Position numbers and translations under genes: made by a program. 64,000 nucleotides of DNA from Candidatus Latescibacterota bacterium (GTDB lineage Bacteria; JAAXHH01): the NCBI GenBank assembly GCA_022823465.1, contig JAJEHX010000051.1:1-64000 (forward strand), written 5' to 3'. This document shows positions 1 through 64,000 of the stretch, piece after piece (positions within the stretch are counted from its first letter, which is position 1; each line of letters opens with the position of its first letter). Below the pieces are notes generated by a model that saw only the letters and a program-made list of their open reading frames with translations, did no database searches and had not been told where the DNA came from.

Positions 1-1006
1 TATGAATCCAGCGCAGCCAGGTGCGTATCTGTCGTCCCATGTTCAGGCTGGTGAAGGGTATCCACTCGACTACTCCTGCATCTGCGGTAGATACAGTGAG
101 GGTCGACCGGGTCAGCGGAATGCGGTTGTCCATTTCAGACACGGTCAGCGTGGCGGTTTCTGCGCCTTCCTCGGGCAGGTTCAGCGTGATGTAGGCCCAT
201 TCCGGCACCTGCCTGCGTGCCGCGTCCAGAAAGGATTCGAAAGGAGCGGCCGGTAATGGCGCGGACTCATCCCCGGGCTTTACCGGTTCCGACGCGGATT
301 GCGCGGCCCGTTGAGGTGGTTCCGTGCCTGTGAGCGTATAGACCAGGTCGCCGGCCCAACGATAGGAAATGACTACGCCGCTCAGCGAGATCAGGAAAAG
401 GGCGGGAAGGCACCAGACGCCGAAGGAATTATGCCAGTTGAAATCCCGGCTTTTCCCATTGATTCTGAAGTTCGGTACAAGAACGGCCTTGAACGCCGCC
501 AGGGTCCACCTTCGGGGCCACCATATGTACAGTCCCGTGATGGTCAGGAGGCAGAAGGCCAGGTTGCAGGCGCCCGTTACCGCGCGGGCGACCGCCCTGT
601 TTTCGCCTTCGGCGCCGAACCAGCGGTGCCAGTACATGATCTCCCGGAGGAAATCGCGGACGGCAATGTTGCCTTCGCCCCGGACGTCTCCGGTATAGGG
701 ATCGACGAAGACGGTTTTCGCCCGGCCGAATCGTACGACGTACGCCTCGGCCGGATCGGGACGAATGGTAACGGAGGTGGGCGCTGTTTCGGTCTCGACG
801 CTCCGGACCTCCGTGAGCACCGTGTCGAGGTCCATGCGCTCGGCGCCGGGATGAGGGGGATGGACCGTGGCGTATTCCCGATTGGCGAAGTCTACGATCT
901 GGCTTTGGAAGGTGAGCAGCACACCGGTCACGGACATGATCAGAATGACGATGCCGGCGACGACGCCCGAGGAGAGATGGATCCAGAAGATGGTCTTACG
1001 AAACAT
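1..1006 (-). CDS. PepSY-associated transmembrane protein (partial, C-terminus off the window)
   Basis: Reading the minus strand from the ATG at 1006, an open frame runs off the left edge (335 codons visible). The N-terminus MFRKTIFWIHLSSG is followed by a membrane helix at about residues 12-34. A periplasmic PepSY-like stretch follows, including EAYVVRFGRAKTVFVDPYTG. Further helices lie around ACNLAFCLLTITGLYIWW and the NWHNSFGVWCLPALFLIS segment. His residues in WHRWFG and NWHNSFG and the late RQIRTWLRWIH segment fit the PepSY_TM family, inner-membrane proteins often linked to iron or siderophore uptake or to ferric reduction. The start is the first ATG at the head of the first helix. It lies downstream of feoA and the DtxR-type regulator on the same strand, which supports a metal-related role; the substrate is unknown. 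Confidence 0.85.
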   Translation of the reverse strand, partial: MFRKTIFWIHLSSGVVAGIVILIMSVTGVLLTFQSQIVDFANREYATVHPPHPGAERMDLDTVLTEVRSVETETAPTSVTIRPDPAEAYVVRFGRAKTVFVDPYTGDVRGEGNIAVRDFLREIMYWHRWFGAEGENRAVARAVTGACNLAFCLLTITGLYIWWPRRWTLAAFKAVLVPNFRINGKSRDFNWHNSFGVWCLPALFLISLSGVVISYRWAGDLVYTLTGTEPPQRAAQSASEPVKPGDESAPLPAAPFESFLDAARRQVPEWAYITLNLPEEGAETATLTVSEMDNRIPLTRSTLTVSTADAGVVEWIPFTSLNMGRQIRTWLRWIH

Positions 1007-1031
1007 GTAGCCCCCAAATAAACCTGCGGAA

Positions 1032-1060
1032 TTGACAGCGGTCGCCAGGGGGCGTATATT
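1032..1060 (+). promoter_or_regulatory. Sigma-70-type promoter for small RNA 1
   Basis: TTGACA at 1032-1037 and TATATT at 1055-1060 are separated by exactly 17 bases on the plus strand. It reads away from the PepSY gene and into a non-coding stretch that ends in a terminator hairpin, so no protein gene is served by it. Confidence 0.65.
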
Positions 1061-1065
1061 TCAAA

Positions 1066-1160
1066 ACAGGCCGGGACCGGATTGTACTCGCCAAGTGTAC
1101 GTATCCCCCTGGTCCAGGGACTATCGGGGAGAGCCGGCCAGCCGAACCGATAGTCCTTTT
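1066..1160 (+). ncRNA. Candidate small RNA 1, downstream of feoA
   Basis: About 95 nt lie between the predicted start 6-8 nt after the TATATT box and a T-run at 1157-1160. The RNA contains GGACC/GGTCC arms (about 1075-1079 and 1111-1115). It ends in a perfect 10-bp hairpin with arms at 1118-1127 and 1147-1156 followed by TTTT. The terminator 5' arm GGGACTATCG, its CCA prefix and an internal GTGTACGT are shared with candidate small RNA 2. There is no plausible coding frame on this strand. Regulation of, or by, the adjacent metal genes is inference. Confidence 0.55.
1118..1160 (+). terminator. Intrinsic terminator of small RNA 1
   Basis: GGACTATCGG (1118-1127) pairs perfectly with CCGATAGTCC (1147-1156) and is followed by TTTTAATT. 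In the minus direction there is no T-run after the stem, so it acts as a plus-strand terminator, not one for feoA. Confidence 0.7.
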
Positions 1161-1182
1161 AATTATGTTACATCCCTTCAGC

Positions 1183-1446
1183 TCAACCTCTTTCCACCAT
1201 GACCGAACGGGCCTCGGCGCAACGAATGGACAGGTGATACCTCCGAACGCGTATCTCGATCGGATCGCCCATGGGGGCGCGTTTGATCAATTCGATGGCT
1301 GTCCCGGGAAGCAGCCCCAGTTCCATCAGGTGCACTTCTTCTCCCGCCGTGCCCTTGATCTGCCTTATCGTCGCTTTCTCGCCCGGTTTCAGTTCATCCA
1401 GGCAAATCATCTGCGCTTGCGTGCTGGTAAAGAGTTCGGAATCCAT
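1183..1446 (-). CDS. feoA: FeoA-domain protein
   Basis: 87 aa, the normal size of a stand-alone FeoA. The SH3-like FeoA signature is visible: CLDELKPGEKATIRQIKG near the start, LMELGLLPGTAIELIKRAPM in the middle and DPIEIRVRRYHLSIR toward the end. FeoA is a small cytoplasmic partner of the ferrous-iron transporter FeoB. No feoB lies next to it, since both neighbours are visible (PepSY protein and DtxR-type regulator). This is therefore an orphan, either assisting a distant FeoB or acting as a free FeoA-type adaptor. The 304-nt gap upstream carries a divergent small-RNA promoter and a dyad likely to control this gene. Confidence 0.9.
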   Translation of the reverse strand: MDSELFTSTQAQMICLDELKPGEKATIRQIKGTAGEEVHLMELGLLPGTAIELIKRAPMGDPIEIRVRRYHLSIRCAEARSVMVERG

Positions 1447-1551
1447 GGATTATCTCGCGTCAGTGGGTCCGATGCCGGTACTTGCTGCGGAACTGAAAGG
1501 TGTGTCTGGAATAGGCCGTGTCCCCTTTCGTTTGAATCGATCCGTTTCCGT

Positions 1552-1590
1552 TATAGTATTGACCTGTCGTGCAGGTTTCCGTATACTATA
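1552..1590 (+). promoter_or_regulatory. Small RNA 2 promoter overlapped by nested palindromes (likely operator)
   Basis: On the plus strand TTGACC (1559-1564) and TATACT (1582-1587) are 17 bases apart. The promoter is framed by TATAGTAT (1552-1559) and its exact inverse ATACTATA (1583-1590). The spacer contains a second perfect dyad, ACCTG-5 nt-CAGGT (1562-1576). Such nested symmetry over -35, spacer and -10 is typical of a repressor operator and would also cover a minus-strand promoter for feoA. The regulator is unknown; the neighbouring DtxR-family protein is the obvious candidate. Confidence 0.6.
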
Positions 1591-1593
1591 GCT

Positions 1594-1697
1594 TAAGAGG
1601 GCCGTGTACGTCCGTACCGCCCTCAGGGACAGTATCACCTGTCCTGCCCAGGGACTATCGCCGGGCTTGCCGGGCCATGTCGCGATAGTCCCTTTTC
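1594..1697 (+). ncRNA. Candidate small RNA 2, upstream of feoA
   Basis: About 100 nt follow the promoter at 1559-1587. Three consecutive hairpins are visible: GAGGGC/GCCCTC (1597-1602 with 1619-1624), GGACAG/CTGTCC (1627-1632 with 1639-1644) and a terminator (1651-1692) followed by TTTT. The terminator 5' arm GGGACTATCG and the GTGTACGT upstream match small RNA 1, which suggests duplication. The RNA lies wholly between feoA and the DtxR-type gene, on the opposite strand to both. Confidence 0.6.
1651..1697 (+). terminator. Intrinsic terminator of small RNA 2
   Basis: A perfect 11-bp stem, arms 1651-1661 and 1682-1692 (GGGACTATCGC/GCGATAGTCCC), is followed directly by TTTTCATTT. It reads on the plus strand. 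Confidence 0.75.
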
Positions 1698-1750
1698 ATT
1701 TCGCGGCGGCTGATATCCCGCCGCCAGGCCACTGAATGCTTCGGCTTTCC

Positions 1751-2281
1751 TCACGCCGACTCCGATCGGATTACCAGGCATTCGCCCACTTCCTCGCATA
1801 CCGCGCAGGACTCCAGATCGCATATCGACAGCACGTTGGCGTCCCAGTAGGACTTCAGAAACGCTTTGCCGTGGGGGTCGTCCGACAGGAGGAACTGCAG
1901 AAACAGAAGGAGCCGCTCACCCGTCTTCGAGCTGATCAGGTGCTCGATTTTGCATGCGTCGATTTCCGCCTGTTCCGCGTCGATATGCAGGACGCCTTTG
2001 AGAAAGGCGATGAGGATCTGACGGTGCGACCATACCGACTGCGCCAGCCGGTTTCCCTCGTCCGAAAGCTTGAGGAACCGGTTCCGGTCCTCTTCGAGGT
2101 ATCCCTTTTCCCGGAGCGACTTGATCATGATCGACGCACTGCCCGGCGTGATGTGCATCTCCCGGGCCACGTCCGATACCCGGGCGTATCCCTGGTCCTC
2201 GATCAACTGCTGGACCGTCATCAGGTAGTGCGCGCCGCTGTGCGTGATCTCGTTGTGCTCGAATTCTCTCCAGACATCCAT
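1751..2281 (-). CDS. DtxR/MntR-family metal-dependent transcriptional regulator
   Basis: 176 aa. The N-terminal winged helix-turn-helix spans roughly residues 10-70; VSDVAREMHITPGSASIMIK is the recognition region and LREKGYLEEDRNRFLKLSDEG the wing. Residues 75-140 carry the metal-binding dimerisation domain, with DAEQAEIDACKIEHLIS matching the family's Cys/Glu/His ligand segment. The extreme C-terminus is Cys-rich (CDLESCAVCEEVGEC), which could bind iron or zinc and is an unusual addition. The family represses metal-uptake genes when Mn2+ or Fe2+ is bound. It sits upstream of feoA on the same strand and has its own consensus promoter with a dyad near the start of transcription. Confidence 0.9.
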   Translation of the reverse strand: MDVWREFEHNEITHSGAHYLMTVQQLIEDQGYARVSDVAREMHITPGSASIMIKSLREKGYLEEDRNRFLKLSDEGNRLAQSVWSHRQILIAFLKGVLHIDAEQAEIDACKIEHLISSKTGERLLLFLQFLLSDDPHGKAFLKSYWDANVLSICDLESCAVCEEVGECLVIRSESA

Positions 2282-2300
2282 AGACTGCCCGATTCGTTAT

Positions 2301-2385
2301 GGCAACAATCGTGTTGCCGGCACAATGAAAAGTTTGGCTATTCAAATATGGCTTCGAATTATATAACGTTTTGTAGGACTGTCAA
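2301..2385 (-). promoter_or_regulatory. Promoter and candidate operators of the DtxR-type regulator
   Basis: On the minus strand TTGACA (2385-2380) and TATAAT (2363-2358) are 16 bases apart, a near-perfect sigma-70 promoter. Just downstream is TTTGGCTATTCAAA (2333-2346, plus-strand reading), with TTTG/CAAA half-sites like those of MntR-type operators. Then comes a perfect GGCAACA-4 nt-TGTTGCC dyad (2301-2318) in the 5' untranslated region. Autoregulation is a reasonable inference. Confidence 0.6.
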
Positions 2386-2464
2386 GAAAAATGTGGACAG
2401 ACCGCTTTTTTTTCGCGCACACGCGCACACGTACGGCACGCATACGCACAAATATGTGTTACGG

Positions 2465-2493
2465 TTGATTTTAAGCCGGGTTGAATGTATTTT
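2465..2493 (+). promoter_or_regulatory. Promoter of the GlnE-like gene
   Basis: TTGATT (2465-2470), a 17-base spacer and TATTTT (2488-2493) predict a transcript start near 2500. This excludes the in-frame ATG at 2481 as the start of the downstream gene and supports the ATG at 2541. Confidence 0.45.
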
Positions 2494-2540
2494 GTATTTT
2501 AGGAGTATTATGCCCCGGCAAACCGCCCCGGAACCTGAGT

Positions 2541-4847
2541 ATGACAGATACGATACCATTCGCGGAACTTTCGGAACGGCTCAAGGGCAATGATCTGCCG
2601 GATATCCTGGTGAGGGATCATATCGGCAGGATGGAACCGGCCTATTTCGAGCGTTACGAGCCCGAAGTAATCCGGCGCCATATCGAGATGATCAGCCGGC
2701 TTGGACCGGACAACGCCGCGGAGATCCACGTGGAGCCCCTGGACGATTCGACGTGGCGTCTTACCGTCGTGGCCTTCGATTACCTCTCGGTGATTTCCAT
2801 CCTGTCGGGGCTCCTGGCGTCCAGCGGGCTGAGCATACGCCGTGGGGACGTATTCACCTACACCGACGCGGAACCGGCCGGCGATCCGGGCAAGCGGTCC
2901 CACCGGCCGCACCGGCGCCATCGTGTTCGTTCAGGCGCTCCGGCCGCGTCGCCGGGCATTACCTCGTCGTCGCTGCGTTCCCTGCGCAAGATCGTGGATG
3001 TCTTCCGTGTGCACGCGCCATCGGAGGAGCCGCCGGACTGGCCGGCCATAACGCTGGAAATCAAGGACGCCATGCACAGTCTGCGGATGAACAGCGCCGG
3101 GGCGTTGCAGAGCAAAATCAACGAGCGCGTCATGGACTATCTTCGCCGCGAACAGGACCCGGAGACCTCCACCATGTTCCCGGTGCACGTGGCGATCGAC
3201 AACGACACCGGCTCCGGGTCGACCCGTCTCGGCATCACGGGCCAGGACACGCCGGCGTTCCTGTATGCCCTGTCGACCGCCCTGGCGCTGCGAAACATCA
3301 ACATTCGAAGAATTGATATCGCGGCCACGGGGGCCCAGGTGCGGGACACGCTCGAGGTGACCGATCGGCGCGGATTGAAAATCACCGATCCGAGGAAACT
3401 CCATGAACTGCGATTCGTGATCACCCTCATCAAGCAGTTCACCCATTTGCTGACCCGGGCGCCGAATCCCGCCCAGGCCCTGGAACACTTTAATCACCTG
3501 ATCGATCAGGTCCTGGCCAACGTACGGCCCGGCCGGGCGATGGAAGAGATGTTCGACCAACTGGAGAAGCAGGAAGTAATCGGCGCGATGGCGAAACTCT
3601 TCGGCACGAGCGATTTCCTGTGGAAAGACTTCCTCAGGATGCAATACAAGAACCTGTTCCCCGTGCTGCAGGACATCAAGGTGGTCGGAATCGTCAGATC
3701 GCGGGAGCAGATGGAAAGCGAACTGGCCGCACGGTTGTCCAGGGTCGTAAGCTACGCCCGCCGCAAGCAGTTGCTGAACCAGTACAAGGATAAGGAGATG
3801 CTGCGGATCAGCATGCGTCAGATCCTGGAGAAAAACGAAGATATCCAGGCTTTCTCCCATGAACTGACCACGCTGGCGGAGGTGGTGCTGGAATCCGCGT
3901 ACGATATCTGCGACCGGGAGCAGCGCCGGCAATACGGCGAGCCCCTGCTTCCCTCCGGCGAGCCCTGCGTCTTCAGTATCTGCGCGCTGGGGAAATGCGG
4001 CGGCCGGGAACTCGGTTGGGCTTCAGATATCGAATTATTGTTCGTCTACGCCGGACAAGGCAGTACGAGCGGCCCCCATGCCCTGTTGAATTCGGAGTAC
4101 TACGAGCGGCTGGTACGCATGATCTGCGGCACCATCGAATCCCGGAGAGAAGGCCTGTTCGAGATCGACCTCCGGCTCCGGCCCTACGGCGAAAAGGGCG
4201 CGCTGGCCTCGTCCCTGGAAAAGTTCAACGCGTATTTCAACGAGAAGGGCGGCGCCCTGCCCTATGAGCGCCACGCCTTGATTAAACTGCGCGCCATCGG
4301 GGGCGATCCGGTCCTGGGCGCGAACGTCGAAGCGGCCCGGGACGTCTTCGTATACAACAGTACCCCGGTCGACGGCCGTTCGTGGACCCATCTGCGCGAA
4401 CGGCAGAACGACGAATTGGTCGAAACCGGCGCCATCAACGTTAAATACAGTTACGGCGGGTTGATCGACGTGGAGTATTTCGTGCAGGATCTGCAGATAC
4501 GCTACGGCGTCGACAATCCCGCGGTTCGCGGTCCGACCACGCTGGAGGCCATGGACGCCCTGAACAGGACCGGTTATCTTTCGGAAGAGGACCATGGCAT
4601 GCTCGGCACGGCGTATCGTTTCCTTGTCAGGCTGATCAACGCCCTGCGCATGGTGCGCGGCAACGCCAGGGACCTGGTCCTTCCGGACAAGACGTCCCAG
4701 GAATTCCTGTTTCTCGCCCGTCGCCTGGGATATGAGGAAGAAAACGGCGCCGAACCGGGCGAACGGTTGTGGCAGGATATTGAAAGAAACATGGAATGGG
4801 CGGCCAGGGCGCTGAGAACCCGTTTCGTCCATAAGCTGTTCGACTAG
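2541..4847 (+). CDS. GlnE-like nucleotidyltransferase with N-terminal ACT-like sensor region
   Basis: 768 aa from the ATG at 2541 (weak GGAA 7 nt upstream). Residues 1 to about 290 show ACT-like alpha/beta segments (for example STWRLTVVAFDYLSVISILS) as in GlnD. A helical region follows, containing EMLRISMRQILEKN, the GlnE 'LRI' element. The nucleotidyltransferase site lies around residues 485-500 (GGRELGWASDIELLFVY), with Glu replacing the usual second Asp. RLRPYGEKGAL (about 545) and WERQAL-like PYERHALIKLRAIGGD follow. The C-terminal PII-UTase-type helical domain is marked by YGGLIDVEYFVQDLQI. GlnE adenylylates glutamine synthetase and has two such halves; here one half is fused to a sensor region. 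No glnA or PII gene is in the window. tamB follows after 33 nt. Confidence 0.75.
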   Translation: MTDTIPFAELSERLKGNDLPDILVRDHIGRMEPAYFERYEPEVIRRHIEMISRLGPDNAAEIHVEPLDDSTWRLTVVAFDYLSVISILSGLLASSGLSIRRGDVFTYTDAEPAGDPGKRSHRPHRRHRVRSGAPAASPGITSSSLRSLRKIVDVFRVHAPSEEPPDWPAITLEIKDAMHSLRMNSAGALQSKINERVMDYLRREQDPETSTMFPVHVAIDNDTGSGSTRLGITGQDTPAFLYALSTALALRNINIRRIDIAATGAQVRDTLEVTDRRGLKITDPRKLHELRFVITLIKQFTHLLTRAPNPAQALEHFNHLIDQVLANVRPGRAMEEMFDQLEKQEVIGAMAKLFGTSDFLWKDFLRMQYKNLFPVLQDIKVVGIVRSREQMESELAARLSRVVSYARRKQLLNQYKDKEMLRISMRQILEKNEDIQAFSHELTTLAEVVLESAYDICDREQRRQYGEPLLPSGEPCVFSICALGKCGGRELGWASDIELLFVYAGQGSTSGPHALLNSEYYERLVRMICGTIESRREGLFEIDLRLRPYGEKGALASSLEKFNAYFNEKGGALPYERHALIKLRAIGGDPVLGANVEAARDVFVYNSTPVDGRSWTHLRERQNDELVETGAINVKYSYGGLIDVEYFVQDLQIRYGVDNPAVRGPTTLEAMDALNRTGYLSEEDHGMLGTAYRFLVRLINALRMVRGNARDLVLPDKTSQEFLFLARRLGYEEENGAEPGERLWQDIERNMEWAARALRTRFVHKLFD

Positions 4848-4880
4848 CGGCTTTGGTCGTCACTTCCCGGTAATGGCACA

Positions 4881-7800
4881 ATGAACCTGCGGCAAAACAA
4901 AAGAATCATAGGGCTGGGCCTGTTGACGTCGTTGATACTGGCAGCGAGCCTGGCCGTCTTCATCCTGCTGGGTACCGAATGGGGCATGAACCGGGCCCGC
5001 CACGCCGTCTTGTGGGCCGTCCAGGACCGGCTCAACGGACAGATCGCGATCGAACGGATCGAGCTCGGCACGCGGAAGCACCTGGCGATGCACGGCGTAT
5101 CCCTTCACCTGGACGATACCCTTGGCGGCGGGGAGGTCGCGGGAGCGGATGAAATCTGGATCAGCATCAACGGTTGGGACGCCCTGGTCGGACAGGCTCC
5201 GCCCTACCGCGTCGGTATCGATGGATTTCGCATGGCCTATATCGAAGACGCCGCCGGCAGTGGGAAGAGTTCCCTGGATCTGCTGCTGCAGGACCCGGCG
5301 CGCGACGCCGAAGCGGTCGAGACATCAGAAGGAGAAACCTCCGGCCTGCCCTTCGATCTGCACGACTTGCAGATCCGGAATGGCCTGTTCCGGTATTTCG
5401 ATCCCGCGGATTCCACGTCGGTGAGCGCCGGAGAAATCGAATTCCGCGGCGCCGTGCTCAGCCCATTCAGGGTGGACGCCGAAATAAGCGCCGGGCAGGC
5501 GGCTTTCAATATAGGTGGTTATGAGGACGCCGTATCGAGTCTGCAGGCGGCCGTATACTTCGAAGAGGACGCCCTTACGATTCACGGCCTGACGGCCGAA
5601 GCCGCCCATGGTCCGCCGATTTCCTATCTCGTGAACGGCGAACTCTCGACCGCGCGCGAGAAAACCGCCACCCTGGATATCGCCGCGAACGGGCAGGTGG
5701 GCGCCATACTGGAAATCATGGGTTTTGAAAACGACATGCCCGGCATTTTCAGCATGACCGGATCGCTTCGCAACACCCTTTCGGAACCGGACATAGAGGC
5801 GCGGTTCATATCGCCGGTAGTCCGTACCGAATACGGATCGTTCAAGCTGGCCACGGTGGATATGGCGTACGTGGAAGATGTGCTCACGGTATCCGGGTTC
5901 AGGGGCGTGCACGAAGCGGGATGGATATCGGGACGGGGCCTGCTCGATTTCTCCGGTGAGTTGACCGGATACCGCTTGCAGCTGGAGTCTCCCGGCATCA
6001 TGCTTCCCGCGCTGCCGCCGGTCCTTGTCGACGGCGGAAGCGGGTTCGAGGGCGAGGTGGAGTTTGCCTTCGAAATGGAAGGCGCGGGATTCGACGGTCC
6101 GCCTCGCAGGGCCGACCTGAACGCTTCTTCCACCCTGGTGAGCTTAAATGGCCTGCCGCTGCGGGAAGTGACGGCATCGGCAGGGTACCGCCGCGGCGAT
6201 CTCCGGGTCGATCTCCGGGAAGCGTCTTTCCAGGTAAGCACTGAAGGCCGGCTCGGCACGGATGGAAGCATCCGTTTGACCGGTCCGGTTGACGTGGATG
6301 ACATTGGCACCCTGCCCCCGCCACTGGATTTCGCAAAACTTCGCGGTTCGGCTGAACTGGATCTCTACCTGTTGGGCACGCTCCGGCGGCCGACCGTCCG
6401 GTTGGGCGGCTGGGTCGGCGGCCTCGCCTACGCCCATGTCCCTATCGGCGAAATGAAAATCGAAGGGTTTCTGGACGAAAGCGGCCAGCTTACTTTCAAT
6501 GCCGTGCTGGACAGGCTGGAGTTCCACGCTAGGACGCACCTGGCCGGGGACCAGGCGGTCTCCGGGTATTTCAACGTGCATGACCTCAGAATCGGGGACT
6601 ACCTCCCGGAAGAACCCGGGTGGGGGCTGGATGCCATCCTTCGCATGGAGGGCGATGTAACCGGTACCATAGCACAGCCCCTCGTCACCGGGAAGGGCAC
6701 CGTACGAAACCTGGTGATTCGAAATGAAGACCTGGGCGGCACTGATTTGGACATGACGCTCAGCAAAGACCGTCTGGATTTCACCATGACGCGAACCCCG
6801 GGGCCCACTGTTTTCGCGGAAGGATCGGTCGAACTGACCGGGCAATACCCTTACGATCTGAAAGTCGATCTTATCCATACCTCGCTGTCTCCGCTCCTCT
6901 CCATACTCTCCAAGAGACCGATCGAAGACAGCACCGCCCGGTTCAGCGGGAACATACATGCCGTGGGACTGGCCGGGTATCCGGATCTGTCCACCGTAAC
7001 GGTCTCCCTCGATTCGCTGGGTATCATGATAGACGACCGGGAACTGTATTTCGCGGCCCCCTCCACCGTGAAACTCGAAAACCAGGTGATTACCGTGGAC
7101 GAATTCAGGCTGACGGGTGATTTCGGACAGGTAACGGTCAACGGTACGGCGAGTCTCGCCGCAGATGGTCGGGTCGACCTCGAGACTGTTCTCGAAGACG
7201 TGCAGCTGGAATTCATCTCGCCTTTCCTGGTGTCGGACGGCACATTCAGCGGAGCCTTGGACGGCGTGATCTCGATGGGAGGAACCCCCGGGGACCCCAC
7301 GATCAACAGCCTGCTGACCGTTTCGGATGTGAATTACGCGATAGAAGGCAGGACCGACCTGCTAGGCACGGTGACCGCCTCCGTGTTCTACAAAGACCGG
7401 TTGCTGCGGATACCCGTTCTTTCGGTGCAGTCTCCGCTGGGACTGTCGGAGGTCACCCTGGCCTATCCCGTCGACCTGCGCTGGGCGCCGGTGGATCAGC
7501 CCGAAGCAGATCCGTCCGGTGAAAGATACACGGCGTCCCTGGCTGTGGAGAACCTGGCCGTGGCGCCCCTGAGGGAGTTCTTCGAGGTGGTGCCCGCCGA
7601 TCTGGATGGTTACATCAGAGGCAGGATCGACATAAACGGTTCGGTCCGGGACCGGCAGGACGTGACAGGGGTCGTGGCGCTGGATTCGCTGAAACTGTTC
7701 GGTTTGCAGAACGAGTTCGTCAACACCCATCCAATCCGGGCGCGCTTCGACGCGGAGCATATCGAATTGGACACACTGTCCGCCACGCTACGCCACAGAA

Positions 7801-9620
7801 GCCTATCGGACGACGAGCGGGGGACGCTTACGATGCAGGGCCGTCTGGCCTATGGAATCGGAAGAACGGAGATGATGGAGTCCGACTTCACCATCCTGGG
7901 AGAGGCCATCCGGATGGACGCCGTCATGGCGCTTGCGAATCTCGACCTCCCCATGGGCGGGAACGTGAACGCCCGGATCGGAATCACCGGTCCGGCATCC
8001 GCCCGGGTCATAGAAGCCCGCGTTTCCATGGATCAACCGAGATACAACCGGGCCACCGTGGACAGTGTAGCCGCCCACATCGTGTATAGAGACGGAGAAA
8101 TCGACGTCCGGGATCTGCGTATCCGCGAAGGCGGCGATACCGTCACCGCCCACGGTACCATACCGTTTGACCCGGGCCGCGTCGAACGGACAGGCGATGC
8201 GTCCGGTGCGGAGGCTATCGCACTGACCGTGGAAGGCGACGATATCGATCTGTCCTTCCTGAGTGGTATTATGTACGATCTCGAACGCATCGAGGGGAAG
8301 GCCGACATCCGGCTGTCCATCGGTGGGACATCCGATTCTCCCCGAACGGTCGGCCAGATCCAGGTGCGCGACGCGGCGTTGCGGATCCGTGAGATCGAAC
8401 CGATGTTCCGGGCAGACGTACTCCAGGTTGATGTAGACGGAGGCGCCTTCGCGCTAAAGCCCGTAGCGTTCCGCGCCGGGGACGGCACGATCCGGATTTC
8501 CGGCGACCTCTTGACGGATGACCTGTCCTTCGCCGAAATCGAAGCCTATGCCGATTTCAGCCAGGCTGAAGTGGAGCGCCTCGGTTCGGCAATGCTTGTA
8601 ATAGACGGAGTACTCGCCTGGACCGGCAACAGGGACCGTTCACGGATTTACAATGTAGCCGATCCGATCGTCGTGACCGGAGTGGTCACGCATCCGCTGG
8701 ATATAGGCGAATTGCTCCTCGACAACGCGATCATACGTCCGCAGGACACGCCGGACCCGTTCCTGGAAAGCATCGCGCTGGACGTAGCCGTGGACGTGAC
8801 CGACCTGGCCGTCGAGAACAATATCGCCCAACTGACCGTCGAGGGCGGAGTGGCCCTCGGCAATACGGTGCAGAATCCCCTGATGACCGGAAACGCCGTC
8901 GCCGAGGAAGACGGTGTGATCAGGTACCTTGGCGCCACCTTCGAACTGGACACCGGAAGGATCGACCTGACCAGGCGCGTACCGTTGGAGAGCTTCACCG
9001 CGTTGATCGAGTACCCGGTGGCGCAGCTCGACCCGGTCCTGAACATTCAGGCCTGGGCGCCCCGCGTGCGCGACATTCACGATACCTATTACGAAGTGGA
9101 ACTGCTCGCGTCCGGACCGGTGTCGACGGTGACGCCCCAGTTGCGCGCCGCGCCGCGCGACGACAACGCTACGGAGATCCTGGCTTCGGGTTCCCGGTCG
9201 CTTGCCGGCCCCGAGGTAATCTACGGTCCCGAGGTCGTCTCCCTGCTGACTTTCGGCACGGCCGGACTCACCAGCCTGGGCACGCCCGATGAATACGCCG
9301 GTATGAGAAACAGGGCCTTTTTGATGACCGGAGAAGCACTCGCGGAGGCCTTGTTGAATCTCGACGAAGTCCAGGTCGAGGGCGATCCTTTCTCGATGAA
9401 CAGCGCCGTTCAAGCCGGATCGCCGGTTCAACTTACCCTCAGCAAGCGGATCAACCGGCGCGCCCGGGTCAGCTTTACCCGATTGTTCCAGTCTTCGGAA
9501 TACTCGCTGCGGGTCGGTTACCAACTGACCGATTTCCTGTATATCGAGACGTTTTCCGATCAATCGGGCGAACTTCCCCAGAATGGAATCGACCTCCGGG
9601 TCAAATTTCGGTTTCGGTAA
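4881..9620 (+). CDS. tamB: Translocation/assembly module protein TamB
   Basis: 1579 aa, close to the usual 1200-1500. One N-terminal membrane anchor (GLGLLTSLILAASLAVFILL, residues 11-30) is followed by about 1400 residues of repetitive beta strands, the long hydrophobic beta-groove of AsmA/TamB/VPS13-type lipid-transfer proteins. The C-terminal DUF490 domain is marked by YPVAQLDPVLNIQAWAPRVR, EVIYGPEVVSLLTFGTAGL and the final LSKRINRRARVSFTRLFQSS. It spans the periplasm and works with TamA in outer-membrane protein insertion and phospholipid transport. The tamA-like gene follows after 54 nt. Confidence 0.92.
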   Translation: MNLRQNKRIIGLGLLTSLILAASLAVFILLGTEWGMNRARHAVLWAVQDRLNGQIAIERIELGTRKHLAMHGVSLHLDDTLGGGEVAGADEIWISINGWDALVGQAPPYRVGIDGFRMAYIEDAAGSGKSSLDLLLQDPARDAEAVETSEGETSGLPFDLHDLQIRNGLFRYFDPADSTSVSAGEIEFRGAVLSPFRVDAEISAGQAAFNIGGYEDAVSSLQAAVYFEEDALTIHGLTAEAAHGPPISYLVNGELSTAREKTATLDIAANGQVGAILEIMGFENDMPGIFSMTGSLRNTLSEPDIEARFISPVVRTEYGSFKLATVDMAYVEDVLTVSGFRGVHEAGWISGRGLLDFSGELTGYRLQLESPGIMLPALPPVLVDGGSGFEGEVEFAFEMEGAGFDGPPRRADLNASSTLVSLNGLPLREVTASAGYRRGDLRVDLREASFQVSTEGRLGTDGSIRLTGPVDVDDIGTLPPPLDFAKLRGSAELDLYLLGTLRRPTVRLGGWVGGLAYAHVPIGEMKIEGFLDESGQLTFNAVLDRLEFHARTHLAGDQAVSGYFNVHDLRIGDYLPEEPGWGLDAILRMEGDVTGTIAQPLVTGKGTVRNLVIRNEDLGGTDLDMTLSKDRLDFTMTRTPGPTVFAEGSVELTGQYPYDLKVDLIHTSLSPLLSILSKRPIEDSTARFSGNIHAVGLAGYPDLSTVTVSLDSLGIMIDDRELYFAAPSTVKLENQVITVDEFRLTGDFGQVTVNGTASLAADGRVDLETVLEDVQLEFISPFLVSDGTFSGALDGVISMGGTPGDPTINSLLTVSDVNYAIEGRTDLLGTVTASVFYKDRLLRIPVLSVQSPLGLSEVTLAYPVDLRWAPVDQPEADPSGERYTASLAVENLAVAPLREFFEVVPADLDGYIRGRIDINGSVRDRQDVTGVVALDSLKLFGLQNEFVNTHPIRARFDAEHIELDTLSATLRHRSLSDDERGTLTMQGRLAYGIGRTEMMESDFTILGEAIRMDAVMALANLDLPMGGNVNARIGITGPASARVIEARVSMDQPRYNRATVDSVAAHIVYRDGEIDVRDLRIREGGDTVTAHGTIPFDPGRVERTGDASGAEAIALTVEGDDIDLSFLSGIMYDLERIEGKADIRLSIGGTSDSPRTVGQIQVRDAALRIREIEPMFRADVLQVDVDGGAFALKPVAFRAGDGTIRISGDLLTDDLSFAEIEAYADFSQAEVERLGSAMLVIDGVLAWTGNRDRSRIYNVADPIVVTGVVTHPLDIGELLLDNAIIRPQDTPDPFLESIALDVAVDVTDLAVENNIAQLTVEGGVALGNTVQNPLMTGNAVAEEDGVIRYLGATFELDTGRIDLTRRVPLESFTALIEYPVAQLDPVLNIQAWAPRVRDIHDTYYEVELLASGPVSTVTPQLRAAPRDDNATEILASGSRSLAGPEVIYGPEVVSLLTFGTAGLTSLGTPDEYAGMRNRAFLMTGEALAEALLNLDEVQVEGDPFSMNSAVQAGSPVQLTLSKRINRRARVSFTRLFQSSEYSLRVGYQLTDFLYIETFSDQSGELPQNGIDLRVKFRFR

Positions 9621-9674
9621 GCCTGCGCCTTTGCATGTAAGGACGGCAGGGGACCAAACGGTCAGGCAATTCAC

Positions 9675-11564
9675 ATGGTAAAGGGAATGAGGCTTCCCTC
9701 GAAGCCAACCGTTGCCGAATCGGGTCGTATCGGTTCATCCCGGACGCGGTATCCCGGTACGATCCGGACGTTGTTTCTCTTGGCGATCCTGTACGCTTCC
9801 CCCGCTGGCGCCCAGCAGTCCCTCATCGTCGAGCGCATCGTCGTCGATGGCAACGCGTCCATCGCGGAGGACCGCATACTCAGTCTGATCGAAACCAGAA
9901 CGGACAGTTTTCTAAGGCCCAGATTCTGGCAACGCAGACGAATAAACAACGCCACCTGGCGGACCGACCTGTCGGCGATAGAGAGTTTCTACAAGAACAG
10001 CGGATTTCTGGAAGCAAGGGTCCGGTCCGTACGCGACAGGATTGACGCGGATCGGGTCGCGCTCAGGATCGTCATCGACGAAGGTCCGCGGTACACCGTA
10101 CGCGCGGTCAATCTGAACGGCTTCGGATACCTGTCCGAAGACGAGGTCCGGCAGAACCTGAGAACGCGGGAAGGCCAGGTTTTCTACCGGCTGTCCGCCG
10201 CGACGGACAAACGCTACATCCAGCGTCTCGCCGATCGCCGGGCGCTGCTGGACGTGGTGGTGGACTCGAACATCGTGCTGCACGCGGAGGATTATTCCGT
10301 TACCGTCAACTTCCGGATTATCGAAGGGCATCCCGTCAGCGTGGGCGCGATACAGGTCCGAGGTCTGCGGAAGACCCAAAGAAACGTGGTGATCCGCGAA
10401 CTGGAAATCCAACCGGGAGAACTCTACGACAACGCGAAGATATCGTTGAGCCAGACCCGGCTCTTCCAGACGGGCCTGTTCCGCAGCGTGCGTCTGTCTC
10501 CCCTGAGGAGCGACACCTCCGCTGCGGTGCGGGACCTGGTGGTGGAGGTCACCGAACTGCCCGGGGGCGAGGTGAGCTTCGGCGCCGGGTTCGCCACGGC
10601 CGAACGCTTCAGGGGCAGCTTCAGTGTCGCCTACCGAAACTGGCTGGGACGGGGGATCACCATTGGCGCCAACGGTCAGATCAGTTCGCTCTTCCAGCAC
10701 GTCGAGTCGGGGGTCACGCAGCCGTGGTTGTTCCGGACCAGGACGACGGGCATCCTGCGCGCGTTCTTCCGGCGCGAGGACCGCATCAGCCATACCGAGC
10801 AGGAAGCGGGCGTGTCCGTGGCGGTCAACCGCGAACTCTCCCGCACCTACCGCAGTCAACTGACCTATACGCTGAAGAACATCGAGGTGTCGTCGCTCAG
10901 CGACGAACTGGCCGAACTCCTGCGAAGCGGTTCGGAAGTCGACAGCCTCCGGTCCAGGCGCGAAGGCAGTCTGACCGGGCTTGTGACGTACGACACGCGG
11001 GATGATATCCTGAACCCGAAGACGGGATTCTTCGGTCAATTCCAGAGCAGCGTGGCCAGCCCTCTGCTCGGCAGTTCCACGCTCAACCGGAGTTCGATAC
11101 TTACGGTGAGGGCCATAGCCCGTAAATACCTGTCCTTTTCCAACGCGCCGGATTTTTCAACCGCTGTCTCGTTTGCCTACGTGAGGGCGCTGAATGAAAA
11201 CCGCGTACCCCTCGACAGCAGACTGTTCATCGGAGGCGACCGATCGGTGCGGGGGTTCGGCATAAACCGAATCGGCCAGCCCGACGGCGGACTGATCGCC
11301 ATCAGCGCGCAGCATGAAATCCAGGTACCCTTTTCCCGATTTGACCTGGCCGTATTCGCGGACTGGGGCGGTGTGGGGAAGACGGTGGGTTCTTTCGGCT
11401 TCGGAGATCTCCTGCTTGGTTACGGGGCGGGGATACGGGTGAATTCGCCGATAGGCCTGATCCGGGGCGACGTGGGCTATCACAATCAAAGCAAGATCGA
11501 CGTACCTAACTCGAGAAAATACGACCGGACTTTCTTCTACTTCGGACTCGGACAGGCGTTTTGA
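9675..11564 (+). CDS. tamA: Omp85-family outer-membrane protein TamA (BamA-like)
   Basis: 629 aa. A signal sequence around residues 29-46 (TLFLLAILYASPAGAQQ) is preceded by a long basic N-tail, so the second ATG at 9687 is possible. Three POTRA-type units occupy about residues 50-290 (VERIVVDGNASIAEDRIL; YTVRAVNLNGFGYLSEDEV; VSVGAIQVRGLRKTQRNVV). The 16-strand barrel contains RLFIGGDRSVRGFGINRIG, with the VRGF lid-loop motif of all Omp85 proteins. It ends in FFYFGLGQAF with the terminal aromatic Phe. Adjacent to tamB, so TamA is preferred over BamA; three POTRAs also favour TamA. Confidence 0.9.
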   Translation: MVKGMRLPSKPTVAESGRIGSSRTRYPGTIRTLFLLAILYASPAGAQQSLIVERIVVDGNASIAEDRILSLIETRTDSFLRPRFWQRRRINNATWRTDLSAIESFYKNSGFLEARVRSVRDRIDADRVALRIVIDEGPRYTVRAVNLNGFGYLSEDEVRQNLRTREGQVFYRLSAATDKRYIQRLADRRALLDVVVDSNIVLHAEDYSVTVNFRIIEGHPVSVGAIQVRGLRKTQRNVVIRELEIQPGELYDNAKISLSQTRLFQTGLFRSVRLSPLRSDTSAAVRDLVVEVTELPGGEVSFGAGFATAERFRGSFSVAYRNWLGRGITIGANGQISSLFQHVESGVTQPWLFRTRTTGILRAFFRREDRISHTEQEAGVSVAVNRELSRTYRSQLTYTLKNIEVSSLSDELAELLRSGSEVDSLRSRREGSLTGLVTYDTRDDILNPKTGFFGQFQSSVASPLLGSSTLNRSSILTVRAIARKYLSFSNAPDFSTAVSFAYVRALNENRVPLDSRLFIGGDRSVRGFGINRIGQPDGGLIAISAQHEIQVPFSRFDLAVFADWGGVGKTVGSFGFGDLLLGYGAGIRVNSPIGLIRGDVGYHNQSKIDVPNSRKYDRTFFYFGLGQAF

Positions 11565-11673
11565 TGCTGGCTGGACGGCGCCTCTCCCTGTAATTTCCTT
11601 ATTACTTTTATTAAATGGTTGATTTTGTTTAACGGTGTGATTTCGTTCGCGGAGTCATGACGGATTGGGAGAC

Positions 11674-13293
11674 ATGTTCAACAAATCAAAACTGCAGGCC
11701 TTCACGTACTATAACGAGTTTGCACGCGCGGACCGGTGGAGCGACGACTTTGCCGAGCTCAAAGCCTGCGGCTTTCAATACGTCGTCTTCAGAGACGGAG
11801 TCGATCTGAGAAACCAACTGACCTCGGAGGACCAGAAAAACCGGCTGAAAGAAATGATCGCCGCCGCGGAAGCCGCGGGAATCCGTTCGATCCTGCACAT
11901 CGGCAATCCAAAGGCCTTGTACCTCTTGCCCGACGCCCGGGCGTGGCGCCTTGACTATGTAAGGCGCGTTGCGGAAGTATTCGGGCCCTGCAAGGGATTG
12001 TACGCGCTGCAACTGGAGGAAGCGCCTACGGGAGGCAGCGAGTACCCCGAGGACCGCTGGCAACCGGTGATGGAGTCCGTCGAAGGCCGTCTGTCGACGA
12101 TGGAACTGACCGAAGACGGTTATCGGCATGGGCGCAGGATCTGGCAGATGGAACAGTATGCTTCGTTTACGGCGGAACTGGTCAGGACCGTGAAGAAGGT
12201 GAAATCGAGCCTGAAGACGACGATGGACTTCCATCTCGACGCCCTCCTGCCCGCGGATACCCTGGTCCATTTTCAGGAAACTGCCCGTGCGCTAGATTTC
12301 GTCATCATCGATCCGGGATCCCCGTCGTTTCATTCCGCGGCGGATACGGATCGCGTGATCCGCTGGGCGGCGCGCGCGGCCGGGTCGTTGACGGACAGGG
12401 ACGTCTGGATGGCCGTGGATTCGCAGATGGCGCGGGGCAGGTTCCAGGCCACGCATCGGGAACTGCGGGAATGGACGGGTGCGGCCTGCGCGCCGGGGAT
12501 AACGGCCGTTGGCTGGCATGCCTGGGACGGTACCGCGTGGTCGGAAAGCCGCGCCATGCGAGGCAGGCCCCTGTCGGAATCGAACCCGGAGCAGTGGGAG
12601 ACGATTTCGGCGCTGAGTCGATCGGTGACGGAGATGGAACGCACGAATGCGCCGTCTCCGGAATACAGATGCCTGTTTTCGTACGATTCGTTCGCGAGCC
12701 GCGTGCCCTGGCTGGACGTGATGACGCCCCATAGCATGCTCGAAGCAAGTACGGGGCGGGAGGTGGGATACGCGTCCGATCACCAGATATCAGACGGAGA
12801 CAGACTCTCCGGGTGCGAATTGCTTTTTTGCACGCCCAGTCCAACGGTCAGGGACGCGGTCGTCGATCGGTTGATCCGCTACATGCGGTCAGGCGGATGG
12901 ATAGTGGGTTCGGCCGACGACTTCAGCCTGGACGAGGGGATACGACACGGCGACGCGCGGGCACGCGTGTTCGGCATACGGAAAGAGTCCGTCCTCAACG
13001 ATCCGGACCGGATCCTGCTTACCGCCGGCTGGCCTCACCTGCCCGAGGGTGCCGCGCTCGACGCGCACCAGTGGCGGGTCCGGCCGGGGGAAATCGACGA
13101 CGACGTGCGCGTCATCGGACGGTGGGGAGACGGTTCGCCCGCGGTGTTACTGAAACCGCACAAGGACGGCGGTGCATTGTACATGGGCACCGAACCGTAC
13201 CTGTCGGCGGATAGAGACCGCAACGGCCACTGGCGCGGATTCCTGCGGGCCGTCCTGAACCGGGAAGTGCTCAAGCGCCTGTCGAAGGCTTAG
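11674..13293 (+). CDS. Glycosidase-like (GH42-type architecture) protein of unknown function
   Basis: 539 aa from ATG 11674 (a TTG at 11665 is a possible start). No signal peptide. Residues 1 to about 320 look like a TIM barrel: AFTYYNEFARADRWSDDFAE, FQYVVFRDGVD, IRSILHIGNPKALYLLP, GLYALQLEEAP (a possible acid Glu) and TTMDFHLDALLPA. Residues about 340-535 resemble a class-I-amidotransferase/trimerisation domain, with CELLFCTPSPTVRDAVVDRL, YMRSGGWIVGSAD and GGALYMGTEPYL, as in GH42 beta-galactosidases. Catalytic residues cannot be assigned confidently. It stands alone between tamA and the convergent PHI gene; the substrate is not evident. Confidence 0.6.
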   Translation: MFNKSKLQAFTYYNEFARADRWSDDFAELKACGFQYVVFRDGVDLRNQLTSEDQKNRLKEMIAAAEAAGIRSILHIGNPKALYLLPDARAWRLDYVRRVAEVFGPCKGLYALQLEEAPTGGSEYPEDRWQPVMESVEGRLSTMELTEDGYRHGRRIWQMEQYASFTAELVRTVKKVKSSLKTTMDFHLDALLPADTLVHFQETARALDFVIIDPGSPSFHSAADTDRVIRWAARAAGSLTDRDVWMAVDSQMARGRFQATHRELREWTGAACAPGITAVGWHAWDGTAWSESRAMRGRPLSESNPEQWETISALSRSVTEMERTNAPSPEYRCLFSYDSFASRVPWLDVMTPHSMLEASTGREVGYASDHQISDGDRLSGCELLFCTPSPTVRDAVVDRLIRYMRSGGWIVGSADDFSLDEGIRHGDARARVFGIRKESVLNDPDRILLTAGWPHLPEGAALDAHQWRVRPGEIDDDVRVIGRWGDGSPAVLLKPHKDGGALYMGTEPYLSADRDRNGHWRGFLRAVLNREVLKRLSKA

Positions 13294-13378
13294 CATCCGC
13301 GGCCTGTCGAGGGCCTGGCATCCGCGTCCTGGACCGCATCCGAGGTCTGGCACGCATAGTCCGCCGGACGACAGGTGC

Positions 13379-13969
13379 TTATTCGAGATTGGCGTGGCGG
13401 GCGAACATGCTGCGTCCGGTTTCATCGAGTCGGGTCATGAGCAGCATGACGCTGGCATCGAACATCACGCCGAGGCTCTGTTCGAAGAGCGTGCCCATCG
13501 GCTGGTGCGAGCGATGTCCCTGGGCGCCGGTCTCTTTCGATGATTTCGGCGTGGGCGCGGGTATGACGACGACCACGTCCGCCAGCCGGGCGGCAGGCGA
13601 TCCTTCGTCGGCAGTCGCTATCGCAACCCGCGCACCGGCCTTGCCGGCTTTCCCGGCATAGTGGACCAGGCGTTCCGTCACGCCCGATCCCGATCCGATC
13701 AGCAGCAGATCTCCCGACCCGACCGCCGGCGTGGTTGTTTCACTCACCACGTGGACAAGAAGGCCGAGTTGCGCAAGCCGCATGGCGAAGCCTCTCATGA
13801 CGAGCCCGGTGCGTCCCGCGCCGGAGACGAAGACCCGTCTGGCTTCCGTGATTTCCCGTACCAGCGCTTCGACTTCTTCACATGAGATCCGGTTCAGCGT
13901 CCGACGCATCTCGTCGAGGACAGTCCGCCGGATACCGTCAAAAGGGGAAGAGGCTGTCTCGTTATCCAT
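13379..13969 (-). CDS. hxlB: 6-phospho-3-hexuloisomerase (PHI)
   Basis: 196 aa from ATG 13969, the usual length. Sugar-isomerase (SIS) fold: RRVFVSGAGRTGLVMRGFAM, SETTTPAVGSGDLLLIGSGSG (phosphosugar-binding Ser run) and GTLFEQSLGVMFDASVMLL with the active-site Glu. It ends in the family-typical RSMFARHANLE. It isomerises D-arabino-3-hexulose-6-phosphate to fructose-6-phosphate. Its ATG overlaps the end of the synthase gene in the octamer ATGGATAA (13962-13969), so the two are translationally coupled. Confidence 0.92.
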   Translation of the reverse strand: MDNETASSPFDGIRRTVLDEMRRTLNRISCEEVEALVREITEARRVFVSGAGRTGLVMRGFAMRLAQLGLLVHVVSETTTPAVGSGDLLLIGSGSGVTERLVHYAGKAGKAGARVAIATADEGSPAARLADVVVVIPAPTPKSSKETGAQGHRSHQPMGTLFEQSLGVMFDASVMLLMTRLDETGRSMFARHANLE

Positions 13970-14615
13970 TGTTTCGGTGAATGATCTCCCTGATCTGGCG
14001 GACCGCATGGCCGGGATCGGCGTTCCCGGTGACGTAACTCCCCACTACCACGATATCCGGCCCGTGGGGAACCAGGCGCTCAATCATCCGGGGATTCAGT
14101 CCGCCGGCGACGGCCAGCCCCGCCCGGTGAACCACTGCGCCGACCCGGTCGATTCGTTCCGGGATAGGCTCCGAATCCTCCCGCCCCTGTGCGTCGAAAG
14201 CCGTGTGAAGACAGATGAAATCCACGCCGGCCAGGTCCAGCGTACGGGCCAGGCGGACGGTCTCGTCCACATCTCGCGCGGTGATGAGATCGGCCATGAT
14301 CCGGCCGCCGCACCCCTTCGCCTGCTCGCCTGCTTCACGGAGCGTAGCCTGGTGCGCCGTCCCGAGCACAGTAACGATATCCGCCCCCGCGTCGAATGCA
14401 AGGCGCGATTCCACGGCGCCGGCGTCCACGATCTTGAGATCCGCCAGGATCTTCATCTCGGGATAGTCCCGTCTGATTTCGGAGATGAAGTCGATCCCGT
14501 AACGGATCAGCAGGGGCGTGCCGAGTTCGATGATGTCCACCCCGAAGGCGGTCTGGTCCAGCAGGCGGCGAACCGCTCCGGCGTGGGGGATGTCCAGGGC
14601 GAGCTGGAGCAGCAT
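13962..14615 (-). CDS. hxlA: 3-hexulose-6-phosphate synthase (HPS)
   Basis: 217 aa, full length. OMP-decarboxylase superfamily barrel: LQLALDIPH, GVDIIELGTPLLIRYGIDFI, the hallmark metal/catalytic DLKIVDAG at about residues 59-66, GADIVTVLGTAHQATL, DLAGVDFICLHTAFDAQ and GLAVAGGLNP. It condenses formaldehyde with ribulose-5-phosphate, the first step of the ribulose monophosphate route. Run in reverse it supplies pentose phosphate. Followed by PHI with an 8-nt overlap. No formaldehyde-producing enzyme is in the window, so detoxification, pentose synthesis or C1 assimilation cannot be separated. Confidence 0.92.
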   Translation of the reverse strand: MLLQLALDIPHAGAVRRLLDQTAFGVDIIELGTPLLIRYGIDFISEIRRDYPEMKILADLKIVDAGAVESRLAFDAGADIVTVLGTAHQATLREAGEQAKGCGGRIMADLITARDVDETVRLARTLDLAGVDFICLHTAFDAQGREDSEPIPERIDRVGAVVHRAGLAVAGGLNPRMIERLVPHGPDIVVVGSYVTGNADPGHAVRQIREIIHRNNG

Positions 14616-14671
14616 GATGGCGATGATCGCATGGAGCAGACGGACGTCGCACCCGGTCCGCCTGACCTGAT

Positions 14672-15448
14672 TTAATTCAGTTGGTCGCCGATACAGACCC
14701 GGAGCAGGTTCGGGTGTTCCGGGAAATCCTTCGTGCCGGCGCCGTAACCGATCTTTTTCAACACCATTTTCGGCACGACACCGTGCGCGTCGGCCGTGGC
14801 TTTCAGAAAGGCGGCACCGGTCGGGGTCACCAGTTCACCCTCTATTCCAGTGTGATACACCGGCATATCCCGCATCAGTTCCAGCGCGCCCGGAGCGGGG
14901 ATCGGCATCAGGCCGTGTGCGCAGTGGATAAACCCCCGTCCCATCGGAAGCGCCGAAGCGTACACCTGTCGAATGTCGAGCAGGACCAGGCCTATGCAGG
15001 CGCCCACGACATCGACGATGGCGTCCACCCCGCTGACTTCGTGCAGGTGGACCTCCTGTTTCGAAATGCCGTGCACCTTGCTTTCCGCGGTCGTCAGTTG
15101 ATCGAAAATCCGGATGGCCTGGCGTTTGACGGAATCGGCCAGCGTACTTTCTTCGATGATGGACGTCAAGTCGCTGAGGTGCCTCGCTTCCCCGTGGTCG
15201 TGATATGGTCCGTCCTCGCCGGGACCTTCGACGATTTCCCGGCCGCCCGAAGTCCGGACGACAACGTCAACCTTGGTCCCCGCGATATGCTGGCGGGTCA
15301 CTGCCTTTCGCGTGAGCCGGTATCCGTCGAGGGGAAGTTTCTTCAGTTCACCCTTCAGTTTGTCGAAGTCCAGGCCGGCGTCTACCAGCGCGCCCAGAAT
15401 CATATCGCCGCTTATACCGGAGAAGCAATCGAAGTAGGCTATGGCCAT
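14672..15448 (-). CDS. larC: LarC N-terminal half only (LarC1-like nickel-insertion protein)
   Basis: 258 aa. It begins MAIAYFDCFSGISGDM, the LarC signature, and contains ESKVHGISKQEVHLHEVSGV, DAIVDVVGACIGL, ALPMGRGFIHCAHGLMPIPA and EGELVTPTGAAFL. It ends PNLLRVCIGDQLN. Complete LarC (about 400 aa) adds a LarC2 part that completes the CTP-dependent nickel chelatase making the nickel-pincer cofactor of lactate racemase. Here a TAA follows LarC1, and the next gene begins 56 nt later, leaving no room for LarC2. No larA, larB or larE is in the window. The His-rich stretch is reduced to PYHDHGEARH. Confidence 0.85.
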   Translation of the reverse strand: MAIAYFDCFSGISGDMILGALVDAGLDFDKLKGELKKLPLDGYRLTRKAVTRQHIAGTKVDVVVRTSGGREIVEGPGEDGPYHDHGEARHLSDLTSIIEESTLADSVKRQAIRIFDQLTTAESKVHGISKQEVHLHEVSGVDAIVDVVGACIGLVLLDIRQVYASALPMGRGFIHCAHGLMPIPAPGALELMRDMPVYHTGIEGELVTPTGAAFLKATADAHGVVPKMVLKKIGYGAGTKDFPEHPNLLRVCIGDQLN

Positions 15449-15470
15449 GCAGTCGCCTTATACATAAATG

Positions 15471-15498
15471 ACCGGACGATCACCGTAAATCGTCCGGC
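15471..15498 (-). terminator. Terminator-like hairpin between globin-like gene and larC
   Basis: A perfect 9-bp stem CCGGACGAT/ATCGTCCGG (15472-15480 with 15489-15497) is followed on the minus strand by TCATTTATG. The T-content is modest, so it may be partial termination before larC. Confidence 0.5.
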
Positions 15499-15529
15499 CA
15501 TGAGAATCCGTGGAAGAGGGCATGCCTGG

Positions 15530-16222
15530 CTACTTCCGGGGAGCGCCTTCCGCTTCTGCGCCCGCGTCGGCGTCAGTCTCGCCACCCGCATCCTGGTCTC
15601 CGCCCGCATCCTGGCTGCCGCTGTCACCGGCGTCACTGTCGTCGTTGCTTTTTTCCTTCATTTCCCCGCGTTCTTTCATACTGTCCGAATCCATCTTCTC
15701 TTCGGTCATTTCGGCTTCCGTCATCTCCTCTTCCGCCATCTCTTCTTCTGTCATCTCTTCTTCTGCCATTTCGGCTTCTTTCAATTCCAGGGCCACCAGC
15801 AGTTCATCCACGTCTTCCGGCCAGGCTTCGTTCGTCTCCAGCGCGATGGTCAACTGGTCGGCGACGAGATCCATGGCCTCTTCCGTGATGCCCATTTCTC
15901 CCAGGCTCTCCTTGAAACTCTTGCCGTCGTACTCGATTTCACCACCGGAAACGACGGTGAACTGCGCCAGCAGGGTCTCCTTCCACGCCTCCTGGTCGAC
16001 CCCTTCGAGTTGCGCCTTCAACGCTTCCTCTTCCACGGCCGAGGAAACAAAGTCATCGATCACGCCCATGATCATTTCTTCGCCGCCCAGGCGGTCATAC
16101 AGGGGGCCGTCCATCACCCATTCCATATTCGGATCGTCATGCTGGGCATGCGAGGGTGCGGTGGTTCCGATCAGCAGCAACAGCGCGGAAAGCGCCATGG
16201 AAGTCAAAGCCATGCGAATCAT
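15530..16222 (-). CDS. Secreted truncated-globin-fold protein without a recognisable haem His, acidic repeat tail
   Basis: 230 aa from the ATG at 16222, which has AAGGAG 8 nt upstream. A signal peptide covers residues 1-26 (MIRMALTSMALSALLLLIG, cut after SHA). Residues about 38-140 follow the group-I truncated-haemoglobin pattern: GPLYDRLGGEEMIMGVIDDF, then GGEIEYDGKSFKESLGEMGI. At the position where trHbs have the proximal haem His (MxxxH-x5-GIT) this protein has Leu. The remainder is highly acidic: EEEM/TEEEM repeats, then a Gly/Asp/Ala-rich end. Haem binding is therefore doubtful. The tail may be calcium-binding or a disordered spacer. Export to the periplasm is inferred. Confidence 0.65.
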   Translation of the reverse strand: MIRMALTSMALSALLLLIGTTAPSHAQHDDPNMEWVMDGPLYDRLGGEEMIMGVIDDFVSSAVEEEALKAQLEGVDQEAWKETLLAQFTVVSGGEIEYDGKSFKESLGEMGITEEAMDLVADQLTIALETNEAWPEDVDELLVALELKEAEMAEEEMTEEEMAEEEMTEAEMTEEKMDSDSMKERGEMKEKSNDDSDAGDSGSQDAGGDQDAGGETDADAGAEAEGAPRK

Positions 16223-16404
16223 TTGAAAATCTCCTTGTCCCCGGTCGGGGCACGTTGTTTCAGTCCAGACCCAAATCTCTCGCCGTATCTCGTCGAACAC
16301 GCCAACGGGATTATACAGGAAGATACGCCGATTTCTTTAAAAATCAAAGGGATTCTCCCCATTGGATCCGACCATCGGGTCCGGTCCGGCGAAGTCTGCT
16401 CTGC

Positions 16405-17235
16405 TCACAGGAGACAGGTATCGATGACGTGGGCGACGCCGTCCGCGTCGTTGGTCGGCGCGACCAGGTCCGCCGCGCGCCGTACCGGGTCCGGCGCATT
16501 CCCCATGGCGACGCCGAGTCCGGCGTATTCGATCATGTCCAGGTCATTGTAGTTGTCGCCGATGCTGATCATCCTGTCCGGCCCGATTCCGTACTGCTTG
16601 CCCAGGAAAGCGAGGGCCCTCGCCTTCGACACGCCTGCCGGCACGATTTCCATGCACCAGTAGTCGTCCACCAGGGTGCTGCGCGACATGATGGTGCCGA
16701 TCCGGTTCCCGTATCCCGCCAGCTCCGCCTCCAGGTCATGCATGGACGAACCCTTTCCGGCAACGGCGATCTGTGCGGGGTCCCGGTTCAGCACCTGGTC
16801 CAGGTCATCCACCTGAACGGCCTTGTCCCCGTTGGCCTCCAGGTAGCGTTCCCGCCAGCCATTGGCCGAACGGGGGCGTTCAAACCAGATATACCGGCTT
16901 TCGGGCACCGGCTCGTAGACGAGGGGATCGTGCCCTCGCTCCTTGATGAAATCGACCAGGCCGCTCGCCAGGGGCCGGGGCATGTTGACCGCCCTGAGCA
17001 GCGGACCGTCGAGCGTCTCGAGTATGAGCGCGCCGCTGTGGAAGATCAGCGTCGTGGAAGGCGGCACCTTCTCCGCGGCGGGCCGGCCGGAGTTCAGGCT
17101 TCTGCCGGTGCAGAGGGCCACGTGTTTCCCGGCCGCGACGGCCCTTCGGAGCGCATGGAGCGTCCTGGAGGAGATATCGCGGCGGGACGTCAGCAGGGTG
17201 CCGTCGATGTCGATGGCGATGAGGTCGTAGGACAT
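16405..17235 (-). CDS. Cof-type HAD-IIB phosphatase (paralogue 1)
   Basis: 276 aa. HAD motifs are complete: I IAIDIDGTLL (residues 6-15), II TGR at 43-45, III the K of GVSKARALAFL and IV SIGDNYNDLDMI, with a C2 cap between II and III as in Cof/YbiV-type sugar-phosphate or FMN phosphatases. The substrate is unknown. It lies 35 nt downstream of a second HAD-IIB gene of equal length and the same motif wording (LIAxDIDGTLL, GLGVAMGNA), which implies tandem duplication. Confidence 0.88.
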   Translation of the reverse strand: MSYDLIAIDIDGTLLTSRRDISSRTLHALRRAVAAGKHVALCTGRSLNSGRPAAEKVPPSTTLIFHSGALILETLDGPLLRAVNMPRPLASGLVDFIKERGHDPLVYEPVPESRYIWFERPRSANGWRERYLEANGDKAVQVDDLDQVLNRDPAQIAVAGKGSSMHDLEAELAGYGNRIGTIMSRSTLVDDYWCMEIVPAGVSKARALAFLGKQYGIGPDRMISIGDNYNDLDMIEYAGLGVAMGNAPDPVRRAADLVAPTNDADGVAHVIDTCLL

Positions 17236-17270
17236 GGCAGCGGCCGTTACAGATTCGGAGATGAATCGTT

Positions 17271-18098
17271 TCAGTGTATGAATCGTTCAATAGCCCGGGC
17301 GACGCCGTCATCGTCAACTGAAGCCGTGACATGATCCGCCCTGGCCCGGGTTTCGGGGGTGGCGTTGCCCATGGCCACGCCCAGGCCCGCGACATCGAGC
17401 ATATCCAGGTCGTTCAGGTTGTCCCCCACGGCCATGACCTCGGAAAGCCTGATACCCAGCAACTGGGCCAGCCTGCGCAGCCCGTCGCCCTTGGAAACAC
17501 CGGAAGGCATCACCGTAATGACATGGTAGCAAGGGTCCCACGGACTGATTTCGAAGACCACCTCAGTGCCCGGCAGTTGCGCCCTTATGTGCGACTCCCG
17601 GGGCTTGACCCGTTCGTTGCGCTCGGCGACCGTAATGCAGGTAACGTCCTGCCGGAGAAACTCGCGGACGTCGCCTACCCTGTGAACGCGGTCGGCGTTC
17701 TGCGCGGCATAGTCGACAAACGCGTGGTTATCCGGATCGAAGGAGTCATAGTAGAAGTACTGCACTTCGGGCAGGGGGCCGTACACGATGGGATGAAACC
17801 CGATGCCGCGAAACACCCTGACGGCATCCATCGCGAGATGATTCGGGAGGTGTCGCAAATACTTGGCGCGATGCATGGGGACATCGTAAATCATGGCGCC
17901 GTTGTTCAACACAAAGGGCGCGTTCAAGGGCAGCCTCTTCACGGCGGATACCGCCGACGGAAGGCTTCGCCCGGTGCACACCGTGACGTGGACGCCGCGG
18001 CCGGCCGCGTGCCTAACGGCGTCGACCGTGGCATCGGACATTTCCCGCTGGCCGTTGAGCAGTGTACCGTCGATGTCCAGGGCGATGAGGCGATACAT
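17271..18098 (-). CDS. Cof-type HAD-IIB phosphatase (paralogue 2)
   Basis: 275 aa. Motifs: IALDIDGTLL, TVCTGRSLPS, GVSKGDGLRRLAQLLG and MAVGDNLNDLDMLD. It shares gene length, domain order and end motif (GLGVAMGNATPE) with the next gene downstream, so the pair forms a two-gene unit. The cap sequences differ (for example YFYYDSFDPDNHAF here), so substrates may have diverged. Transcription from the tRNA side is blocked by the terminator at 18112-18140. Confidence 0.88.
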   Translation of the reverse strand: MYRLIALDIDGTLLNGQREMSDATVDAVRHAAGRGVHVTVCTGRSLPSAVSAVKRLPLNAPFVLNNGAMIYDVPMHRAKYLRHLPNHLAMDAVRVFRGIGFHPIVYGPLPEVQYFYYDSFDPDNHAFVDYAAQNADRVHRVGDVREFLRQDVTCITVAERNERVKPRESHIRAQLPGTEVVFEISPWDPCYHVITVMPSGVSKGDGLRRLAQLLGIRLSEVMAVGDNLNDLDMLDVAGLGVAMGNATPETRARADHVTASVDDDGVARAIERFIH

Positions 18099-18111
18099 TT
18101 AGAACCGTATC

Positions 18112-18140
18112 AAAAAAACGGAGACTTCTGGAAGCCCCCG
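18112..18140 (-). terminator. Intrinsic terminator of the tRNA pair
   Basis: On the minus strand a CGGGGGCTTC/GAAGTCTCCG stem (18140 to 18119, two G-U pairs) is followed by seven T. It directly follows tRNA-Val. Confidence 0.75.
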
Positions 18141-18167
18141 CCTTTTAAGGTTGAATCGATGCAGAAA

Positions 18168-18241
18168 TGGGCGCTAGTGGACTCGAACCACTGACCTCCA
18201 CGATGTGAGCGTGGCACTCTAACCGGCTGAGCTAAGCGCCC
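18168..18241 (-). tRNA. tRNA-Val (CAC)
   Basis: A full cloverleaf on the minus strand. The acceptor GGGCGCT pairs with AGCGCCC, the anticodon stem is CCACG/CGTGG with loop CTCACAT (anticodon CAC), and the T arm AGTGG/CCACT encloses TTCGAGT. Discriminator A; CCA is not encoded. It is separated by 6 nt from the next tRNA. Confidence 0.95.
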
Positions 18242-18247
18242 GGCATA

Positions 18248-18321
18248 TGGGCCCGCCAGGACTCGAACCTGGGACCGTCCGATTATGAGTCGGATGCTCT
18301 AACCAACTGAGCTACAGGCCC
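18248..18321 (-). tRNA. tRNA with CAT anticodon: probably Ile2 (lysidine type), otherwise elongator Met
   Basis: A complete cloverleaf: acceptor GGGCCTG/CGGGCCC, anticodon arm TCCGA-CTCATAA-TCGGA, T arm CCAGG/CCTGG. The anticodon CAT can be Met or Ile2. The acceptor has C4-G69 and C5-G68, which in E. coli are recognised by TilS on tRNA-Ile2, whereas elongator Met has U-A/A-U there. The D arm (TAGCTCAGTTGGTTAGAGC) resembles elongator Met. The lack of a C1-A72 mismatch excludes the initiator. Confidence 0.8.
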
Positions 18322-18408
18322 ATGGCTACTGCCCAGTCAGCCTACCCGACAGACTGGATCAATATAGATGGACGGCGGGTCATCGTCAAGCAAAAGATGG
18401 GGGTTCGC

Positions 18409-20175
18409 TCAATCTCCACGGGCCGACTGCAACAGGGCTTTCTCCTGGTGCTTGAGTTCCATGTAGGTGGCCATGGCTTCGGTCAATTCGCTGCTCCGCC
18501 CGCCCTTTTCCATCTGCTGGATCTGTTCCATGAGGCGGGTCATGCTTTCCTTGAGCCGTTTCTGCTTGATGCGTACCACATGGTCCCGGGCTCGTTGTTC
18601 CAGTTGAATACCCGAGTCGGCCGTATTGATCAGTTCCGTGATGGCCCGGCGGGCCTCGTCGTCGATGGTATCGACCAGGCCGGAGAAATCGTATGTCTCC
18701 CCGTCGCCCAGTTTCGTGAAGCAGTGTTCGACGATCCGGCGGTACAAGGGATGCCTGAAGTCGTCGGGCTCCAGTTGCCTTTCGACGAGTTCGGCAATGG
18801 TCCGGTCGTTGAGCATGAGTTGGACCAGGCCCCGTTCCACCGGCGCTTCGCCGCGAACGCGATTGTCCTCAGCCTGGGGAGACCGGCGGTCGCGCCGGCC
18901 GGCGCCCGGGTTCCGCAGTTCCGATGCCAGCAGGGACTGGAGCGCCGGGAACCGGCGTTCGGCTTCTTCCCGGTACCTTTCCCTGTGAACCAGATTCGTC
19001 GTTTTCCGAATCAGATCGGTCAGCGTTCTGAATACCTCTTCCCGGTCGCCCGGTTCGTTGAGATCGGCATGGTGTCCCATGAAATCGGCAATGGAGTCGG
19101 CCTGTTCGACGCGCTTCAGGAATCCGTCCGGGCCGTGTTCCGCCACGTAGGAGTCGGGGTCGTAGCCCTCCGGCAACCGCACGATACGGGTCCAGAGCCC
19201 GGCTTCCACCAGGGGCTCGATCGCCCGCCAGGTCGCCCGCACCCCGGCCTGGTCCGAATCGTAGACCAGGAACGCCTGCTTTCCGTACCGCGCCGCGAGC
19301 CGGGCCTGTTCTCGCGACAACGCCGTCCCGCACACGGCGACCGCCCCGTGAACGCCATGCTGATGCAGGCCGAGCAGGTCCATGTATCCTTCTACGACGA
19401 GTATCCGTCCCTGCTGCCTCAAAACGTCCCGGGCCTGGTACAGTCCGTAGAGCACCTGGCTTTTATGGTAAATGGGGGACTCCGGTGAATTGAGGTACTT
19501 CGGCTGATCTTCGTCGGAAAGCGCTCTCCCGCCAAACCCGACCACGCGGCCGCCCGGCGCCTGTATGGGGAAGACGAGGCGCTTCCGGAAGGCATCGTAG
19601 GTCCGCTGTTCCCCGGTCTTGGCCAGCCCGGCCTTGACCAGCCAGGCCCCGTCGATGCCCTGCTTCCGGGCCGCGTTCAGCAGGTCGTTCCAGGAATCGG
19701 GCGCGTAGCCGAGTCCGAAGGACTTGATGGTCTCGTCCGACAGCCCCCGTTTCGCGGTATAGCGCCGTACGATCGAACCCTGGTCGCTGTTCAGCAGGCG
19801 TTCGTGGAAGAACCGGGCGGCGAAGCGGGTGACCTGCGCGAGGCTTTCCGCCTCGCTGGAGGCTTCGCGTTCCCGGTACGTATCCGGTATGGTGATATTG
19901 AGGCGCCGGGCGATGTGGCGGACCGCTTCCACGAAGGAAACGTGCTCGTGCTCCATGAGAAAGTTGAATACGTTGCCGCCCTTGCCGCATCCGAAGCAAT
20001 GGAAGATCTGGCGTTCCGGGTTGACGCTGAAGGAAGCCGTCTTCTCGTCGTGAAACGGGCAGAGTCCCAGGTAGTTTTTACCCGACTTCCGCAACGGGAC
20101 GTAGTCGGACACGATGTCCACGATGTCCGCCTGCGACCGGATCGAATCGATAAGGTCGTCCGGTATGCGTGCCAA
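18409..20175 (-). CDS. dnaG: DNA primase
   Basis: 588 aa. Starts at TTG 20175 with a GGGGAGAGAG Shine-Dalgarno. The N-terminal zinc domain has CPFHDEKTASFSV and IFHCFGCGKGGNVF (C-x2-H ... C-x2-C). The catalytic core contains RLVFPIQAPGGRVVGFGGRA, and the TOPRIM motifs are VVEGYMD and LVYDSDQAG (Ser where Gly is usual in DGD). EGYDPDSYV is the third acidic motif. The C-terminal helicase-binding part (about 450-588) is variable. It synthesises replication primers with DnaB. It is followed by tRNAs on the same strand and is separated from rpsU by several genes, so the macromolecular-synthesis operon is dispersed. Confidence 0.95.
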   Translation of the reverse strand: MARIPDDLIDSIRSQADIVDIVSDYVPLRKSGKNYLGLCPFHDEKTASFSVNPERQIFHCFGCGKGGNVFNFLMEHEHVSFVEAVRHIARRLNITIPDTYREREASSEAESLAQVTRFAARFFHERLLNSDQGSIVRRYTAKRGLSDETIKSFGLGYAPDSWNDLLNAARKQGIDGAWLVKAGLAKTGEQRTYDAFRKRLVFPIQAPGGRVVGFGGRALSDEDQPKYLNSPESPIYHKSQVLYGLYQARDVLRQQGRILVVEGYMDLLGLHQHGVHGAVAVCGTALSREQARLAARYGKQAFLVYDSDQAGVRATWRAIEPLVEAGLWTRIVRLPEGYDPDSYVAEHGPDGFLKRVEQADSIADFMGHHADLNEPGDREEVFRTLTDLIRKTTNLVHRERYREEAERRFPALQSLLASELRNPGAGRRDRRSPQAEDNRVRGEAPVERGLVQLMLNDRTIAELVERQLEPDDFRHPLYRRIVEHCFTKLGDGETYDFSGLVDTIDDEARRAITELINTADSGIQLEQRARDHVVRIKQKRLKESMTRLMEQIQQMEKGGRSSELTEAMATYMELKHQEKALLQSARGD

Positions 20176-20225
20176 GGCTCTCTCCCCGTGTACGCCGGCC
20201 GGCTGCGGCCGGTGCTTTCATGTTC

Positions 20226-20807
20226 TCACACCAGGTCGCAGGCTTCGGGCGGCATCCAGTGCGCGTCCTGGTTCTCCCACTTCACGTTGCAGCCGATGGG
20301 ATTGGTAAGCGGTGTCCGCACCGGCCTGCCCGCCGTGATATCGTCGAGGGCCGCTTCCAGGTCGTTTGCCGTTATCCCATTCGCGTCCCTGGGACTGTCG
20401 ACCCCGCGGCCGGTATAGACCAGGTTGCGGTTCCGGTCGAAGATATAGAAATGGGGCGTCCTGAGGGCGCCGTAGGCCCGCGCGGTATCCTGGGACAGGT
20501 CGCGCAGGTAGACCCAGGGAAAGCGATGGACATTCATGCGGCTGACCATGTGATCGAAGTCGTCGTCCGGATGTGTAACCTCGCTGTTGGAGTTGATCCC
20601 GACGAAACGGACTCCCCGGGAAGCGTACTTTTCCACGGTACTGCGCGTGACCTCGTCGGACCCCGTTACGTAGGGGCAATGGTTGCAGGTGAAGAACACC
20701 ACCAGTGTTTCCGCGGCGGCGAAATCTTCCAGGCCGTACGTCCTTCCGTCCGTCGCCGGAAGCGAGAACCCCGGCGCCGCTTCGCCCGGTTGCAGCGTAA
20801 AGGCCAT
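20226..20807 (-). CDS. Thioredoxin-family (peroxiredoxin-like) protein with CNHC motif
   Basis: 193 aa, cytoplasmic (no signal peptide). AhpC/TSA-like thioredoxin fold: [20 protein letters not shown], active-site [15 protein letters not shown] (CxxC = CNHC), [30 protein letters not shown]. The TCNHCPY form marks a family often annotated simply as thioredoxin family protein. It probably reduces thiols or peroxides; the partner is unknown. It sits between mutS2 and dnaG on the same strand, 50 nt from dnaG. Confidence 0.85.
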
Positions 20808-20886
20808 GATTGCTCCTCCTGATGAATCGTGAGACTTTAACGTGTATGGGTATACATCCCGCGCAGCGTCGTCGGCCGCTCCGCGC

Positions 20887-23412
20887 TTACTCTTTCATCT
20901 CCACGATGGTCACCCCGGTGCCCCCGTCCCGCTGCTCGGCGAAATGGGATGATTTGACGAGGGGATGGTGTTGCAGAAATTCCTGGATTGCGCTGCTCAG
21001 AGCACCCGTGCCCTTACCATGCAGTATACGTATTTCGTTGAGGTCATCAAGGGCGGTCTGGTCGATGCAGCGGTCCACGGCGTCGATGGCTTCCCTGGCG
21101 CGATAGCCCCGTACATCCAGTTCAGACAGGGGAACGCGGGGCCGGTCCGCCTGTACTTTGACGGGAATCGCCGAAGTAACGCCGGACCTTTCCGAATCCG
21201 GCCTATGAAGGCTGACGTCGGATCGCCGCGTCGTGATCTCCATTCTGCCGGTCCGGATGCGCAGGCGGTCTCCCTGGTCCTGGAGCACCGTGCCCGCCTG
21301 CCGCAACGATTCCACCCAGACCTCGTCGCCGACCGAGACGGTCTGCCTGGACGTTTCCGATCCGCCTGGTCCGCCTGGTCCGCCTGGTCCGTCCGGTCCG
21401 TCCGGTCCGCCCTGGCTGGCAACGGGGGCGCCTGGTCCGCCTGGACCGCTCTGACTGGCAACGGGGGCGCCGGAATCGGCAGTGGGCGTCTCCGTATCCA
21501 TGGAATCGAGCATGTTTTGGAGCAGCGTGCGCTGGTCCCGGATCGTATCCTGGGCTTCCTCGACGGTCCTGGACGCTGCCTGTTCCCGGCGGACGCCGGC
21601 CACCGCCTGTTCGACGGCGGTCCGGGCCTCTTTCAGCAACCGGTCCATCTTCTCCCGGCCGGAAGCGATCGCGTCGCGTTCTTTCTGCCTGTAGGCGGAG
21701 ATCTGATGCTCGTAGTGCTGTTTCAGGGCGTTCAGTTCATCGCGGAGTTTCTCGGCCTGTTCCTGCGCGGCGAGGAGCAGTTCGTGCTTCCGGTCCACTT
21801 CCATGATGACTTCGTCCAGCCGCCGTTCGGCGGTACCCATGAACCGGGAGGTCCGCTCGAGCACTTCCTCGGGCATGCCGAGCCGGCTCCCGATCTCGAT
21901 GGCGTAGCTGGCGCCCGGGATCCCCTGTCTGAACTGATAGGCAGGCGTGAGGGTTTCCACGTTGAAGACCATCGAACCGTTTTCGACCCCCTCGGTTCGC
22001 GAGGCGAAGGCCTTGAGCGCGTCGAAATGGGTCGTGGCCGCCGTGACGGTTCCCCGAAGGGTAAGCGACTCCAGGATGGCCATGCCCATGGCCGCGCCCG
22101 CCGAAGGGTCTGTGCCGGCGCCCAGTTCGTCGAGGAGTACCAGGGTGTGTTCATCGGCGGCTGCAAGTATGGTCCGTATATGTCCCAGGTGCGCCGAGAA
22201 GGTGCTCAGGCTCGCCTCGATCGACTGCTCGTCCCCGATGTCCGCGAAGACGGCGTCGAAGACGGCGATTTCGGTGTCGTCGTCCGCCGGAATGTGCAGA
22301 CCGGCCTGTGCCATCATGGTCATGATTCCGATGGATTTCAGGGCGACTGTCTTGCCGCCCATGTTGGGACCGGTTATCACGAGCGTTTTAGCGCTCCCGC
22401 CGATTTCAAGGTCCAGCGGAACGACGTCTTCGCACTGCTCCGAAAGGTGCAGAATGGGATGCCGGGCGTTGCGCAGGACGATGCGCCCGTCAGTATTCAG
22501 CCGAGGCGGCGCGGCCCGCAGGTCGAGGGATAGCAGGGCCGCGGCGTGATAGAAGTCGAGTTGCCCCAGGAGCCCGTAGGATACGGATATGGCTTCCACC
22601 TGCTGATGCACATGATCGGTCAGTGCCATCAGCACGCGTTCGATCTCGCGGGCTTCCTCGACGATCAGTTCGCGAAGCCTGTTGTTGAACTCCACGACGC
22701 CCATGGGTTCGATGAAAACCGTGGCGCCGCTGGCGGACTGGTCATGTACCACGCCCTGCACCTGGCCGCGGTGGTCCATGCGTACGGGGACCACGTATCG
22801 CCCGTCCCGCATGGTGATGACCGAGTCCTGCAGTGCCCGTGCGCCGGTTTCTGACTGAATGAACCGCTGCAGCCAGTTTCGTGCGCGTTCCCGCGTGGTC
22901 TGCTGATCCGTACGCATCCGGCGCAACGCGGGACTGGCCTGGTCGCGTATATTCCCGTCGGCGTCGATCGCGTGTCCGATGGCTGTTTCGATCTCCTGAA
23001 AATCTCCCAGGCCGGCGGTAAGGGACCTGACATGGGGGACCGCGGAACCGTCCCGCAGCCGTTGGCCGAATGCCCGCATGAGGCGGCTTACCCGAAGGGT
23101 GTCGGCCACGTCAAGGAGCGCCTGGGGTTCCAGCCTGGCGCCTGCAACGCCGGCCTGTTCCAGTGACTCGCCGATGTCCTTGATACCCCGCAGGGGAACG
23201 GTTTCATTCTTGTCCAGGAATCCGCGCATCTCGGTGACGGTCTGCAGGTTCCTGCGAATCACGACAATGTCGCTGCCTGGTTCCAGGGACATGGCCCGGC
23301 GATGTCCCGAGGCGGAAACCGTCCTTTCCGACACCATCGTCCTCACGGCATCGAATTCCAGTACATGGAGCGTATGGGAAGGGATTCCGGGTTTCATGTT
23401 CGTTTCTGTCAC
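20887..23412 (-). CDS. mutS2: Endonuclease MutS2 with a collagen-like linker
   Basis: 841 aa, GTG start at 23412 (an ATG at 23397 is possible). Core and clamp lie at about 1-300. The ATPase carries Walker [12 protein letters not shown] (about 330) and [17 protein letters not shown] long coiled coil follows ([20 protein letters not shown]). A KOW-like [19 protein letters not shown] and the C-terminal Smr nuclease domain ([29 protein letters not shown]) complete it. It suppresses homologous recombination and handles stalled ribosomes in known bacteria. Odd: before the KOW segment is a Gly-Pro-rich repeat ([17 protein letters not shown]) of low complexity at about 21355-21475. cvpA lies just upstream. 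Confidence 0.93.
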
Positions 23413-23431
23413 CGTTCCAGCTACCCGGAAG

Positions 23432-24058
23432 CTACCTGGAAGCTACCGGAATTCGGTCCGCGCGCGCGGGGTATCCGGCCATCGATCCGTACGGTCGGCC
23501 GCCATAGACCAGCGTTCCGGTCCGCTGCGTGGAACGAAGGTTACGATCCAGTTCGTCCATGATAGGCGGGGCGCCGGGGTCGACCCGGTTCATTATGGAA
23601 TCGACGATGGCCGGGACGATGGACAGGGTCCCTGGCGCAAGGGACGATCGGTCAATCTGTGCCCTGGCCGTATCGGAGAACGGCATGAATACATACAGGA
23701 TCAGCAAAAGGCTCGAGATGACGCATCCCCGCGCACCCCCGAACAGAAAGCCGGTCAAGCGGCTGAGGAGGGGCTTTGAAGCGCCCCGGAACGACCGGCC
23801 GGCCACCCCGGTTACGGTGTTGGCCAGCGCGAGGGAGAGTCCCAGGCATGCGAACAGGCTGAACCAGTGCAGCCATCCGGGAAAAAGGCCGGTCACGCGG
23901 TTCAGGAGGTCGGTTACCAGTCCGAACTGGGTCAGCGATATAACCGCGGCCGCGACGATTCCCGCCAGGTCCAGCAAGCTTCCGGCGAAACCCTTGCGAT
24001 AGCCGGACATCATCTGGTAAATGACGAGTATCACGATGGCGATATCGATCCAGTTCAT
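23432..24058 (-). CDS. cvpA: CvpA-family membrane protein
   Basis: 208 aa with four membrane helices: WIDIAIVILVIYQMMSGYRK (the CvpA start pattern with GYRKGF), GIVAAAVISLTQFGL, LHWFSLFACLGLSLALANTV and GFLFGGARGCVISSLLLILYV. CvpA proteins are required for colicin V export in E. coli and are common beside mutS2. The soluble C-tail (about 140-208) is poorly conserved. The stop codon falls within a short tandem repeat that runs up to the mutS2 start. Confidence 0.85.
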   Translation of the reverse strand: MNWIDIAIVILVIYQMMSGYRKGFAGSLLDLAGIVAAAVISLTQFGLVTDLLNRVTGLFPGWLHWFSLFACLGLSLALANTVTGVAGRSFRGASKPLLSRLTGFLFGGARGCVISSLLLILYVFMPFSDTARAQIDRSSLAPGTLSIVPAIVDSIMNRVDPGAPPIMDELDRNLRSTQRTGTLVYGGRPYGSMAGYPARADRIPVASR

Positions 24059-24067
24059 GGCATCAAA

Positions 24068-24103
24068 ACACCGAAAGCCTCCCCGGGGTTTCGGAGAGGC
24101 TTC
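24068..24103 (-). terminator. Terminator after yqeY
   Basis: Arms AAGCCTC/GAGGCTT (24075-24081 with 24096-24102) enclose a CCCCGGGG-like inner part. On the minus strand they are followed by TCGGTGTTTTG, a moderate U-run. Confidence 0.5.
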
Positions 24104-24157
24104 GTAAAAGGAACGTCACTGCCCGCGAATTTAACGGAACCAGCTGGACCGCATAGC

Positions 24158-24604
24158 CTACGTGGCCAGGCACTCCCGTACGATGTCGTTGACGAGCCTG
24201 CCGTCCGCCCGGCCCTTCACGCGAGGCATGACCGCCCCCATGATCCTGCCCAGGTCTCCCGGTCCCGCGGCCCCGGACTGGTCGATGGCTTCCCGAACCA
24301 CGGATCTGATCTCTTCTTCCGAAAACTGGTCCGGAAGATAGGACGCAAGGACCTCCAGCTCTTCTTCGGCCTGAGCAATCAGGTCCTTTCGATCTCCCTT
24401 GACGGCGAACTCCAGTGCCTCTCTCCGGGACTTGATCAGGGAAGAGACCACTTCGACCACCTGCTCGTCCGACAGTTCATTCCCTTTGGCGATTTCCCGG
24501 TTCTTGATCTGCGAACGTATCATGCGAACCAAGCCGAGCCGAACGGTTTCCCGGTTCCTGAGAGCCGATTTCATGTCTTCCGTCAAACGCTCTTTAAGCG
24601 CCAT
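24158..24604 (-). CDS. GatB/YqeY-domain protein
   Basis: 148 aa, the standard YqeY length. It starts MALKERLTEDMKSALRNRET and contains RLGLVRMIRSQIKNREIAKG, ASYLPDQFSEEEIRSVV and GDLGRIMGAVMPRVKGRADG, all typical. The C-terminal half is the GatB tail domain implicated in tRNA binding. It follows rpsU by 16 nt, the conserved rpsU-yqeY arrangement. Cellular role not settled. Confidence 0.92.
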   Translation of the reverse strand: MALKERLTEDMKSALRNRETVRLGLVRMIRSQIKNREIAKGNELSDEQVVEVVSSLIKSRREALEFAVKGDRKDLIAQAEEELEVLASYLPDQFSEEEIRSVVREAIDQSGAAGPGDLGRIMGAVMPRVKGRADGRLVNDIVRECLAT

Positions 24605-24620
24605 GTTCCGCCCCGGTCGA

Positions 24621-24818
24621 TCAATATCTTTCCTGCTGGAGCCGCTTCTGATTCTTCCGTTTCGCCGCGTTCAACTTGCGCTTGCGTTTAGCGCTCGGTT
24701 TTTCAAAATGCTGATGCTTGCGTATTTCTGACATGATGCCGACTTTTTCGCAAGTCTTGGTAAAACGACGCAGGGCTTTTTCAAACGGTTCGCCTTCCCT
24801 GACACGTATACCTGGCAT
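24621..24818 (-). CDS. rpsU: 30S ribosomal protein S21
   Basis: 65 aa from ATG 24818 (GAGGGGGTGGGAGG precedes). Typical S21: [40 protein letters not shown] and a Lys/Arg-rich end [20 protein letters not shown]. It functions in initiation on the 30S subunit, near the anti-Shine-Dalgarno. First gene of an rpsU-yqeY unit. Confidence 0.95.
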
Positions 24819-24863
24819 CCTCCCACCCCCTCTCATGCCGCTCGAATAGGGTAAACAAGTCTT

Positions 24864-24919
24864 ACTCTTCGTCTCTATCGCAACCTTCCTAATATGCCAT
24901 GCGCCGGTTGAAAAAGCAA
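24864..24919 (-). promoter_or_regulatory. Possible rpsU promoter
   Basis: On the minus strand TTGCTT, 17 bases and CATATT lie just past the HIT-gene terminator and about 60 nt before rpsU. Only moderate matches to consensus. Confidence 0.3.
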
Positions 24920-24935
24920 GGAGATTAATTTCTCC
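24911..24935 (-). terminator. Weak terminator downstream of the HIT gene
   Basis: GGAGA/TCTCC arms (24920-24924, 24931-24935) with a 6-nt AT loop are followed on the minus strand by TTGCTTTTT. Confidence 0.5.
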
Positions 24936-24972
24936 AATCCCGATATGCGCCCTTCGTCCCGCCCACTGCCGC

Positions 24973-25317
24973 TCAAGCGGCCAGTTCGGGCATTTTGCGC
25001 CCCCCGAGCAGATGCATGTGGAGATGAAAAACAGTCTGGCCCCCGTCCCGTCCGCAATTGACGATCAACCGGTACCCATCGGCGTCGACGCCGGATTCCC
25101 GGGCGATCCGGTTCGCCGCCGCCGTGAGCCGGCTCATGACCCCGGTCGTATCGCCGCCCAGGTCGGCGACGGTTTCGATATGCGCCCGCGGTACGACGAG
25201 GATATGCACAGGGGCGGCGGGATTTATGTCCCGGAAGGCCACGACGTGGTCGTCTTCGTAGACGAATTCGGTCGGCAGCGATCCGTTCGTGATCCGGCAG
25301 AACAAACACTCGGACAT
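24973..25317 (-). CDS. HIT-family nucleotide-binding protein (HINT-like)
   Basis: 114 aa from ATG 25317. The CLFCRI start has a zinc-type CxxC, then [20 protein letters not shown] and the histidine triad [13 protein letters not shown] (HxHxHxx). HINT enzymes hydrolyse nucleoside phosphoramidates such as AMP-lysine. The start is chosen because GGAGG lies 8 nt upstream; that ribosome-binding site is duplicated (see findings). Lies between rsmE and rpsU on the same strand. Confidence 0.93.
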
Positions 25318-25389
25318 TTTATCGTCCTCCATTGCGCTTATCGTCCTCCATCGTGCATGGACGCGGCCACGCTTTCCCGCCGGCCGTGT

Positions 25390-26127
25390 TCATGGGGTAT
25401 CCATCGCCGCCATGAGCAGGGTCAGCCCCGCGATGGCCGCCGTATCGGACCGAAGGCGCGCGCGTCCCAGGGAAACCGTTTGAATGCCGGCTTCCCGGGC
25501 CATTGCGATCTCCTCCGGGGCGAACCCGCCCTCGGGGCCGATCATCAGCAGGACGCGCTTCGTTTCCGCGTCGAGTTCCGTTGCGAGGTCCGGGTTCCTT
25601 ACCCTTTCTTCTTCCCAGGCGATCAGCGCCAGGTCGTAAGATGACGCGGTGTCTACGATATCCTCCAGGGTCATGACCGGTTCGATCCGAGGCAGCCGGG
25701 CGCGCAGCGACTGTTTCATCGCGCTCAGGGCAATGCGCCGCCAGCGTTCCAGCCGCTGACCGCCCTGTTCGCCGCCGCCCGCCACGGTCCGAGCGCTGCG
25801 CATGGGAACAATGGCCGAGACGCCCAGCTCCGTGGTCTTCTCGACGACCAGGTCCAGCCGCGTCCCCTTAAGCAGCGACGGTGCGAGCGTGACTTCGGCC
25901 GATTCCGCCTCGCGGTGTCTCCGGCGGTCCAGGATCTCGATTTCGATCTCGGGTTTCATTCGAACGAGCACGCCGTTGTAGACCCAGCCTTCGCCGTCCA
26001 CGAAATGGACGGAATCGCCGGGCTTCTTCCGCAAAGCACGCGCCAGGTGCTTCTGTTCGTCCTCGTCCGAAACGAAGGCCGTGTTCCCTGAGATCCGTTC
26101 CGGAGGCACATAACTGAATTCCATCAA
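25390..26127 (-). CDS. rsmE: 16S rRNA (uracil1498-N3)-methyltransferase
   Basis: 245 aa, normal length. An N-terminal PUA-like part (HLARALRKKPGDSVHFVDGE) is followed by the SPOUT knotted domain: LDLVVEKTTELGVSAIVPM, the R-x-x-I-A-x-x-A-x-x-Q-S-x-R box as RRIALSAMKQSLRARLP, MIGPEGGFAPEEI and SLGRARLRSDTAAIAGL. It methylates U1498 in the ribosome decoding region. It follows prmA by 9 nt and probably belongs to the hrcA operon. Confidence 0.95.
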   Translation of the reverse strand: MMEFSYVPPERISGNTAFVSDEDEQKHLARALRKKPGDSVHFVDGEGWVYNGVLVRMKPEIEIEILDRRRHREAESAEVTLAPSLLKGTRLDLVVEKTTELGVSAIVPMRSARTVAGGGEQGGQRLERWRRIALSAMKQSLRARLPRIEPVMTLEDIVDTASSYDLALIAWEEERVRNPDLATELDAETKRVLLMIGPEGGFAPEEIAMAREAGIQTVSLGRARLRSDTAAIAGLTLLMAAMDTP

Positions 26128-26136
26128 TTCCGCCTA

Positions 26137-27048
26137 TCAGGGCACGCCGTGCCGGCCGGCTGCGAGAACGGCCGCGCCGGCCCACCATACGCCCCGGGTC
26201 TCCCGTTCGAGCAACGTAAAACCCCGGTCTCTCAGCGTGGCCTCAAAGGATGGGGCTTCCTCGATGAGCAAGCCGGACAGGATCAGTTCCCCGGCGGGGT
26301 GGAGTCGGTCGGAGAAACCCGGAAGCAGGGCGGTCAGGCTGGCTGCGCTGATATTGGAGACGATGATTCGGTAGCGACCGCTTACAGAGGGATGATCCAT
26401 GCGGCCGGCATACACGTCTACCCGGTCGGCCACCCCGTTCAGCCGGGTATTCTCCAGCGCGTTTCCGATGGTCTCGGGGTCGATATCAATGCCCGTCGCC
26501 CGGGAAGCGCCCAGGAGGACCGCGGTGATGGAGAGCACCCCGGACCCCGATCCCACGTCAAGCACCCGGTCTCCCGGCCGAATCCGTTTTTCCAGTTGCC
26601 GCAGACACAGTTGCGTAGTCTCGTGGCCGCCCGTTCCGAACCCCGTGCCCGGGTTGATCCGGACCGCGAGCAGTCCGTCGGATTGGGCTGCCTCGGACCA
26701 GGGCGGGGCCACCAGGAGCCGGTCCGAAACCTGGACGGGTCCTACACGCGCTTTCCAATTCCCGGCCCAGTCGTCTTCGGAAACCCTGCGCGTGGCGATC
26801 CGGCAAGCGCCGTCCGCCATGCCCAGGCTGCGGAGTTCATCCCAAAGGCGGGTGATCCGGTCAAGCTTCTCGTTTACGCCGGGCCGGTCGGGCCAGAAAC
26901 CGGTCACGCATTCGGATGCGCCGGCGGATCCGCCCGGTCCGCTTCCGGATTGAAGGACTCCGCTGGAACCCAGTTCCCAAAATGCGTTGACGATCGCTTC
27001 TTCGGAGGCGGGCGTTGTGGCTACGGTGACTTCGACCCAGTGCGGCAT
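26137..27048 (-). CDS. prmA: Ribosomal protein L11 methyltransferase
   Basis: 303 aa from ATG 27048; a TTG at 27075 in the same frame would add nine residues. N-terminal substrate-binding part, then GTGFGTGGHETTQLCLRQLE and the SAM-binding VLDVGSGSGVLSITAVLLGA, ATGIDIDPETIGNALENTRL and IIVSNISAASLTALLPGF (the NPPF-like motif is NISA). It trimethylates L11. The dnaJ-prmA-rsmE order is common in bacteria. Confidence 0.93.
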   Translation of the reverse strand: MPHWVEVTVATTPASEEAIVNAFWELGSSGVLQSGSGPGGSAGASECVTGFWPDRPGVNEKLDRITRLWDELRSLGMADGACRIATRRVSEDDWAGNWKARVGPVQVSDRLLVAPPWSEAAQSDGLLAVRINPGTGFGTGGHETTQLCLRQLEKRIRPGDRVLDVGSGSGVLSITAVLLGASRATGIDIDPETIGNALENTRLNGVADRVDVYAGRMDHPSVSGRYRIIVSNISAASLTALLPGFSDRLHPAGELILSGLLIEEAPSFEATLRDRGFTLLERETRGVWWAGAAVLAAGRHGVP

Positions 27049-27098
27049 AGGTGAGGATTGGGTGGTAACTGGCAAGGGGTTCGGGTATCTGCGGCGGC

Positions 27099-28250
27099 TC
27101 AGTCGCCGAACAGTTCTTCCCGGATCCGGTTGAAGAATCCCCGGTCGTTTTCAGGTGTCTTCCCGCTGTTCAGCCCGGACAGCTCCTGGTACAGTTCCTT
27201 TTCACGGCCGGTCAGTTCCGTAGGCGTCCAGACGATGACCTTTACGAGCTGGTCACCCTGGCCGTACCCGTTGAGATGGGGCATGCCCTTGCCCCGCAGC
27301 CGGAATACCTTGCCGAACTGGGTACCGGGCGGGATGGAGAGACGGACCTTGCCCGTAAGGGTCGGGACCTCCACCTGGTCGCCCAGGGCCGCCTGGCTGA
27401 AACTGAGCGGCATGACGTAGATGATGTCGTCATCCTGCCGTTCGAACAACTCGTGGGGTTCCTGTTCGATGACGACGAGCACGTCGCCCGCCGCCCCGCC
27501 GCGGATCCCGGCGTGGCCCTGGCCCTGGAGGCGCATGTAGTTCCCGTCGCCGGCGCCGGTAGGGATATCCACTTTGACCGTAACGGTCTTCATCTGCCTG
27601 CCCTGCCCCTCGCACGGAACGCAGGGCCGGTCGATGGTCTTCCCCTGTCCGTGGCAGGCCGGACAGGTCGTCACGTTCATCACGACGCCGAACAGGGAGG
27701 ACGCGCGTTGCTGCACCTGGCCCTGCCCGTGGCAGGTCGGACAGGTCCGCACGCTGTTCTTATCGGCGGCGCCGATGCCGCCGCAGCGGTCGCAGGGTAC
27801 GTAGCGCTTGATGCGAATCGTCTTGCTGACGCCCTGGGCAAGTTCTTCCAGCGTAAGCCTGAGGTTCACCCGGAGATCCTCGCCGCGGTTGCTTGCCCTT
27901 CCCCGGGTCCGTCCGCCGAAGAGGTCTCCGAATATGCCGCCTCCGAACAGGTTCCCGAGTATGTCGTCGAAATCCCCCGCATGGGTGAAGTCCGCCCACT
28001 GGAAACCACCCGATCCGAAGTCGCTCGCCACGCCCTGGTGGCCGAACCGGTCGTACCGCGTACGCTTGTCCGGATCGCTGAGTACCTCGTAGGCTTCGGC
28101 GGCCGTCTTGAATTTCTCTTCCGCCGCCTTGTCGCCCGGATTCCGGTCCGGATGAAACTGCATGGCCAGCTTCCGGTACGCCTTCTTGATCTCGTCCTCG
28201 GAGGCCGAACGCGCGACACCCAGGGTATCGTAGTAGTCCTGTTTATTCAT
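27099..28250 (-). CDS. dnaJ: Chaperone protein DnaJ (type I)
   Basis: 383 aa. J domain at 1-70 ([23 protein letters not shown] in MQFHPDRN). A G/F region follows ([11 protein letters not shown]). Four zinc motifs: [24 protein letters not shown] and CVPCEGQG. The C-terminal substrate domains contain [20 protein letters not shown]. It delivers substrates to DnaK. Its ATG overlaps the grpE stop by 8 nt (ATGAATAA), so it is coupled to grpE. Confidence 0.97.
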
Positions 28251-29007
28251 CTTTACTGGATCCCGCTGCCTGGCCGTCGCCCTGGTTCGGTGCTTTCGCC
28301 GGCGTCCGCGTCACGATGACCTTGGCCGCGCGAAGGACCTTCTCGTTGAGGGTGTATCCCTTTTCAACCACGTTGATCACCGTGTCGGCGGGGTGGTCTT
28401 CGTTTTCGACGGCCATGACGGCTTCGTGCCGGGTCGGGTCGAAGACTTCCCCTTCCGCCGCGATCTCCTTCATGCCCGCCTTTTCCAGTTTTTCCGTCAA
28501 CTGCTGGCGGATCATCTCGAATCCCTCGGCAAAGGACCGGGTCTCCTCGGAGGTCCGCGGCGTCTGGAGGGCCCTTTCCATGTTGTCCAGTATGGGCAGC
28601 AATTCGGTGATCAGCGATTCCCCGGCGTTCTTGACCAGCGCGGTGAATTCGCGGCCGGTGCGTTTCTTGTAGTTGTCGAACTCGGCGGCCAGGCGTACCC
28701 AGCGTTCCTTGTACCGCTGGACCTCCTCCGCCAGTTTCGCCCGTTCGTCTTCCGGCCCATCATCATGAGAGCCGGCCGATCCCTCGTCGACAGCGGGTTC
28801 TTCGTCTGGTGCGGGATCGGTGGCCCGCCTGGTCCGGTCGTCCGGTACTGACGCCTGTCCGTTCCCTGTTTCAGCGCCGGCATCCTTCCCGGAGCCGGAC
28901 GTCGCACCGGCCTCAGGACTGTTCTCGTCCGTCGGCGTCCCGGCCGCTTCGGCTACGTCGCCGGACGACGCCGTGGACTCCAACCCGGCTTCCTCTTTCT
29001 TACCCAT
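28243..29007 (-). CDS. grpE: Nucleotide exchange factor GrpE
   Basis: 254 aa, longer than the usual 190-210 because of an acidic, low-complexity N-terminal extension of about 95 residues. The coiled coil and head are recognisable: [52 protein letters not shown] and the final [20 protein letters not shown]. It releases ADP from DnaK. It is translationally coupled to dnaJ, with no dnaK between. Confidence 0.96.
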
Positions 29008-29134
29008 AGTCGCTTGGAACCTCCAGACTCAAATGACGGTAACTGCCTCGTGTGCGCGGTGGCGCACGGTATTTCTACGGTATACAATACAGGGTACGCG
29101 GTCCGCCTGTGCTCGCGGCCACGCCCCGGATACC

Positions 29135-29166
29135 AAAACGAAGCGGGCGTGATCACTCACGTCCGC
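29135..29166 (-). terminator. Attenuator-like hairpin between hrcA and grpE
   Basis: On the minus strand GCGGACGTGA/TCACGCCCGC (one mismatch, 29166 to 29143) is followed by TTCGTTTT. It lies in the 207-nt gap after hrcA and could reduce read-through into grpE-dnaJ. No CIRCE element was seen in this gap. Confidence 0.45.
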
Positions 29167-29214
29167 TGGTAACTGGATCGAGACGAAAACCACGGGGTCA
29201 CCCGTACCGCGGGC

Positions 29215-30246
29215 TCACGCGAATTTCGTGTTCAGGTATCTCGCCGTATACCCGACGACGGACATCAGGCGCGCGTAGGGCATGCGGGTAGGTCCGATTA
29301 CTCCGATTATTCCCGTCATGCCGCTGATTCGATAAGTCGACGTCACCACACTGCAGGACTGCACTTCGTTCTGGCCGTTTTCGCGTCCGATGGTAACGGC
29401 GATCCGGTTTTCATGATGGCGTTCGCTCAGCCAGTGGGCCACCGTCCGCTTGTGTTCGAGAAAATGGAGCAGCGACGAAAGTTTCGTGTAATCCGTCACG
29501 AACTCCGGTTGCGACACGATATAGGTCGTGCCGCCGATATGGGTTTTCTCGTTCTCCTCGAAATCGAAGAGGTAATCGCTGTACTGTATGAATAGCTGGA
29601 CAATCTTCCGCTTGGACCCCGGCGCGTCCTCCAGGCGTTCGTCGAGCTGGCCCTTTATCTCCCTGAGGGAGCAGCCGTTCAGCCGCTCGTTCAGGAACCA
29701 GCTTGCATCGGCGAGCCGGTCCGCGGGAATATCCGCGTCGAGTTCGGCGACGATGCTCCGGACCAGGCCGGAAGTGAGGGTCAGCACCAGCAGCACCTTG
29801 CGGCGGGCGACCGGTACCAGTTCCACCCGGTCCAGTCTTCCGTCGTACAGTTTTGGCGCCAGGGCCACGCCGACTTCCCTGCACACCAGGCCGAGTATGT
29901 GCGCGGTGTGGCTCAACAGTTCCTGCACGCTCAGCCAGTCGTTTTCCAGCTCGAGGTGAATCCGCTCCCGGTCCCGCTTGTTGATGGGACGCATGCGAAG
30001 CAAAGTATCCACGTAGTACCGGTAGCCCTTGTCCGTCGGAACGCCGCCGGCGGAGGGGTGGGGCCGGGTGATGTAACCGGCGTCTTCGAGATGCACCATG
30101 GTGTTTCGCACCGTCGCCGGACTGACGGCGAGCGGTCCGGTGCTGGCAATCGACTTGGAGCCGACGGGCTGGCCGGTGGTTACATGGTGCTCAACCAGGT
30201 TCCGGAGTATGTCCTTGTCCCGGTCGGTCTGAAGTGTATACGCCAT
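29215..30246 (-). CDS. hrcA: Heat-inducible transcription repressor HrcA
   Basis: 343 aa from ATG 30246 (GGGATCGAA upstream). The winged helix has KDILRNLVEHHVTTGQPVGS, KSIASTGPLAVSPATVRNTM and LEDAGYITRPHPSAGGVPTD, exact family wording. The GAF-like dimerisation part follows, with the C-terminal GVIGPTRMPYARLMSVVGYT. It represses chaperone operons by binding CIRCE. The first gene of hrcA-grpE-dnaJ-prmA-rsmE; no CIRCE (TTAGCACTC-9-GAGTGCTAA) was found near its promoter. Confidence 0.95.
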   Translation of the reverse strand: MAYTLQTDRDKDILRNLVEHHVTTGQPVGSKSIASTGPLAVSPATVRNTMVHLEDAGYITRPHPSAGGVPTDKGYRYYVDTLLRMRPINKRDRERIHLELENDWLSVQELLSHTAHILGLVCREVGVALAPKLYDGRLDRVELVPVARRKVLLVLTLTSGLVRSIVAELDADIPADRLADASWFLNERLNGCSLREIKGQLDERLEDAPGSKRKIVQLFIQYSDYLFDFEENEKTHIGGTTYIVSQPEFVTDYTKLSSLLHFLEHKRTVAHWLSERHHENRIAVTIGRENGQNEVQSCSVVTSTYRISGMTGIIGVIGPTRMPYARLMSVVGYTARYLNTKFA

Positions 30247-30383
30247 TTCGATCCCGCGGTCTGAATTTGAGGACGTCATACAGGCCGGATGCTGGAAGCA
30301 ACACGGCCCGGACCGACCCCGTGATGGACCGTGATGTTCCCTGCCTGCCGAAGGCGTGCGGTCACACGCAAAACCCGCTACTT

Positions 30384-30412
30384 TATTTACGAATCGCACC
30401 CGATGATGTCAA
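30384..30412 (-). promoter_or_regulatory. Consensus promoter of hrcA
   Basis: On the minus strand TTGACA (30412-30407), exactly 17 bases and TAAATA (30389-30384). The predicted start is about 130 nt upstream of the hrcA ATG. The 382-nt gap 30247-30628 holds this and the divergent promoter at 30467-30495; nothing else was recognised in it. Confidence 0.65.
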
Positions 30413-30466
30413 GCGAAAAGCTGGGTGGCGGGACCGCCTTTCCCCCGGCCTCTCAACGACTTTTCC

Positions 30467-30495
30467 TTGACTGCGGGGGGCGCGCCGGCTATATT
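30467..30495 (+). promoter_or_regulatory. Consensus promoter of the phosphatidyltransferase gene
   Basis: TTGACT (30467-30472), 17 GC-rich bases and TATATT (30490-30495) on the plus strand, divergent from the hrcA promoter. It predicts a 5' leader of about 125 nt. Confidence 0.65.
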
Positions 30496-30628
30496 CGGGA
30501 ATCACGTTTCCGGCAATGAAAACCCTCGCTACAATCCGTCAGTCACACGGCTGCCATCCGCGGCACAGGGCAGGGAAAGACGGAGGGTGCAGGCGGAAGC
30601 GCGTTGCGGCCTGATGCGGGAGTATGCC

Positions 30629-31228
30629 ATGCTGAGTTCGAAAGTAAAGACATGGTACGTGAACATGCTGGGCCCCTTCGTCCGTACGTCCGTACGGCTC
30701 GGGATTCACCCCAACGCGTTGACGATGCTTGGCTTCGGGATCACCCTGGTGTCCGCCTGTCTCTTCGGGCTCGGCGCTTTCAGGTGGGCGGGGCTGGTCA
30801 TGTTCATCGGCGGCAGCTGCGACGTCCTTGACGGGCACCTTGCCCGGGAAACAGGAACCCGAAGCACCTTTGGTGCGCTCCTCGATTCCACGCTGGACCG
30901 ATACGCGGAGATCGCCGTATTCATCGGCATCATCGCCTTCTATCTTTTCAACGCGGGCAACAGCGATTTGAGCGCCTACTGGGTGCTGGCATCCGTAATG
31001 GCCATCAGCGGTTCCCTGATGGTAAGTTACGTCCGGGCCCGGGCGGAAGGGCTCGGGCAGGAGTGTACCGTCGGTCTCATGCAGCGGCCGGAGCGGATCA
31101 TCTGTCTCGGACTGGGCGCGCTGCTTGGGGAGACGTACCTGCCCGTCGCGCTGGTCCTGATCGCCGTGGTGTCGAACATCACGGCCTTTACCCGTCTGTT
31201 CCACATCCGCAGGGCGTCCAGGGGCTGA
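30629..31228 (+). CDS. CDP-alcohol phosphatidyltransferase family protein
   Basis: 199 aa from ATG 30629 (GGGAG 8 nt upstream). The CDP-OH-P motif D-x2-DG-x2-AR-x8-G-x3-D-x3-D is intact: DVLDGHLARETGTRSTFGAL then LDSTLD. Five or six membrane helices (MLGFGITLVSACLFGLG, YWVLASVMAISGSLMVSY, LPVALVLIAVVSNITAF). It transfers a phospho-alcohol onto a CDP-linked lipid, for example in phosphatidylglycerophosphate, phosphatidylinositol or archaetidyl synthesis; the acceptor cannot be told from sequence. It precedes the S41 protease by about 110 nt. Confidence 0.88.
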   Translation: MLSSKVKTWYVNMLGPFVRTSVRLGIHPNALTMLGFGITLVSACLFGLGAFRWAGLVMFIGGSCDVLDGHLARETGTRSTFGALLDSTLDRYAEIAVFIGIIAFYLFNAGNSDLSAYWVLASVMAISGSLMVSYVRARAEGLGQECTVGLMQRPERIICLGLGALLGETYLPVALVLIAVVSNITAFTRLFHIRRASRG

Positions 31229-31338
31229 GGGAGGTTCCATGAGGAATACCGCGCGTTCGGGGACGGGGAAAACGATCCGGCGGCCGTTGACGGTCCCGGT
31301 ACGAAGCACGGCAGGCTCAGGTCACAGGAGTTCGGGAC

Positions 31339-33072
31339 ATGCGGTCACCTGACAGAAGAATCACCCTTGTCGGACTGTTGCTCATCGGCCTGCTCGGCGC
31401 CGGATGGCTGCTCAGTCAGGACCGCGTGCAGGCGGTCGGCGAACAGCAGTACGACCTGAAGCTCCTGCAACAGGTCGTGGAGCGCATCCGCGCCCAGTAC
31501 GTGGACGACCTGAATGAAGGAGAAGCGATAGACGCGGCCATCCGCGGCATGCTCGCCACGTTGGATCCCTATACGGAGTTTCTGGAGAAGAAGCAGAACG
31601 ACGAGATGAAGATGATGCAGATCCAGGGGAAGTACGGCGGATTGGGCATCAAGATCACCAAGCCCAGGCAGGAGAATGCCCTGGTCGTCGTCGCGCTGTT
31701 TGACGATACGCCCGCATACGACGTCGGCCTGCAGACCGGCGACCGCATTGTCCGGATCGAGGACCAGTCCACGGCCGACATCGATGTCTCGCAGGCGGCG
31801 GATCTCCTCCGGGGAAGTCCGGGGACATCCGTGACGATTTCGGTCAGCAGGGAAGGCGAGGCGGCGTCGATCGACTACACCCTGACTCGGGCCATCATCA
31901 CCATACCGGTGGTTCCTTACGCGGGCATGCTGGACGGCGCGATCGGCTACATCAAGCTGAACCAGTTTACAGAAGACGCCTCCAGGGAAGTGGAACAGGC
32001 GTTGAAACAACTGGGGGAACAGGGCGCCCGGGGCTACATGCTCGACCTGCGCGGCAATCCGGGGGGATTGCTGGAACAGGCCGTGGGCGTGGCGGGGAAG
32101 TTCCTGGAAGAGGAACGTCTTGTCGTATACACCATGGGGCGTCCCGGTACGGACCAGCGGTCCTATCACGCCTCCGGTACGTTTACCCTGAAGGACGCCC
32201 CGCTGGTGGTCCTGGTAGACCGGTACAGCGCAAGCGCGTCCGAGATCGTGGCCGGGGCGATACAGGACTGGGACCGGGGCATCGTGGCCGGCCGGCCGAC
32301 CTTCGGCAAGGCCTCGGTGCAGCAGATTTTCCCCATGAACAAGGGGACGGCCCTGAAGATCACGACGGCGCGGTACTATACGCCGAGCGGGAGACTGATA
32401 CAGCGAATCGACGGAAACCGCCGGGAACCGGGCCCGCCGGACACGGCGCCCGACGATATGGGCGAGACGGACGAGACGGGCGAGACGGACGAGACCGGGC
32501 CTGAGACGTACGAGACGAACACAGGCCGGACCGTGTACGGCGGCGGCGGGATCACGCCTGACATCGAGTTCGCGGTGCCTGAATATCCTCCCCTGATACA
32601 GGCCCTGACCAACCAGAGCCTGTTCATCAAATTCGCCTCCCACTACGTGTCGGGCAATCCCGACGTGGATCAGGCGACGTTTGACGTGTCGGACGAGATG
32701 ATCGACGCCTTCCGCCGGTTCGTCGACGCGCGTTCCTTCGAATACACCTCCACGGCGGAACAGACGCTCAACGAACTGGAAGAGATCGTCCAGGATCGAC
32801 CGGACCGCCTGGACCGGCCGGTGTCCACCGAGGTACTGGAATCGCTCGCCGACCTGCGGAAGAAGCTGAACCGGCAGCATGAACTGGATTTCCTCGGGCA
32901 CAGGGAGTTGCTCATAGCCCGCATCGGGACTGAAATCAGTGCGAGGCTCTGGGGAACGGCGGGACGGTACGCATTCGCCACCAGACACGATCCGCATATC
33001 AGGGCGTCCCTGGAGATTCTCGGAGACGAAGACAGATACCGGAAGCTGCTCGGAAACGGCCCGGAAGAATGA
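31339..33072 (+). CDS. S41-family C-terminal processing protease (CtpA-like)
   Basis: 577 aa; AGGAG before the ATG. A signal or anchor lies at residues 9-27 (VGLLLIGLLGAGWLLSQ). The N-terminal cap is followed by a PDZ domain at about 85-180 (GLGIKITKPR, AYDVGLQTGDRIVRIEDQ). In the protease core, catalytic Ser is in VDRYSASASEIVAGAIQDWD and Lys in GRPTFGKASVQQIFPM. An ETDETG acidic repeat (about 375-395) interrupts before the conserved YGGGGITPDIEF. It is an envelope tail-specific protease. About 190 residues follow the core, as in long CtpA proteins. Confidence 0.92.
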   Translation: MRSPDRRITLVGLLLIGLLGAGWLLSQDRVQAVGEQQYDLKLLQQVVERIRAQYVDDLNEGEAIDAAIRGMLATLDPYTEFLEKKQNDEMKMMQIQGKYGGLGIKITKPRQENALVVVALFDDTPAYDVGLQTGDRIVRIEDQSTADIDVSQAADLLRGSPGTSVTISVSREGEAASIDYTLTRAIITIPVVPYAGMLDGAIGYIKLNQFTEDASREVEQALKQLGEQGARGYMLDLRGNPGGLLEQAVGVAGKFLEEERLVVYTMGRPGTDQRSYHASGTFTLKDAPLVVLVDRYSASASEIVAGAIQDWDRGIVAGRPTFGKASVQQIFPMNKGTALKITTARYYTPSGRLIQRIDGNRREPGPPDTAPDDMGETDETGETDETGPETYETNTGRTVYGGGGITPDIEFAVPEYPPLIQALTNQSLFIKFASHYVSGNPDVDQATFDVSDEMIDAFRRFVDARSFEYTSTAEQTLNELEEIVQDRPDRLDRPVSTEVLESLADLRKKLNRQHELDFLGHRELLIARIGTEISARLWGTAGRYAFATRHDPHIRASLEILGDEDRYRKLLGNGPEE

Positions 33073-33123
33073 AGACGGCGGGAAGCGGCGGGTGCGCGTC
33101 CCGGGAGCACGCACGCAGGCTGC

Positions 33124-33205
33124 GCGAGGGTGGCGGAACTGGTATACGCGCTGGATTTAGGATCCAGTGGGGCAACCCATGGGGGTTCGACTCCCCCCTC
33201 TCGCA
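33124..33205 (+). tRNA. tRNA-Leu (TAG)
   Basis: 82 nt, a class-II tRNA with a variable arm (GGGGCAACCC). Acceptor GCGAGGG/CTCTCGC, anticodon stem CTGGA/TCCAG with loop TTTAGGA (anticodon TAG, codon CUA), T arm GGGGG-TTCGACT-CCCCC, discriminator A. CCA not encoded. Confidence 0.95.
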
Positions 33206-33231
33206 TCACGACCGGGATCTTCGGTCGCAGG

Positions 33232-33253
33232 GCGCCGGATTCCAGGCGCTTTT
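33232..33253 (+). terminator. Terminator after tRNA-Leu
   Basis: GCGCC/GGCGC arms (33232-33236, 33245-33249) then TTTT. A CGACCG/CGGTCG hairpin lies just before it (33209-33227). Confidence 0.6.
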
Positions 33254-33382
33254 CCGTTGACATTCATTCCTCCACCCGATTAATTACGGCGGCCAGTCGA
33301 TCGACGGACAGGCGTATTTGAATTGGCGGAAACCGTTGTCCCTCCTGCCTGTTCATGGAGTGAGGCGAAGAAAGGAATCGGC

Positions 33383-34630
33383 TTGAACTACACCGTGTCC
33401 GAACCTAAACCCTGGAAACGCGTCCTGGAGATCGAAATTCCTTCCGACGCGATTCAATCCGAACTGAACGCCGCCTACGCGCGTTACAGTAGGGAGGTGC
33501 GCCTTCCCGGGTTCCGCCGGGGGAAGGTTCCGCTCAGCGTGCTCAAGGCCCGGCTCGGCAACGAAATCCGTGCGGAAGTACTCGAGAGGAAAATACCCGA
33601 ATACCTCAGCAGCGCCCACGAGCAGGCCGAGATCAAGCCCATAAGCCAGCCCGTGATCGAAGAAATCGACTTCGACGAAGGGCAAGACCTGAAACTCCGC
33701 GCCACCGTGGAAGTCAAACCGGACATCGAACTGGAACAGTACAAGGACTTGCGGGTGACCCGGCGGGTGGTGGACGTTTCCGATGACGATATAGCCAAGC
33801 GGCTCGAAGGATTGCGGGAAAGATACGCCACCGTGGTCCGGATCGACGGAGAGGCGGAAAAGGATCATTTTATCCGGGCCGATGTGCAACACGCGGATGA
33901 CAACGGGGTGCCGATTATCGGGCGCAAGGAAGAAAACCAGTTCTTCCAGGTCGGCTCAGGCCGCCTCGGAGAGGGGTTCGACACGCAATTGGTCGGAGTC
34001 AGGGCCGACGAGGACCGATCCGTTAAAACTACCCTGCCTTCCGATTACCCCGATGAAGGGTTGGCCGGAAAGGACGCCTGTTTTATCGTGAGCGTCCGGG
34101 AAGTACTGGAACGGCAACTGCCGGAACTGGATGACGATTTCGCCGTGGACATCGGCATGGAGAGCCTGGACGCCCTGAAACAGTCGATCAGGGAGGAAAT
34201 GGAACGGGAGCCGGACTGGGAACTGCGCAAGGATCTGGTCACGCAGATCGTGGACGCCCACGATTTCGAAGTGCCCGAATCCATGATGACGACCTTCCTC
34301 GACCAGGTCGTGTCGGACGCGCGCCGGAATACGCGGAACCAGGACGAAGTCGACGAAGACGCGCTCCGTCAGCAGTACCGGCCGGTGGCGAGCAGCCAGA
34401 TCATGCGCCATCTCATCCTGGACGCCATCGGCGAGCAGGAAGGCTTGACGGTGGACCAGGAGGAAGTGGACGAGCGGCTCGAGGCTATCGCGGGACGGGG
34501 ACAGGCTTCGGTCGACCAGGTCCGGCGGCTATTCCAGGAAAACGGACGGCTGGAACGCATCGAAGCGGATCTGAGGGAAGAGAAGGTCGTTGAATTTCTC
34601 GTGCAGCATGCCGACATACAAACGGAGTAG
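33383..34630 (+). CDS. tig: Trigger factor
   Basis: 415 aa from TTG 33383, chosen because AAAGGA lies 7 nt upstream and the protein then begins LNYTVSEPKPWKRVLEIEIP, where the family begins; a longer TTG start at 33323 also exists. The ribosome-binding signature GFRRGKVP is in RLPGFRRGKVPLSVLKARLG. An FKBP-like PPIase domain spans about 150-245 (FQVGSGRLGEGFDTQLVG). A helical C-terminal chaperone cradle follows. It binds nascent chains at the ribosome exit. First of the conserved tig-clpP-clpX-lon cluster. Confidence 0.95.
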   Translation: MNYTVSEPKPWKRVLEIEIPSDAIQSELNAAYARYSREVRLPGFRRGKVPLSVLKARLGNEIRAEVLERKIPEYLSSAHEQAEIKPISQPVIEEIDFDEGQDLKLRATVEVKPDIELEQYKDLRVTRRVVDVSDDDIAKRLEGLRERYATVVRIDGEAEKDHFIRADVQHADDNGVPIIGRKEENQFFQVGSGRLGEGFDTQLVGVRADEDRSVKTTLPSDYPDEGLAGKDACFIVSVREVLERQLPELDDDFAVDIGMESLDALKQSIREEMEREPDWELRKDLVTQIVDAHDFEVPESMMTTFLDQVVSDARRNTRNQDEVDEDALRQQYRPVASSQIMRHLILDAIGEQEGLTVDQEEVDERLEAIAGRGQASVDQVRRLFQENGRLERIEADLREEKVVEFLVQHADIQTE

Positions 34631-34642
34631 AAGGAGCGTCTC

Positions 34643-35266
34643 ATGTTAGTGCCGATGGTGATCGAACAGACGGGCCGGGGAGAACGGGCCTACGACATCT
34701 ACTCTCTGCTGCTGAAGAACCGCATTGTCTTCATCGGTACGCCCATAGACGACACGATCGCGAACCTGGTGATCGCCCAGTTGCTCTATCTCCAGTACGA
34801 AGACGCCGAGAAGGACATCAAGCTGTACATCAACAGTCCCGGCGGCAGCATTACCTCGGGGCTCGCCATATATGACACCATGCAGTTCATACAGCCCGAC
34901 GTGGAGACCTACTGCCTGGGCATGGCCGCCAGCATGGGCGCTTTTCTGCTTACCGCGGGCGGAACCGGAAAGCGATACGCCCTGCCCTATTCGCGCGTAC
35001 TGCTTCACCAGCCTTCCATCCCCCACATGGCCGGCACGGCCAAGGATATCGAGATCCAGGCCGAGGAAATGCTTCGCATGAAGCAGACCATGAACGAGAT
35101 CATGGCCCACCACACCGGCCAGTCCGTGGTTAAAATCGAGGCGGATACGGACCGGGACTTCTGGATGTCGCCGAAGCAGGCCGTCGAATACGGCCTGGTG
35201 GACCACGTGGTCGAAACCGCCGCTTCCAGGGCCATCGCGGAATCGTTGAACGGTAAATCCGCTTAG
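34643..35266 (+). CDS. clpP: ATP-dependent Clp protease proteolytic subunit
   Basis: 207 aa; AAGGAG precedes ATG 34643. Catalytic triad visible: Ser in [11 protein letters not shown], His in VLLHQPS and Asp in DTDRDFWM. The family start [20 protein letters not shown] and [19 protein letters not shown] are textbook. It forms the ClpP tetradecamer with ClpX encoded 10 nt downstream. Confidence 0.98.
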
Positions 35267-35275
35267 GACGGGACC

Positions 35276-36523
35276 ATGAAGAAACGAACGACGCCGCGGG
35301 ACCTGCGCTGCTCCTTCTGCAATAGAAACGCCGACGAGGTCGAACGCCTCATCACGGGCCCGAACGTGTATATCTGCAACGAGTGCATCCTGATGTGCAA
35401 CGGGATCCTCGCGGAGGAGATGAGCCGCAGCACCCTGTCGACCGTCGAGCACCTTCCCCTGCCCACGGAAATCAAGGAAGCGCTGGACGAATACGTCATC
35501 GGCCAGGAACAGGCCAAGAAGGTGCTTTCCGTTGCCGTGTACAACCATTACAAGCGCATACAGCACGGCGCCACGCAGGACGAAGTGGAACTGGAGAAAA
35601 GCAACATCCTGCTGATCGGCCCCACGGGTACGGGGAAGACGCTGCTGGCCCAGACCCTGGCGAAGATGCTGCACGTGCCTTTCTGCATCGCGGACGCCAC
35701 GGTGCTCACCGAAGCCGGATACGTGGGCGAGGACGTGGAGAGCGTCCTGGTCCGTCTGCTCCAGGCCGCGGATTACGACGTGCCGAAAGCGGAAAGCGGC
35801 ATCGTCTATATTGACGAGGTGGACAAGGTGGCGCGCAAGTCGGCCAACCCCTCCATCACCCGCGACGTGTCGGGAGAAGGCGTGCAGCAGTCTCTGCTCA
35901 AGATGCTCGAGGGCACCATCGCCAACGTGCCTCCGAAGGGCGGCCGGAAACACCCCGAACAGAACTTCGTCCAGATCAACACGCGGAACATCTTGTTCAT
36001 CTGCGGCGGCGCCTTCGACGATCTCGATCAGATCATCGAGCGGCGGACCGCGGAAGGGACCATCGGCTTCGGCGGCGTGTCCCGGAATTCCGGAAGCCGC
36101 AACACGGGTGAGCTCCTCGCCCGGGTCGAACCCGACGATCTGCTGCAATACGGTCTCATACCGGAAATCATCGGCAGGCTCCCCGTGGTCGCCACGCTGG
36201 GCGAACTGGATGCCGACGCCCTGATGGATATCCTGCTCAGGCCCAGGAACGCCCTCGTAAAGCAGTACCAGCGGCTGCTCGAAATGGAAGACGTCAAGTT
36301 GACCTTCACGGACGAGTCGCTCCGGGCGGTGGTAACCGGGGCGATGGACAAGAAGACGGGCGCGCGGTCATTGCGGTCCATCCTCGAGGAAGTAATGTTG
36401 GACGTGATGTTCAATGTGCCGACGCAGGAAGACCTGAGGGAAGTCATCGTTACGGAAGAAACCGTAGTCGATAAGGCGCCGCCCGTATACGTTCAAGGCA
36501 AGGAAAGCAGGCGAAGCGCCTGA
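35276..36523 (+). CDS. clpX: ATP-dependent Clp protease ATP-binding subunit ClpX
   Basis: 415 aa. N-terminal zinc domain [13 protein letters not shown] and [12 protein letters not shown] (C-x2-C twice). Walker [16 protein letters not shown], Walker [35 protein letters not shown] with the pore-1 region, the IGFGGVSR loop for ClpP contact and sensor 2 [13 protein letters not shown]. It unfolds substrates for ClpP. Confidence 0.98.
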
Positions 36524-36581
36524 CCTCCACCCCTCTGTCTGCCTGGACCATCCCCGCGGACCAGCGGCCCAACGGTTACCC

Positions 36582-38999
36582 ATGATTACCCTGAAACGCA
36601 ACGATCCCATTACATTCGACGACAAGCTTCCCCTCATACCCCTCCGGGAAGTGGTCGTGTTTCCTTACATGGAATACCCCCTCATCATAGCGAGGGACGC
36701 TTCCATCAAGGCCCTGGAGCATGGGGTCAACAACGACCGGCTGCTTTTCCTTACCGCCCAGCGCAACCCGGATATCGAAACACCCGTGAAGGAGGACGTG
36801 CACAGGACGGGGATCGTGGCCCGGATCCTGCAGGTGGTGAAACTGCCCAACGGCCTGATCCGCGTACTGGTAGAGGGGATCGTCCGGGTGCGGATCGTCC
36901 GGTTTCTGTCCACGGACCCCTACATGCGGGTCAAGATCGCCCTGGTCGAGGAAGCCGATGACAACGAGGCGGAGGTGCAGGCGAGACTGCGGACGGTCGT
37001 GGATCAGTTCACGGAGTATATCAAGCTGAACCAGCAGGCTCCCGACGAGATCCTGCTGTCTATGCAGAACATGGATGACGCCCAGCGCCTGGTGGATACC
37101 ATGTCGGCCTTCATCCAGCAGAGCCCCCAGGTCAAGCAGCGGCTTATCGAGGCGCCTTCGATCATCGAGCAGCTGGATGAACTGGCCGCCCTCTTGGCCA
37201 CGGAGCTGGAAATACTGGAGATCAAGAACCAGCTCGACGGCGAAGTCCGCGACAGGATACACAAGTCACAGCGCGAGTTCTTCCTCCAGGAACAGATGCG
37301 CGTGATCAAGCAGGAACTGGGCGAACTGGAGGATTTACCGGAAAACCTGGGGGGACTGGCACAGCAGATCGCCGACGCGAAGATGCCCAAGGAAGCCCAC
37401 GAAAAGGCCATGAACGAGCTGGACAAGCTCCAGCAGATGCATCCCACCTCTCCGGAAGCGACGGTGATCCGCAACTACCTCGAATGGCTCGTCGAGGTGC
37501 CGTGGCGGAAACGGACGCGGGACAACCGGGAGATCTCAAAGGTGGAGTCCGTGCTCGATGCCGATCACTACGGGCTGGAAAAACCGAAGGAACACATCCT
37601 CGAGTACCTGTCGGTGATCCAGCTCACCAGGCACCTGAAGGGTCCGATCCTGTGCCTGGTCGGTCCTCCCGGCGTAGGCAAGACGTCCCTGGGCCGCTCG
37701 ATCGCGCGCGCCATGGGCCGCAAATTCGTCCGCATGTCTCTCGGCGGCGTGCACGACGAAGCCGAGATCCGGGGCCATCGCCGGACCTATATCGGTTCCA
37801 TGCCCGGACGCATCATACAGGCGATGCGCCGCTCGGGGACCGTAAATCCGGTTATCCTCCTCGACGAAGTGGACAAGCTGGGCCGGGACGTGCGCGGCGA
37901 CCCCGCGTCGGCCCTGCTGGAAGTGCTGGACCCCGAACAGAACAACGCCTTCAACGACCACTACCTTGAAGTGGACTACGATCTGTCCCGGGTGTTGTTC
38001 CTGACGACGGCCAACACGACCGATACCATACCCCCGGCACTGAACGACCGCATGGAGATCCTCGAACTGCCTGGTTATCTCGAGACCCAGAAACTGGCCA
38101 TCGCGCGGGGGTTCCTCGTACCGAAGCAGATCGAAGCCCATGGGCTGAAGAAGGAACGCGTCACGTTCAGGAAGGACGCCCTGCTTGCCGTCATCCGGGA
38201 ATACACCCGGGAAGCCGGGGTGCGCGGACTGGAACGCCATATCGCCGCGGTCTGCCGCAAGCTGGCCCGCAAGGTGGTAGAGGGCAGGTCCCGGAAACGG
38301 ATGCAGGTCACGCGCAATCAGCTTTCAGGTTACCTCGGCGTGCCGCGCTTCCTGGACTCCGAAGTCGTGAAACAGGACTCGGTGGGTCTTGCCACGGGAC
38401 TTGCGTGGACGCAGTCGGGAGGCGACATTCTCACCATAGAGGTCAGCGTCCTGAACCGCCGCGGGTCGGGACGGCTGACGCTTACCGGTCAACTGGGCGA
38501 CGTGATGCGGGAATCGGCCCACGCGGCGCTCGCCTATGCCCGGTCCAGGTCTGCCTCGCTGGGACTCGATCCGGATTTCTACAAGAATGTCGAGATCCAC
38601 GTGCACATGCCTGAAGGCGCGATCCCCAAGGACGGCCCCTCTGCCGGAATCACCATCGCGACGGCGCTCTGCTCGGCGCTGACCGGCGTACCGGTGCGGT
38701 GCGATATCGCCATGACGGGCGAGATTACGCTCCGGGGAAACGTGTTGCCCATTGGCGGCCTGAACGAGAAACTGATCGCCGCGCTCCGGGCCGGCATCAG
38801 GGAAGTGGCGATCCCGCTCCGCAACCGGAAGGACCTGGTGGATGTTCCGCCGGAGGTGAGGGACGAGATCAGAATCCACCCGGTATCGACCATGGACGAA
38901 GTGCTGAAACGGGCCATGGGCATTACCGTGGTGGAATCCCATGTTCCCGCCCTGCTCCCCAATCAGACCGTCGCACAGCCGTCCATCAAACCCCTGTAG
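36582..38999 (+). CDS. lon: ATP-dependent protease Lon
   Basis: 805 aa, full length. N-terminal LAN domain ([20 protein letters not shown]), a coiled-coil middle ([18 protein letters not shown]), Walker [17 protein letters not shown], Walker [16 protein letters not shown] and the Ser-Lys protease domain ([35 protein letters not shown]). It degrades misfolded and regulatory proteins in the cytoplasm. Ends the tig-clpP-clpX-lon run, 58 nt after clpX; convergent with tsaE. Confidence 0.98.
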
Positions 39000-39029
39000 C
39001 CACCCGTCCCCGTCCAGGTGTTTCCCCGG

Positions 39030-39551
39030 TCAGGACGCCCCCTCCTCATCCAGATCGGAAACGAGGCCGGGGTCGCCGGTTATCCCCAGCACTCTACGCG
39101 TTCCTTCTCCAATTTCGATATGCACCGTGATCGCGTCGGAGGGCATGATCTCAGGGAATTTGTCGCCCCATTCCACGAGGCAGACGCAGGTGTCCACGTA
39201 TTCGTCGAAGCCGAGATCCAGCACCGAATCCGGGCTGTCCAGCCGGTAGAGGTCGAAATGCGCCACGGGTACCCGGCCAGGCTGACCGTCGTATTCGTTC
39301 ACCAGGGTGAAGGTAGGGCTCGTAACCGGTTCGCCGACGCCCAGGCCGGCGCATATCCCCTGGATGAAACAGGTCTTTCCCGCGCCGAGATCGCCGGACA
39401 CCAGCACCGTGTCCCCCGGCTCCAGCGTGTTTGACAGGCGCCTTCCGATGCGCGCCGTATGACCCGGGCCGTCCGTGTCGAAAGTGCGCCGTTCAGGCTG
39501 ACCGGGCCGGCCAGGATGTGCCGGCGTTTCCGAATGGATATGAGCGCTCAC
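39030..39551 (-). CDS. tsaE: tRNA threonylcarbamoyladenosine biosynthesis protein TsaE
   Basis: 173 aa, GTG start at 39551 overlapping the serS stop in GTGA. Walker A VLVSGDLGAGKTCFIQGI, TSPTFTLVNEYDG (switch region) and HFDLYRLDSPDSVLDLGFDE, then VEWGDKFPEIMP. It is the ATPase that resets the TsaB-TsaD complex in t6A synthesis. No tsaB or tsaD is in the window. Confidence 0.94.
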   Translation of the reverse strand: MSAHIHSETPAHPGRPGQPERRTFDTDGPGHTARIGRRLSNTLEPGDTVLVSGDLGAGKTCFIQGICAGLGVGEPVTSPTFTLVNEYDGQPGRVPVAHFDLYRLDSPDSVLDLGFDEYVDTCVCLVEWGDKFPEIMPSDAITVHIEIGEGTRRVLGITGDPGLVSDLDEEGAS

Positions 39552-40816
39552 CCGATTTCCTTCAAGCCTCCCATGTAGGGCACCAGCACCTCCGGTACGC
39601 GGATGCTGCCCCGTCCGGTCTGGTAGTTCTCCATGACCGCGATCAGGGTCCGCGCCATGCCCATGCCGGATCCGTTCAGGGTATGCACGAACCGGCTCTT
39701 CCCGTCCTTGTCCCGGAATCGGATGCCGCTTCTTCTAGCCTGGAAATCCTCGAAATTGCTGCACGAGGAGACTTCCAGCCAGCGGTTTACACCGGGCGCC
39801 CAGGCTTCCAGGTCATAGCACTTCGCCGCGGCGAAACTCAAGTCGCCCGTGCTCAGGTTCATCACACGGTAGGGGATGTTCAGCAGTTGCAGCACTTCCT
39901 CCGCGTCATGCACCAGCGTTTCCAGTTCATCGTAGGAGGTCTCGGGACGAACGAACTTGACCATCTCCACCTTGTCGAACTGGTGCACCCGGATCAGACC
40001 CCGGGTCTCCCGCCCGTAGGAACCGGCTTCGCGGCGGAAACAGGGACTGTAGGCCGTGTATCGGATCGGCAGGTCGTCCTCGGCGAGGATTTCGTCCCGG
40101 TGCATGTTCGTGACCGGGACCTCCGCCGTGGGGATGAGGAACAGGTCGTCCATGTCTGTCCGGTACATGTCTTCTTCCATCTTCGGCAACTGGCCCGTGC
40201 CGAACATGCTCTGTCGATTTACGATGAAGGGGGGGATGACTTCCGTGTATCCGTGCTTCTGGATATGGAGGTCGAGCATGAACTGAATCAGCGCGCGCTG
40301 CAACCGGGCGCCGTCTCCTTTGAACAGGACGAAATGGCTGCCGGATATCTTGCCCGCCCGCTGGAAGTCGATGATGTCGAGGGCTTCCCCCAGGTCCCAG
40401 TGGGCCTTGCGCTCGAATTCCGCCTCGGGGGTTGCGCCCCAGCGACGCACCTCCTCGTTGGCGCTTTCATCCCTGCCGACCGGAACCGAAGGGTGGGGAA
40501 TGTTGGGCAGGCGCACGAGCGCCTCCCGCAGCCGGTCCTGGATGTCGGCCAGGTCGGCGTCTATGCCCTTGATGCGCCCGGACACCTCCCGCATTTCCGC
40601 AATCTGGCCGGAAGCGTCTTCGCCGCCGCGTTTCATGCGCGCGATTTCGTCGGACACGGTGTTTCGCTGCTGCTTGAGCGTTTCGCTCGTCTGCAGCAGC
40701 TCCCGGCGCCGGGCGTCCAGGTCGAGGAACTGGTCGACGTCGACCCGCTCGTTCTTGTTCTCGGCCGCCTGCTTGACGGTGTCGGGATTGTTCCTGACGA
40801 ATCGCTGGTCCAGCAT
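39548..40816 (-). CDS. serS: Seryl-tRNA synthetase
   Basis: 422 aa from ATG 40816 with GGAGGG upstream. N-terminal coiled coil MLDQRFVRNNPDTVKQAAEN and LQTSETLKQQRNTVSDEIA. Class-II motifs: GSHFVLFKGDGARLQRALI, motif 2 SPCFRREAGSYGRETRGLIR and motif 3 NGSGMGMARTLIAVMENYQ. It charges tRNA-Ser and tRNA-Sec. The 154-nt gap upstream contains TTGCCG and TATTTT 18 nt apart on the minus strand, a possible promoter. Confidence 0.97.
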   Translation of the reverse strand: MLDQRFVRNNPDTVKQAAENKNERVDVDQFLDLDARRRELLQTSETLKQQRNTVSDEIARMKRGGEDASGQIAEMREVSGRIKGIDADLADIQDRLREALVRLPNIPHPSVPVGRDESANEEVRRWGATPEAEFERKAHWDLGEALDIIDFQRAGKISGSHFVLFKGDGARLQRALIQFMLDLHIQKHGYTEVIPPFIVNRQSMFGTGQLPKMEEDMYRTDMDDLFLIPTAEVPVTNMHRDEILAEDDLPIRYTAYSPCFRREAGSYGRETRGLIRVHQFDKVEMVKFVRPETSYDELETLVHDAEEVLQLLNIPYRVMNLSTGDLSFAAAKCYDLEAWAPGVNRWLEVSSCSNFEDFQARRSGIRFRDKDGKSRFVHTLNGSGMGMARTLIAVMENYQTGRGSIRVPEVLVPYMGGLKEIG

Positions 40817-40970
40817 GTTCCCTCCGTGACCGGATGGCGCCGGGCTTAAAGCCTGTCCAGGTGCCGATGACCGTTGTTCCGTGATCGCTGTCGATTGAAA
40901 CACGGTAAAATAGAAACAACCTTCCGGCCCCGGCAAGCATAAACTACGTTGCATTACTCCGTGAAGGAGA

Positions 40971-41780
40971 TCAACGGTTTCTGAACTCCAACATCCCCCA
41001 GTGGCACAGCGCAAAGTCGTATTTCACCGGATCGTCGGGATCGAATTCCCGCAGCGAACGCGTGACTTCCTCCGCCATCTTCCAGTCCGCGTTCCGCCTG
41101 GAGGTCAGCCCCAGCCGTCTCGAGATACGGGCTACGTGGGTGTCGATCGGCATAACCAGGGCGGAAGTCGGAATCGTATTCCACAGGCCAAGATCCAGGG
41201 CGTCGCGCCGTACCATCCACCGGACGTAGAGATTCATGCGCTTGCAGGCGCTCCCGGTCTTCGGGGAGGATAGCAGATAGCGGATCCCCGTTTTTGCCGC
41301 AAGCCGATCCGAAGGCTGATCCGCCTCCGCGTATCCGAGCAGGGTATCGGTGAAATGCGTCAGGGCGGGTCCCGTATGGAGATCCCCGCCACGGTAGCCC
41401 CTGGAGAAAAGGGCACCGAGGGATCCGTACCGCCGTAGCGCTTTTTGCATGGCCGAGGCCAGCATCGCCAGGTCCCGTCCCCTCGACCAGCGGTATACAA
41501 ATCCGTCGAAGCGCCTGGCGTCCCGCCGGGGTTCGTAATCCATGACGAATTCCCCGGGCGCTCCGCCCATCCTCCTCAGGATTTCTCCGGCCGCGCCCAT
41601 GATCTGCTCAGCCCGGCCGTAAGCCAGCGACGCCGCGATGAGGCCGGCGATTTCCTGGTCCGCGGGACGGTCGTACCGCCTTACCACTTCGAGGGGGTCG
41701 GGCGAGATCATGGACGGATCGAAAGACCGGTAGAGTTCCTCGAGCCGGTCTTTCAGCGCGATTCTACTGGAACGTGGCAT
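40971..41780 (-). CDS. TIGR02757 family protein (DUF2400)
   Basis: 269 aa from ATG 41780 (a TTG at 41828 would add 16). Family features: ISPDPLEVVRRYDRPADQEI, GLIAASLAYGRAEQIMGAAG, KRMNLYVRWMVRRDALDLGL and MPIDTHVARISRRLGLTSRR. The last resembles the helix-hairpin-helix/DTH part of the endonuclease III superfamily, so a DNA- or nucleic-acid-binding helical fold is likely. No function is established for the family. It is divergent from holA. Confidence 0.85.
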   Translation of the reverse strand: MPRSSRIALKDRLEELYRSFDPSMISPDPLEVVRRYDRPADQEIAGLIAASLAYGRAEQIMGAAGEILRRMGGAPGEFVMDYEPRRDARRFDGFVYRWSRGRDLAMLASAMQKALRRYGSLGALFSRGYRGGDLHTGPALTHFTDTLLGYAEADQPSDRLAAKTGIRYLLSSPKTGSACKRMNLYVRWMVRRDALDLGLWNTIPTSALVMPIDTHVARISRRLGLTSRRNADWKMAEEVTRSLREFDPDDPVKYDFALCHWGMLEFRNR

Positions 41781-41918
41781 GTCGATGGATCTGAATTCAT
41801 GTACGGGTCTGACCCGGAACGCGGACAAGGAAAGTTACTGGCGGCTTGACTTGAATATATATTGTATACGACTGGTTTCGTAGTCCGATTTACGCGGGCT
41901 ACGGTCCCGGACACGCAC

Positions 41919-42965
41919 ATGTTCAACCGTAAATACGCCGGAAAGGTACCCGACGTGAAACCCGAACAGTTGATGGAACAGATAGCACAGGGCCGGATCG
42001 ATCCGGTGTACTTCCTTTCGGGGGACGAGGGTTTTCTGAAGGAAGAGGCCATACGCGCCCTGATCGCCCGGGTCGTCGATCCGGGGACCGAAGCGTTCTG
42101 CCTGGACGTGATGCACGGCGATGACAGCAATGCCACGGCGATTCTGACCGCCGCCTCCATGGTGCCCATGATGACCGACCGCCGGGTCGTCGTCGTCAGG
42201 GACTTCCACCGGTTGCCGCAGACGGACAGGGAAGCCGTCGCGGGTTACGCCGGACAGCCGTCGCCGAGTACGGTCCTGGTACTCGAGGCGCCCAGGGTGA
42301 ACATGAAAACGAAACTCTACCAGAGGCTGGCGGACCAGTCGGTCTCCGTGGTGTTCTATCCGCTGTTTCCGGAGCGGGTCCCGGCCTGGCTCCGGCAGCA
42401 CGCACGGCAGTACGGCAAGCGGCTGACCTCCGAGGCTGCGCACCAGTTGCAGACCATCGTGGGAACCGACCTGGGCGAGCTTGCCGGTGAACTGGAGAAA
42501 CTCGCCGTGTTCGTGGGCGGACGGGATACGATAGCCGCCGGCGACGTGGAAAACACGCTGGGACCCGTCCGCGCCGGCTCTGTTTTCGATATCGCCGAGG
42601 CCGCAGGCGAGAAAGACCTGGCCAGGGCGCTGGGCGCCTACCAGCGCGCGATAGACGGCGGCGACGCGCCGCAGGCTGTCATATCGCTCTTCGTCCGCCA
42701 TCTGGTGATACTCTGGAAGATCCGGTTCTTGAAACGGGACCGCCGGACCGATGACGACATCAAGAAGAAACTGCAGCTGGGCTGGGGGTTCAACCGGTTT
42801 TACAACCGCTACGCCGCCCAGTCCCGGCTGCTGGCGGGCCGCGATCTTCAGCACGGTTTCGAAGCCTTGTATGAGGCCGATATCGCCCTGAAAACCAGTG
42901 CGCTGCCCCCCGAACTCGTCATGCACCGCCTGTTGTACGAGCTTTGCGCGGATCGGGCGGCGTAG
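41919..42965 (+). CDS. holA: DNA polymerase III delta subunit
   Basis: 348 aa from ATG 41919. KPEQLMEQIAQGRIDPVYFL and SGDEGFLKEEAIRALIARVV are the family start with the degenerate Walker region. DVMHGDDSNATAILTAASMV, RVVVVRDFHRLPQTDREAVA, LVLEAPRVNMKTKLYQRL and VGTDLGELAGELEKLAVFVG follow. It is the clamp-loader wrench that opens the beta clamp. 22 nt before rsgA. Confidence 0.92.
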   Translation: MFNRKYAGKVPDVKPEQLMEQIAQGRIDPVYFLSGDEGFLKEEAIRALIARVVDPGTEAFCLDVMHGDDSNATAILTAASMVPMMTDRRVVVVRDFHRLPQTDREAVAGYAGQPSPSTVLVLEAPRVNMKTKLYQRLADQSVSVVFYPLFPERVPAWLRQHARQYGKRLTSEAAHQLQTIVGTDLGELAGELEKLAVFVGGRDTIAAGDVENTLGPVRAGSVFDIAEAAGEKDLARALGAYQRAIDGGDAPQAVISLFVRHLVILWKIRFLKRDRRTDDDIKKKLQLGWGFNRFYNRYAAQSRLLAGRDLQHGFEALYEADIALKTSALPPELVMHRLLYELCADRAA

Positions 42966-42987
42966 ACCAGGAGCCTGCACTTCGATC

Positions 42988-43950
42988 ATGCATACCACGG
43001 AAGGCATCGTAATCAGGGAACACCGGGGCGTATTCGACGTGGAGACCCGGCACGGCATCTTCGCCTGCGCGCTGCGCAGCAGGATGAAGAAAGCGCTGAT
43101 CTATCCGGAGCGGGACAACCAGCATCATTCCGTGGAGCAGGTCGGCCGTATCGCCACGGTGAATCCCGTGGCGATAGGCGACCGCGTGCGCGTCGTGGAG
43201 GACCAGGGCGAAACGGGCGCCATAGAAGAGGTGCTTCCCCGCCGCTCGAAACTCTCTCGTCTCGCTCCCGGCCGGCGTCGCGTCGAACAGATCATGATCG
43301 CCAATGCCGACTACCTCGTCGTCGTCTTCGCCGTGAGGGACCCGCAGCCGAATCTGCAGTTGCTGGACCGCCTGCTCGTGGCCGCGGAATCCGGCAATCT
43401 GGCCCCGGTCATCTGCCTGAACAAGATCGACCTGGCGACGGACGCGGATCCGGATATCCCGGGTATCTACGAAAGGGGCGGTTTCCGCGTTATTACGACC
43501 AGCGCCGTAACCATGCAGGGGATCGACGTGCTGAAGTCCACGCTGCGAAACAGGATATCCGCGATCGCCGGTCCGTCCGGCGCGGGAAAGACCTCTCTGC
43601 TTAACGCCGTCCAGCCCGGTCTGGGACTCCGGATTCGCGAGGTGAACCGGACGACGGGCCGGGGCCGCCATACCACCACCTATCTCGCCGCGCACAGGCT
43701 CGATGCCGGCGGCCTGGTTATCGATTCACCGGGAATCCGCGAATTCAGCCTTTGGGACGTGTCGCCGCGCGAGCTTCCGGAACTGTTCCCTGAAATGCGC
43801 GACCATCTGTCGGGCTGCCGGTTTCACGACTGCACGCACGTCCACGAACCGGACTGCACCCTGCGGAAGGCCCTGTCGGCGGGCGCCGTGTCCCAGGAGC
43901 GATACGACAGTTACGTCGCGTTGCACAAAGAACTGGCCGGAGGGCGATAG
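42988..43950 (+). CDS. rsgA: Ribosome small-subunit-dependent GTPase RsgA
   Basis: 320 aa from ATG 42988. An N-terminal OB fold (TTEGIVIREHRGVFDVETRH) precedes a circularly permuted GTPase with G4 ICLNKIDLA, G1 IAGPSGAGKTSLLNAV, G2 RGRHTTTYLAA and G3 LVIDSPGIREF. The C-terminal zinc site is SGCRFHDCTHVHEPDC. It assists late 30S maturation. Confidence 0.96.
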   Translation: MHTTEGIVIREHRGVFDVETRHGIFACALRSRMKKALIYPERDNQHHSVEQVGRIATVNPVAIGDRVRVVEDQGETGAIEEVLPRRSKLSRLAPGRRRVEQIMIANADYLVVVFAVRDPQPNLQLLDRLLVAAESGNLAPVICLNKIDLATDADPDIPGIYERGGFRVITTSAVTMQGIDVLKSTLRNRISAIAGPSGAGKTSLLNAVQPGLGLRIREVNRTTGRGRHTTTYLAAHRLDAGGLVIDSPGIREFSLWDVSPRELPELFPEMRDHLSGCRFHDCTHVHEPDCTLRKALSAGAVSQERYDSYVALHKELAGGR

Positions 43951-44039
43951 ATGAGGTGGAAAAGAACGCCGCCGGCCGCGCCGGTTTCGGACCGGGCGGG
44001 CAAAGCGGGTAAGGCGGACCAGGCGGGCTGGCCGGAGAC

Positions 44040-44510
44040 TCAGAATCCGATGTCCCGGTCCGTGTCCGCGCATATGCCGGAAAAGGTAATCGGCACGTCC
44101 AGGGGCAGTTCCCTTTCCCGGCCTGTGCCGACACGTTTCGATCGAATCACGACGTTCAGGTGGTTGGGCAGATGCGTCTCGTCGAATCCCGCGATCTTTC
44201 CGATCTCTTCCTGACTGACGATGACTGTGTCGCCGCACAGCAGCAGGCCCGTCTCCGAAACTTCCGCGAAGCCGATGTAGGCGGCCCGTTTCACTTTCGA
44301 ACCCGGTCCCGCGTCTTCTTCGTCGGTGCAGATGAGTTCCAGGACCTCTCCCCGCCTCACCGCGCGGGAAAGCTGGGGGATCAGTTTCAGCCCCCGGTCC
44401 TCGACCGTCAGGTCCAGGACGGCGAAAAGCCGCGCCGACAACTCCGTCTTGCTCGAATAGTGCGTCCGGTTGACCCGGCCTTCTATATGAGGATCCCTGG
44501 GACCCGCCAT
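44040..44510 (-). CDS. Conserved-looking hypothetical protein
   Basis: 156 aa from ATG 44510, with AAGGGG 7 nt upstream. No signal peptide or membrane helix. The sequence alternates short beta-strand-like segments (ARLFAVLDLTVEDRGLKLIP; GEVLELICTDEE; KRAAYIGFAEVSETGLLLCG; GDTVIVSQEEIGKIAGFDET; NHLNVVIRSKR), suggesting an all-beta domain. I do not recognise the family. It lies downstream of the PBP4 gene, convergent with rsgA, with 89 nt between. Codon use is like its neighbours, so it is probably a real gene. Confidence 0.7.
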   Translation of the reverse strand: MAGPRDPHIEGRVNRTHYSSKTELSARLFAVLDLTVEDRGLKLIPQLSRAVRRGEVLELICTDEEDAGPGSKVKRAAYIGFAEVSETGLLLCGDTVIVSQEEIGKIAGFDETHLPNHLNVVIRSKRVGTGRERELPLDVPITFSGICADTDRDIGF

Positions 44511-44544
44511 GTCCGACCCCTTCCGGGTAGTTGATTCAATCAGG

Positions 44545-46047
44545 TCACTTTCGACTGAAACCCGCCAGCAGGACGCCGATTTCATCTTGCGTTCGCCGGG
44601 CCGTCGACGCCGGGCCGACGAAATTGTTCATCATGATCGAGAAAACCAGGGGTTCGCCGTCCCGGGTATGTACATAGCCGCTCAGGCAACTCACGCCGGT
44701 CAGGGTGCCGGTCTTCGCCCTGAGATTGCCCATGGCCGCCGTATCCTTCATCCGGTTTTTCAGGGAGCCGTCCACCCCCGCGACGGCCAATGCCTCTCGA
44801 AAGTGCCCGCCGATCCCGGCATCATGGTACGCCGCCGTGAGCAGGTCCGCGATCTGGTCGGGTGACACGTAGTTGTACCACGACAGGCCCGAACCGTCCG
44901 CGAACCGGTAGGCGTCGGGGTCCAGGCCGATATAGTCCGCCAGGACCCGCCGCAGCGTGGCCAGGCCGTCGCCGGTCGTACCCGTCTCGCCCGTCGCGTG
45001 GCGTCCCATGGTTTTAATGAGCAGTTCCGCCGTGAGGTTGCTGCTGTCCTTGAGCAAATGGGCCAGGGCATCGGTCACCGGCGATGACCGGAACGTCGCC
45101 AGCGCCCGGGCGCGCGTAGGCGCGATCCCCTTTCGAACCGGTCCGGTGACGCGGATGCCGCGGGCCTGCAGCGCGTCCCGGAACAGGTTGCCCGCGTACA
45201 ATCCGGGTTCTTCGACGGACCGGTAGAATACCCGCTCCTCCGCATCCATCCCAAGCCGGCCGGTCACCGTGATCCTGTTGGACCGCGACGGCCAGTCCCG
45301 TTCGACCCGGAGCGGTTCGAGGGCCGCCGTATCCCCGGCCGCCGTCGTCAGGGCCTGCACTTCGAAGGCGACGGCCGTCGTGGGCGGATCAACCCGGACC
45401 GTTACGGGCGCGCCGACAGCCGCGCCGGGCGATATGCCGATCATGACGCTGTTGCCGTTCACCGAGAGCGCGTTCAGTGCGGCGGAGTAGCTGTACTGCA
45501 CGTCGTCCCACATCCATCCCTCTCCATAAGGTACTCCGTCCAGGTAGGCGTCGTCGACGACGACGTCGCCCGCGATGACCCGCGCCCCACTCCGTTCTGC
45601 GGCGATGGCCGCGAGGCTGTCCAGGTGCGCGGATTCCAGCATGGGGTCTCCGCGCCCGAGCAGATAAAGCGAAGCGTGGAGGGTATCGCTCCTGGCAAAG
45701 GCGTCTCCGTCGGCGAACACGCTCGTCAGGTAGCGATAGTCCGGCCCCATGGTACGCAGGACGCCCATGGCGGTGAACAGCTTCGTATTGGACGCGGGAT
45801 GGAAAAGTCCGTCGGAATGCCGTGCGAAGAGTACCCGGCCCGTGACCGGCGATACGACCTTCACGCCTATGGTCATGGGCGCAAGATCCGGGTGGTCCAG
45901 GATCTGCCGCATATCCTCGGCCAGACGGCGTTCCGCCCCGGAAGACGCCCCGCGGAACTGCAAGGGGCCGCCGCAGGCGAGGACGAGCAGGGCAAGGGTC
46001 AGCAGCAGGGCGCCGGCGCCGGCCCTCCGGGGCGGTTTCGCGATCAT
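44545..46047 (-). CDS. dacB: D-alanyl-D-alanine carboxypeptidase/endopeptidase (PBP4/DacB type), lipoprotein
   Basis: 500 aa. The signal peptide ends in a lipobox ([11 protein letters not shown], Cys at about 25). Penicillin-binding motifs: SxxK as [13 protein letters not shown], SxN as [16 protein letters not shown] and KTG as [18 protein letters not shown]. The large insert typical of class-C PBP4 lies between the first two. It trims or cleaves peptidoglycan cross-links in the periplasm. Its ATG overlaps the thrC stop in ATGA. Confidence 0.93.
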
Positions 46048-47369
46048 GCCAGCACTCGGTCTATCGCCCGTACCACGTCATCGTAACGGGCGGGAAGTTC
46101 GAGGGGAGACTGTCCATGTATCGCCTTGACGCCATCCAGCCGGTTTTCGTGGTATCCGACTTTGAAATCGGTGAACTTCAGGCCGTTCGCCGTGGAGATG
46201 ATGATGATGCGGTCCGAGGCATTGATTTCGCCCCGTTCGACCATTTTGAAGAGCGCCGCCAGCGCGACGCCCGTGTGGGGACAGTTGTAGAGTCCCGTGA
46301 GGTCGCCGAGGGCGGAGGCGTTCGCGATTTCGTCCTCCGTGGCCTGTTCGACCTTGCCGTCGAAGGCCTTCAACACGCGCACGGCGCGTTCGTAACTGAC
46401 GGGGTTGCCGATCTGAATGGCGCTGGCAACGGTCTCCCCGGCATGGACGGGTTCGTATGCGCCGAACCCTTTCAGGTAGCTCTGGTAGAGCGGATTGGCC
46501 CGTTCCGCCTGCGCGCAGACGATGCGCGGCCGCTTGTCGATCAGCCCGAGCTCCTCCATCATCAGAAACCCTTTGCCCAGCGCGGAGACATTGCCCAGGT
46601 TTCCGCCGGGTATGATGATCAGGTCGGGCACCTCCCAGTCGAACTGCTGGCAGATTTCGATCCCGATCGTCTTCTGGCCCTCCAGCCGCAGGGAGTTCAT
46701 GGAATTCGCCAGGTAGATGCCCTCGCTTTCCGCCACCTGCTGGACGATCTCCATGCATCCGTCGAAATCAGTGTCCAGCGACAGGGTCAGCGCGCCGTGG
46801 GAGATGGGCTGTATGAGCTGGGTCACGGAAACCTTGTCCCTGGGCAGAAACACGATGGCCGGGATGTCCGCCGAAGCGCAGTAGGCCGCCAGCGAAGCCG
46901 AGGTGTCTCCCGTCGACGCGCACGCGATCCCCCTGATCTCCTTGCCTTCCGCCATCATCTGGTTCACCATGGAGACCAGCACGGTCATGCCCAGATCCTT
47001 GAATGAACCGGTGTGGTTGTTTCCGCACTGTTTCACCCACAGATCCCCGAGGCCGAGTTCCCTGCCGAGCCGCTCGGCCCAGAACAGGTTGCTGCCGCCC
47101 TCGTAGATGGAGACGACGTGCTGATCATCCACCGCGGGGCAGACCCATTCCTTCTTTCCCCAGACTGAACTTCCGTAAGGATACTCCGTCCGCCGGTACC
47201 GCTCGTCGAACAATCTCATCCAGGCCGCGGCGCCTCGAGCCCTGAGGCTTTCCAGGTCATGGGCGACGTCGAGAAGCCCCCCGCAGACACGGCATCGATA
47301 GATGACTTCGTTCAGAGGATAGGTTTCGCTGCAGCCTTCAATGCACTGAAACCATGCCCTGTTTTCCAT
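46044..47369 (-). CDS. thrC: Threonine synthase with N-terminal zinc ribbon
   Basis: 441 aa. N-terminal rubredoxin-like CIEGC and CRVCGG, as in archaeal-type threonine synthases. The PLP lysine is in [39 protein letters not shown] binds phosphate and [20 protein letters not shown] follows. It converts O-phosphohomoserine to threonine. It overlaps the PBP4 gene by 4 nt, so they are co-transcribed despite unrelated roles. Confidence 0.94.
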
Positions 47370-47428
47370 GCGAACCCACTTTTTCTGCCTGCATCCCCGC
47401 TGCTATTTTAAAAAAGTGAAATAAAATG

Positions 47429-47457
47429 TTGACTATGAAAAGGCCCGGATATATACT
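47429..47457 (+). promoter_or_regulatory. Sigma-70-type promoter, distal
   Basis: TTGACT (47429-47434), 17 bases, TATACT (47452-47457) on the plus strand. If it serves the TonB receptor the leader is about 610 nt long; otherwise it makes a separate RNA. Confidence 0.55.
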
Positions 47458-47784
47458 TATAACTCGCTGAAAGCGAATAACTCAACAACAACCGAACCAT
47501 TACCAGCGCAACACCTTATGCGGAGCCGGATATAAAGTCAAGGAAGATCTGGCGGCGGTCGCGGTGCGTTGCGATGAGTACAATACTGTAATGGACTCGG
47601 GGCGTGATTATGTGTTATGCAATTCGTTTCAGTCCTTGTGGAAGGATGAAATTTATTTCGTGTTTCTTGACATCCGCATCGAACTTTGGTCAGATGGCGA
47701 ATTAGGATAAGTGGCCTTGTATTACTTAGCGTCCCAAGGAGTTTCGAATACATCCGGATACGTGTCGACAGGCCGTTCGAAATC

Positions 47785-47799
47785 TGGCACGCTGTTTGC
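47785..47799 (+). promoter_or_regulatory. Sigma-54 promoter of the TonB-receptor operon
   Basis: TGGCACG-4 nt-TTGC on the plus strand: the -24 GG (47786-47787) and -12 GC (47798-47799) are 10 nt apart, matching the RpoN consensus. It predicts a start near 47811, about 265 nt before the receptor ATG. No RpoN activator gene lies in the window. Confidence 0.65.
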
Positions 47800-48075
47800 G
47801 TCTGATAAGCGGATGGATTCCTGACGCTCAATAACCGGATGTTTCGTCGCGTGTTCACGCCCTTGCACGCGACCGTCTTACTTTAATAAGGTATTCAGAA
47901 TCTACTCATAACATACTATCTATATGCCCCATTACCATCGCCGGAGGGAGGTGAGTTTTCAAAGAAGTACGTTTGTTCTGCTTTTGAAGTTGAGTCTGCA
48001 ACGCTAAGATACCGTCAGCAGGCCGGGGCAAGCTGACAATAATCAGAAGGGCTCTGTTAAACGAGGAGTGAATTG

Positions 48076-51000
48076 ATGTCTACGATAATTTCACGAGCTT
48101 TACGCTTCGCCTTCGCCTTTGCGTTATTGCTCAGTTTCTCGACAGATGCGCTGGCGCAGTTGTCGCTGGGTAAGATTTCCGGTGTCGTGGTCGATCAGGC
48201 GACGCGGGAACCGTTGCCGGCAGCCAGTGTTCGCATCGAGGGCACGGTAATGGGCGCGATGGCGAATGACATGGGCGAGTACTTCATCCTGAACGTGCCG
48301 CCCGGCACCTATACCCTGATGGTAAACGTCATTGGTTACGTCCCGTTGAGGGTCGTGGATACGGTGGTGAACGCCGATTTGACCACCACGCTCAACCTGG
48401 AACTGGAATCCACGATTCTCGAGTCCGCCGAAGCGGTCGAGGTCGTGGCGACGCGGGACCTGGTCGAGAAGAGCCTTACCTCCACGAGAACCATCGTGCA
48501 GGCCGAGGAAATTCAGGCGCTTCCCGTCGTGAATATCGCCGAAGTGGTCCTGACCACGGCGGGCAGCTTCGCCGGAAATCTCCGCGGCGGCCGAGCCCAG
48601 GACCAGCAGACCACGGTCGACGGTTCCACGGTGACGGGCCAGCATCGAAACAGGAACCAGGCATTTGAGATCAATCCGTACATGATTCAGGAACTCGAGG
48701 TCAAGACGGGTACGTTCAACGCGGAGTACGTGAATGCGCTGTCCGGTATCACCTCGGTTGTAACGAGGGACGGCGGTTCGCAATTCAGCGGTAACTTCGA
48801 ATACCGCACCCTGGGCCAGAAGGGACTCAACTGGGCCAAGCCGCCGGACATGGACCTGGCCGACGCGTACCGGGCCGGCACCTTGTCGGAAGATGATCTG
48901 CGCACCGCGATAAACGACGCGATCGAGAAGACGAACGAGTTCAACAACGATCCGGCCAGGATCGACGACGGCCTGAGGCTGAAAGACCCGTTCGATACAT
49001 TGATCACGACCGGCCCCGCGGACGGTTGGACGGCGAGTTACAGCCGCGACAACTACTACTGGGACTATGATCGGATCAATCCGGAGATCGAGTCCCTGAA
49101 TTTCTCGTATCTCACCAATGGCGCTCCGGTCGCCGCAGGTGTCAGTGGCGCCGTCGACCGCGTTTTTCATCCTGACAAGTACAATGCGTTCGCCCGCAAC
49201 AACCGGACCGAGAAGCGCCCGGTGCAGATCGACTTCGGCATGGGCGGACCGTTGGGCGGCAAGTTGAACTGGTTCGCTTCCGGTCGGTTCAACGAAAGCT
49301 GGGGTCGGAATCCTAACGACTACAGCCGTCTGATGAATGCATTCGTCAAGGCGACTTACCGGCCGAGGACCAGTATGAAGCTGTCCATGTCCGGGCTCAT
49401 CGAAGATGAGGGTTTCTTCAGCAAGAAAGGGCAACGCAGCACGCCATACGGTTGGAAATACATCGCCGAAGGAAGAAACCAGGCCTACGACGGACGCCTG
49501 CATTTAAACCTGGCTTTCACCCACACGCTCAGTTCGCGCACTTTCTACGAAGTCCGTTTCAGTCATTTGCGCGAGTACAACGAACGTTACAACCCCAAGT
49601 ACGGGAAAGAGCCGCTTCCGGGCGATACGCCGGCATTCATCACTTCTCTAGGCTACAACCCGACGGAGCAGGGCACTCAGGGCGGATATTGGACGTATGG
49701 CGACGAAGCATACCATAACATCGATTTCGGTAATTACCAAAGTCTGCGCCCGTTCAAGACCGACGCCAACTTCTCCATCACCAGCCAGGTAACGTCGAAC
49801 CATCAGTTCAAGGCGGGCCTCGGAATTACCTTGTATGATTTCGAGGAGAACGCCCGGGGGCCCGCACGTGGCGCCGCCGTGCCGCTTTTCAACGATTTGA
49901 ACATAGACCCGACCAATAGTATCCTTCCGTTGTCGGGGCGGCAGACTCACGTCTACCCGTACGAGTACTTCGCGTACATGCAGGACCGTATCGAATACGG
50001 CAGCCTGGTGGTGAACGCGGGACTGCGTCTGGATATCTTCAACGCGAACGCCAATGCGATCAATCCGTTCCGTCCGCGTTCGGGCCCGCTTACCATTCAC
50101 GACGACCCGGACTACCGGACCATCGAACCTTCGATAAAGACCGCGCTGGCGCCCCGGCTGGGTATTTCCCATCCGATCACGGACCGGGCGGCGTTGCACT
50201 ACTCGTACGGTATATTCAACCAGCGTCCTCCGTTGAATGACCTGTACGACGGTCTTGTACAGTCCTCTCCGTTCGAAAGGAATCACGGCAATCCGGACTT
50301 GCCGTTCCAGAAGTCGACGAACTACGAAATGGGTTTGCAGGCGGAGATTTATCCGGGGTATTATTTGGATGCCACCGGGTATTTCCGCGATGTGAACAGT
50401 CTTCCGCTGCAGTGGCTTTTCGCTCCTGAGACCGACTTCATCGGCGGTTCTCAGCGCGAGATCTCCGTCCTGCTTCCCACTTATGCGCAGGATACCCGGG
50501 GTCTTGAGCTTTCGTTCAGGCGGCAGATGGCAAACCGTTTCTCTCTGCGAGCCAATTACACCCTGGCGTTTACCACTGATCTGATTACGCCACTGTCGTT
50601 TCGCGAACGCAACGGCGATACGGTGACTTCTTTCTCAGATTTCGTGGACGGCACGCCTGTGCCGGTGACCTATATACGGGAATATACGCAGTTTGATCGG
50701 CGTCACCGTATAGTAACGAACCTGCTGTTGGAGCTTCCTTACGGGATAACCGCGTCGTTCCTGACCAAGGCGCAAAGCGGCAATCAGTACCGTACGTCGA
50801 GTGAGGACGTCATTGATCCCCTCGGGCTGCTTGCCTCGTCCAGGCGATCCCCCTGGACCTGGACCACCGATCTTTACGCGCAGAAGTCGTTCGATCTGGG
50901 CAACGTGAGTCTTGGTGTATTCACCCAGGTCAACAACATCTTCGATCGCGTAAACGTCTACAGTGTCATTACGGGCTCCACCTTTTCGGCTTCCGACCGC

Positions 51001-51111
51001 TGGCAGCGGCGCGGCGATCCGGTGGGGATAAGCGGCGGACCCGTCGGCGGGATCGGCACCCAGGGCAATCAACCGCGCGATATATGGGTAGGCCTCAACC
51101 TGTCCTGGTAG
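48076..51111 (+). CDS. TonB-dependent receptor with carboxypeptidase-regulatory-like N-domain
   Basis: 1011 aa from ATG 48076 (GAGGAG 9 nt upstream). Signal peptide at 1-28 (FAFALLLSFSTDALAQ). A carboxypeptidase-regulatory-like beta sandwich spans about 32-115 (GKISGVVVDQATREPLPAAS; VPPGTYTLMVNVIGYVPLR). The plug follows (VNIAEVVLTTAGSFAGNLRG; TVDGSTVTGQ; EVKTGTFNAEYVNALSGITS), then a 22-strand barrel ending RDIWVGLNLSW. It imports or exports a substrate across the outer membrane using TonB energy. First of a three-gene unit with the FlgD-like secreted protein and PorV-like protein. SusC-like in layout, but no SusD partner is visible. Confidence 0.9.
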   Translation: MSTIISRALRFAFAFALLLSFSTDALAQLSLGKISGVVVDQATREPLPAASVRIEGTVMGAMANDMGEYFILNVPPGTYTLMVNVIGYVPLRVVDTVVNADLTTTLNLELESTILESAEAVEVVATRDLVEKSLTSTRTIVQAEEIQALPVVNIAEVVLTTAGSFAGNLRGGRAQDQQTTVDGSTVTGQHRNRNQAFEINPYMIQELEVKTGTFNAEYVNALSGITSVVTRDGGSQFSGNFEYRTLGQKGLNWAKPPDMDLADAYRAGTLSEDDLRTAINDAIEKTNEFNNDPARIDDGLRLKDPFDTLITTGPADGWTASYSRDNYYWDYDRINPEIESLNFSYLTNGAPVAAGVSGAVDRVFHPDKYNAFARNNRTEKRPVQIDFGMGGPLGGKLNWFASGRFNESWGRNPNDYSRLMNAFVKATYRPRTSMKLSMSGLIEDEGFFSKKGQRSTPYGWKYIAEGRNQAYDGRLHLNLAFTHTLSSRTFYEVRFSHLREYNERYNPKYGKEPLPGDTPAFITSLGYNPTEQGTQGGYWTYGDEAYHNIDFGNYQSLRPFKTDANFSITSQVTSNHQFKAGLGITLYDFEENARGPARGAAVPLFNDLNIDPTNSILPLSGRQTHVYPYEYFAYMQDRIEYGSLVVNAGLRLDIFNANANAINPFRPRSGPLTIHDDPDYRTIEPSIKTALAPRLGISHPITDRAALHYSYGIFNQRPPLNDLYDGLVQSSPFERNHGNPDLPFQKSTNYEMGLQAEIYPGYYLDATGYFRDVNSLPLQWLFAPETDFIGGSQREISVLLPTYAQDTRGLELSFRRQMANRFSLRANYTLAFTTDLITPLSFRERNGDTVTSFSDFVDGTPVPVTYIREYTQFDRRHRIVTNLLLELPYGITASFLTKAQSGNQYRTSSEDVIDPLGLLASSRRSPWTWTTDLYAQKSFDLGNVSLGVFTQVNNIFDRVNVYSVITGSTFSASDRWQRRGDPVGISGGPVGGIGTQGNQPRDIWVGLNLSW

Positions 51112-51122
51112 TTTCACAAGAT

Positions 51123-51157
51123 TCGTGGAAGCACGCGGCAATGGCGTGCTTCCACGA
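51123..51157 (+). promoter_or_regulatory. Long perfect hairpin between TonB receptor and next gene
   Basis: A 14-bp perfect stem TCGTGGAAGCACGC/GCGTGCTTCCACGA (51123-51136 with 51144-51157) with a 7-nt loop. No U-run follows, so it is not a classical terminator; mRNA stability or processing is more likely. Confidence 0.65.
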
Positions 51158-51211
51158 CCCGAATGCTCTGGCGGCGTTTCATTTGAACGTCGCCGGCAAA
51201 GGAGGTTCGTT

Positions 51212-54200
51212 TTGAAGAATTGGCGTCGATATGTTATAGCCGGCGCGGTTGCAGTCACGGCATTGGCGGTTTTTGGGATGTCCCAATATCTCAACGCCCG
51301 GCCTGATGCTCCGTCTGGATCCAGCGCTGCTCAGCAAGGCAGCCGGATCCCGCATGAATTGGCCATAGGCGAAAAACAGCCACATTTTCTTGCCGGCAAC
51401 CGCTACATGGTCAATATGAATTCGGAATTGAGCGACACCTTCACCCACAACGGCTGGCGCGGTTCCGGCCGAAGCATGGCGCCGTCAATGGGTTTCCCTT
51501 CTTTTACGTACCCGACGGGCGGGTTTGACCAGCCGCTATGGGCGAGCGCCTTCGGGATCACCGCGTATCTTCCCGACGTGTCGACGGCCGGAGCCGGAAG
51601 CGACCGCGTTGAGGGTGCTTTCGTAGGCACCAACAACGTCTACAGATTCCCGAAGCTCCAGAGCGTCAAGGAACCTACGGGTTACTGGTCGGATCAGGGC
51701 GGCATGGGAAGCGCGGGTTTCGGTGGCGGCACCGTAGGCCCGGGAGGTTACCGTGAGCCGTTTATTACGGACACGACATTCAGGACCAACAACGGTGTTG
51801 ATGTCCATCGCCAGTCGTACAGTTTCAGTTACGGCTACGGCCATACCAACGATTTCATTCTTCTCCGCAACGTGTTGGACGTTACGGGCGAAGTTGACAT
51901 ACTGTTAGATGGATCGAACGTCCAGAAAGATATCGTCATCAAGAATTTCTTCGCGATCTTCAACTACGATTTCGATATCGGGGTGGCCCGTTCTCCGCAG
52001 GGCGGGGGCGTCTCCGGTGGAGGCGGCGGTGACGATAAGCAGCCTCCCGGCGTGTTTCGCAGGACCATGCCCCTCGCGACCCCGGTGGATCTGATCAATT
52101 CAGGTCGGTTCGATCGGCCGCCTTACGGGCCGCGTTTCTATTCCGGCCTGGTCACCATGTTCGACGAAGATGATCCGAATATCGATGGTGTGGACACTTA
52201 TCTCTGGAACACGACCCTCGGCCTCTTCAATCCCATGCACGTGGGCGAGGCCTCTCTGATGGTGCTGGAGGGCGATGGCAGGGGGCCGATGGGAGATCTG
52301 AACGCCGAAGCGGCGCTGGACATCTTCGAAGCGCCATCCATCGGCGTGTTTCAGACCCACGAGTGGTGGGTGGCCGACCTCCGGGGTGTGTACAACTGGT
52401 ACATCGGAAGTATGACGAAGTATCTGACCGACGCTACGATCCGGAACAACGCGGTTACGGGTGACATTACCGCTAACGCGACGTTGTTCACAAGTGGCGG
52501 CCTTATGACCGACAGGACGGATATCAGCACCTGGACCGCCAAGACGCAGACCGGGCAGGAAGCCGAAGGCATGGGAATGCTCTGGGGCGACCCGCGTAAC
52601 CTGACGCAGGCCAACAATCCGGGCCTTAGTGCCGGCGTCGGTCTGAGAAAGGGAATGTACGACCACATAACCCTTTTCGATCTCGACGGCGTGTTCGCCG
52701 GCATCGTACCGGATCCGTATGAGGGCGCCGACACCAAGGAAGAGACTTCCGGCCCCGGTTGTATTCGGAACGCGTTGGGATGGGGTCCGTACACGAAGGC
52801 TCCCGGCGGGGCCCTGACCATCTGGCACGTTGACCTGGCGGGCGCCGGTAAAGACGGTGCGTACGACGTGTATCTCCGGGCGCAGGACGTCTGGATGCAG
52901 CGCAAGTACAATCCAGCCAATGATACGTACTACTGGGATGGATCCAATGACCGCGTTATTCCGATGTACAACGCGGATGGTTCGGTTGTGCGGGACGCCG
53001 GCGGCGTAGCGATGACCGAGACCGTGAACCTCGGTCGAGGTGCCGACAGCGGCGCGTTGTTCCACCCGCCGCCTGCTCCGACGCTTTCCGTGTTCCCGAC
53101 GAATAACGGTACGATCGCGCTGGCGTGGGCCAATAACGCGGAAACGGCCGTTGATCCGGGCCGCGGAACCATTGATTTCGCGAAGTACCGCGTCTACCGC
53201 GCTTCGGGGTTCATTGATCAGTTCCCGACGGCGACAGTTGCCCACCCGGTCGGTTACAATAGCACGATGATTCCGCCGAGTATGGGTCTGAGTGAAGGCG
53301 CGTCACCCGTAACGGACGTGAGCGATCCGACTTCATCTGCCGTCAAGCAGGGCCATCCGTACGCCCGGTTTATCCATGAAGGCCTGACGCTCGGCGCCGA
53401 CTTCAATATCGGCCGGGTGTATGACTTCGTATCGCCCAGGCTGGTGAACAACTTCGCGGCGCCGAATTTTGTCGGACCATACGTCCAGATTGCGGAATTC
53501 GGTGGCGGTGGAGGCAATCAGGTCAACACGCTGAGCCCGCCCGAAGAGGTAACTTATCCGAACCCGTTGTCCGCAGACAGGCGGATTCCGGGATTCGAGG
53601 ATGATACCATCACCACGAAGCCCAGTTCGGCCCAGATCGTGGAGACAAACAATGGGCTAGGCGCGACTACGGCGCTCGGGGTAAGCAGTTTCCCGGATCG
53701 TTATGGCGACGCCATAGGATCGGGTGATACGCAGATCACCAGCGTGGGCGGTATCAAAACGGATCCCCGCCTGGTTGGCAAGAGCGGATACATGTTCGAA
53801 GATCCTTCCGTACTGATCGGTTTCAGTTACTGGTACTATGTTGCCGCGGTAGACAACGAGAGCGCTGTTCAGTATGATTTCGACAATTACGTGCTCGATC
53901 AGAGCTCGACGCAGCAGCAAATTGCCCGTACGGTCAACGGCCTGGAAAGCTTCTACACGATGAATGCGAACGGCACGGACGGACGCTGGCATGGCCAGTG
54001 GCCGTATCGCGGTCTGACCATTGGACCGCAGGTTCCGGGCCAGGACGTCATCCCGACCACGATCGTTCGAAACGAGGTGGTTAGCGGCCAGCCGGAATTC
54101 TTCGACAAGATGACCGTTGCGCCCAACCCCTTCGTATTCCAGGCCCAGTGGGACTTGGCAACGCGATCGCAGTCCGTGAAGTTCTTCAATATGCCGGTTC

Positions 54201-54409
54201 CGAGTCGGGTCACGGTCTTTGACGCGGCGGGATTGCAGGTTCGGCAGTTCTCGGTGCCGACGTCAAAGTCGACCGGCGGTGTGGACGAATGGGATTTGAA
54301 GAACAATTCGAACGTTCCCGTTTCCAGCGGTCTTTACATCATCGTCGTCGAAGCTGAAATTGGCGGTGTGAACTACACGAAGACCCTGAAGCTATACGTC
54401 CGGCGGTAA
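51212..54409 (+). CDS. Large secreted protein with fibronectin-like and C-terminal FlgD-like (T9SS-type) domain
   Basis: 1065 aa. Starts at TTG 51212, fixed by a perfect AAAGGAGG 6 nt upstream; no ATG would fit. An N-terminal hydrophobic signal or anchor (YVIAGAVAVTALAVFGMS) is followed by a large beta-rich region (about 40-630) of unknown fold, containing FDQPLWASAFGITAYL. A fibronectin-III-like segment at about 650-700 (LAWANNAETAVDPG; YRVYRASGF) follows. The last 95 residues are FlgD-Ig-like: MTVAPNPFVFQAQWD, VTVFDAAGLQVRQFS, SSGLYIIVVEAE and TLKLYVRR, the form of type-IX-secretion sorting domains. Function is not recognised; its place between receptor and PorV suggests a surface partner. 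Confidence 0.75.
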   Translation: MKNWRRYVIAGAVAVTALAVFGMSQYLNARPDAPSGSSAAQQGSRIPHELAIGEKQPHFLAGNRYMVNMNSELSDTFTHNGWRGSGRSMAPSMGFPSFTYPTGGFDQPLWASAFGITAYLPDVSTAGAGSDRVEGAFVGTNNVYRFPKLQSVKEPTGYWSDQGGMGSAGFGGGTVGPGGYREPFITDTTFRTNNGVDVHRQSYSFSYGYGHTNDFILLRNVLDVTGEVDILLDGSNVQKDIVIKNFFAIFNYDFDIGVARSPQGGGVSGGGGGDDKQPPGVFRRTMPLATPVDLINSGRFDRPPYGPRFYSGLVTMFDEDDPNIDGVDTYLWNTTLGLFNPMHVGEASLMVLEGDGRGPMGDLNAEAALDIFEAPSIGVFQTHEWWVADLRGVYNWYIGSMTKYLTDATIRNNAVTGDITANATLFTSGGLMTDRTDISTWTAKTQTGQEAEGMGMLWGDPRNLTQANNPGLSAGVGLRKGMYDHITLFDLDGVFAGIVPDPYEGADTKEETSGPGCIRNALGWGPYTKAPGGALTIWHVDLAGAGKDGAYDVYLRAQDVWMQRKYNPANDTYYWDGSNDRVIPMYNADGSVVRDAGGVAMTETVNLGRGADSGALFHPPPAPTLSVFPTNNGTIALAWANNAETAVDPGRGTIDFAKYRVYRASGFIDQFPTATVAHPVGYNSTMIPPSMGLSEGASPVTDVSDPTSSAVKQGHPYARFIHEGLTLGADFNIGRVYDFVSPRLVNNFAAPNFVGPYVQIAEFGGGGGNQVNTLSPPEEVTYPNPLSADRRIPGFEDDTITTKPSSAQIVETNNGLGATTALGVSSFPDRYGDAIGSGDTQITSVGGIKTDPRLVGKSGYMFEDPSVLIGFSYWYYVAAVDNESAVQYDFDNYVLDQSSTQQQIARTVNGLESFYTMNANGTDGRWHGQWPYRGLTIGPQVPGQDVIPTTIVRNEVVSGQPEFFDKMTVAPNPFVFQAQWDLATRSQSVKFFNMPVPSRVTVFDAAGLQVRQFSVPTSKSTGGVDEWDLKNNSNVPVSSGLYIIVVEAEIGGVNYTKTLKLYVRR

Positions 54410-54419
54410 GGAACGGCAA

Positions 54420-54455
54420 GTCCTGCACTCCCATTAGGTAACCGGAGTGCAGGAC
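54420..54455 (+). promoter_or_regulatory. Long perfect hairpin before the PorV-like gene
   Basis: A 12-bp perfect stem GTCCTGCACTCC/GGAGTGCAGGAC (54420-54431 with 54444-54455), loop 12 nt, no U-run. It lies 25 nt before the PorV-like ATG. Confidence 0.65.
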
Positions 54456-54480
54456 AAACCTGATTCTGGGAGGATTTCCA

Positions 54481-55464
54481 ATGAAAGCATTCGTTCGATG
54501 GGGTATGATCGCGGGATTGCTGATGGCCCTGTCAGTCCCGGCACATGCCCAGGTTTCCAAAAGCGGAAGCGCCGCGACGAAGTTTCTGACGGTTGATTCC
54601 AACGCGCGCGCCGCCGGACTCGCGTCTTCTGCCACGTCCTACACGGATCTGGGAGCATTCGCCGCACTGACTAATCAGTCGACCATGGTGTTCGTAGAGG
54701 GCAGAGGCGCGGTAGGTGTCTCATATACACAGTACTTTGCGGAAATGACGCTGTTCAGCGCCGCCCTGGTGTGGAATCTCGGTGACAACGGTGCCGTTGG
54801 TTTAGGTGTGCATTCGCTGCTTTCCGGCGATATACCCTTTACTACTTCGACGGACCCGACGCACCAGTTTGATACGGCTGGCCAGAACTTCACGGTCACC
54901 GACCTGGCGATCGGTCCAAGCTACGCGCGTCGATTGACGGATTCTTTCGCGGTGGGCGGATCCGTCAAGTTCATTTCGGAGGGTACGAGCGGCGCAACCG
55001 ACATCGACAGAACGAGCAGGGCAGTCGCGTTCGACGCGGGTACCATTTACACCACCGATTTTAGAAACTTCCGTATTGGCGCGTCGTTTCAGAATTTCGG
55101 GCCGGATATGCAGTTTATTGATGAATCCAATGCCAGAGATATTCTGCCCACGACATTCCGGATCGGATTTGCTGGCGAACCGGCGTCACTTCCGGTGGGA
55201 AGCGTCATGATCAGCGCCGAACTCTGGAAGCTCCGTGAGTACGATTCAGTACTCAATACGGGAATCGAATGGTGGGTAAACGATTACATCGCAGGTCGTG
55301 TCGGTTGGAAAGTCGGATACAGCGGCGGCCAGGATGAGGGTGTTTCCGCGGGTGCCGGCCTGAGGTTCAGCCAGGGTGAGTTGAGTCTTAACATCGACTA
55401 CGCCTACACCCAGTTCGAACTCCTTGATGATCTACATCGTATATCCGTTGGCGTTGGTTTCTAG
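54481..55464 (+). CDS. PorV/PorQ-family outer-membrane protein
   Basis: 327 aa; GGGAGG 7 nt upstream of ATG. Signal peptide MKAFVRWGMIAGLLMALSVP (cut after AHA). The family opening is present: SAATKFLTVDSNARAAGLAS, then YTDLGAFAALTNQSTMVF and a 14-strand-type barrel ending RISVGVGF. PorV is the outer-membrane shuttle of the type IX secretion system and PorQ-like relatives act in surface attachment. Coupled here to a protein with a FlgD-like C-terminus, which supports such a role; no other T9SS genes are in the window. Confidence 0.85.
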   Translation: MKAFVRWGMIAGLLMALSVPAHAQVSKSGSAATKFLTVDSNARAAGLASSATSYTDLGAFAALTNQSTMVFVEGRGAVGVSYTQYFAEMTLFSAALVWNLGDNGAVGLGVHSLLSGDIPFTTSTDPTHQFDTAGQNFTVTDLAIGPSYARRLTDSFAVGGSVKFISEGTSGATDIDRTSRAVAFDAGTIYTTDFRNFRIGASFQNFGPDMQFIDESNARDILPTTFRIGFAGEPASLPVGSVMISAELWKLREYDSVLNTGIEWWVNDYIAGRVGWKVGYSGGQDEGVSAGAGLRFSQGELSLNIDYAYTQFELLDDLHRISVGVGF

Positions 55465-55511
55465 CATTGGTACCAGTAGACGCTAATGGTGGAATGAATA
55501 GTAGGGAAGTA

Positions 55512-55548
55512 GGAATCCCTCAGTCTGTTCGATGAGGGATTCCGTTTG
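55512..55548 (+). terminator. Terminator of the TonB receptor/PorV operon
   Basis: A perfect 11-bp stem GGAATCCCTCA/TGAGGGATTCC (55512-55522 with 55533-55543) is followed by GTTTGT. Confidence 0.65.
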
Positions 55549-55606
55549 TATAGAAGAATTGGTTGGATTCGTTCGTGAACCGAGCATAGGTGGGATTGCC
55601 AGGAAC

Positions 55607-57481
55607 ATGCGATTACCGTACTTCATATCTATGAGTATTGTTTCACTGTGCTGTGCGTTCTTCAGCATGGATGCCGCGGCTATTCAGGTCAGCGGCGTGG
55701 TTACGGATGGCAAGACGCCGATTCCTGGTGTCCGCGTGCGGGAACACGGCAGTCCGGATTTTGTTGTCACCGATTCAAATGGAAGGTTTACGCTGGAAAT
55801 ACCAGGCGAACAACTGCAGGATTTCGTCATCGCCGCCGGAAAGGAAGGTTGGATAAACGGCGGTGTCATGGTAGATCCGAAAACTTCATACACAACGATA
55901 GTTATGGAAAAGGTGCCGGACGAAGATGACAGCAAGTACGATTTCATTACCCCTCACCGGTCACTGGTCGACTTGCGTACCGAACCCGAAGAACTGGAGA
56001 GTCTGCGGCTGCAGTCACATACGGGTTTCGAGGAAGGCTGCAACCTGTGCCATTTCGAGCCTACGTGCTACCTGTGCCACCGCGAACTTTATAATCAATG
56101 GAGCACTTCGCAACACGCCAAGGGCGTGGATAATCCGTGGACGATAAACCTCTATGATGGTACGGACGCGGAGGGAAACGAAAACGTTGGTCCGGGTTTC
56201 CGGCTGGACTTTCCGGATGACCCGGGAGAATGTGCCGACTGTCACGCGCCGACGGCCGCCGTCAACTCGCCAGGGAAGACCGATTTGAAGGTGGTTTACA
56301 ACCGAACGATCGTGGCCTACCCCACGGAGATAGGGTACAAGACACTCGAACGGGCAGAGTATGAACGAAAAGCGGGTTCGGTGGACGGTGCCGGTATCCA
56401 TTGCGACTTTTGCCATAAGATACAGAATGTGGAGGTCAATGAGAAAGCCGGAGTCCATGGATCCATTACCCTGCATCGGGTCAGTATGGCGGAAGAAAGG
56501 GAACAAAGGCGAATCTCCGGGCGACTGCCGCCGATGTTCGTGTACGGGCCATATGATGACGTGGTCAACTTTTCTCCCATCCCGGGTTTTGAGCATACCT
56601 CGCCAATGATTGCCAGCTACAACCCCCAGTTTCAGAGCAGTGACTACTGTTCCGCCTGCCACCAGCATAAGAACGAACACGGCCTTCCGTTCATGGATAC
56701 TTACCGGGAGTGGAAGGAAAGTCCGTACTCGGCCATGGGAATAGAGTGCCAGGACTGTCACATGAAGCCGGAGTTGGGTCACAGCCTGGGTACCTTCGTC
56801 GACGGTGACGCCGATAAGTTCTGGACGCCGGTGTCGGACCGGGACGCGTCCACTGTAAAACCTCACGACTTTCCGGGTGCGACGGAGAAGCTGCTGGCGA
56901 ACGCCGCCACCCTGGCCATTGATGCCGTAGCGTCTCAGGGAGAACTGACCGTCACCGTTAACGTGCGCAACGTTAATACGGGACATCATATTCCATCGGG
57001 TATCACGATACGGAATATGCTGCTCCTGGTAACGCCGGTACTGGAAAACGGGGATACCCTGCGTTACACCGGGGACCATCGGGTACCCGTCTACGGCGGA
57101 GAAGGCGACCTGAAAGAGGGTAATTACGCGGGGTATCCGGGGAAAGGATTCGCCCTCGTGTTCGGTGACGACGAAGGCAATTCCCATGTTATGGACTGGC
57201 AGGCGACTCGCATCGTCGAAGATACCCGGATCAGGGCCCGGGAAAACGATATCTCCGTCTATACGTTTGAAATGCCGTCTGACGCCGCTCAGGTAGATGT
57301 CCATACGGACTTGATTTACAGGAGAGCGTTTAAACCGCTCGCGGACCTCAAGAAGTGGACGCAGAAAGACATGACTGTCGCCACCGACGTGACTACGCTC
57401 AGGCCACGCAATCAGACGCAGGCTTCCTCACCGCCACAAGGACCAACCTTTCTCGCCCGCATCCGTTCCTATTTCGACTGA
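55607..57481 (+). CDS. Secreted hexahaem c-type cytochrome with carboxypeptidase-regulatory-like domain
   Basis: 624 aa from ATG 55607; signal peptide MRLPYFISMSIVSLCCAFFS. A beta-sandwich at about 26-100 (VSGVVTDGKTPIPGVRVREH) is of the carboxypeptidase-regulatory type. Six CxxCH haem motifs are visible: CNLCH (145), CYLCH (154), CADCH (209), CDFCH (266), CSACH (348) and CQDCH (381). A C-terminal beta domain carries the TGHHIPSGITIRNM motif found in many multihaem cytochromes. It is likely a periplasmic or surface electron carrier; terminal acceptor unknown. It heads the second transcription unit. Haem motifs are certain; the role is inference. Confidence 0.88.
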   Translation: MRLPYFISMSIVSLCCAFFSMDAAAIQVSGVVTDGKTPIPGVRVREHGSPDFVVTDSNGRFTLEIPGEQLQDFVIAAGKEGWINGGVMVDPKTSYTTIVMEKVPDEDDSKYDFITPHRSLVDLRTEPEELESLRLQSHTGFEEGCNLCHFEPTCYLCHRELYNQWSTSQHAKGVDNPWTINLYDGTDAEGNENVGPGFRLDFPDDPGECADCHAPTAAVNSPGKTDLKVVYNRTIVAYPTEIGYKTLERAEYERKAGSVDGAGIHCDFCHKIQNVEVNEKAGVHGSITLHRVSMAEEREQRRISGRLPPMFVYGPYDDVVNFSPIPGFEHTSPMIASYNPQFQSSDYCSACHQHKNEHGLPFMDTYREWKESPYSAMGIECQDCHMKPELGHSLGTFVDGDADKFWTPVSDRDASTVKPHDFPGATEKLLANAATLAIDAVASQGELTVTVNVRNVNTGHHIPSGITIRNMLLLVTPVLENGDTLRYTGDHRVPVYGGEGDLKEGNYAGYPGKGFALVFGDDEGNSHVMDWQATRIVEDTRIRARENDISVYTFEMPSDAAQVDVHTDLIYRRAFKPLADLKKWTQKDMTVATDVTTLRPRNQTQASSPPQGPTFLARIRSYFD

Positions 57482-57574
57482 CAGGTGCCTGGCAACTGCA
57501 GTCCTTCGATCTTTCCTGCTCTGGCTCCGGCCCGACGTTGAGACTTAACCCGGTCTGCGGTTCGACTTTGGCCT

Positions 57575-59194
57575 ATGCGCAACATCATCTTTGCCGCTCT
57601 TCTTCTATTGATTCCTTTACTTGCGGATACCGGTCCCTATATCACGAACATATACGATCCTCCCCGGGAACTTCAACGTCCCAGGCAGTTGACGCTTGAG
57701 GACGAAAGCCGTCTTCATAGTGACGTGATACATTTCCGGAGGCTGATCGAGGAAAACAGGGAAGATCCGGATAACTACTTTAACCTTGGGCTTGCCGCCC
57801 TGTCTCTTGAAAAGCTGGCCACGGCGGAATCGGCCTTCAGGGTAGTCCTCGAACTGCGGCCTCAAGACAGCGACGCACATTTTAATCTCGGACTACTTTA
57901 CGCCCGACAGGAAAAGTACGAAAACGCAATCGAAGAGTTCGGCCTTACAGTGGAACTCGATCCCGAGCGGGCGGATGCGCACTACAATCTGGGGAAGGCC
58001 TATCAGATCACCGGCAGGCTGGTGGATTCGATAAGGTCCCTGGTTGAGGCGACTACGCTCGAGCCCAATAACCCCCTGTTTCAGTTCAGCCGAGGATTCA
58101 CGGAGGAGGAACTCGGCGCTTTGGGCGAGGCGGCCGTTTCCTATGGCAACGCCGTGAGCGTTGATCCCGGTTACGTCGAAGCCCATTACGCGATGGGTCG
58201 TGTATTGTTCGGCCAGAGGAAACTGGAGGAAGCGAGGGAGTCCTTTCGAAAAGCGATACGGCACGATCCCGGATTTATAGAAGCTTACATCCAGTTCGGT
58301 GTTATCGCTTTAAGCGAGGGGAAACCGGACCGGGCCATTCAGGCTTACGAGAATGCTTTGCGCATAGACGAAACATCGGTGGCGGCGCTCAGTGGACTGG
58401 GCCTGAGCAACATGCGTATTGGAGAGGCGGAACGAGCGATCGGTTTCTACGAAAAGGCCATCGCCCTGGATCCCCAATCGGCTTCCCTGCTGTACAATGT
58501 AGGTACGGCCTACCTCCTTGAGCAACGTCATGAAGAAGCGCTGAACGCTTTCGATCGGGCCATCAAGTCAGACCCCTTCTATTCCGAGCCATACCTGGCG
58601 CTGGGCAACGCGCTGAACGCTTTGGGCCGGCAGGGTGAAGCGGTTGAGTTTCTCGATAGATTTCAGCAGCTCAAAACCGTTCAGGAAGAGGTGAAAAAGG
58701 CGGAAGACCTGGTACGGCTGCATCCGCGCATGGCGGAGGCGCATTACAATCTGGCTACGGCCCTGACGCGGATCGGACGCTATAAGGAGGCGGTCAGTGA
58801 ATTCAGGATCGCCACGGATCTCGCACCGAGCTTTGTGGAGGCGTACAACAACCTGGGTGTGACTTACCTGCAACTCGGACAATTTGAAAAAGCCCGCAGT
58901 GCCTACCAGCAGTCTATCCTGCTGGATTCGACCTTTGTGGATGCCTACACGAATCTGGCATGGCTTCATACCCGGCATGGTGAAAACCTGGACCGCGCAC
59001 TGGCGTTGGCCGACAAGGCCGTGCAGATCGCCCCGAACTCCCTTTCCTATGAAACAAAGGCAGTTGTGCTCAACGCCAGAGGGGAGTACAGGGCGGCGGA
59101 CGAGGCGATGCGAGCAGCGATCCGGATCGAGCCGGAAAACTCCCAACTGTTGAAAAAGTGGGAAGAAATCAAAAAAGACAGAAACGGTTCATAG
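57575..59194 (+). CDS. Secreted tetratricopeptide-repeat protein
   Basis: 539 aa. N-terminal signal MRNIIFAALLLLIPLLADTG. About a dozen TPR units run through residues 60-530, each with the W/A-G-Y-A pattern (for example AHFNLGLLYARQEKYENAIE, AHYNLGKAYQITG, AYNNLGVTYLQLGQFEKARS). No enzyme domain. Probably a periplasmic protein-protein scaffold for the neighbouring cytochrome and lipoproteins. Its 3' end is 17 nt from the next start, so co-transcribed. Confidence 0.85.
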   Translation: MRNIIFAALLLLIPLLADTGPYITNIYDPPRELQRPRQLTLEDESRLHSDVIHFRRLIEENREDPDNYFNLGLAALSLEKLATAESAFRVVLELRPQDSDAHFNLGLLYARQEKYENAIEEFGLTVELDPERADAHYNLGKAYQITGRLVDSIRSLVEATTLEPNNPLFQFSRGFTEEELGALGEAAVSYGNAVSVDPGYVEAHYAMGRVLFGQRKLEEARESFRKAIRHDPGFIEAYIQFGVIALSEGKPDRAIQAYENALRIDETSVAALSGLGLSNMRIGEAERAIGFYEKAIALDPQSASLLYNVGTAYLLEQRHEEALNAFDRAIKSDPFYSEPYLALGNALNALGRQGEAVEFLDRFQQLKTVQEEVKKAEDLVRLHPRMAEAHYNLATALTRIGRYKEAVSEFRIATDLAPSFVEAYNNLGVTYLQLGQFEKARSAYQQSILLDSTFVDAYTNLAWLHTRHGENLDRALALADKAVQIAPNSLSYETKAVVLNARGEYRAADEAMRAAIRIEPENSQLLKKWEEIKKDRNGS

Positions 59195-59211
59195 AACAGA
59201 AGGAGAGACGT

Positions 59212-60339
59212 ATGAGGCGGGTACAGCGCGTAGTGCTGTCGGTCCTGGCGGCTGCGGCACTCGTATCGGGTTGCGGCGATGCTCCCGATGATGGTCAGTG
59301 GCGTGGAAGGATTGAAGTTGTGGCCGGTGTTTCCCGGGTAATCAGCGACGCGCCGATTAGACATCCGCCCGATCAGACGGCCGACGTGAACCTGATCGAA
59401 GACATGGTGATAGACGGTCGATCTGAGGAGACCTTCTCTTCGGTTTTCGGAGTGACTACGGACAGGGATGACAACATCTACATCGCCGATGCGGTGCAGA
59501 AACGGATTCTCAAATTCTCGGACGACGGCAGTTTACTGGCCTCCGTCGGATCGGAAGGGGTTGGCCCCCTTCAGTTCTCGGTGCCGGTGGATATGGTGCT
59601 GGATGACGACCAGAAACTCTATGTGCTGGACAGTGAACTAGACCGGGTAACGGTGTTCAATCCGGATTTTACTTTTGCGGACATCTGGAGCACGCAGGTG
59701 ACCAAGCCCCGCCGCATACGCATTGACGCCGAGGGCAATGTACTCATCTTCGTCATTACACAGCATGAGTTGATCTACAAATTCAGTCCATCCGGCAATC
59801 CTTTAGATAAATTCTATAACCCTGGTGAGGATCTGCGCCGTATAGGGACTTTCGATCAGTTCATCGCTTATTCAGACGCGGCCATGGAAACAACTGTGGA
59901 CGGGTATGTCTTTGTTTCATCGAAACACCCCTACTGGATACGGAAGTTTGATCGCGTAAACGGGCTGGAATTGGAGTTCCATCGAACTACGCCTTTCAAA
60001 GTGGTTCCAATGGGGCGCTGGGGAGCCGGCGTATTGGGCCCTCCTCCAGTGGGTATTTCAGGTGGATTGGCCTTGTTGCCCGAAGGCCGTGTCATGAACG
60101 CCATAGAGTATCAGGAGTTCGAACAGATAGGCCTTAACGCGATGGGCATGCCGCAACTCAAGATGACGAAGCTGGATCGGTGGTACGATTTCTTTACGTC
60201 GGAAGGAAAGTGGGAGATGACGGCGAAGTTGGACGTAAGCGGCGTTCCCATGCATGTGGATCGCCAGGGTCGCATCTACTTCGTGGAATTGGACGCGGGT
60301 CGTATCGTCAGGTATAGGATTTCTTTCCCAAGGAGTTGA
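59212..60339 (+). CDS. 6-bladed beta-propeller lipoprotein
   Basis: 375 aa; AAGGAGA before ATG 59212. Lipoprotein signal RRVQRVVLSVLAAAALVSGC (lipobox LVSGC). NHL-like blades: FGVTTDRDDNIYIADAVQKR, ILKFSDDGSLLASVG, PVDMVLDDDQKLYVLDSELD, RIRIDAEGNVLIF and VPMHVDRQGRIYFVELDAGR. It is a surface or periplasmic protein of a family frequent in Bacteroidota-type envelopes; ligand unknown. The 3' end overlaps the Shine-Dalgarno of the next gene. Confidence 0.85.
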   Translation: MRRVQRVVLSVLAAAALVSGCGDAPDDGQWRGRIEVVAGVSRVISDAPIRHPPDQTADVNLIEDMVIDGRSEETFSSVFGVTTDRDDNIYIADAVQKRILKFSDDGSLLASVGSEGVGPLQFSVPVDMVLDDDQKLYVLDSELDRVTVFNPDFTFADIWSTQVTKPRRIRIDAEGNVLIFVITQHELIYKFSPSGNPLDKFYNPGEDLRRIGTFDQFIAYSDAAMETTVDGYVFVSSKHPYWIRKFDRVNGLELEFHRTTPFKVVPMGRWGAGVLGPPPVGISGGLALLPEGRVMNAIEYQEFEQIGLNAMGMPQLKMTKLDRWYDFFTSEGKWEMTAKLDVSGVPMHVDRQGRIYFVELDAGRIVRYRISFPRS

Positions 60340-60343
60340 GTCG

Positions 60344-60871
60344 GTGCAAGGACGTTTCGCAATACTCTTAACGACTGCCGCCTTAATATGCTGCGGTACG
60401 GTGCCTGACGAAGACCATGTGGCTGGCGGTACTTTTGTTGGTTATACCTACTCGGAACAGGCCGTGGTCGATGTCTTCATGGAAATAGAACCAGCCTATA
60501 CGCTGACGTTCAAGGCATACGATCTTGGAGGCAACGCCCGGTTTGTCGTTTACGCGCAGCTGAAAGGCACGGGCACTTACTATCCCGGCGTCATCCGGCT
60601 CAGCATAGAGGACCCGGACGGGAACATGTTCACGCACTACCACGATACCGTCGGCGAGGCCATAGACAGGCCGATACTATGGACGCGCCGCGTTCCGGGC
60701 ATACACAATGCCTCCGTTGAGTTCCCGCTGGGCGGCGACAAGTACGCCCGCGCAACCTTCGAGGTTCCCCTGATCAGGGAACCGGTATCGGGTTTTCTCG
60801 TCGCTGGCATCAGCCTGGGTGCCCTGGTCCTTGTGGCCATGGCCGTGGTACTTATAAGAAAACGCCGTTGA
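60344..60871 (+). CDS. Small lipoprotein with C-terminal membrane helix, unknown family
   Basis: 175 aa. GTG start 60344 set by AAGGAG 8 nt upstream. Signal QGRFAILLTTAALICCGT with a Cys pair. A middle beta domain (AYTLTFKAYDLGGNARFVVY; GVIRLSIEDPDGNMFTHYHD; KYARATFEVPLIREPVSG) is followed by a single C-terminal helix LVAGISLGALVLVAMAVVLI and a KKRR-like RKRR end. That would put the beta domain in the periplasm between two anchors. No recognised family. It abuts the CRTAC1 gene. Confidence 0.65.
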   Translation: MQGRFAILLTTAALICCGTVPDEDHVAGGTFVGYTYSEQAVVDVFMEIEPAYTLTFKAYDLGGNARFVVYAQLKGTGTYYPGVIRLSIEDPDGNMFTHYHDTVGEAIDRPILWTRRVPGIHNASVEFPLGGDKYARATFEVPLIREPVSGFLVAGISLGALVLVAMAVVLIRKRR

Positions 60872-60918
60872 ATCGGGCGCTGGTCGGGCGCATGGACGCT
60901 GGGAGGATCAGTAGTCTC

Positions 60919-62754
60919 ATGCATGCTATATGCCGGGTTTCGGCGTCCCCACGCCCCCGGGTTGCGGTACTTGTACTCCTGCCCCTTGTCCTCTTTTCCC
61001 CCATTCTCCCTTCCTGCGGCCGTCCCGCCAATGAGCCGGAAGCGGTCCGGCCGGTCGTTCAATTCACGGACATCGCACCTTCCGCCGGCATCTCCTTCCG
61101 CCATACCAACGGCAAGACGGGCCGCTACTACTTCGTCGAAACAGTGGCGTCCGGCGGTGGATTCATCGACTACGACGGGGACGGCGACCTCGACATCTAC
61201 CTGCTCAACGGCACGGCGATCCCGGGTTTCGAACCGGACCGGCCTCTGTCCAGCGCCCTCTATCGTAACGAGAGCGACGGGTCCTTCACGGACGTGACCG
61301 ACCAGGCCGGCGTGGGTAATGAGGGCGGTTACGGGATGGGCATGGCCGTCGCGGATTACGACAACGACGGCGACGACGACCTGTTCGTCACGAACTACGG
61401 GGAAAACGTCCTCTACCGGAACAGGGGCGACGGGACTTTCCGGGACGTGACCGGCCAGGCGGGGTTGTCGGTACCCCGAAACCCCACGTTCTCGACCAGC
61501 GCGGCGTTTCTGGACTACGACCGGGACGGCCACCTTGACCTGTACGTGTGCGTGTACGTCGAGTTCGACTTCGAGGCCAACAGGCGATGCTCCCGGGACG
61601 GCATCCAGTCCTATTGCGGGCCCGATATCTACGAGGGCGTGGCCGACCTGCTGTACCGGAACAACGGCGACGGGACCTTTTCGGATGTTTCCGTGGCGGC
61701 GGGTATCGCGAATCCGGACGGAAAAGGCCTCGGGGTCGTGGGAGGCGACTACGACGGGGACGGATGGACGGATGTTTTCGTGGCCAACGACCTGACGCCG
61801 GACTTCCTGTACCGGAACAATGGCGACGGCACGTTTACGGACCAGGCCCTGCTGGCTGGCGTGGCCTATGGCGAGGACGGCGTCGCCAGGGCGGGCATGG
61901 GCGTGGATTTCGGAGACTACGACCGGAACGGTTCGCCGGATATCTACGTGACCAATTTTTCCCTGGAACCCAATTCGCTGCACCGGAACAACGGGAACGG
62001 CACGTTCACCGAAACCACTTTCGGCGCGGGCGTGGGCAATCCCACGCTCCTTTTCCTGGGTTTCGGCACGGCCTTCGGGGATTTCGATCACGATGGCTGG
62101 CTGGATATTTTCGCGGCGAACGGCCATGTGATCGACAATATCTCCCTGTTTGATCCGACGATCACCTATGCGCAGACCAATCAGCTGTTCCGGAACGAAG
62201 GGGATGGTCGCTTCACCGACGTCAGCGACCGCGCCGGCGCGCCGTTTCAGGTGGAACGCGTGCACCGGGGTGCGGCTTTCGGCGACGTGGACAACGATGG
62301 CGACGTCGATATCCTGGTCACCACGGTCAACGACGTCCCCCTGCTGCTGCGGAACGACGGCGCCGGGGGGCAGGGGGCGCGCGGCGGGATCGGCGGAAGC
62401 GGCGGAAACGGTGGAGGCGGGTATGGCGCGGCAGGCGGCGGCCCCGCCGATCCCGCCAGTCTGCTCGTCGAGACGGAGGGTGTCCGAAGCAATCGCAACG
62501 GCATCGGCGCGCGGGTTACCGTGGTCACGGACGCCGTACGCCAGACGCGGGAAATCCGAAGTGCCTACAGCTATCTGGCGGCCAATGACCTCCGGGCGCA
62601 TTTCGGACTCGGCGCCCATACCGGGGCGGATTCGGTCATCGTGGACTGGCCCGGCGGCACGAGAGACGTCGTAACCGGGGTCGAAGGCGGCCAGTGGATC
62701 ACGATCCGCGAAGGCGAAGGTATCGTCTCACGGACGCCACTTCCCCGGCGTTGA
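60919..62754 (+). CDS. CRTAC1-family protein: FG-GAP/VCBS repeats with ASPIC/UnbV domain, lipoprotein
   Basis: 611 aa from ATG 60919 (GGGAGG upstream; a TTG at 60868 overlapping the previous stop and an ATG at 60892 are alternatives). A basic N-tail, hydrophobic stretch LVLLPLVLFSPILPSC and possible lipobox Cys. At least six FG-GAP repeats carry the calcium-loop DYDGDGDLDIY pattern (DYDNDGDDDLFVTN; DYDRDGHLDLYV; DFDHDGWLDIFAANG; DVDNDGDVDILVT). A Gly-rich insert (residues about 490-515) precedes the ASPIC/UnbV domain (NRNGIGARVTV; SAYSYLAANDLRAHFGLG; WPGGTRDVV). It is probably a calcium-binding surface adhesin. Its end overlaps the opposing flippase gene. Confidence 0.85.
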   Translation: MHAICRVSASPRPRVAVLVLLPLVLFSPILPSCGRPANEPEAVRPVVQFTDIAPSAGISFRHTNGKTGRYYFVETVASGGGFIDYDGDGDLDIYLLNGTAIPGFEPDRPLSSALYRNESDGSFTDVTDQAGVGNEGGYGMGMAVADYDNDGDDDLFVTNYGENVLYRNRGDGTFRDVTGQAGLSVPRNPTFSTSAAFLDYDRDGHLDLYVCVYVEFDFEANRRCSRDGIQSYCGPDIYEGVADLLYRNNGDGTFSDVSVAAGIANPDGKGLGVVGGDYDGDGWTDVFVANDLTPDFLYRNNGDGTFTDQALLAGVAYGEDGVARAGMGVDFGDYDRNGSPDIYVTNFSLEPNSLHRNNGNGTFTETTFGAGVGNPTLLFLGFGTAFGDFDHDGWLDIFAANGHVIDNISLFDPTITYAQTNQLFRNEGDGRFTDVSDRAGAPFQVERVHRGAAFGDVDNDGDVDILVTTVNDVPLLLRNDGAGGQGARGGIGGSGGNGGGGYGAAGGGPADPASLLVETEGVRSNRNGIGARVTVVTDAVRQTREIRSAYSYLAANDLRAHFGLGAHTGADSVIVDWPGGTRDVVTGVEGGQWITIREGEGIVSRTPLPRR

Positions 62755-64000
62755 AGAAACCGGTCGCCGCCAGTGCCACCGGGTAGACCGCGACCAGGGC
62801 GACCTCCCAGGGCCAGGTGCTTTCGGTGAGGATACGCACCGCGAACAGCATTCCGCACACGAAGATCACCTTGAGCAGTCGTATATACTCGTAGGGTATC
62901 GGGTAATACCTCCGTCCCAACAGGTACAAACCGGTCACCATCACCGCGTAGGCGGCCGCCGAGGCCGTTGCCGCTCCGAACATGCCGAGTTCCGGGATAA
63001 GCCAGAGATTCGTCAGGATGCATACCAGGGCCGCCGCGGCCGTGATGAAGGGGAGCAGGATGGTCTTCTTCTCCAGGTAGACGCCCACGGTCAGGTTGAC
63101 GTAGATCCCGTACAGCACATAGGCCGCGAGGAGAATCGGCACCACGCCGATCCCTTCCCAGTACGACGCCTCGATGAGGGTATAGCCTCCGATGGAAAGG
63201 CGGACCAGGTCGTCGATCAGGAAGGAAAGTGCCAGGAAGACTGCGCCCGCGATGGCCAGGAAGTAGGTCAGCACGCGGGCGAACAGCGGCCTGGGGTTTT
63301 CCTCTTTGGAAGTCTCCAGGAAGAAAGGCTGCCAGGCCTGCCTGAACATGGTGACGAAGACAAGCATGCCGACGCCCAGCTTCCGGGCCGCATGGTAGAT
63401 ACCGAGGGTTTCCGTACCGGCCATCCGTTCCAGCATCAGCCGGTCGATGGTCTCGATGATGATGATGCAGGCGCCGGCGGGTACGTAGGGCAGGCCGAAT
63501 TTCAAGAGCCGGCCCATGGTTTCGCGAGACCAGGAAAAGGACAGGTGCCGCAGGGTTATGCCTGCCAGGATGAGGAAAACGATCCCGGATCCCGCGATGT
63601 TGCTGATCAGAATCCCCTGCAGCCCCATATCGAGCACGACGACGAGATAGCAGTTTCCGCCCAGTTCGATCATCACCTTCATCAGCTTGAGGGAGGCGAA
63701 CATCGTGGCCTTGCCCTCTCCCCGGAGCCGCGCGAAGGGAATGGCGTTCAGGGCGTCCAGCGCCAGTACCGCGGCGGCCAGCTGGATATACGAAGTCAGG
63801 GAAGCGGAGACGGCGATAAGGGGCGCAATCCTGGCGGCGAACAGGAAGATGATCACGGCGAGTCCGCCTGACGTGCACAGCATGGTGAGGTAGCCGGTGC
63901 TCAGCGTATCCCGCTTGCGCCCCTCCGCGAGCACGTAGTACCTGAGAAAGGCCGAATCCATGCCATAGAGGAAAAGGACGTTCGTCAGTGCGATGAAGGT
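62699..64000 (-). CDS. Polysaccharide/O-antigen flippase (Wzx/MATE type), partial at N-terminus
   Basis: The frame is open from the right edge of the window (64000), so the start lies outside; 433 codons are visible. Visible N-part TFIALTNVLFLYGMDSAFLRYYV matches the loop before helix 3 of polysaccharide-export flippases. About 11 helices remain (LTMLCTSGGLAVIIFLFAA; YFLAIAGAVFLALSFLI; VPILLAAYVLYGIYVNLTVG), with RLLKFGLPYVPAGACIIIIE typical of the family. It flips lipid-linked oligosaccharides across the inner membrane. The ends of this gene and the CRTAC1 gene overlap by 56 bp in opposite directions. Confidence 0.88.
   Translation of the reverse strand, partial: TFIALTNVLFLYGMDSAFLRYYVLAEGRKRDTLSTGYLTMLCTSGGLAVIIFLFAARIAPLIAVSASLTSYIQLAAAVLALDALNAIPFARLRGEGKATMFASLKLMKVMIELGGNCYLVVVLDMGLQGILISNIAGSGIVFLILAGITLRHLSFSWSRETMGRLLKFGLPYVPAGACIIIIETIDRLMLERMAGTETLGIYHAARKLGVGMLVFVTMFRQAWQPFFLETSKEENPRPLFARVLTYFLAIAGAVFLALSFLIDDLVRLSIGGYTLIEASYWEGIGVVPILLAAYVLYGIYVNLTVGVYLEKKTILLPFITAAAALVCILTNLWLIPELGMFGAATASAAAYAVMVTGLYLLGRRYYPIPYEYIRLLKVIFVCGMLFAVRILTESTWPWEVALVAVYPVALAATGFFNAGEVASVRRYLRLRGS

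Follow-up and report, generated by a model that had tools for sequence, protein, structure and literature searches.

To our knowledge, RNA regulation is still poorly understood in those uncultured phyla that have no Hfq. In Pseudomonas, the PrrF RNAs are encoded by near-identical tandem copies, which are controlled by Fur and use Hfq. RyhB is repressed by Fur and assisted by Hfq (PMC9410917). FsrA of Bacillus and IsrR of Staphylococcus are iron-sparing RNAs with C-rich segments, and IsrR acts independently of Hfq (PMC9410917). In Mycobacterium tuberculosis, an organism with no Hfq, the promoter of MrsI carries an IdeR box (PMC8628891, PMC9410917). Our literature search for Latescibacteria together with non-coding RNA returned no paper.

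We examined a 64-kb window (the whole stretch of DNA that was analysed), which is the start of its contig in a 3.86-Mb genome of a sponge-type bacterium, here referred to as G000. Its near relatives are metagenome-assembled genomes labelled Candidatus Latescibacterota or, for some of them, Gemmatimonadetes. A whole-genome search for relatives gave 11 same-genus genomes and 4 that belong to the same order or family only, and a further metagenome-assembled genome, L092, was added from a named collection. Three genes were identified at the beginning of the window: a PepSY-TM membrane protein gene cut by the contig start (1–1006, minus strand), feoA (1183–1446, minus strand) and a dtxR-like iron-dependent repressor gene (1751–2281, minus strand) with a perfect promoter, TTGACA-16-TATAAT (2358–2385, minus strand; 12/12 consensus positions). 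The PepSY assignment is based on the L074 orthologue, 87% identical, which matches PF03929 (E 6e-53), and that of feoA on the L074 orthologue matching PF04023 (E 2e-21); the orthologue of the repressor matches PF01325 and PF02742. The identities proposed in the initial annotation for the genes flanking two plus-strand small RNAs stood, with the addition that the RNAs, here denoted by sRNA1 and sRNA2, are opposite to their neighbours, since PepSY, feoA and dtxR are all on the minus strand.

The coordinates given earlier for both units were correct, and their promoters and terminal stems were found as described. The sRNA1 promoter, TTGACA-17-TATATT (1032–1060, plus strand), agrees with the consensus at 11/12 positions and precedes a predicted transcript of ~95 nt (1067–1160, plus strand), the ends of which were placed from the promoter and the T-tract and which scores 124.6 bits with its covariance model (R2). 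It consists of a 5′ hairpin holding the invariant AUCCCCCUGGUCC (1069–1114, plus strand) and a terminator hairpin with the long invariant loop GGGGAGAGCYRGCCAGCYGAACC (1116–1158, plus strand), the U-tract being at 1157–1160 and extending to 5–8 U in most orthologues. In sRNA2, the promoter TTGACC-17-TATACT (1559–1587, plus strand; 10/12), the 17-nt spacing of which is retained in the two other genera represented by G012 and G013, is followed by a predicted transcript of ~104 nt (1594–1696, plus strand; 124.2 bits with model R1). Three hairpins were found here, namely hairpin 1 (GAGGG...CCCUC, 1597–1624, plus strand), hairpin 2 (GGGACA...UGUCCU, 1626–1645, plus strand) and the terminator hairpin with its apical loop around CUUGCC (1650–1693, plus strand), with a U-tract at 1693–1696. 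Both transcripts end in a 12-bp stem with the arms GGGACTATCG/CGATAGTCC, preceded by CCA and followed by TTTT, and both fold far better than shuffled sequences (z −3.3 for sRNA1 and −4.9 for sRNA2). The two strands were scanned for near-consensus sigma-70 promoters (10/12 or better) with a downstream stem of 10 or more pairs and T4 after it; exactly two units were detected in the window, which were sRNA1 and sRNA2, and none in 30 Markov-random sequences. In 1.03 Mb of DNA surrounding 80 dtxR homologues, which represent many phyla, 12 of the 14 units detected belonged to this RNA family.

The initial annotation had called for compensatory conservation of the stems, and sRNA2 showed it. In an alignment of 10 sequences from three genera, which was fitted to the model and thereby favours pairing, 97.5% of the cells were standard pairs and 8 pairs were changed on both sides; none of 500 shuffles reached this level of pairing, and slid versions dropped to 39–48%. 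The sequence of hairpin 1 is entirely different between genera, yet 100% of its cells are paired, with 4 pairs showing two-sided changes. In hairpin 2, 90% of the cells are paired, and other pairs re-form the hairpin in G012; in the terminator hairpin the values were 98.4% and 3 two-sided pairs. The stems of sRNA1 hardly vary within its one genus, so that covariation speaks neither for nor against them. The G-U wobble pairs in both RNAs would be A-C if the other strand were read, and thus both RNAs belong to the plus strand, while single-base length differences between orthologues exclude any conserved reading frame or peptide. We consider it highly probable that sRNA1 and sRNA2 are genuine RNA genes and, judging from their sequences, that they are independently transcribed.

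The pair had been proposed to be a duplicated family. This held for the 3′ terminator hairpin, CCAGGGACTATCG...CGATAGTCC-T4, which is the only common part; it failed for the 5′ halves, which could not be aligned, each covariance model scoring the other RNA at just 17–22 bits. A second shared element, the internal GTGTACGT, turned out to be fortuitous, as sRNA2 orthologues read GCGTACGT, GCGTACTT or GCGTACCT at this place or have none. The sRNA2 loop in G012 (GGCUUGGCCAGUC) resembles the sRNA1 loop in G003 (AGCUGGCCAGCC), and a common origin of the 3′ part of both RNAs is likely from these sequences. A 13-nt identity, GTATCACCTGTCC, was also noticed between the feoA mRNA (1228–1240) and sRNA2 (1632–1644). 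It was rejected as a pairing site, since the two are of the same sense and unable to pair, and it is probably due to chance, as it is not conserved in the sRNA2 orthologues. With its GGRCUAUCG...CGAUAGYCC terminator hairpin, conserved apical loop and position at the Feo locus, this is a new RNA family that is absent from Rfam; searching the window and the locus at low stringency gave nothing relevant and no family match.

The promoter hexamers of sRNA1 were 100% identical in all 11 intact orthologues, whereas the spacer between them was only 73% identical, and the mean identity of the transcript was 91% versus 60% in the 35 nt downstream. Within the genus, the corresponding values for sRNA2 were 95% (hexamers), 53% (spacer), 93% (transcript) and 65% (35 nt downstream); for comparison, third codon positions were 71% identical in feoA and 79% in dtxR. 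Intact sRNA1 was identified in G000–G005, G008–G011 and L092, in every case together with the PepSY gene: G006 has neither, and in G007, which is without PepSY, a remnant is left that has lost the promoter and the 5′ part. On the other hand, sRNA2 was present in G000–G003, G006, G007, G011 and L092 and also in G012 and G013, from two other genera of the family; it was absent from G004, G005, G008 and G010, all of which retain sRNA1, and no strong match was found in G009, where dtxR is at a contig end. At least one RNA copy was therefore present in all 13 genomes of the family (G012 and G013 included) and in L092. The suggestion of further copies beside other metal genes was not borne out, since all copies in the 15 genomes are at this one locus and the hairpin GGRCTATCG-N10-40-CGATAGYCC did not occur away from it. 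Among the 80 dtxR loci, the covariance model matched Latescibacterota only, and in the order-level relative G015 there was a promoter-like site and no matching RNA (fold z +0.5).

In fuller relatives, sRNA2 is located between the dtxR-like gene and an operon of the opposite reading direction. This operon, as found in G002, G003, G006, G007 and L092, encodes a porin-like protein, ApbE (PF02424), an FMN-binding protein (PF04205), a membrane protein, FeoA (PF04023) and FeoB, and the PepSY gene (PF03929) stands between feoA and feoB in most of the full operons. The locus is polymorphic within the genus (window 1183–1750 compared with L074 3695–7370), as the block from the porin-like gene to the membrane protein gene is variable; it was missing from G000, G001, G004, G005, G008 and G010. 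The window's genome has thus lost the first four genes of the operon and kept sRNA2 and its promoter, and the same promoter is kept where the porin operon was lost in G000, G001 and G011, which argues that sRNA2 has a function of its own. The first gene of the operon (423 residues; L074 6044–7315, minus strand) had no Pfam match and was labelled porin-like by its look only; it may form a lineage-specific channel in the outer membrane.

As regards control, the relatives that have the full operon carry a palindrome, ATTGRCY-N9-RGYCAAT, around the sRNA2 promoter as a putative repressor operator; at this place in the window, the inverted repeat TATAGTAT/ATACTATA (1552–1590) surrounds the promoter. 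In the relatives, the arms of the palindrome were paired in 94.8% of the cells with two pairs changed on both sides, which is weak evidence given the small set. Throughout the 15 genomes, the palindrome was detected at the sRNA2 promoter of G002, G003, G006 and G012 and at two sites in coding sequences, and in no other intergenic DNA; the −35 box forms part of it, G000, G001 and G011 have an altered version, and it was not seen at sRNA1. It does not match what we take to be the DtxR/MntR consensus. From the palindrome and the adjacent dtxR-like gene, we infer a shared operator for the operon and sRNA2, and we rate the chances for and against DtxR-linked control of sRNA2 as equal. The earlier proposal that the RNAs are controlled together with metal homeostasis would be favoured to this extent, that is by the gene context and by the conserved palindrome over the sRNA2 promoter.

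The DtxR-like protein (window 1751–2281, minus strand) ends in a cysteine cluster, CDLESCAVCEEVGEC. Similar C-terminal clusters were observed in homologues (L086–L165) from many phyla, such as Kiritimatiellae, Hydrogenedentota, KSB1 and Sumerlaeota; the strict pattern C-x3-6-C-x2-C-x4-7-C fits 18 of the 42 DtxR homologues checked, the others having slightly different spacing. Its ligand might be zinc or an Fe-S cluster.

In our preferred reading, to which we assign a probability of roughly 0.48, sRNA1 and sRNA2 would be iron-responsive small RNAs that a DtxR-type repressor controls together with Feo and that spare iron by Hfq-free pairing, the mode proposed for MrsI. Each RNA is oriented so that it points away from an iron-uptake gene of the opposite strand, sRNA2 from the porin-ApbE-FMN-feoA-feoB operon and sRNA1 from the PepSY reductase-like gene, and the neighbouring DtxR-type repressor would repress sRNA2 and the operon through the palindrome over the sRNA2 promoter. 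When iron is scarce, sRNA2 would accumulate and, without Hfq, would pair with mRNAs for proteins that use or store iron, so that iron is spared. The metal response, the pairing mode and the targets given here are those we regard as most likely; whether pairing in trans is the main mode is, in our judgement, a matter of even odds. The family probably helps to manage iron.

No Hfq was found in 15 genomes of the phylum, in which the search controls were positive, and no CsrA in the window's genome; thus, pairing would be free of a chaperone or would use an unknown one. The ribosome-binding regions of the Feo-locus genes were no more complementary to either RNA than the background. Exact complements of the loops, as candidate trans targets, were few, not conserved and restricted to matches in coding sequences, the lone start-proximal one, in an ABC transporter gene, being rejected as it occurred in 2 genomes, one of which is without sRNA2. 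Limited seed searches for mRNA targets gave nothing convincing, and unrestricted duplex energies were uninformative for targets.

Cis-antisense control of PepSY is the main rival to the trans-acting iron sRNA reading, and we find it unlikely. Here, sRNA1 would act on the overlapped feoA-PepSY mRNA (and sRNA2 on dtxR read-through), and intercistronic pairing, a favoured PepSY hairpin covering the Shine-Dalgarno sequence or cleavage would uncouple PepSY from feoA. The hairpin in question, GCCCCC...GGGGGC in the PepSY mRNA leader (1010–1053, minus strand), would cover a Shine-Dalgarno sequence of the form GGGG(G) and shares part of its positions with the sRNA1 promoter; it is conserved in 10 genomes with 90% of the cells paired and modest covariation, and it is stronger on the mRNA strand (mean fold z −3.0 on the minus strand). 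In addition, the 5′ arm of this hairpin recurs in sRNA1 as CCCCCUGG, so that the antisense of this segment is available in the mRNA as an alternative partner of the arm, and the restriction of intact sRNA1 to genomes with PepSY points the same way. However, the predicted accessibility of the Shine-Dalgarno sequence was near zero whether or not sRNA1 was bound, and a switch between the pairings was predicted for no more than roughly half of the genomes. Moreover, no coding transcript overlaps sRNA2 wherever transcription of the operon begins at the operon's own promoter, and minus-strand read-through across the sRNA genes has to be assumed. Antisense attenuation of PepSY was reproduced only partly, the switch being inconsistent between genomes. 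Since the sRNA1 promoter is written within the hairpin covering the PepSY ribosome-binding site, we also weighed a two-sided RNA switch made of sRNA1 and the PepSY leader, in which the antisense would set PepSY translation together with feoA and sRNA2 would act in trans. We consider this improbable; if true, an uncultured phylum with no Hfq would have an iron-uptake operon under antisense control.

Alternatively, the long-loop hairpins could serve to titrate an RNA-binding protein or a metal-dependent regulator, and not to pair with mRNAs. The rigid three-hairpin structure, the invariance of the apical loops among otherwise variable ones and the lack of a known chaperone that would aid pairing agree with this. 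Nevertheless, the loops have no repeated motif of a protein site and sRNA1 has another apical loop than sRNA2, so we give the idea little credence; a CsrA-titrating RNA in particular was rejected, as the genome is without CsrA. It is very improbable that the units are not RNA genes but divergent promoters and terminators insulating the operons, or hairpins of minus-strand mRNA leaders: their intergenic location and the minus strand's own structures would fit, but an insulator has no need for the covariation in sRNA2 hairpins 1 and 2, the wobble pairs fit the plus strand only, and every intact orthologue has its U-tract and promoter hexamers on the plus strand. Two insertions of a mobile or repeat hairpin element, as the two copies with identical stem arms might suggest, can practically be dismissed, as this origin is already contradicted by the absence of any other copy in the 15 genomes, the copies are always at orthologous positions, and they share the 3′ hairpin only and both have promoters.

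What this locus offers is a clear uncatalogued RNA family at Feo, beside a DtxR-type repressor whose cysteine tail is unusual; the family is narrowly distributed and belongs to the regulatory small RNAs at iron loci. With MrsI it shares a length of ~100 nt, a host with no Hfq, a link to an iron regulator of the DtxR family and a proposed production under iron starvation. On the other hand, MrsI has a known six-nucleotide seed and known targets, and the cited text does not place it beside its regulator or Feo (PMC8628891, PMC9410917); no sequence relation emerged from the Rfam search, although MrsI may itself be outside Rfam. FsrA and IsrR recall sRNA1 by its invariant CCCCC, which in sRNA1 is mostly paired; they are controlled by Fur, and the two have neither synteny nor sequence in common; a relation of this kind to sRNA1 or sRNA2 was likewise not found. 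The proposed iron-sparing role would be that of enterobacterial RyhB, which differs in using Hfq and in having no sequence match here, the RyhB and PrrF covariance models giving no Rfam match at the gathering score or at E ≤ 5. PrrF1 and PrrF2 are likewise two related RNAs close together in an iron context, whereas the present RNAs share the 3′ hairpin alone, have a separate neighbour gene each, and occur with a DtxR-type regulator and no Hfq. A RyhB/PrrF-like function of the pair, as first proposed, is plausible. If they are iron-responsive, they would add a further case of an iron-linked small RNA that arose independently, and the loss of paralogues, with genomes keeping sRNA1, sRNA2 or both, would serve as a natural experiment.
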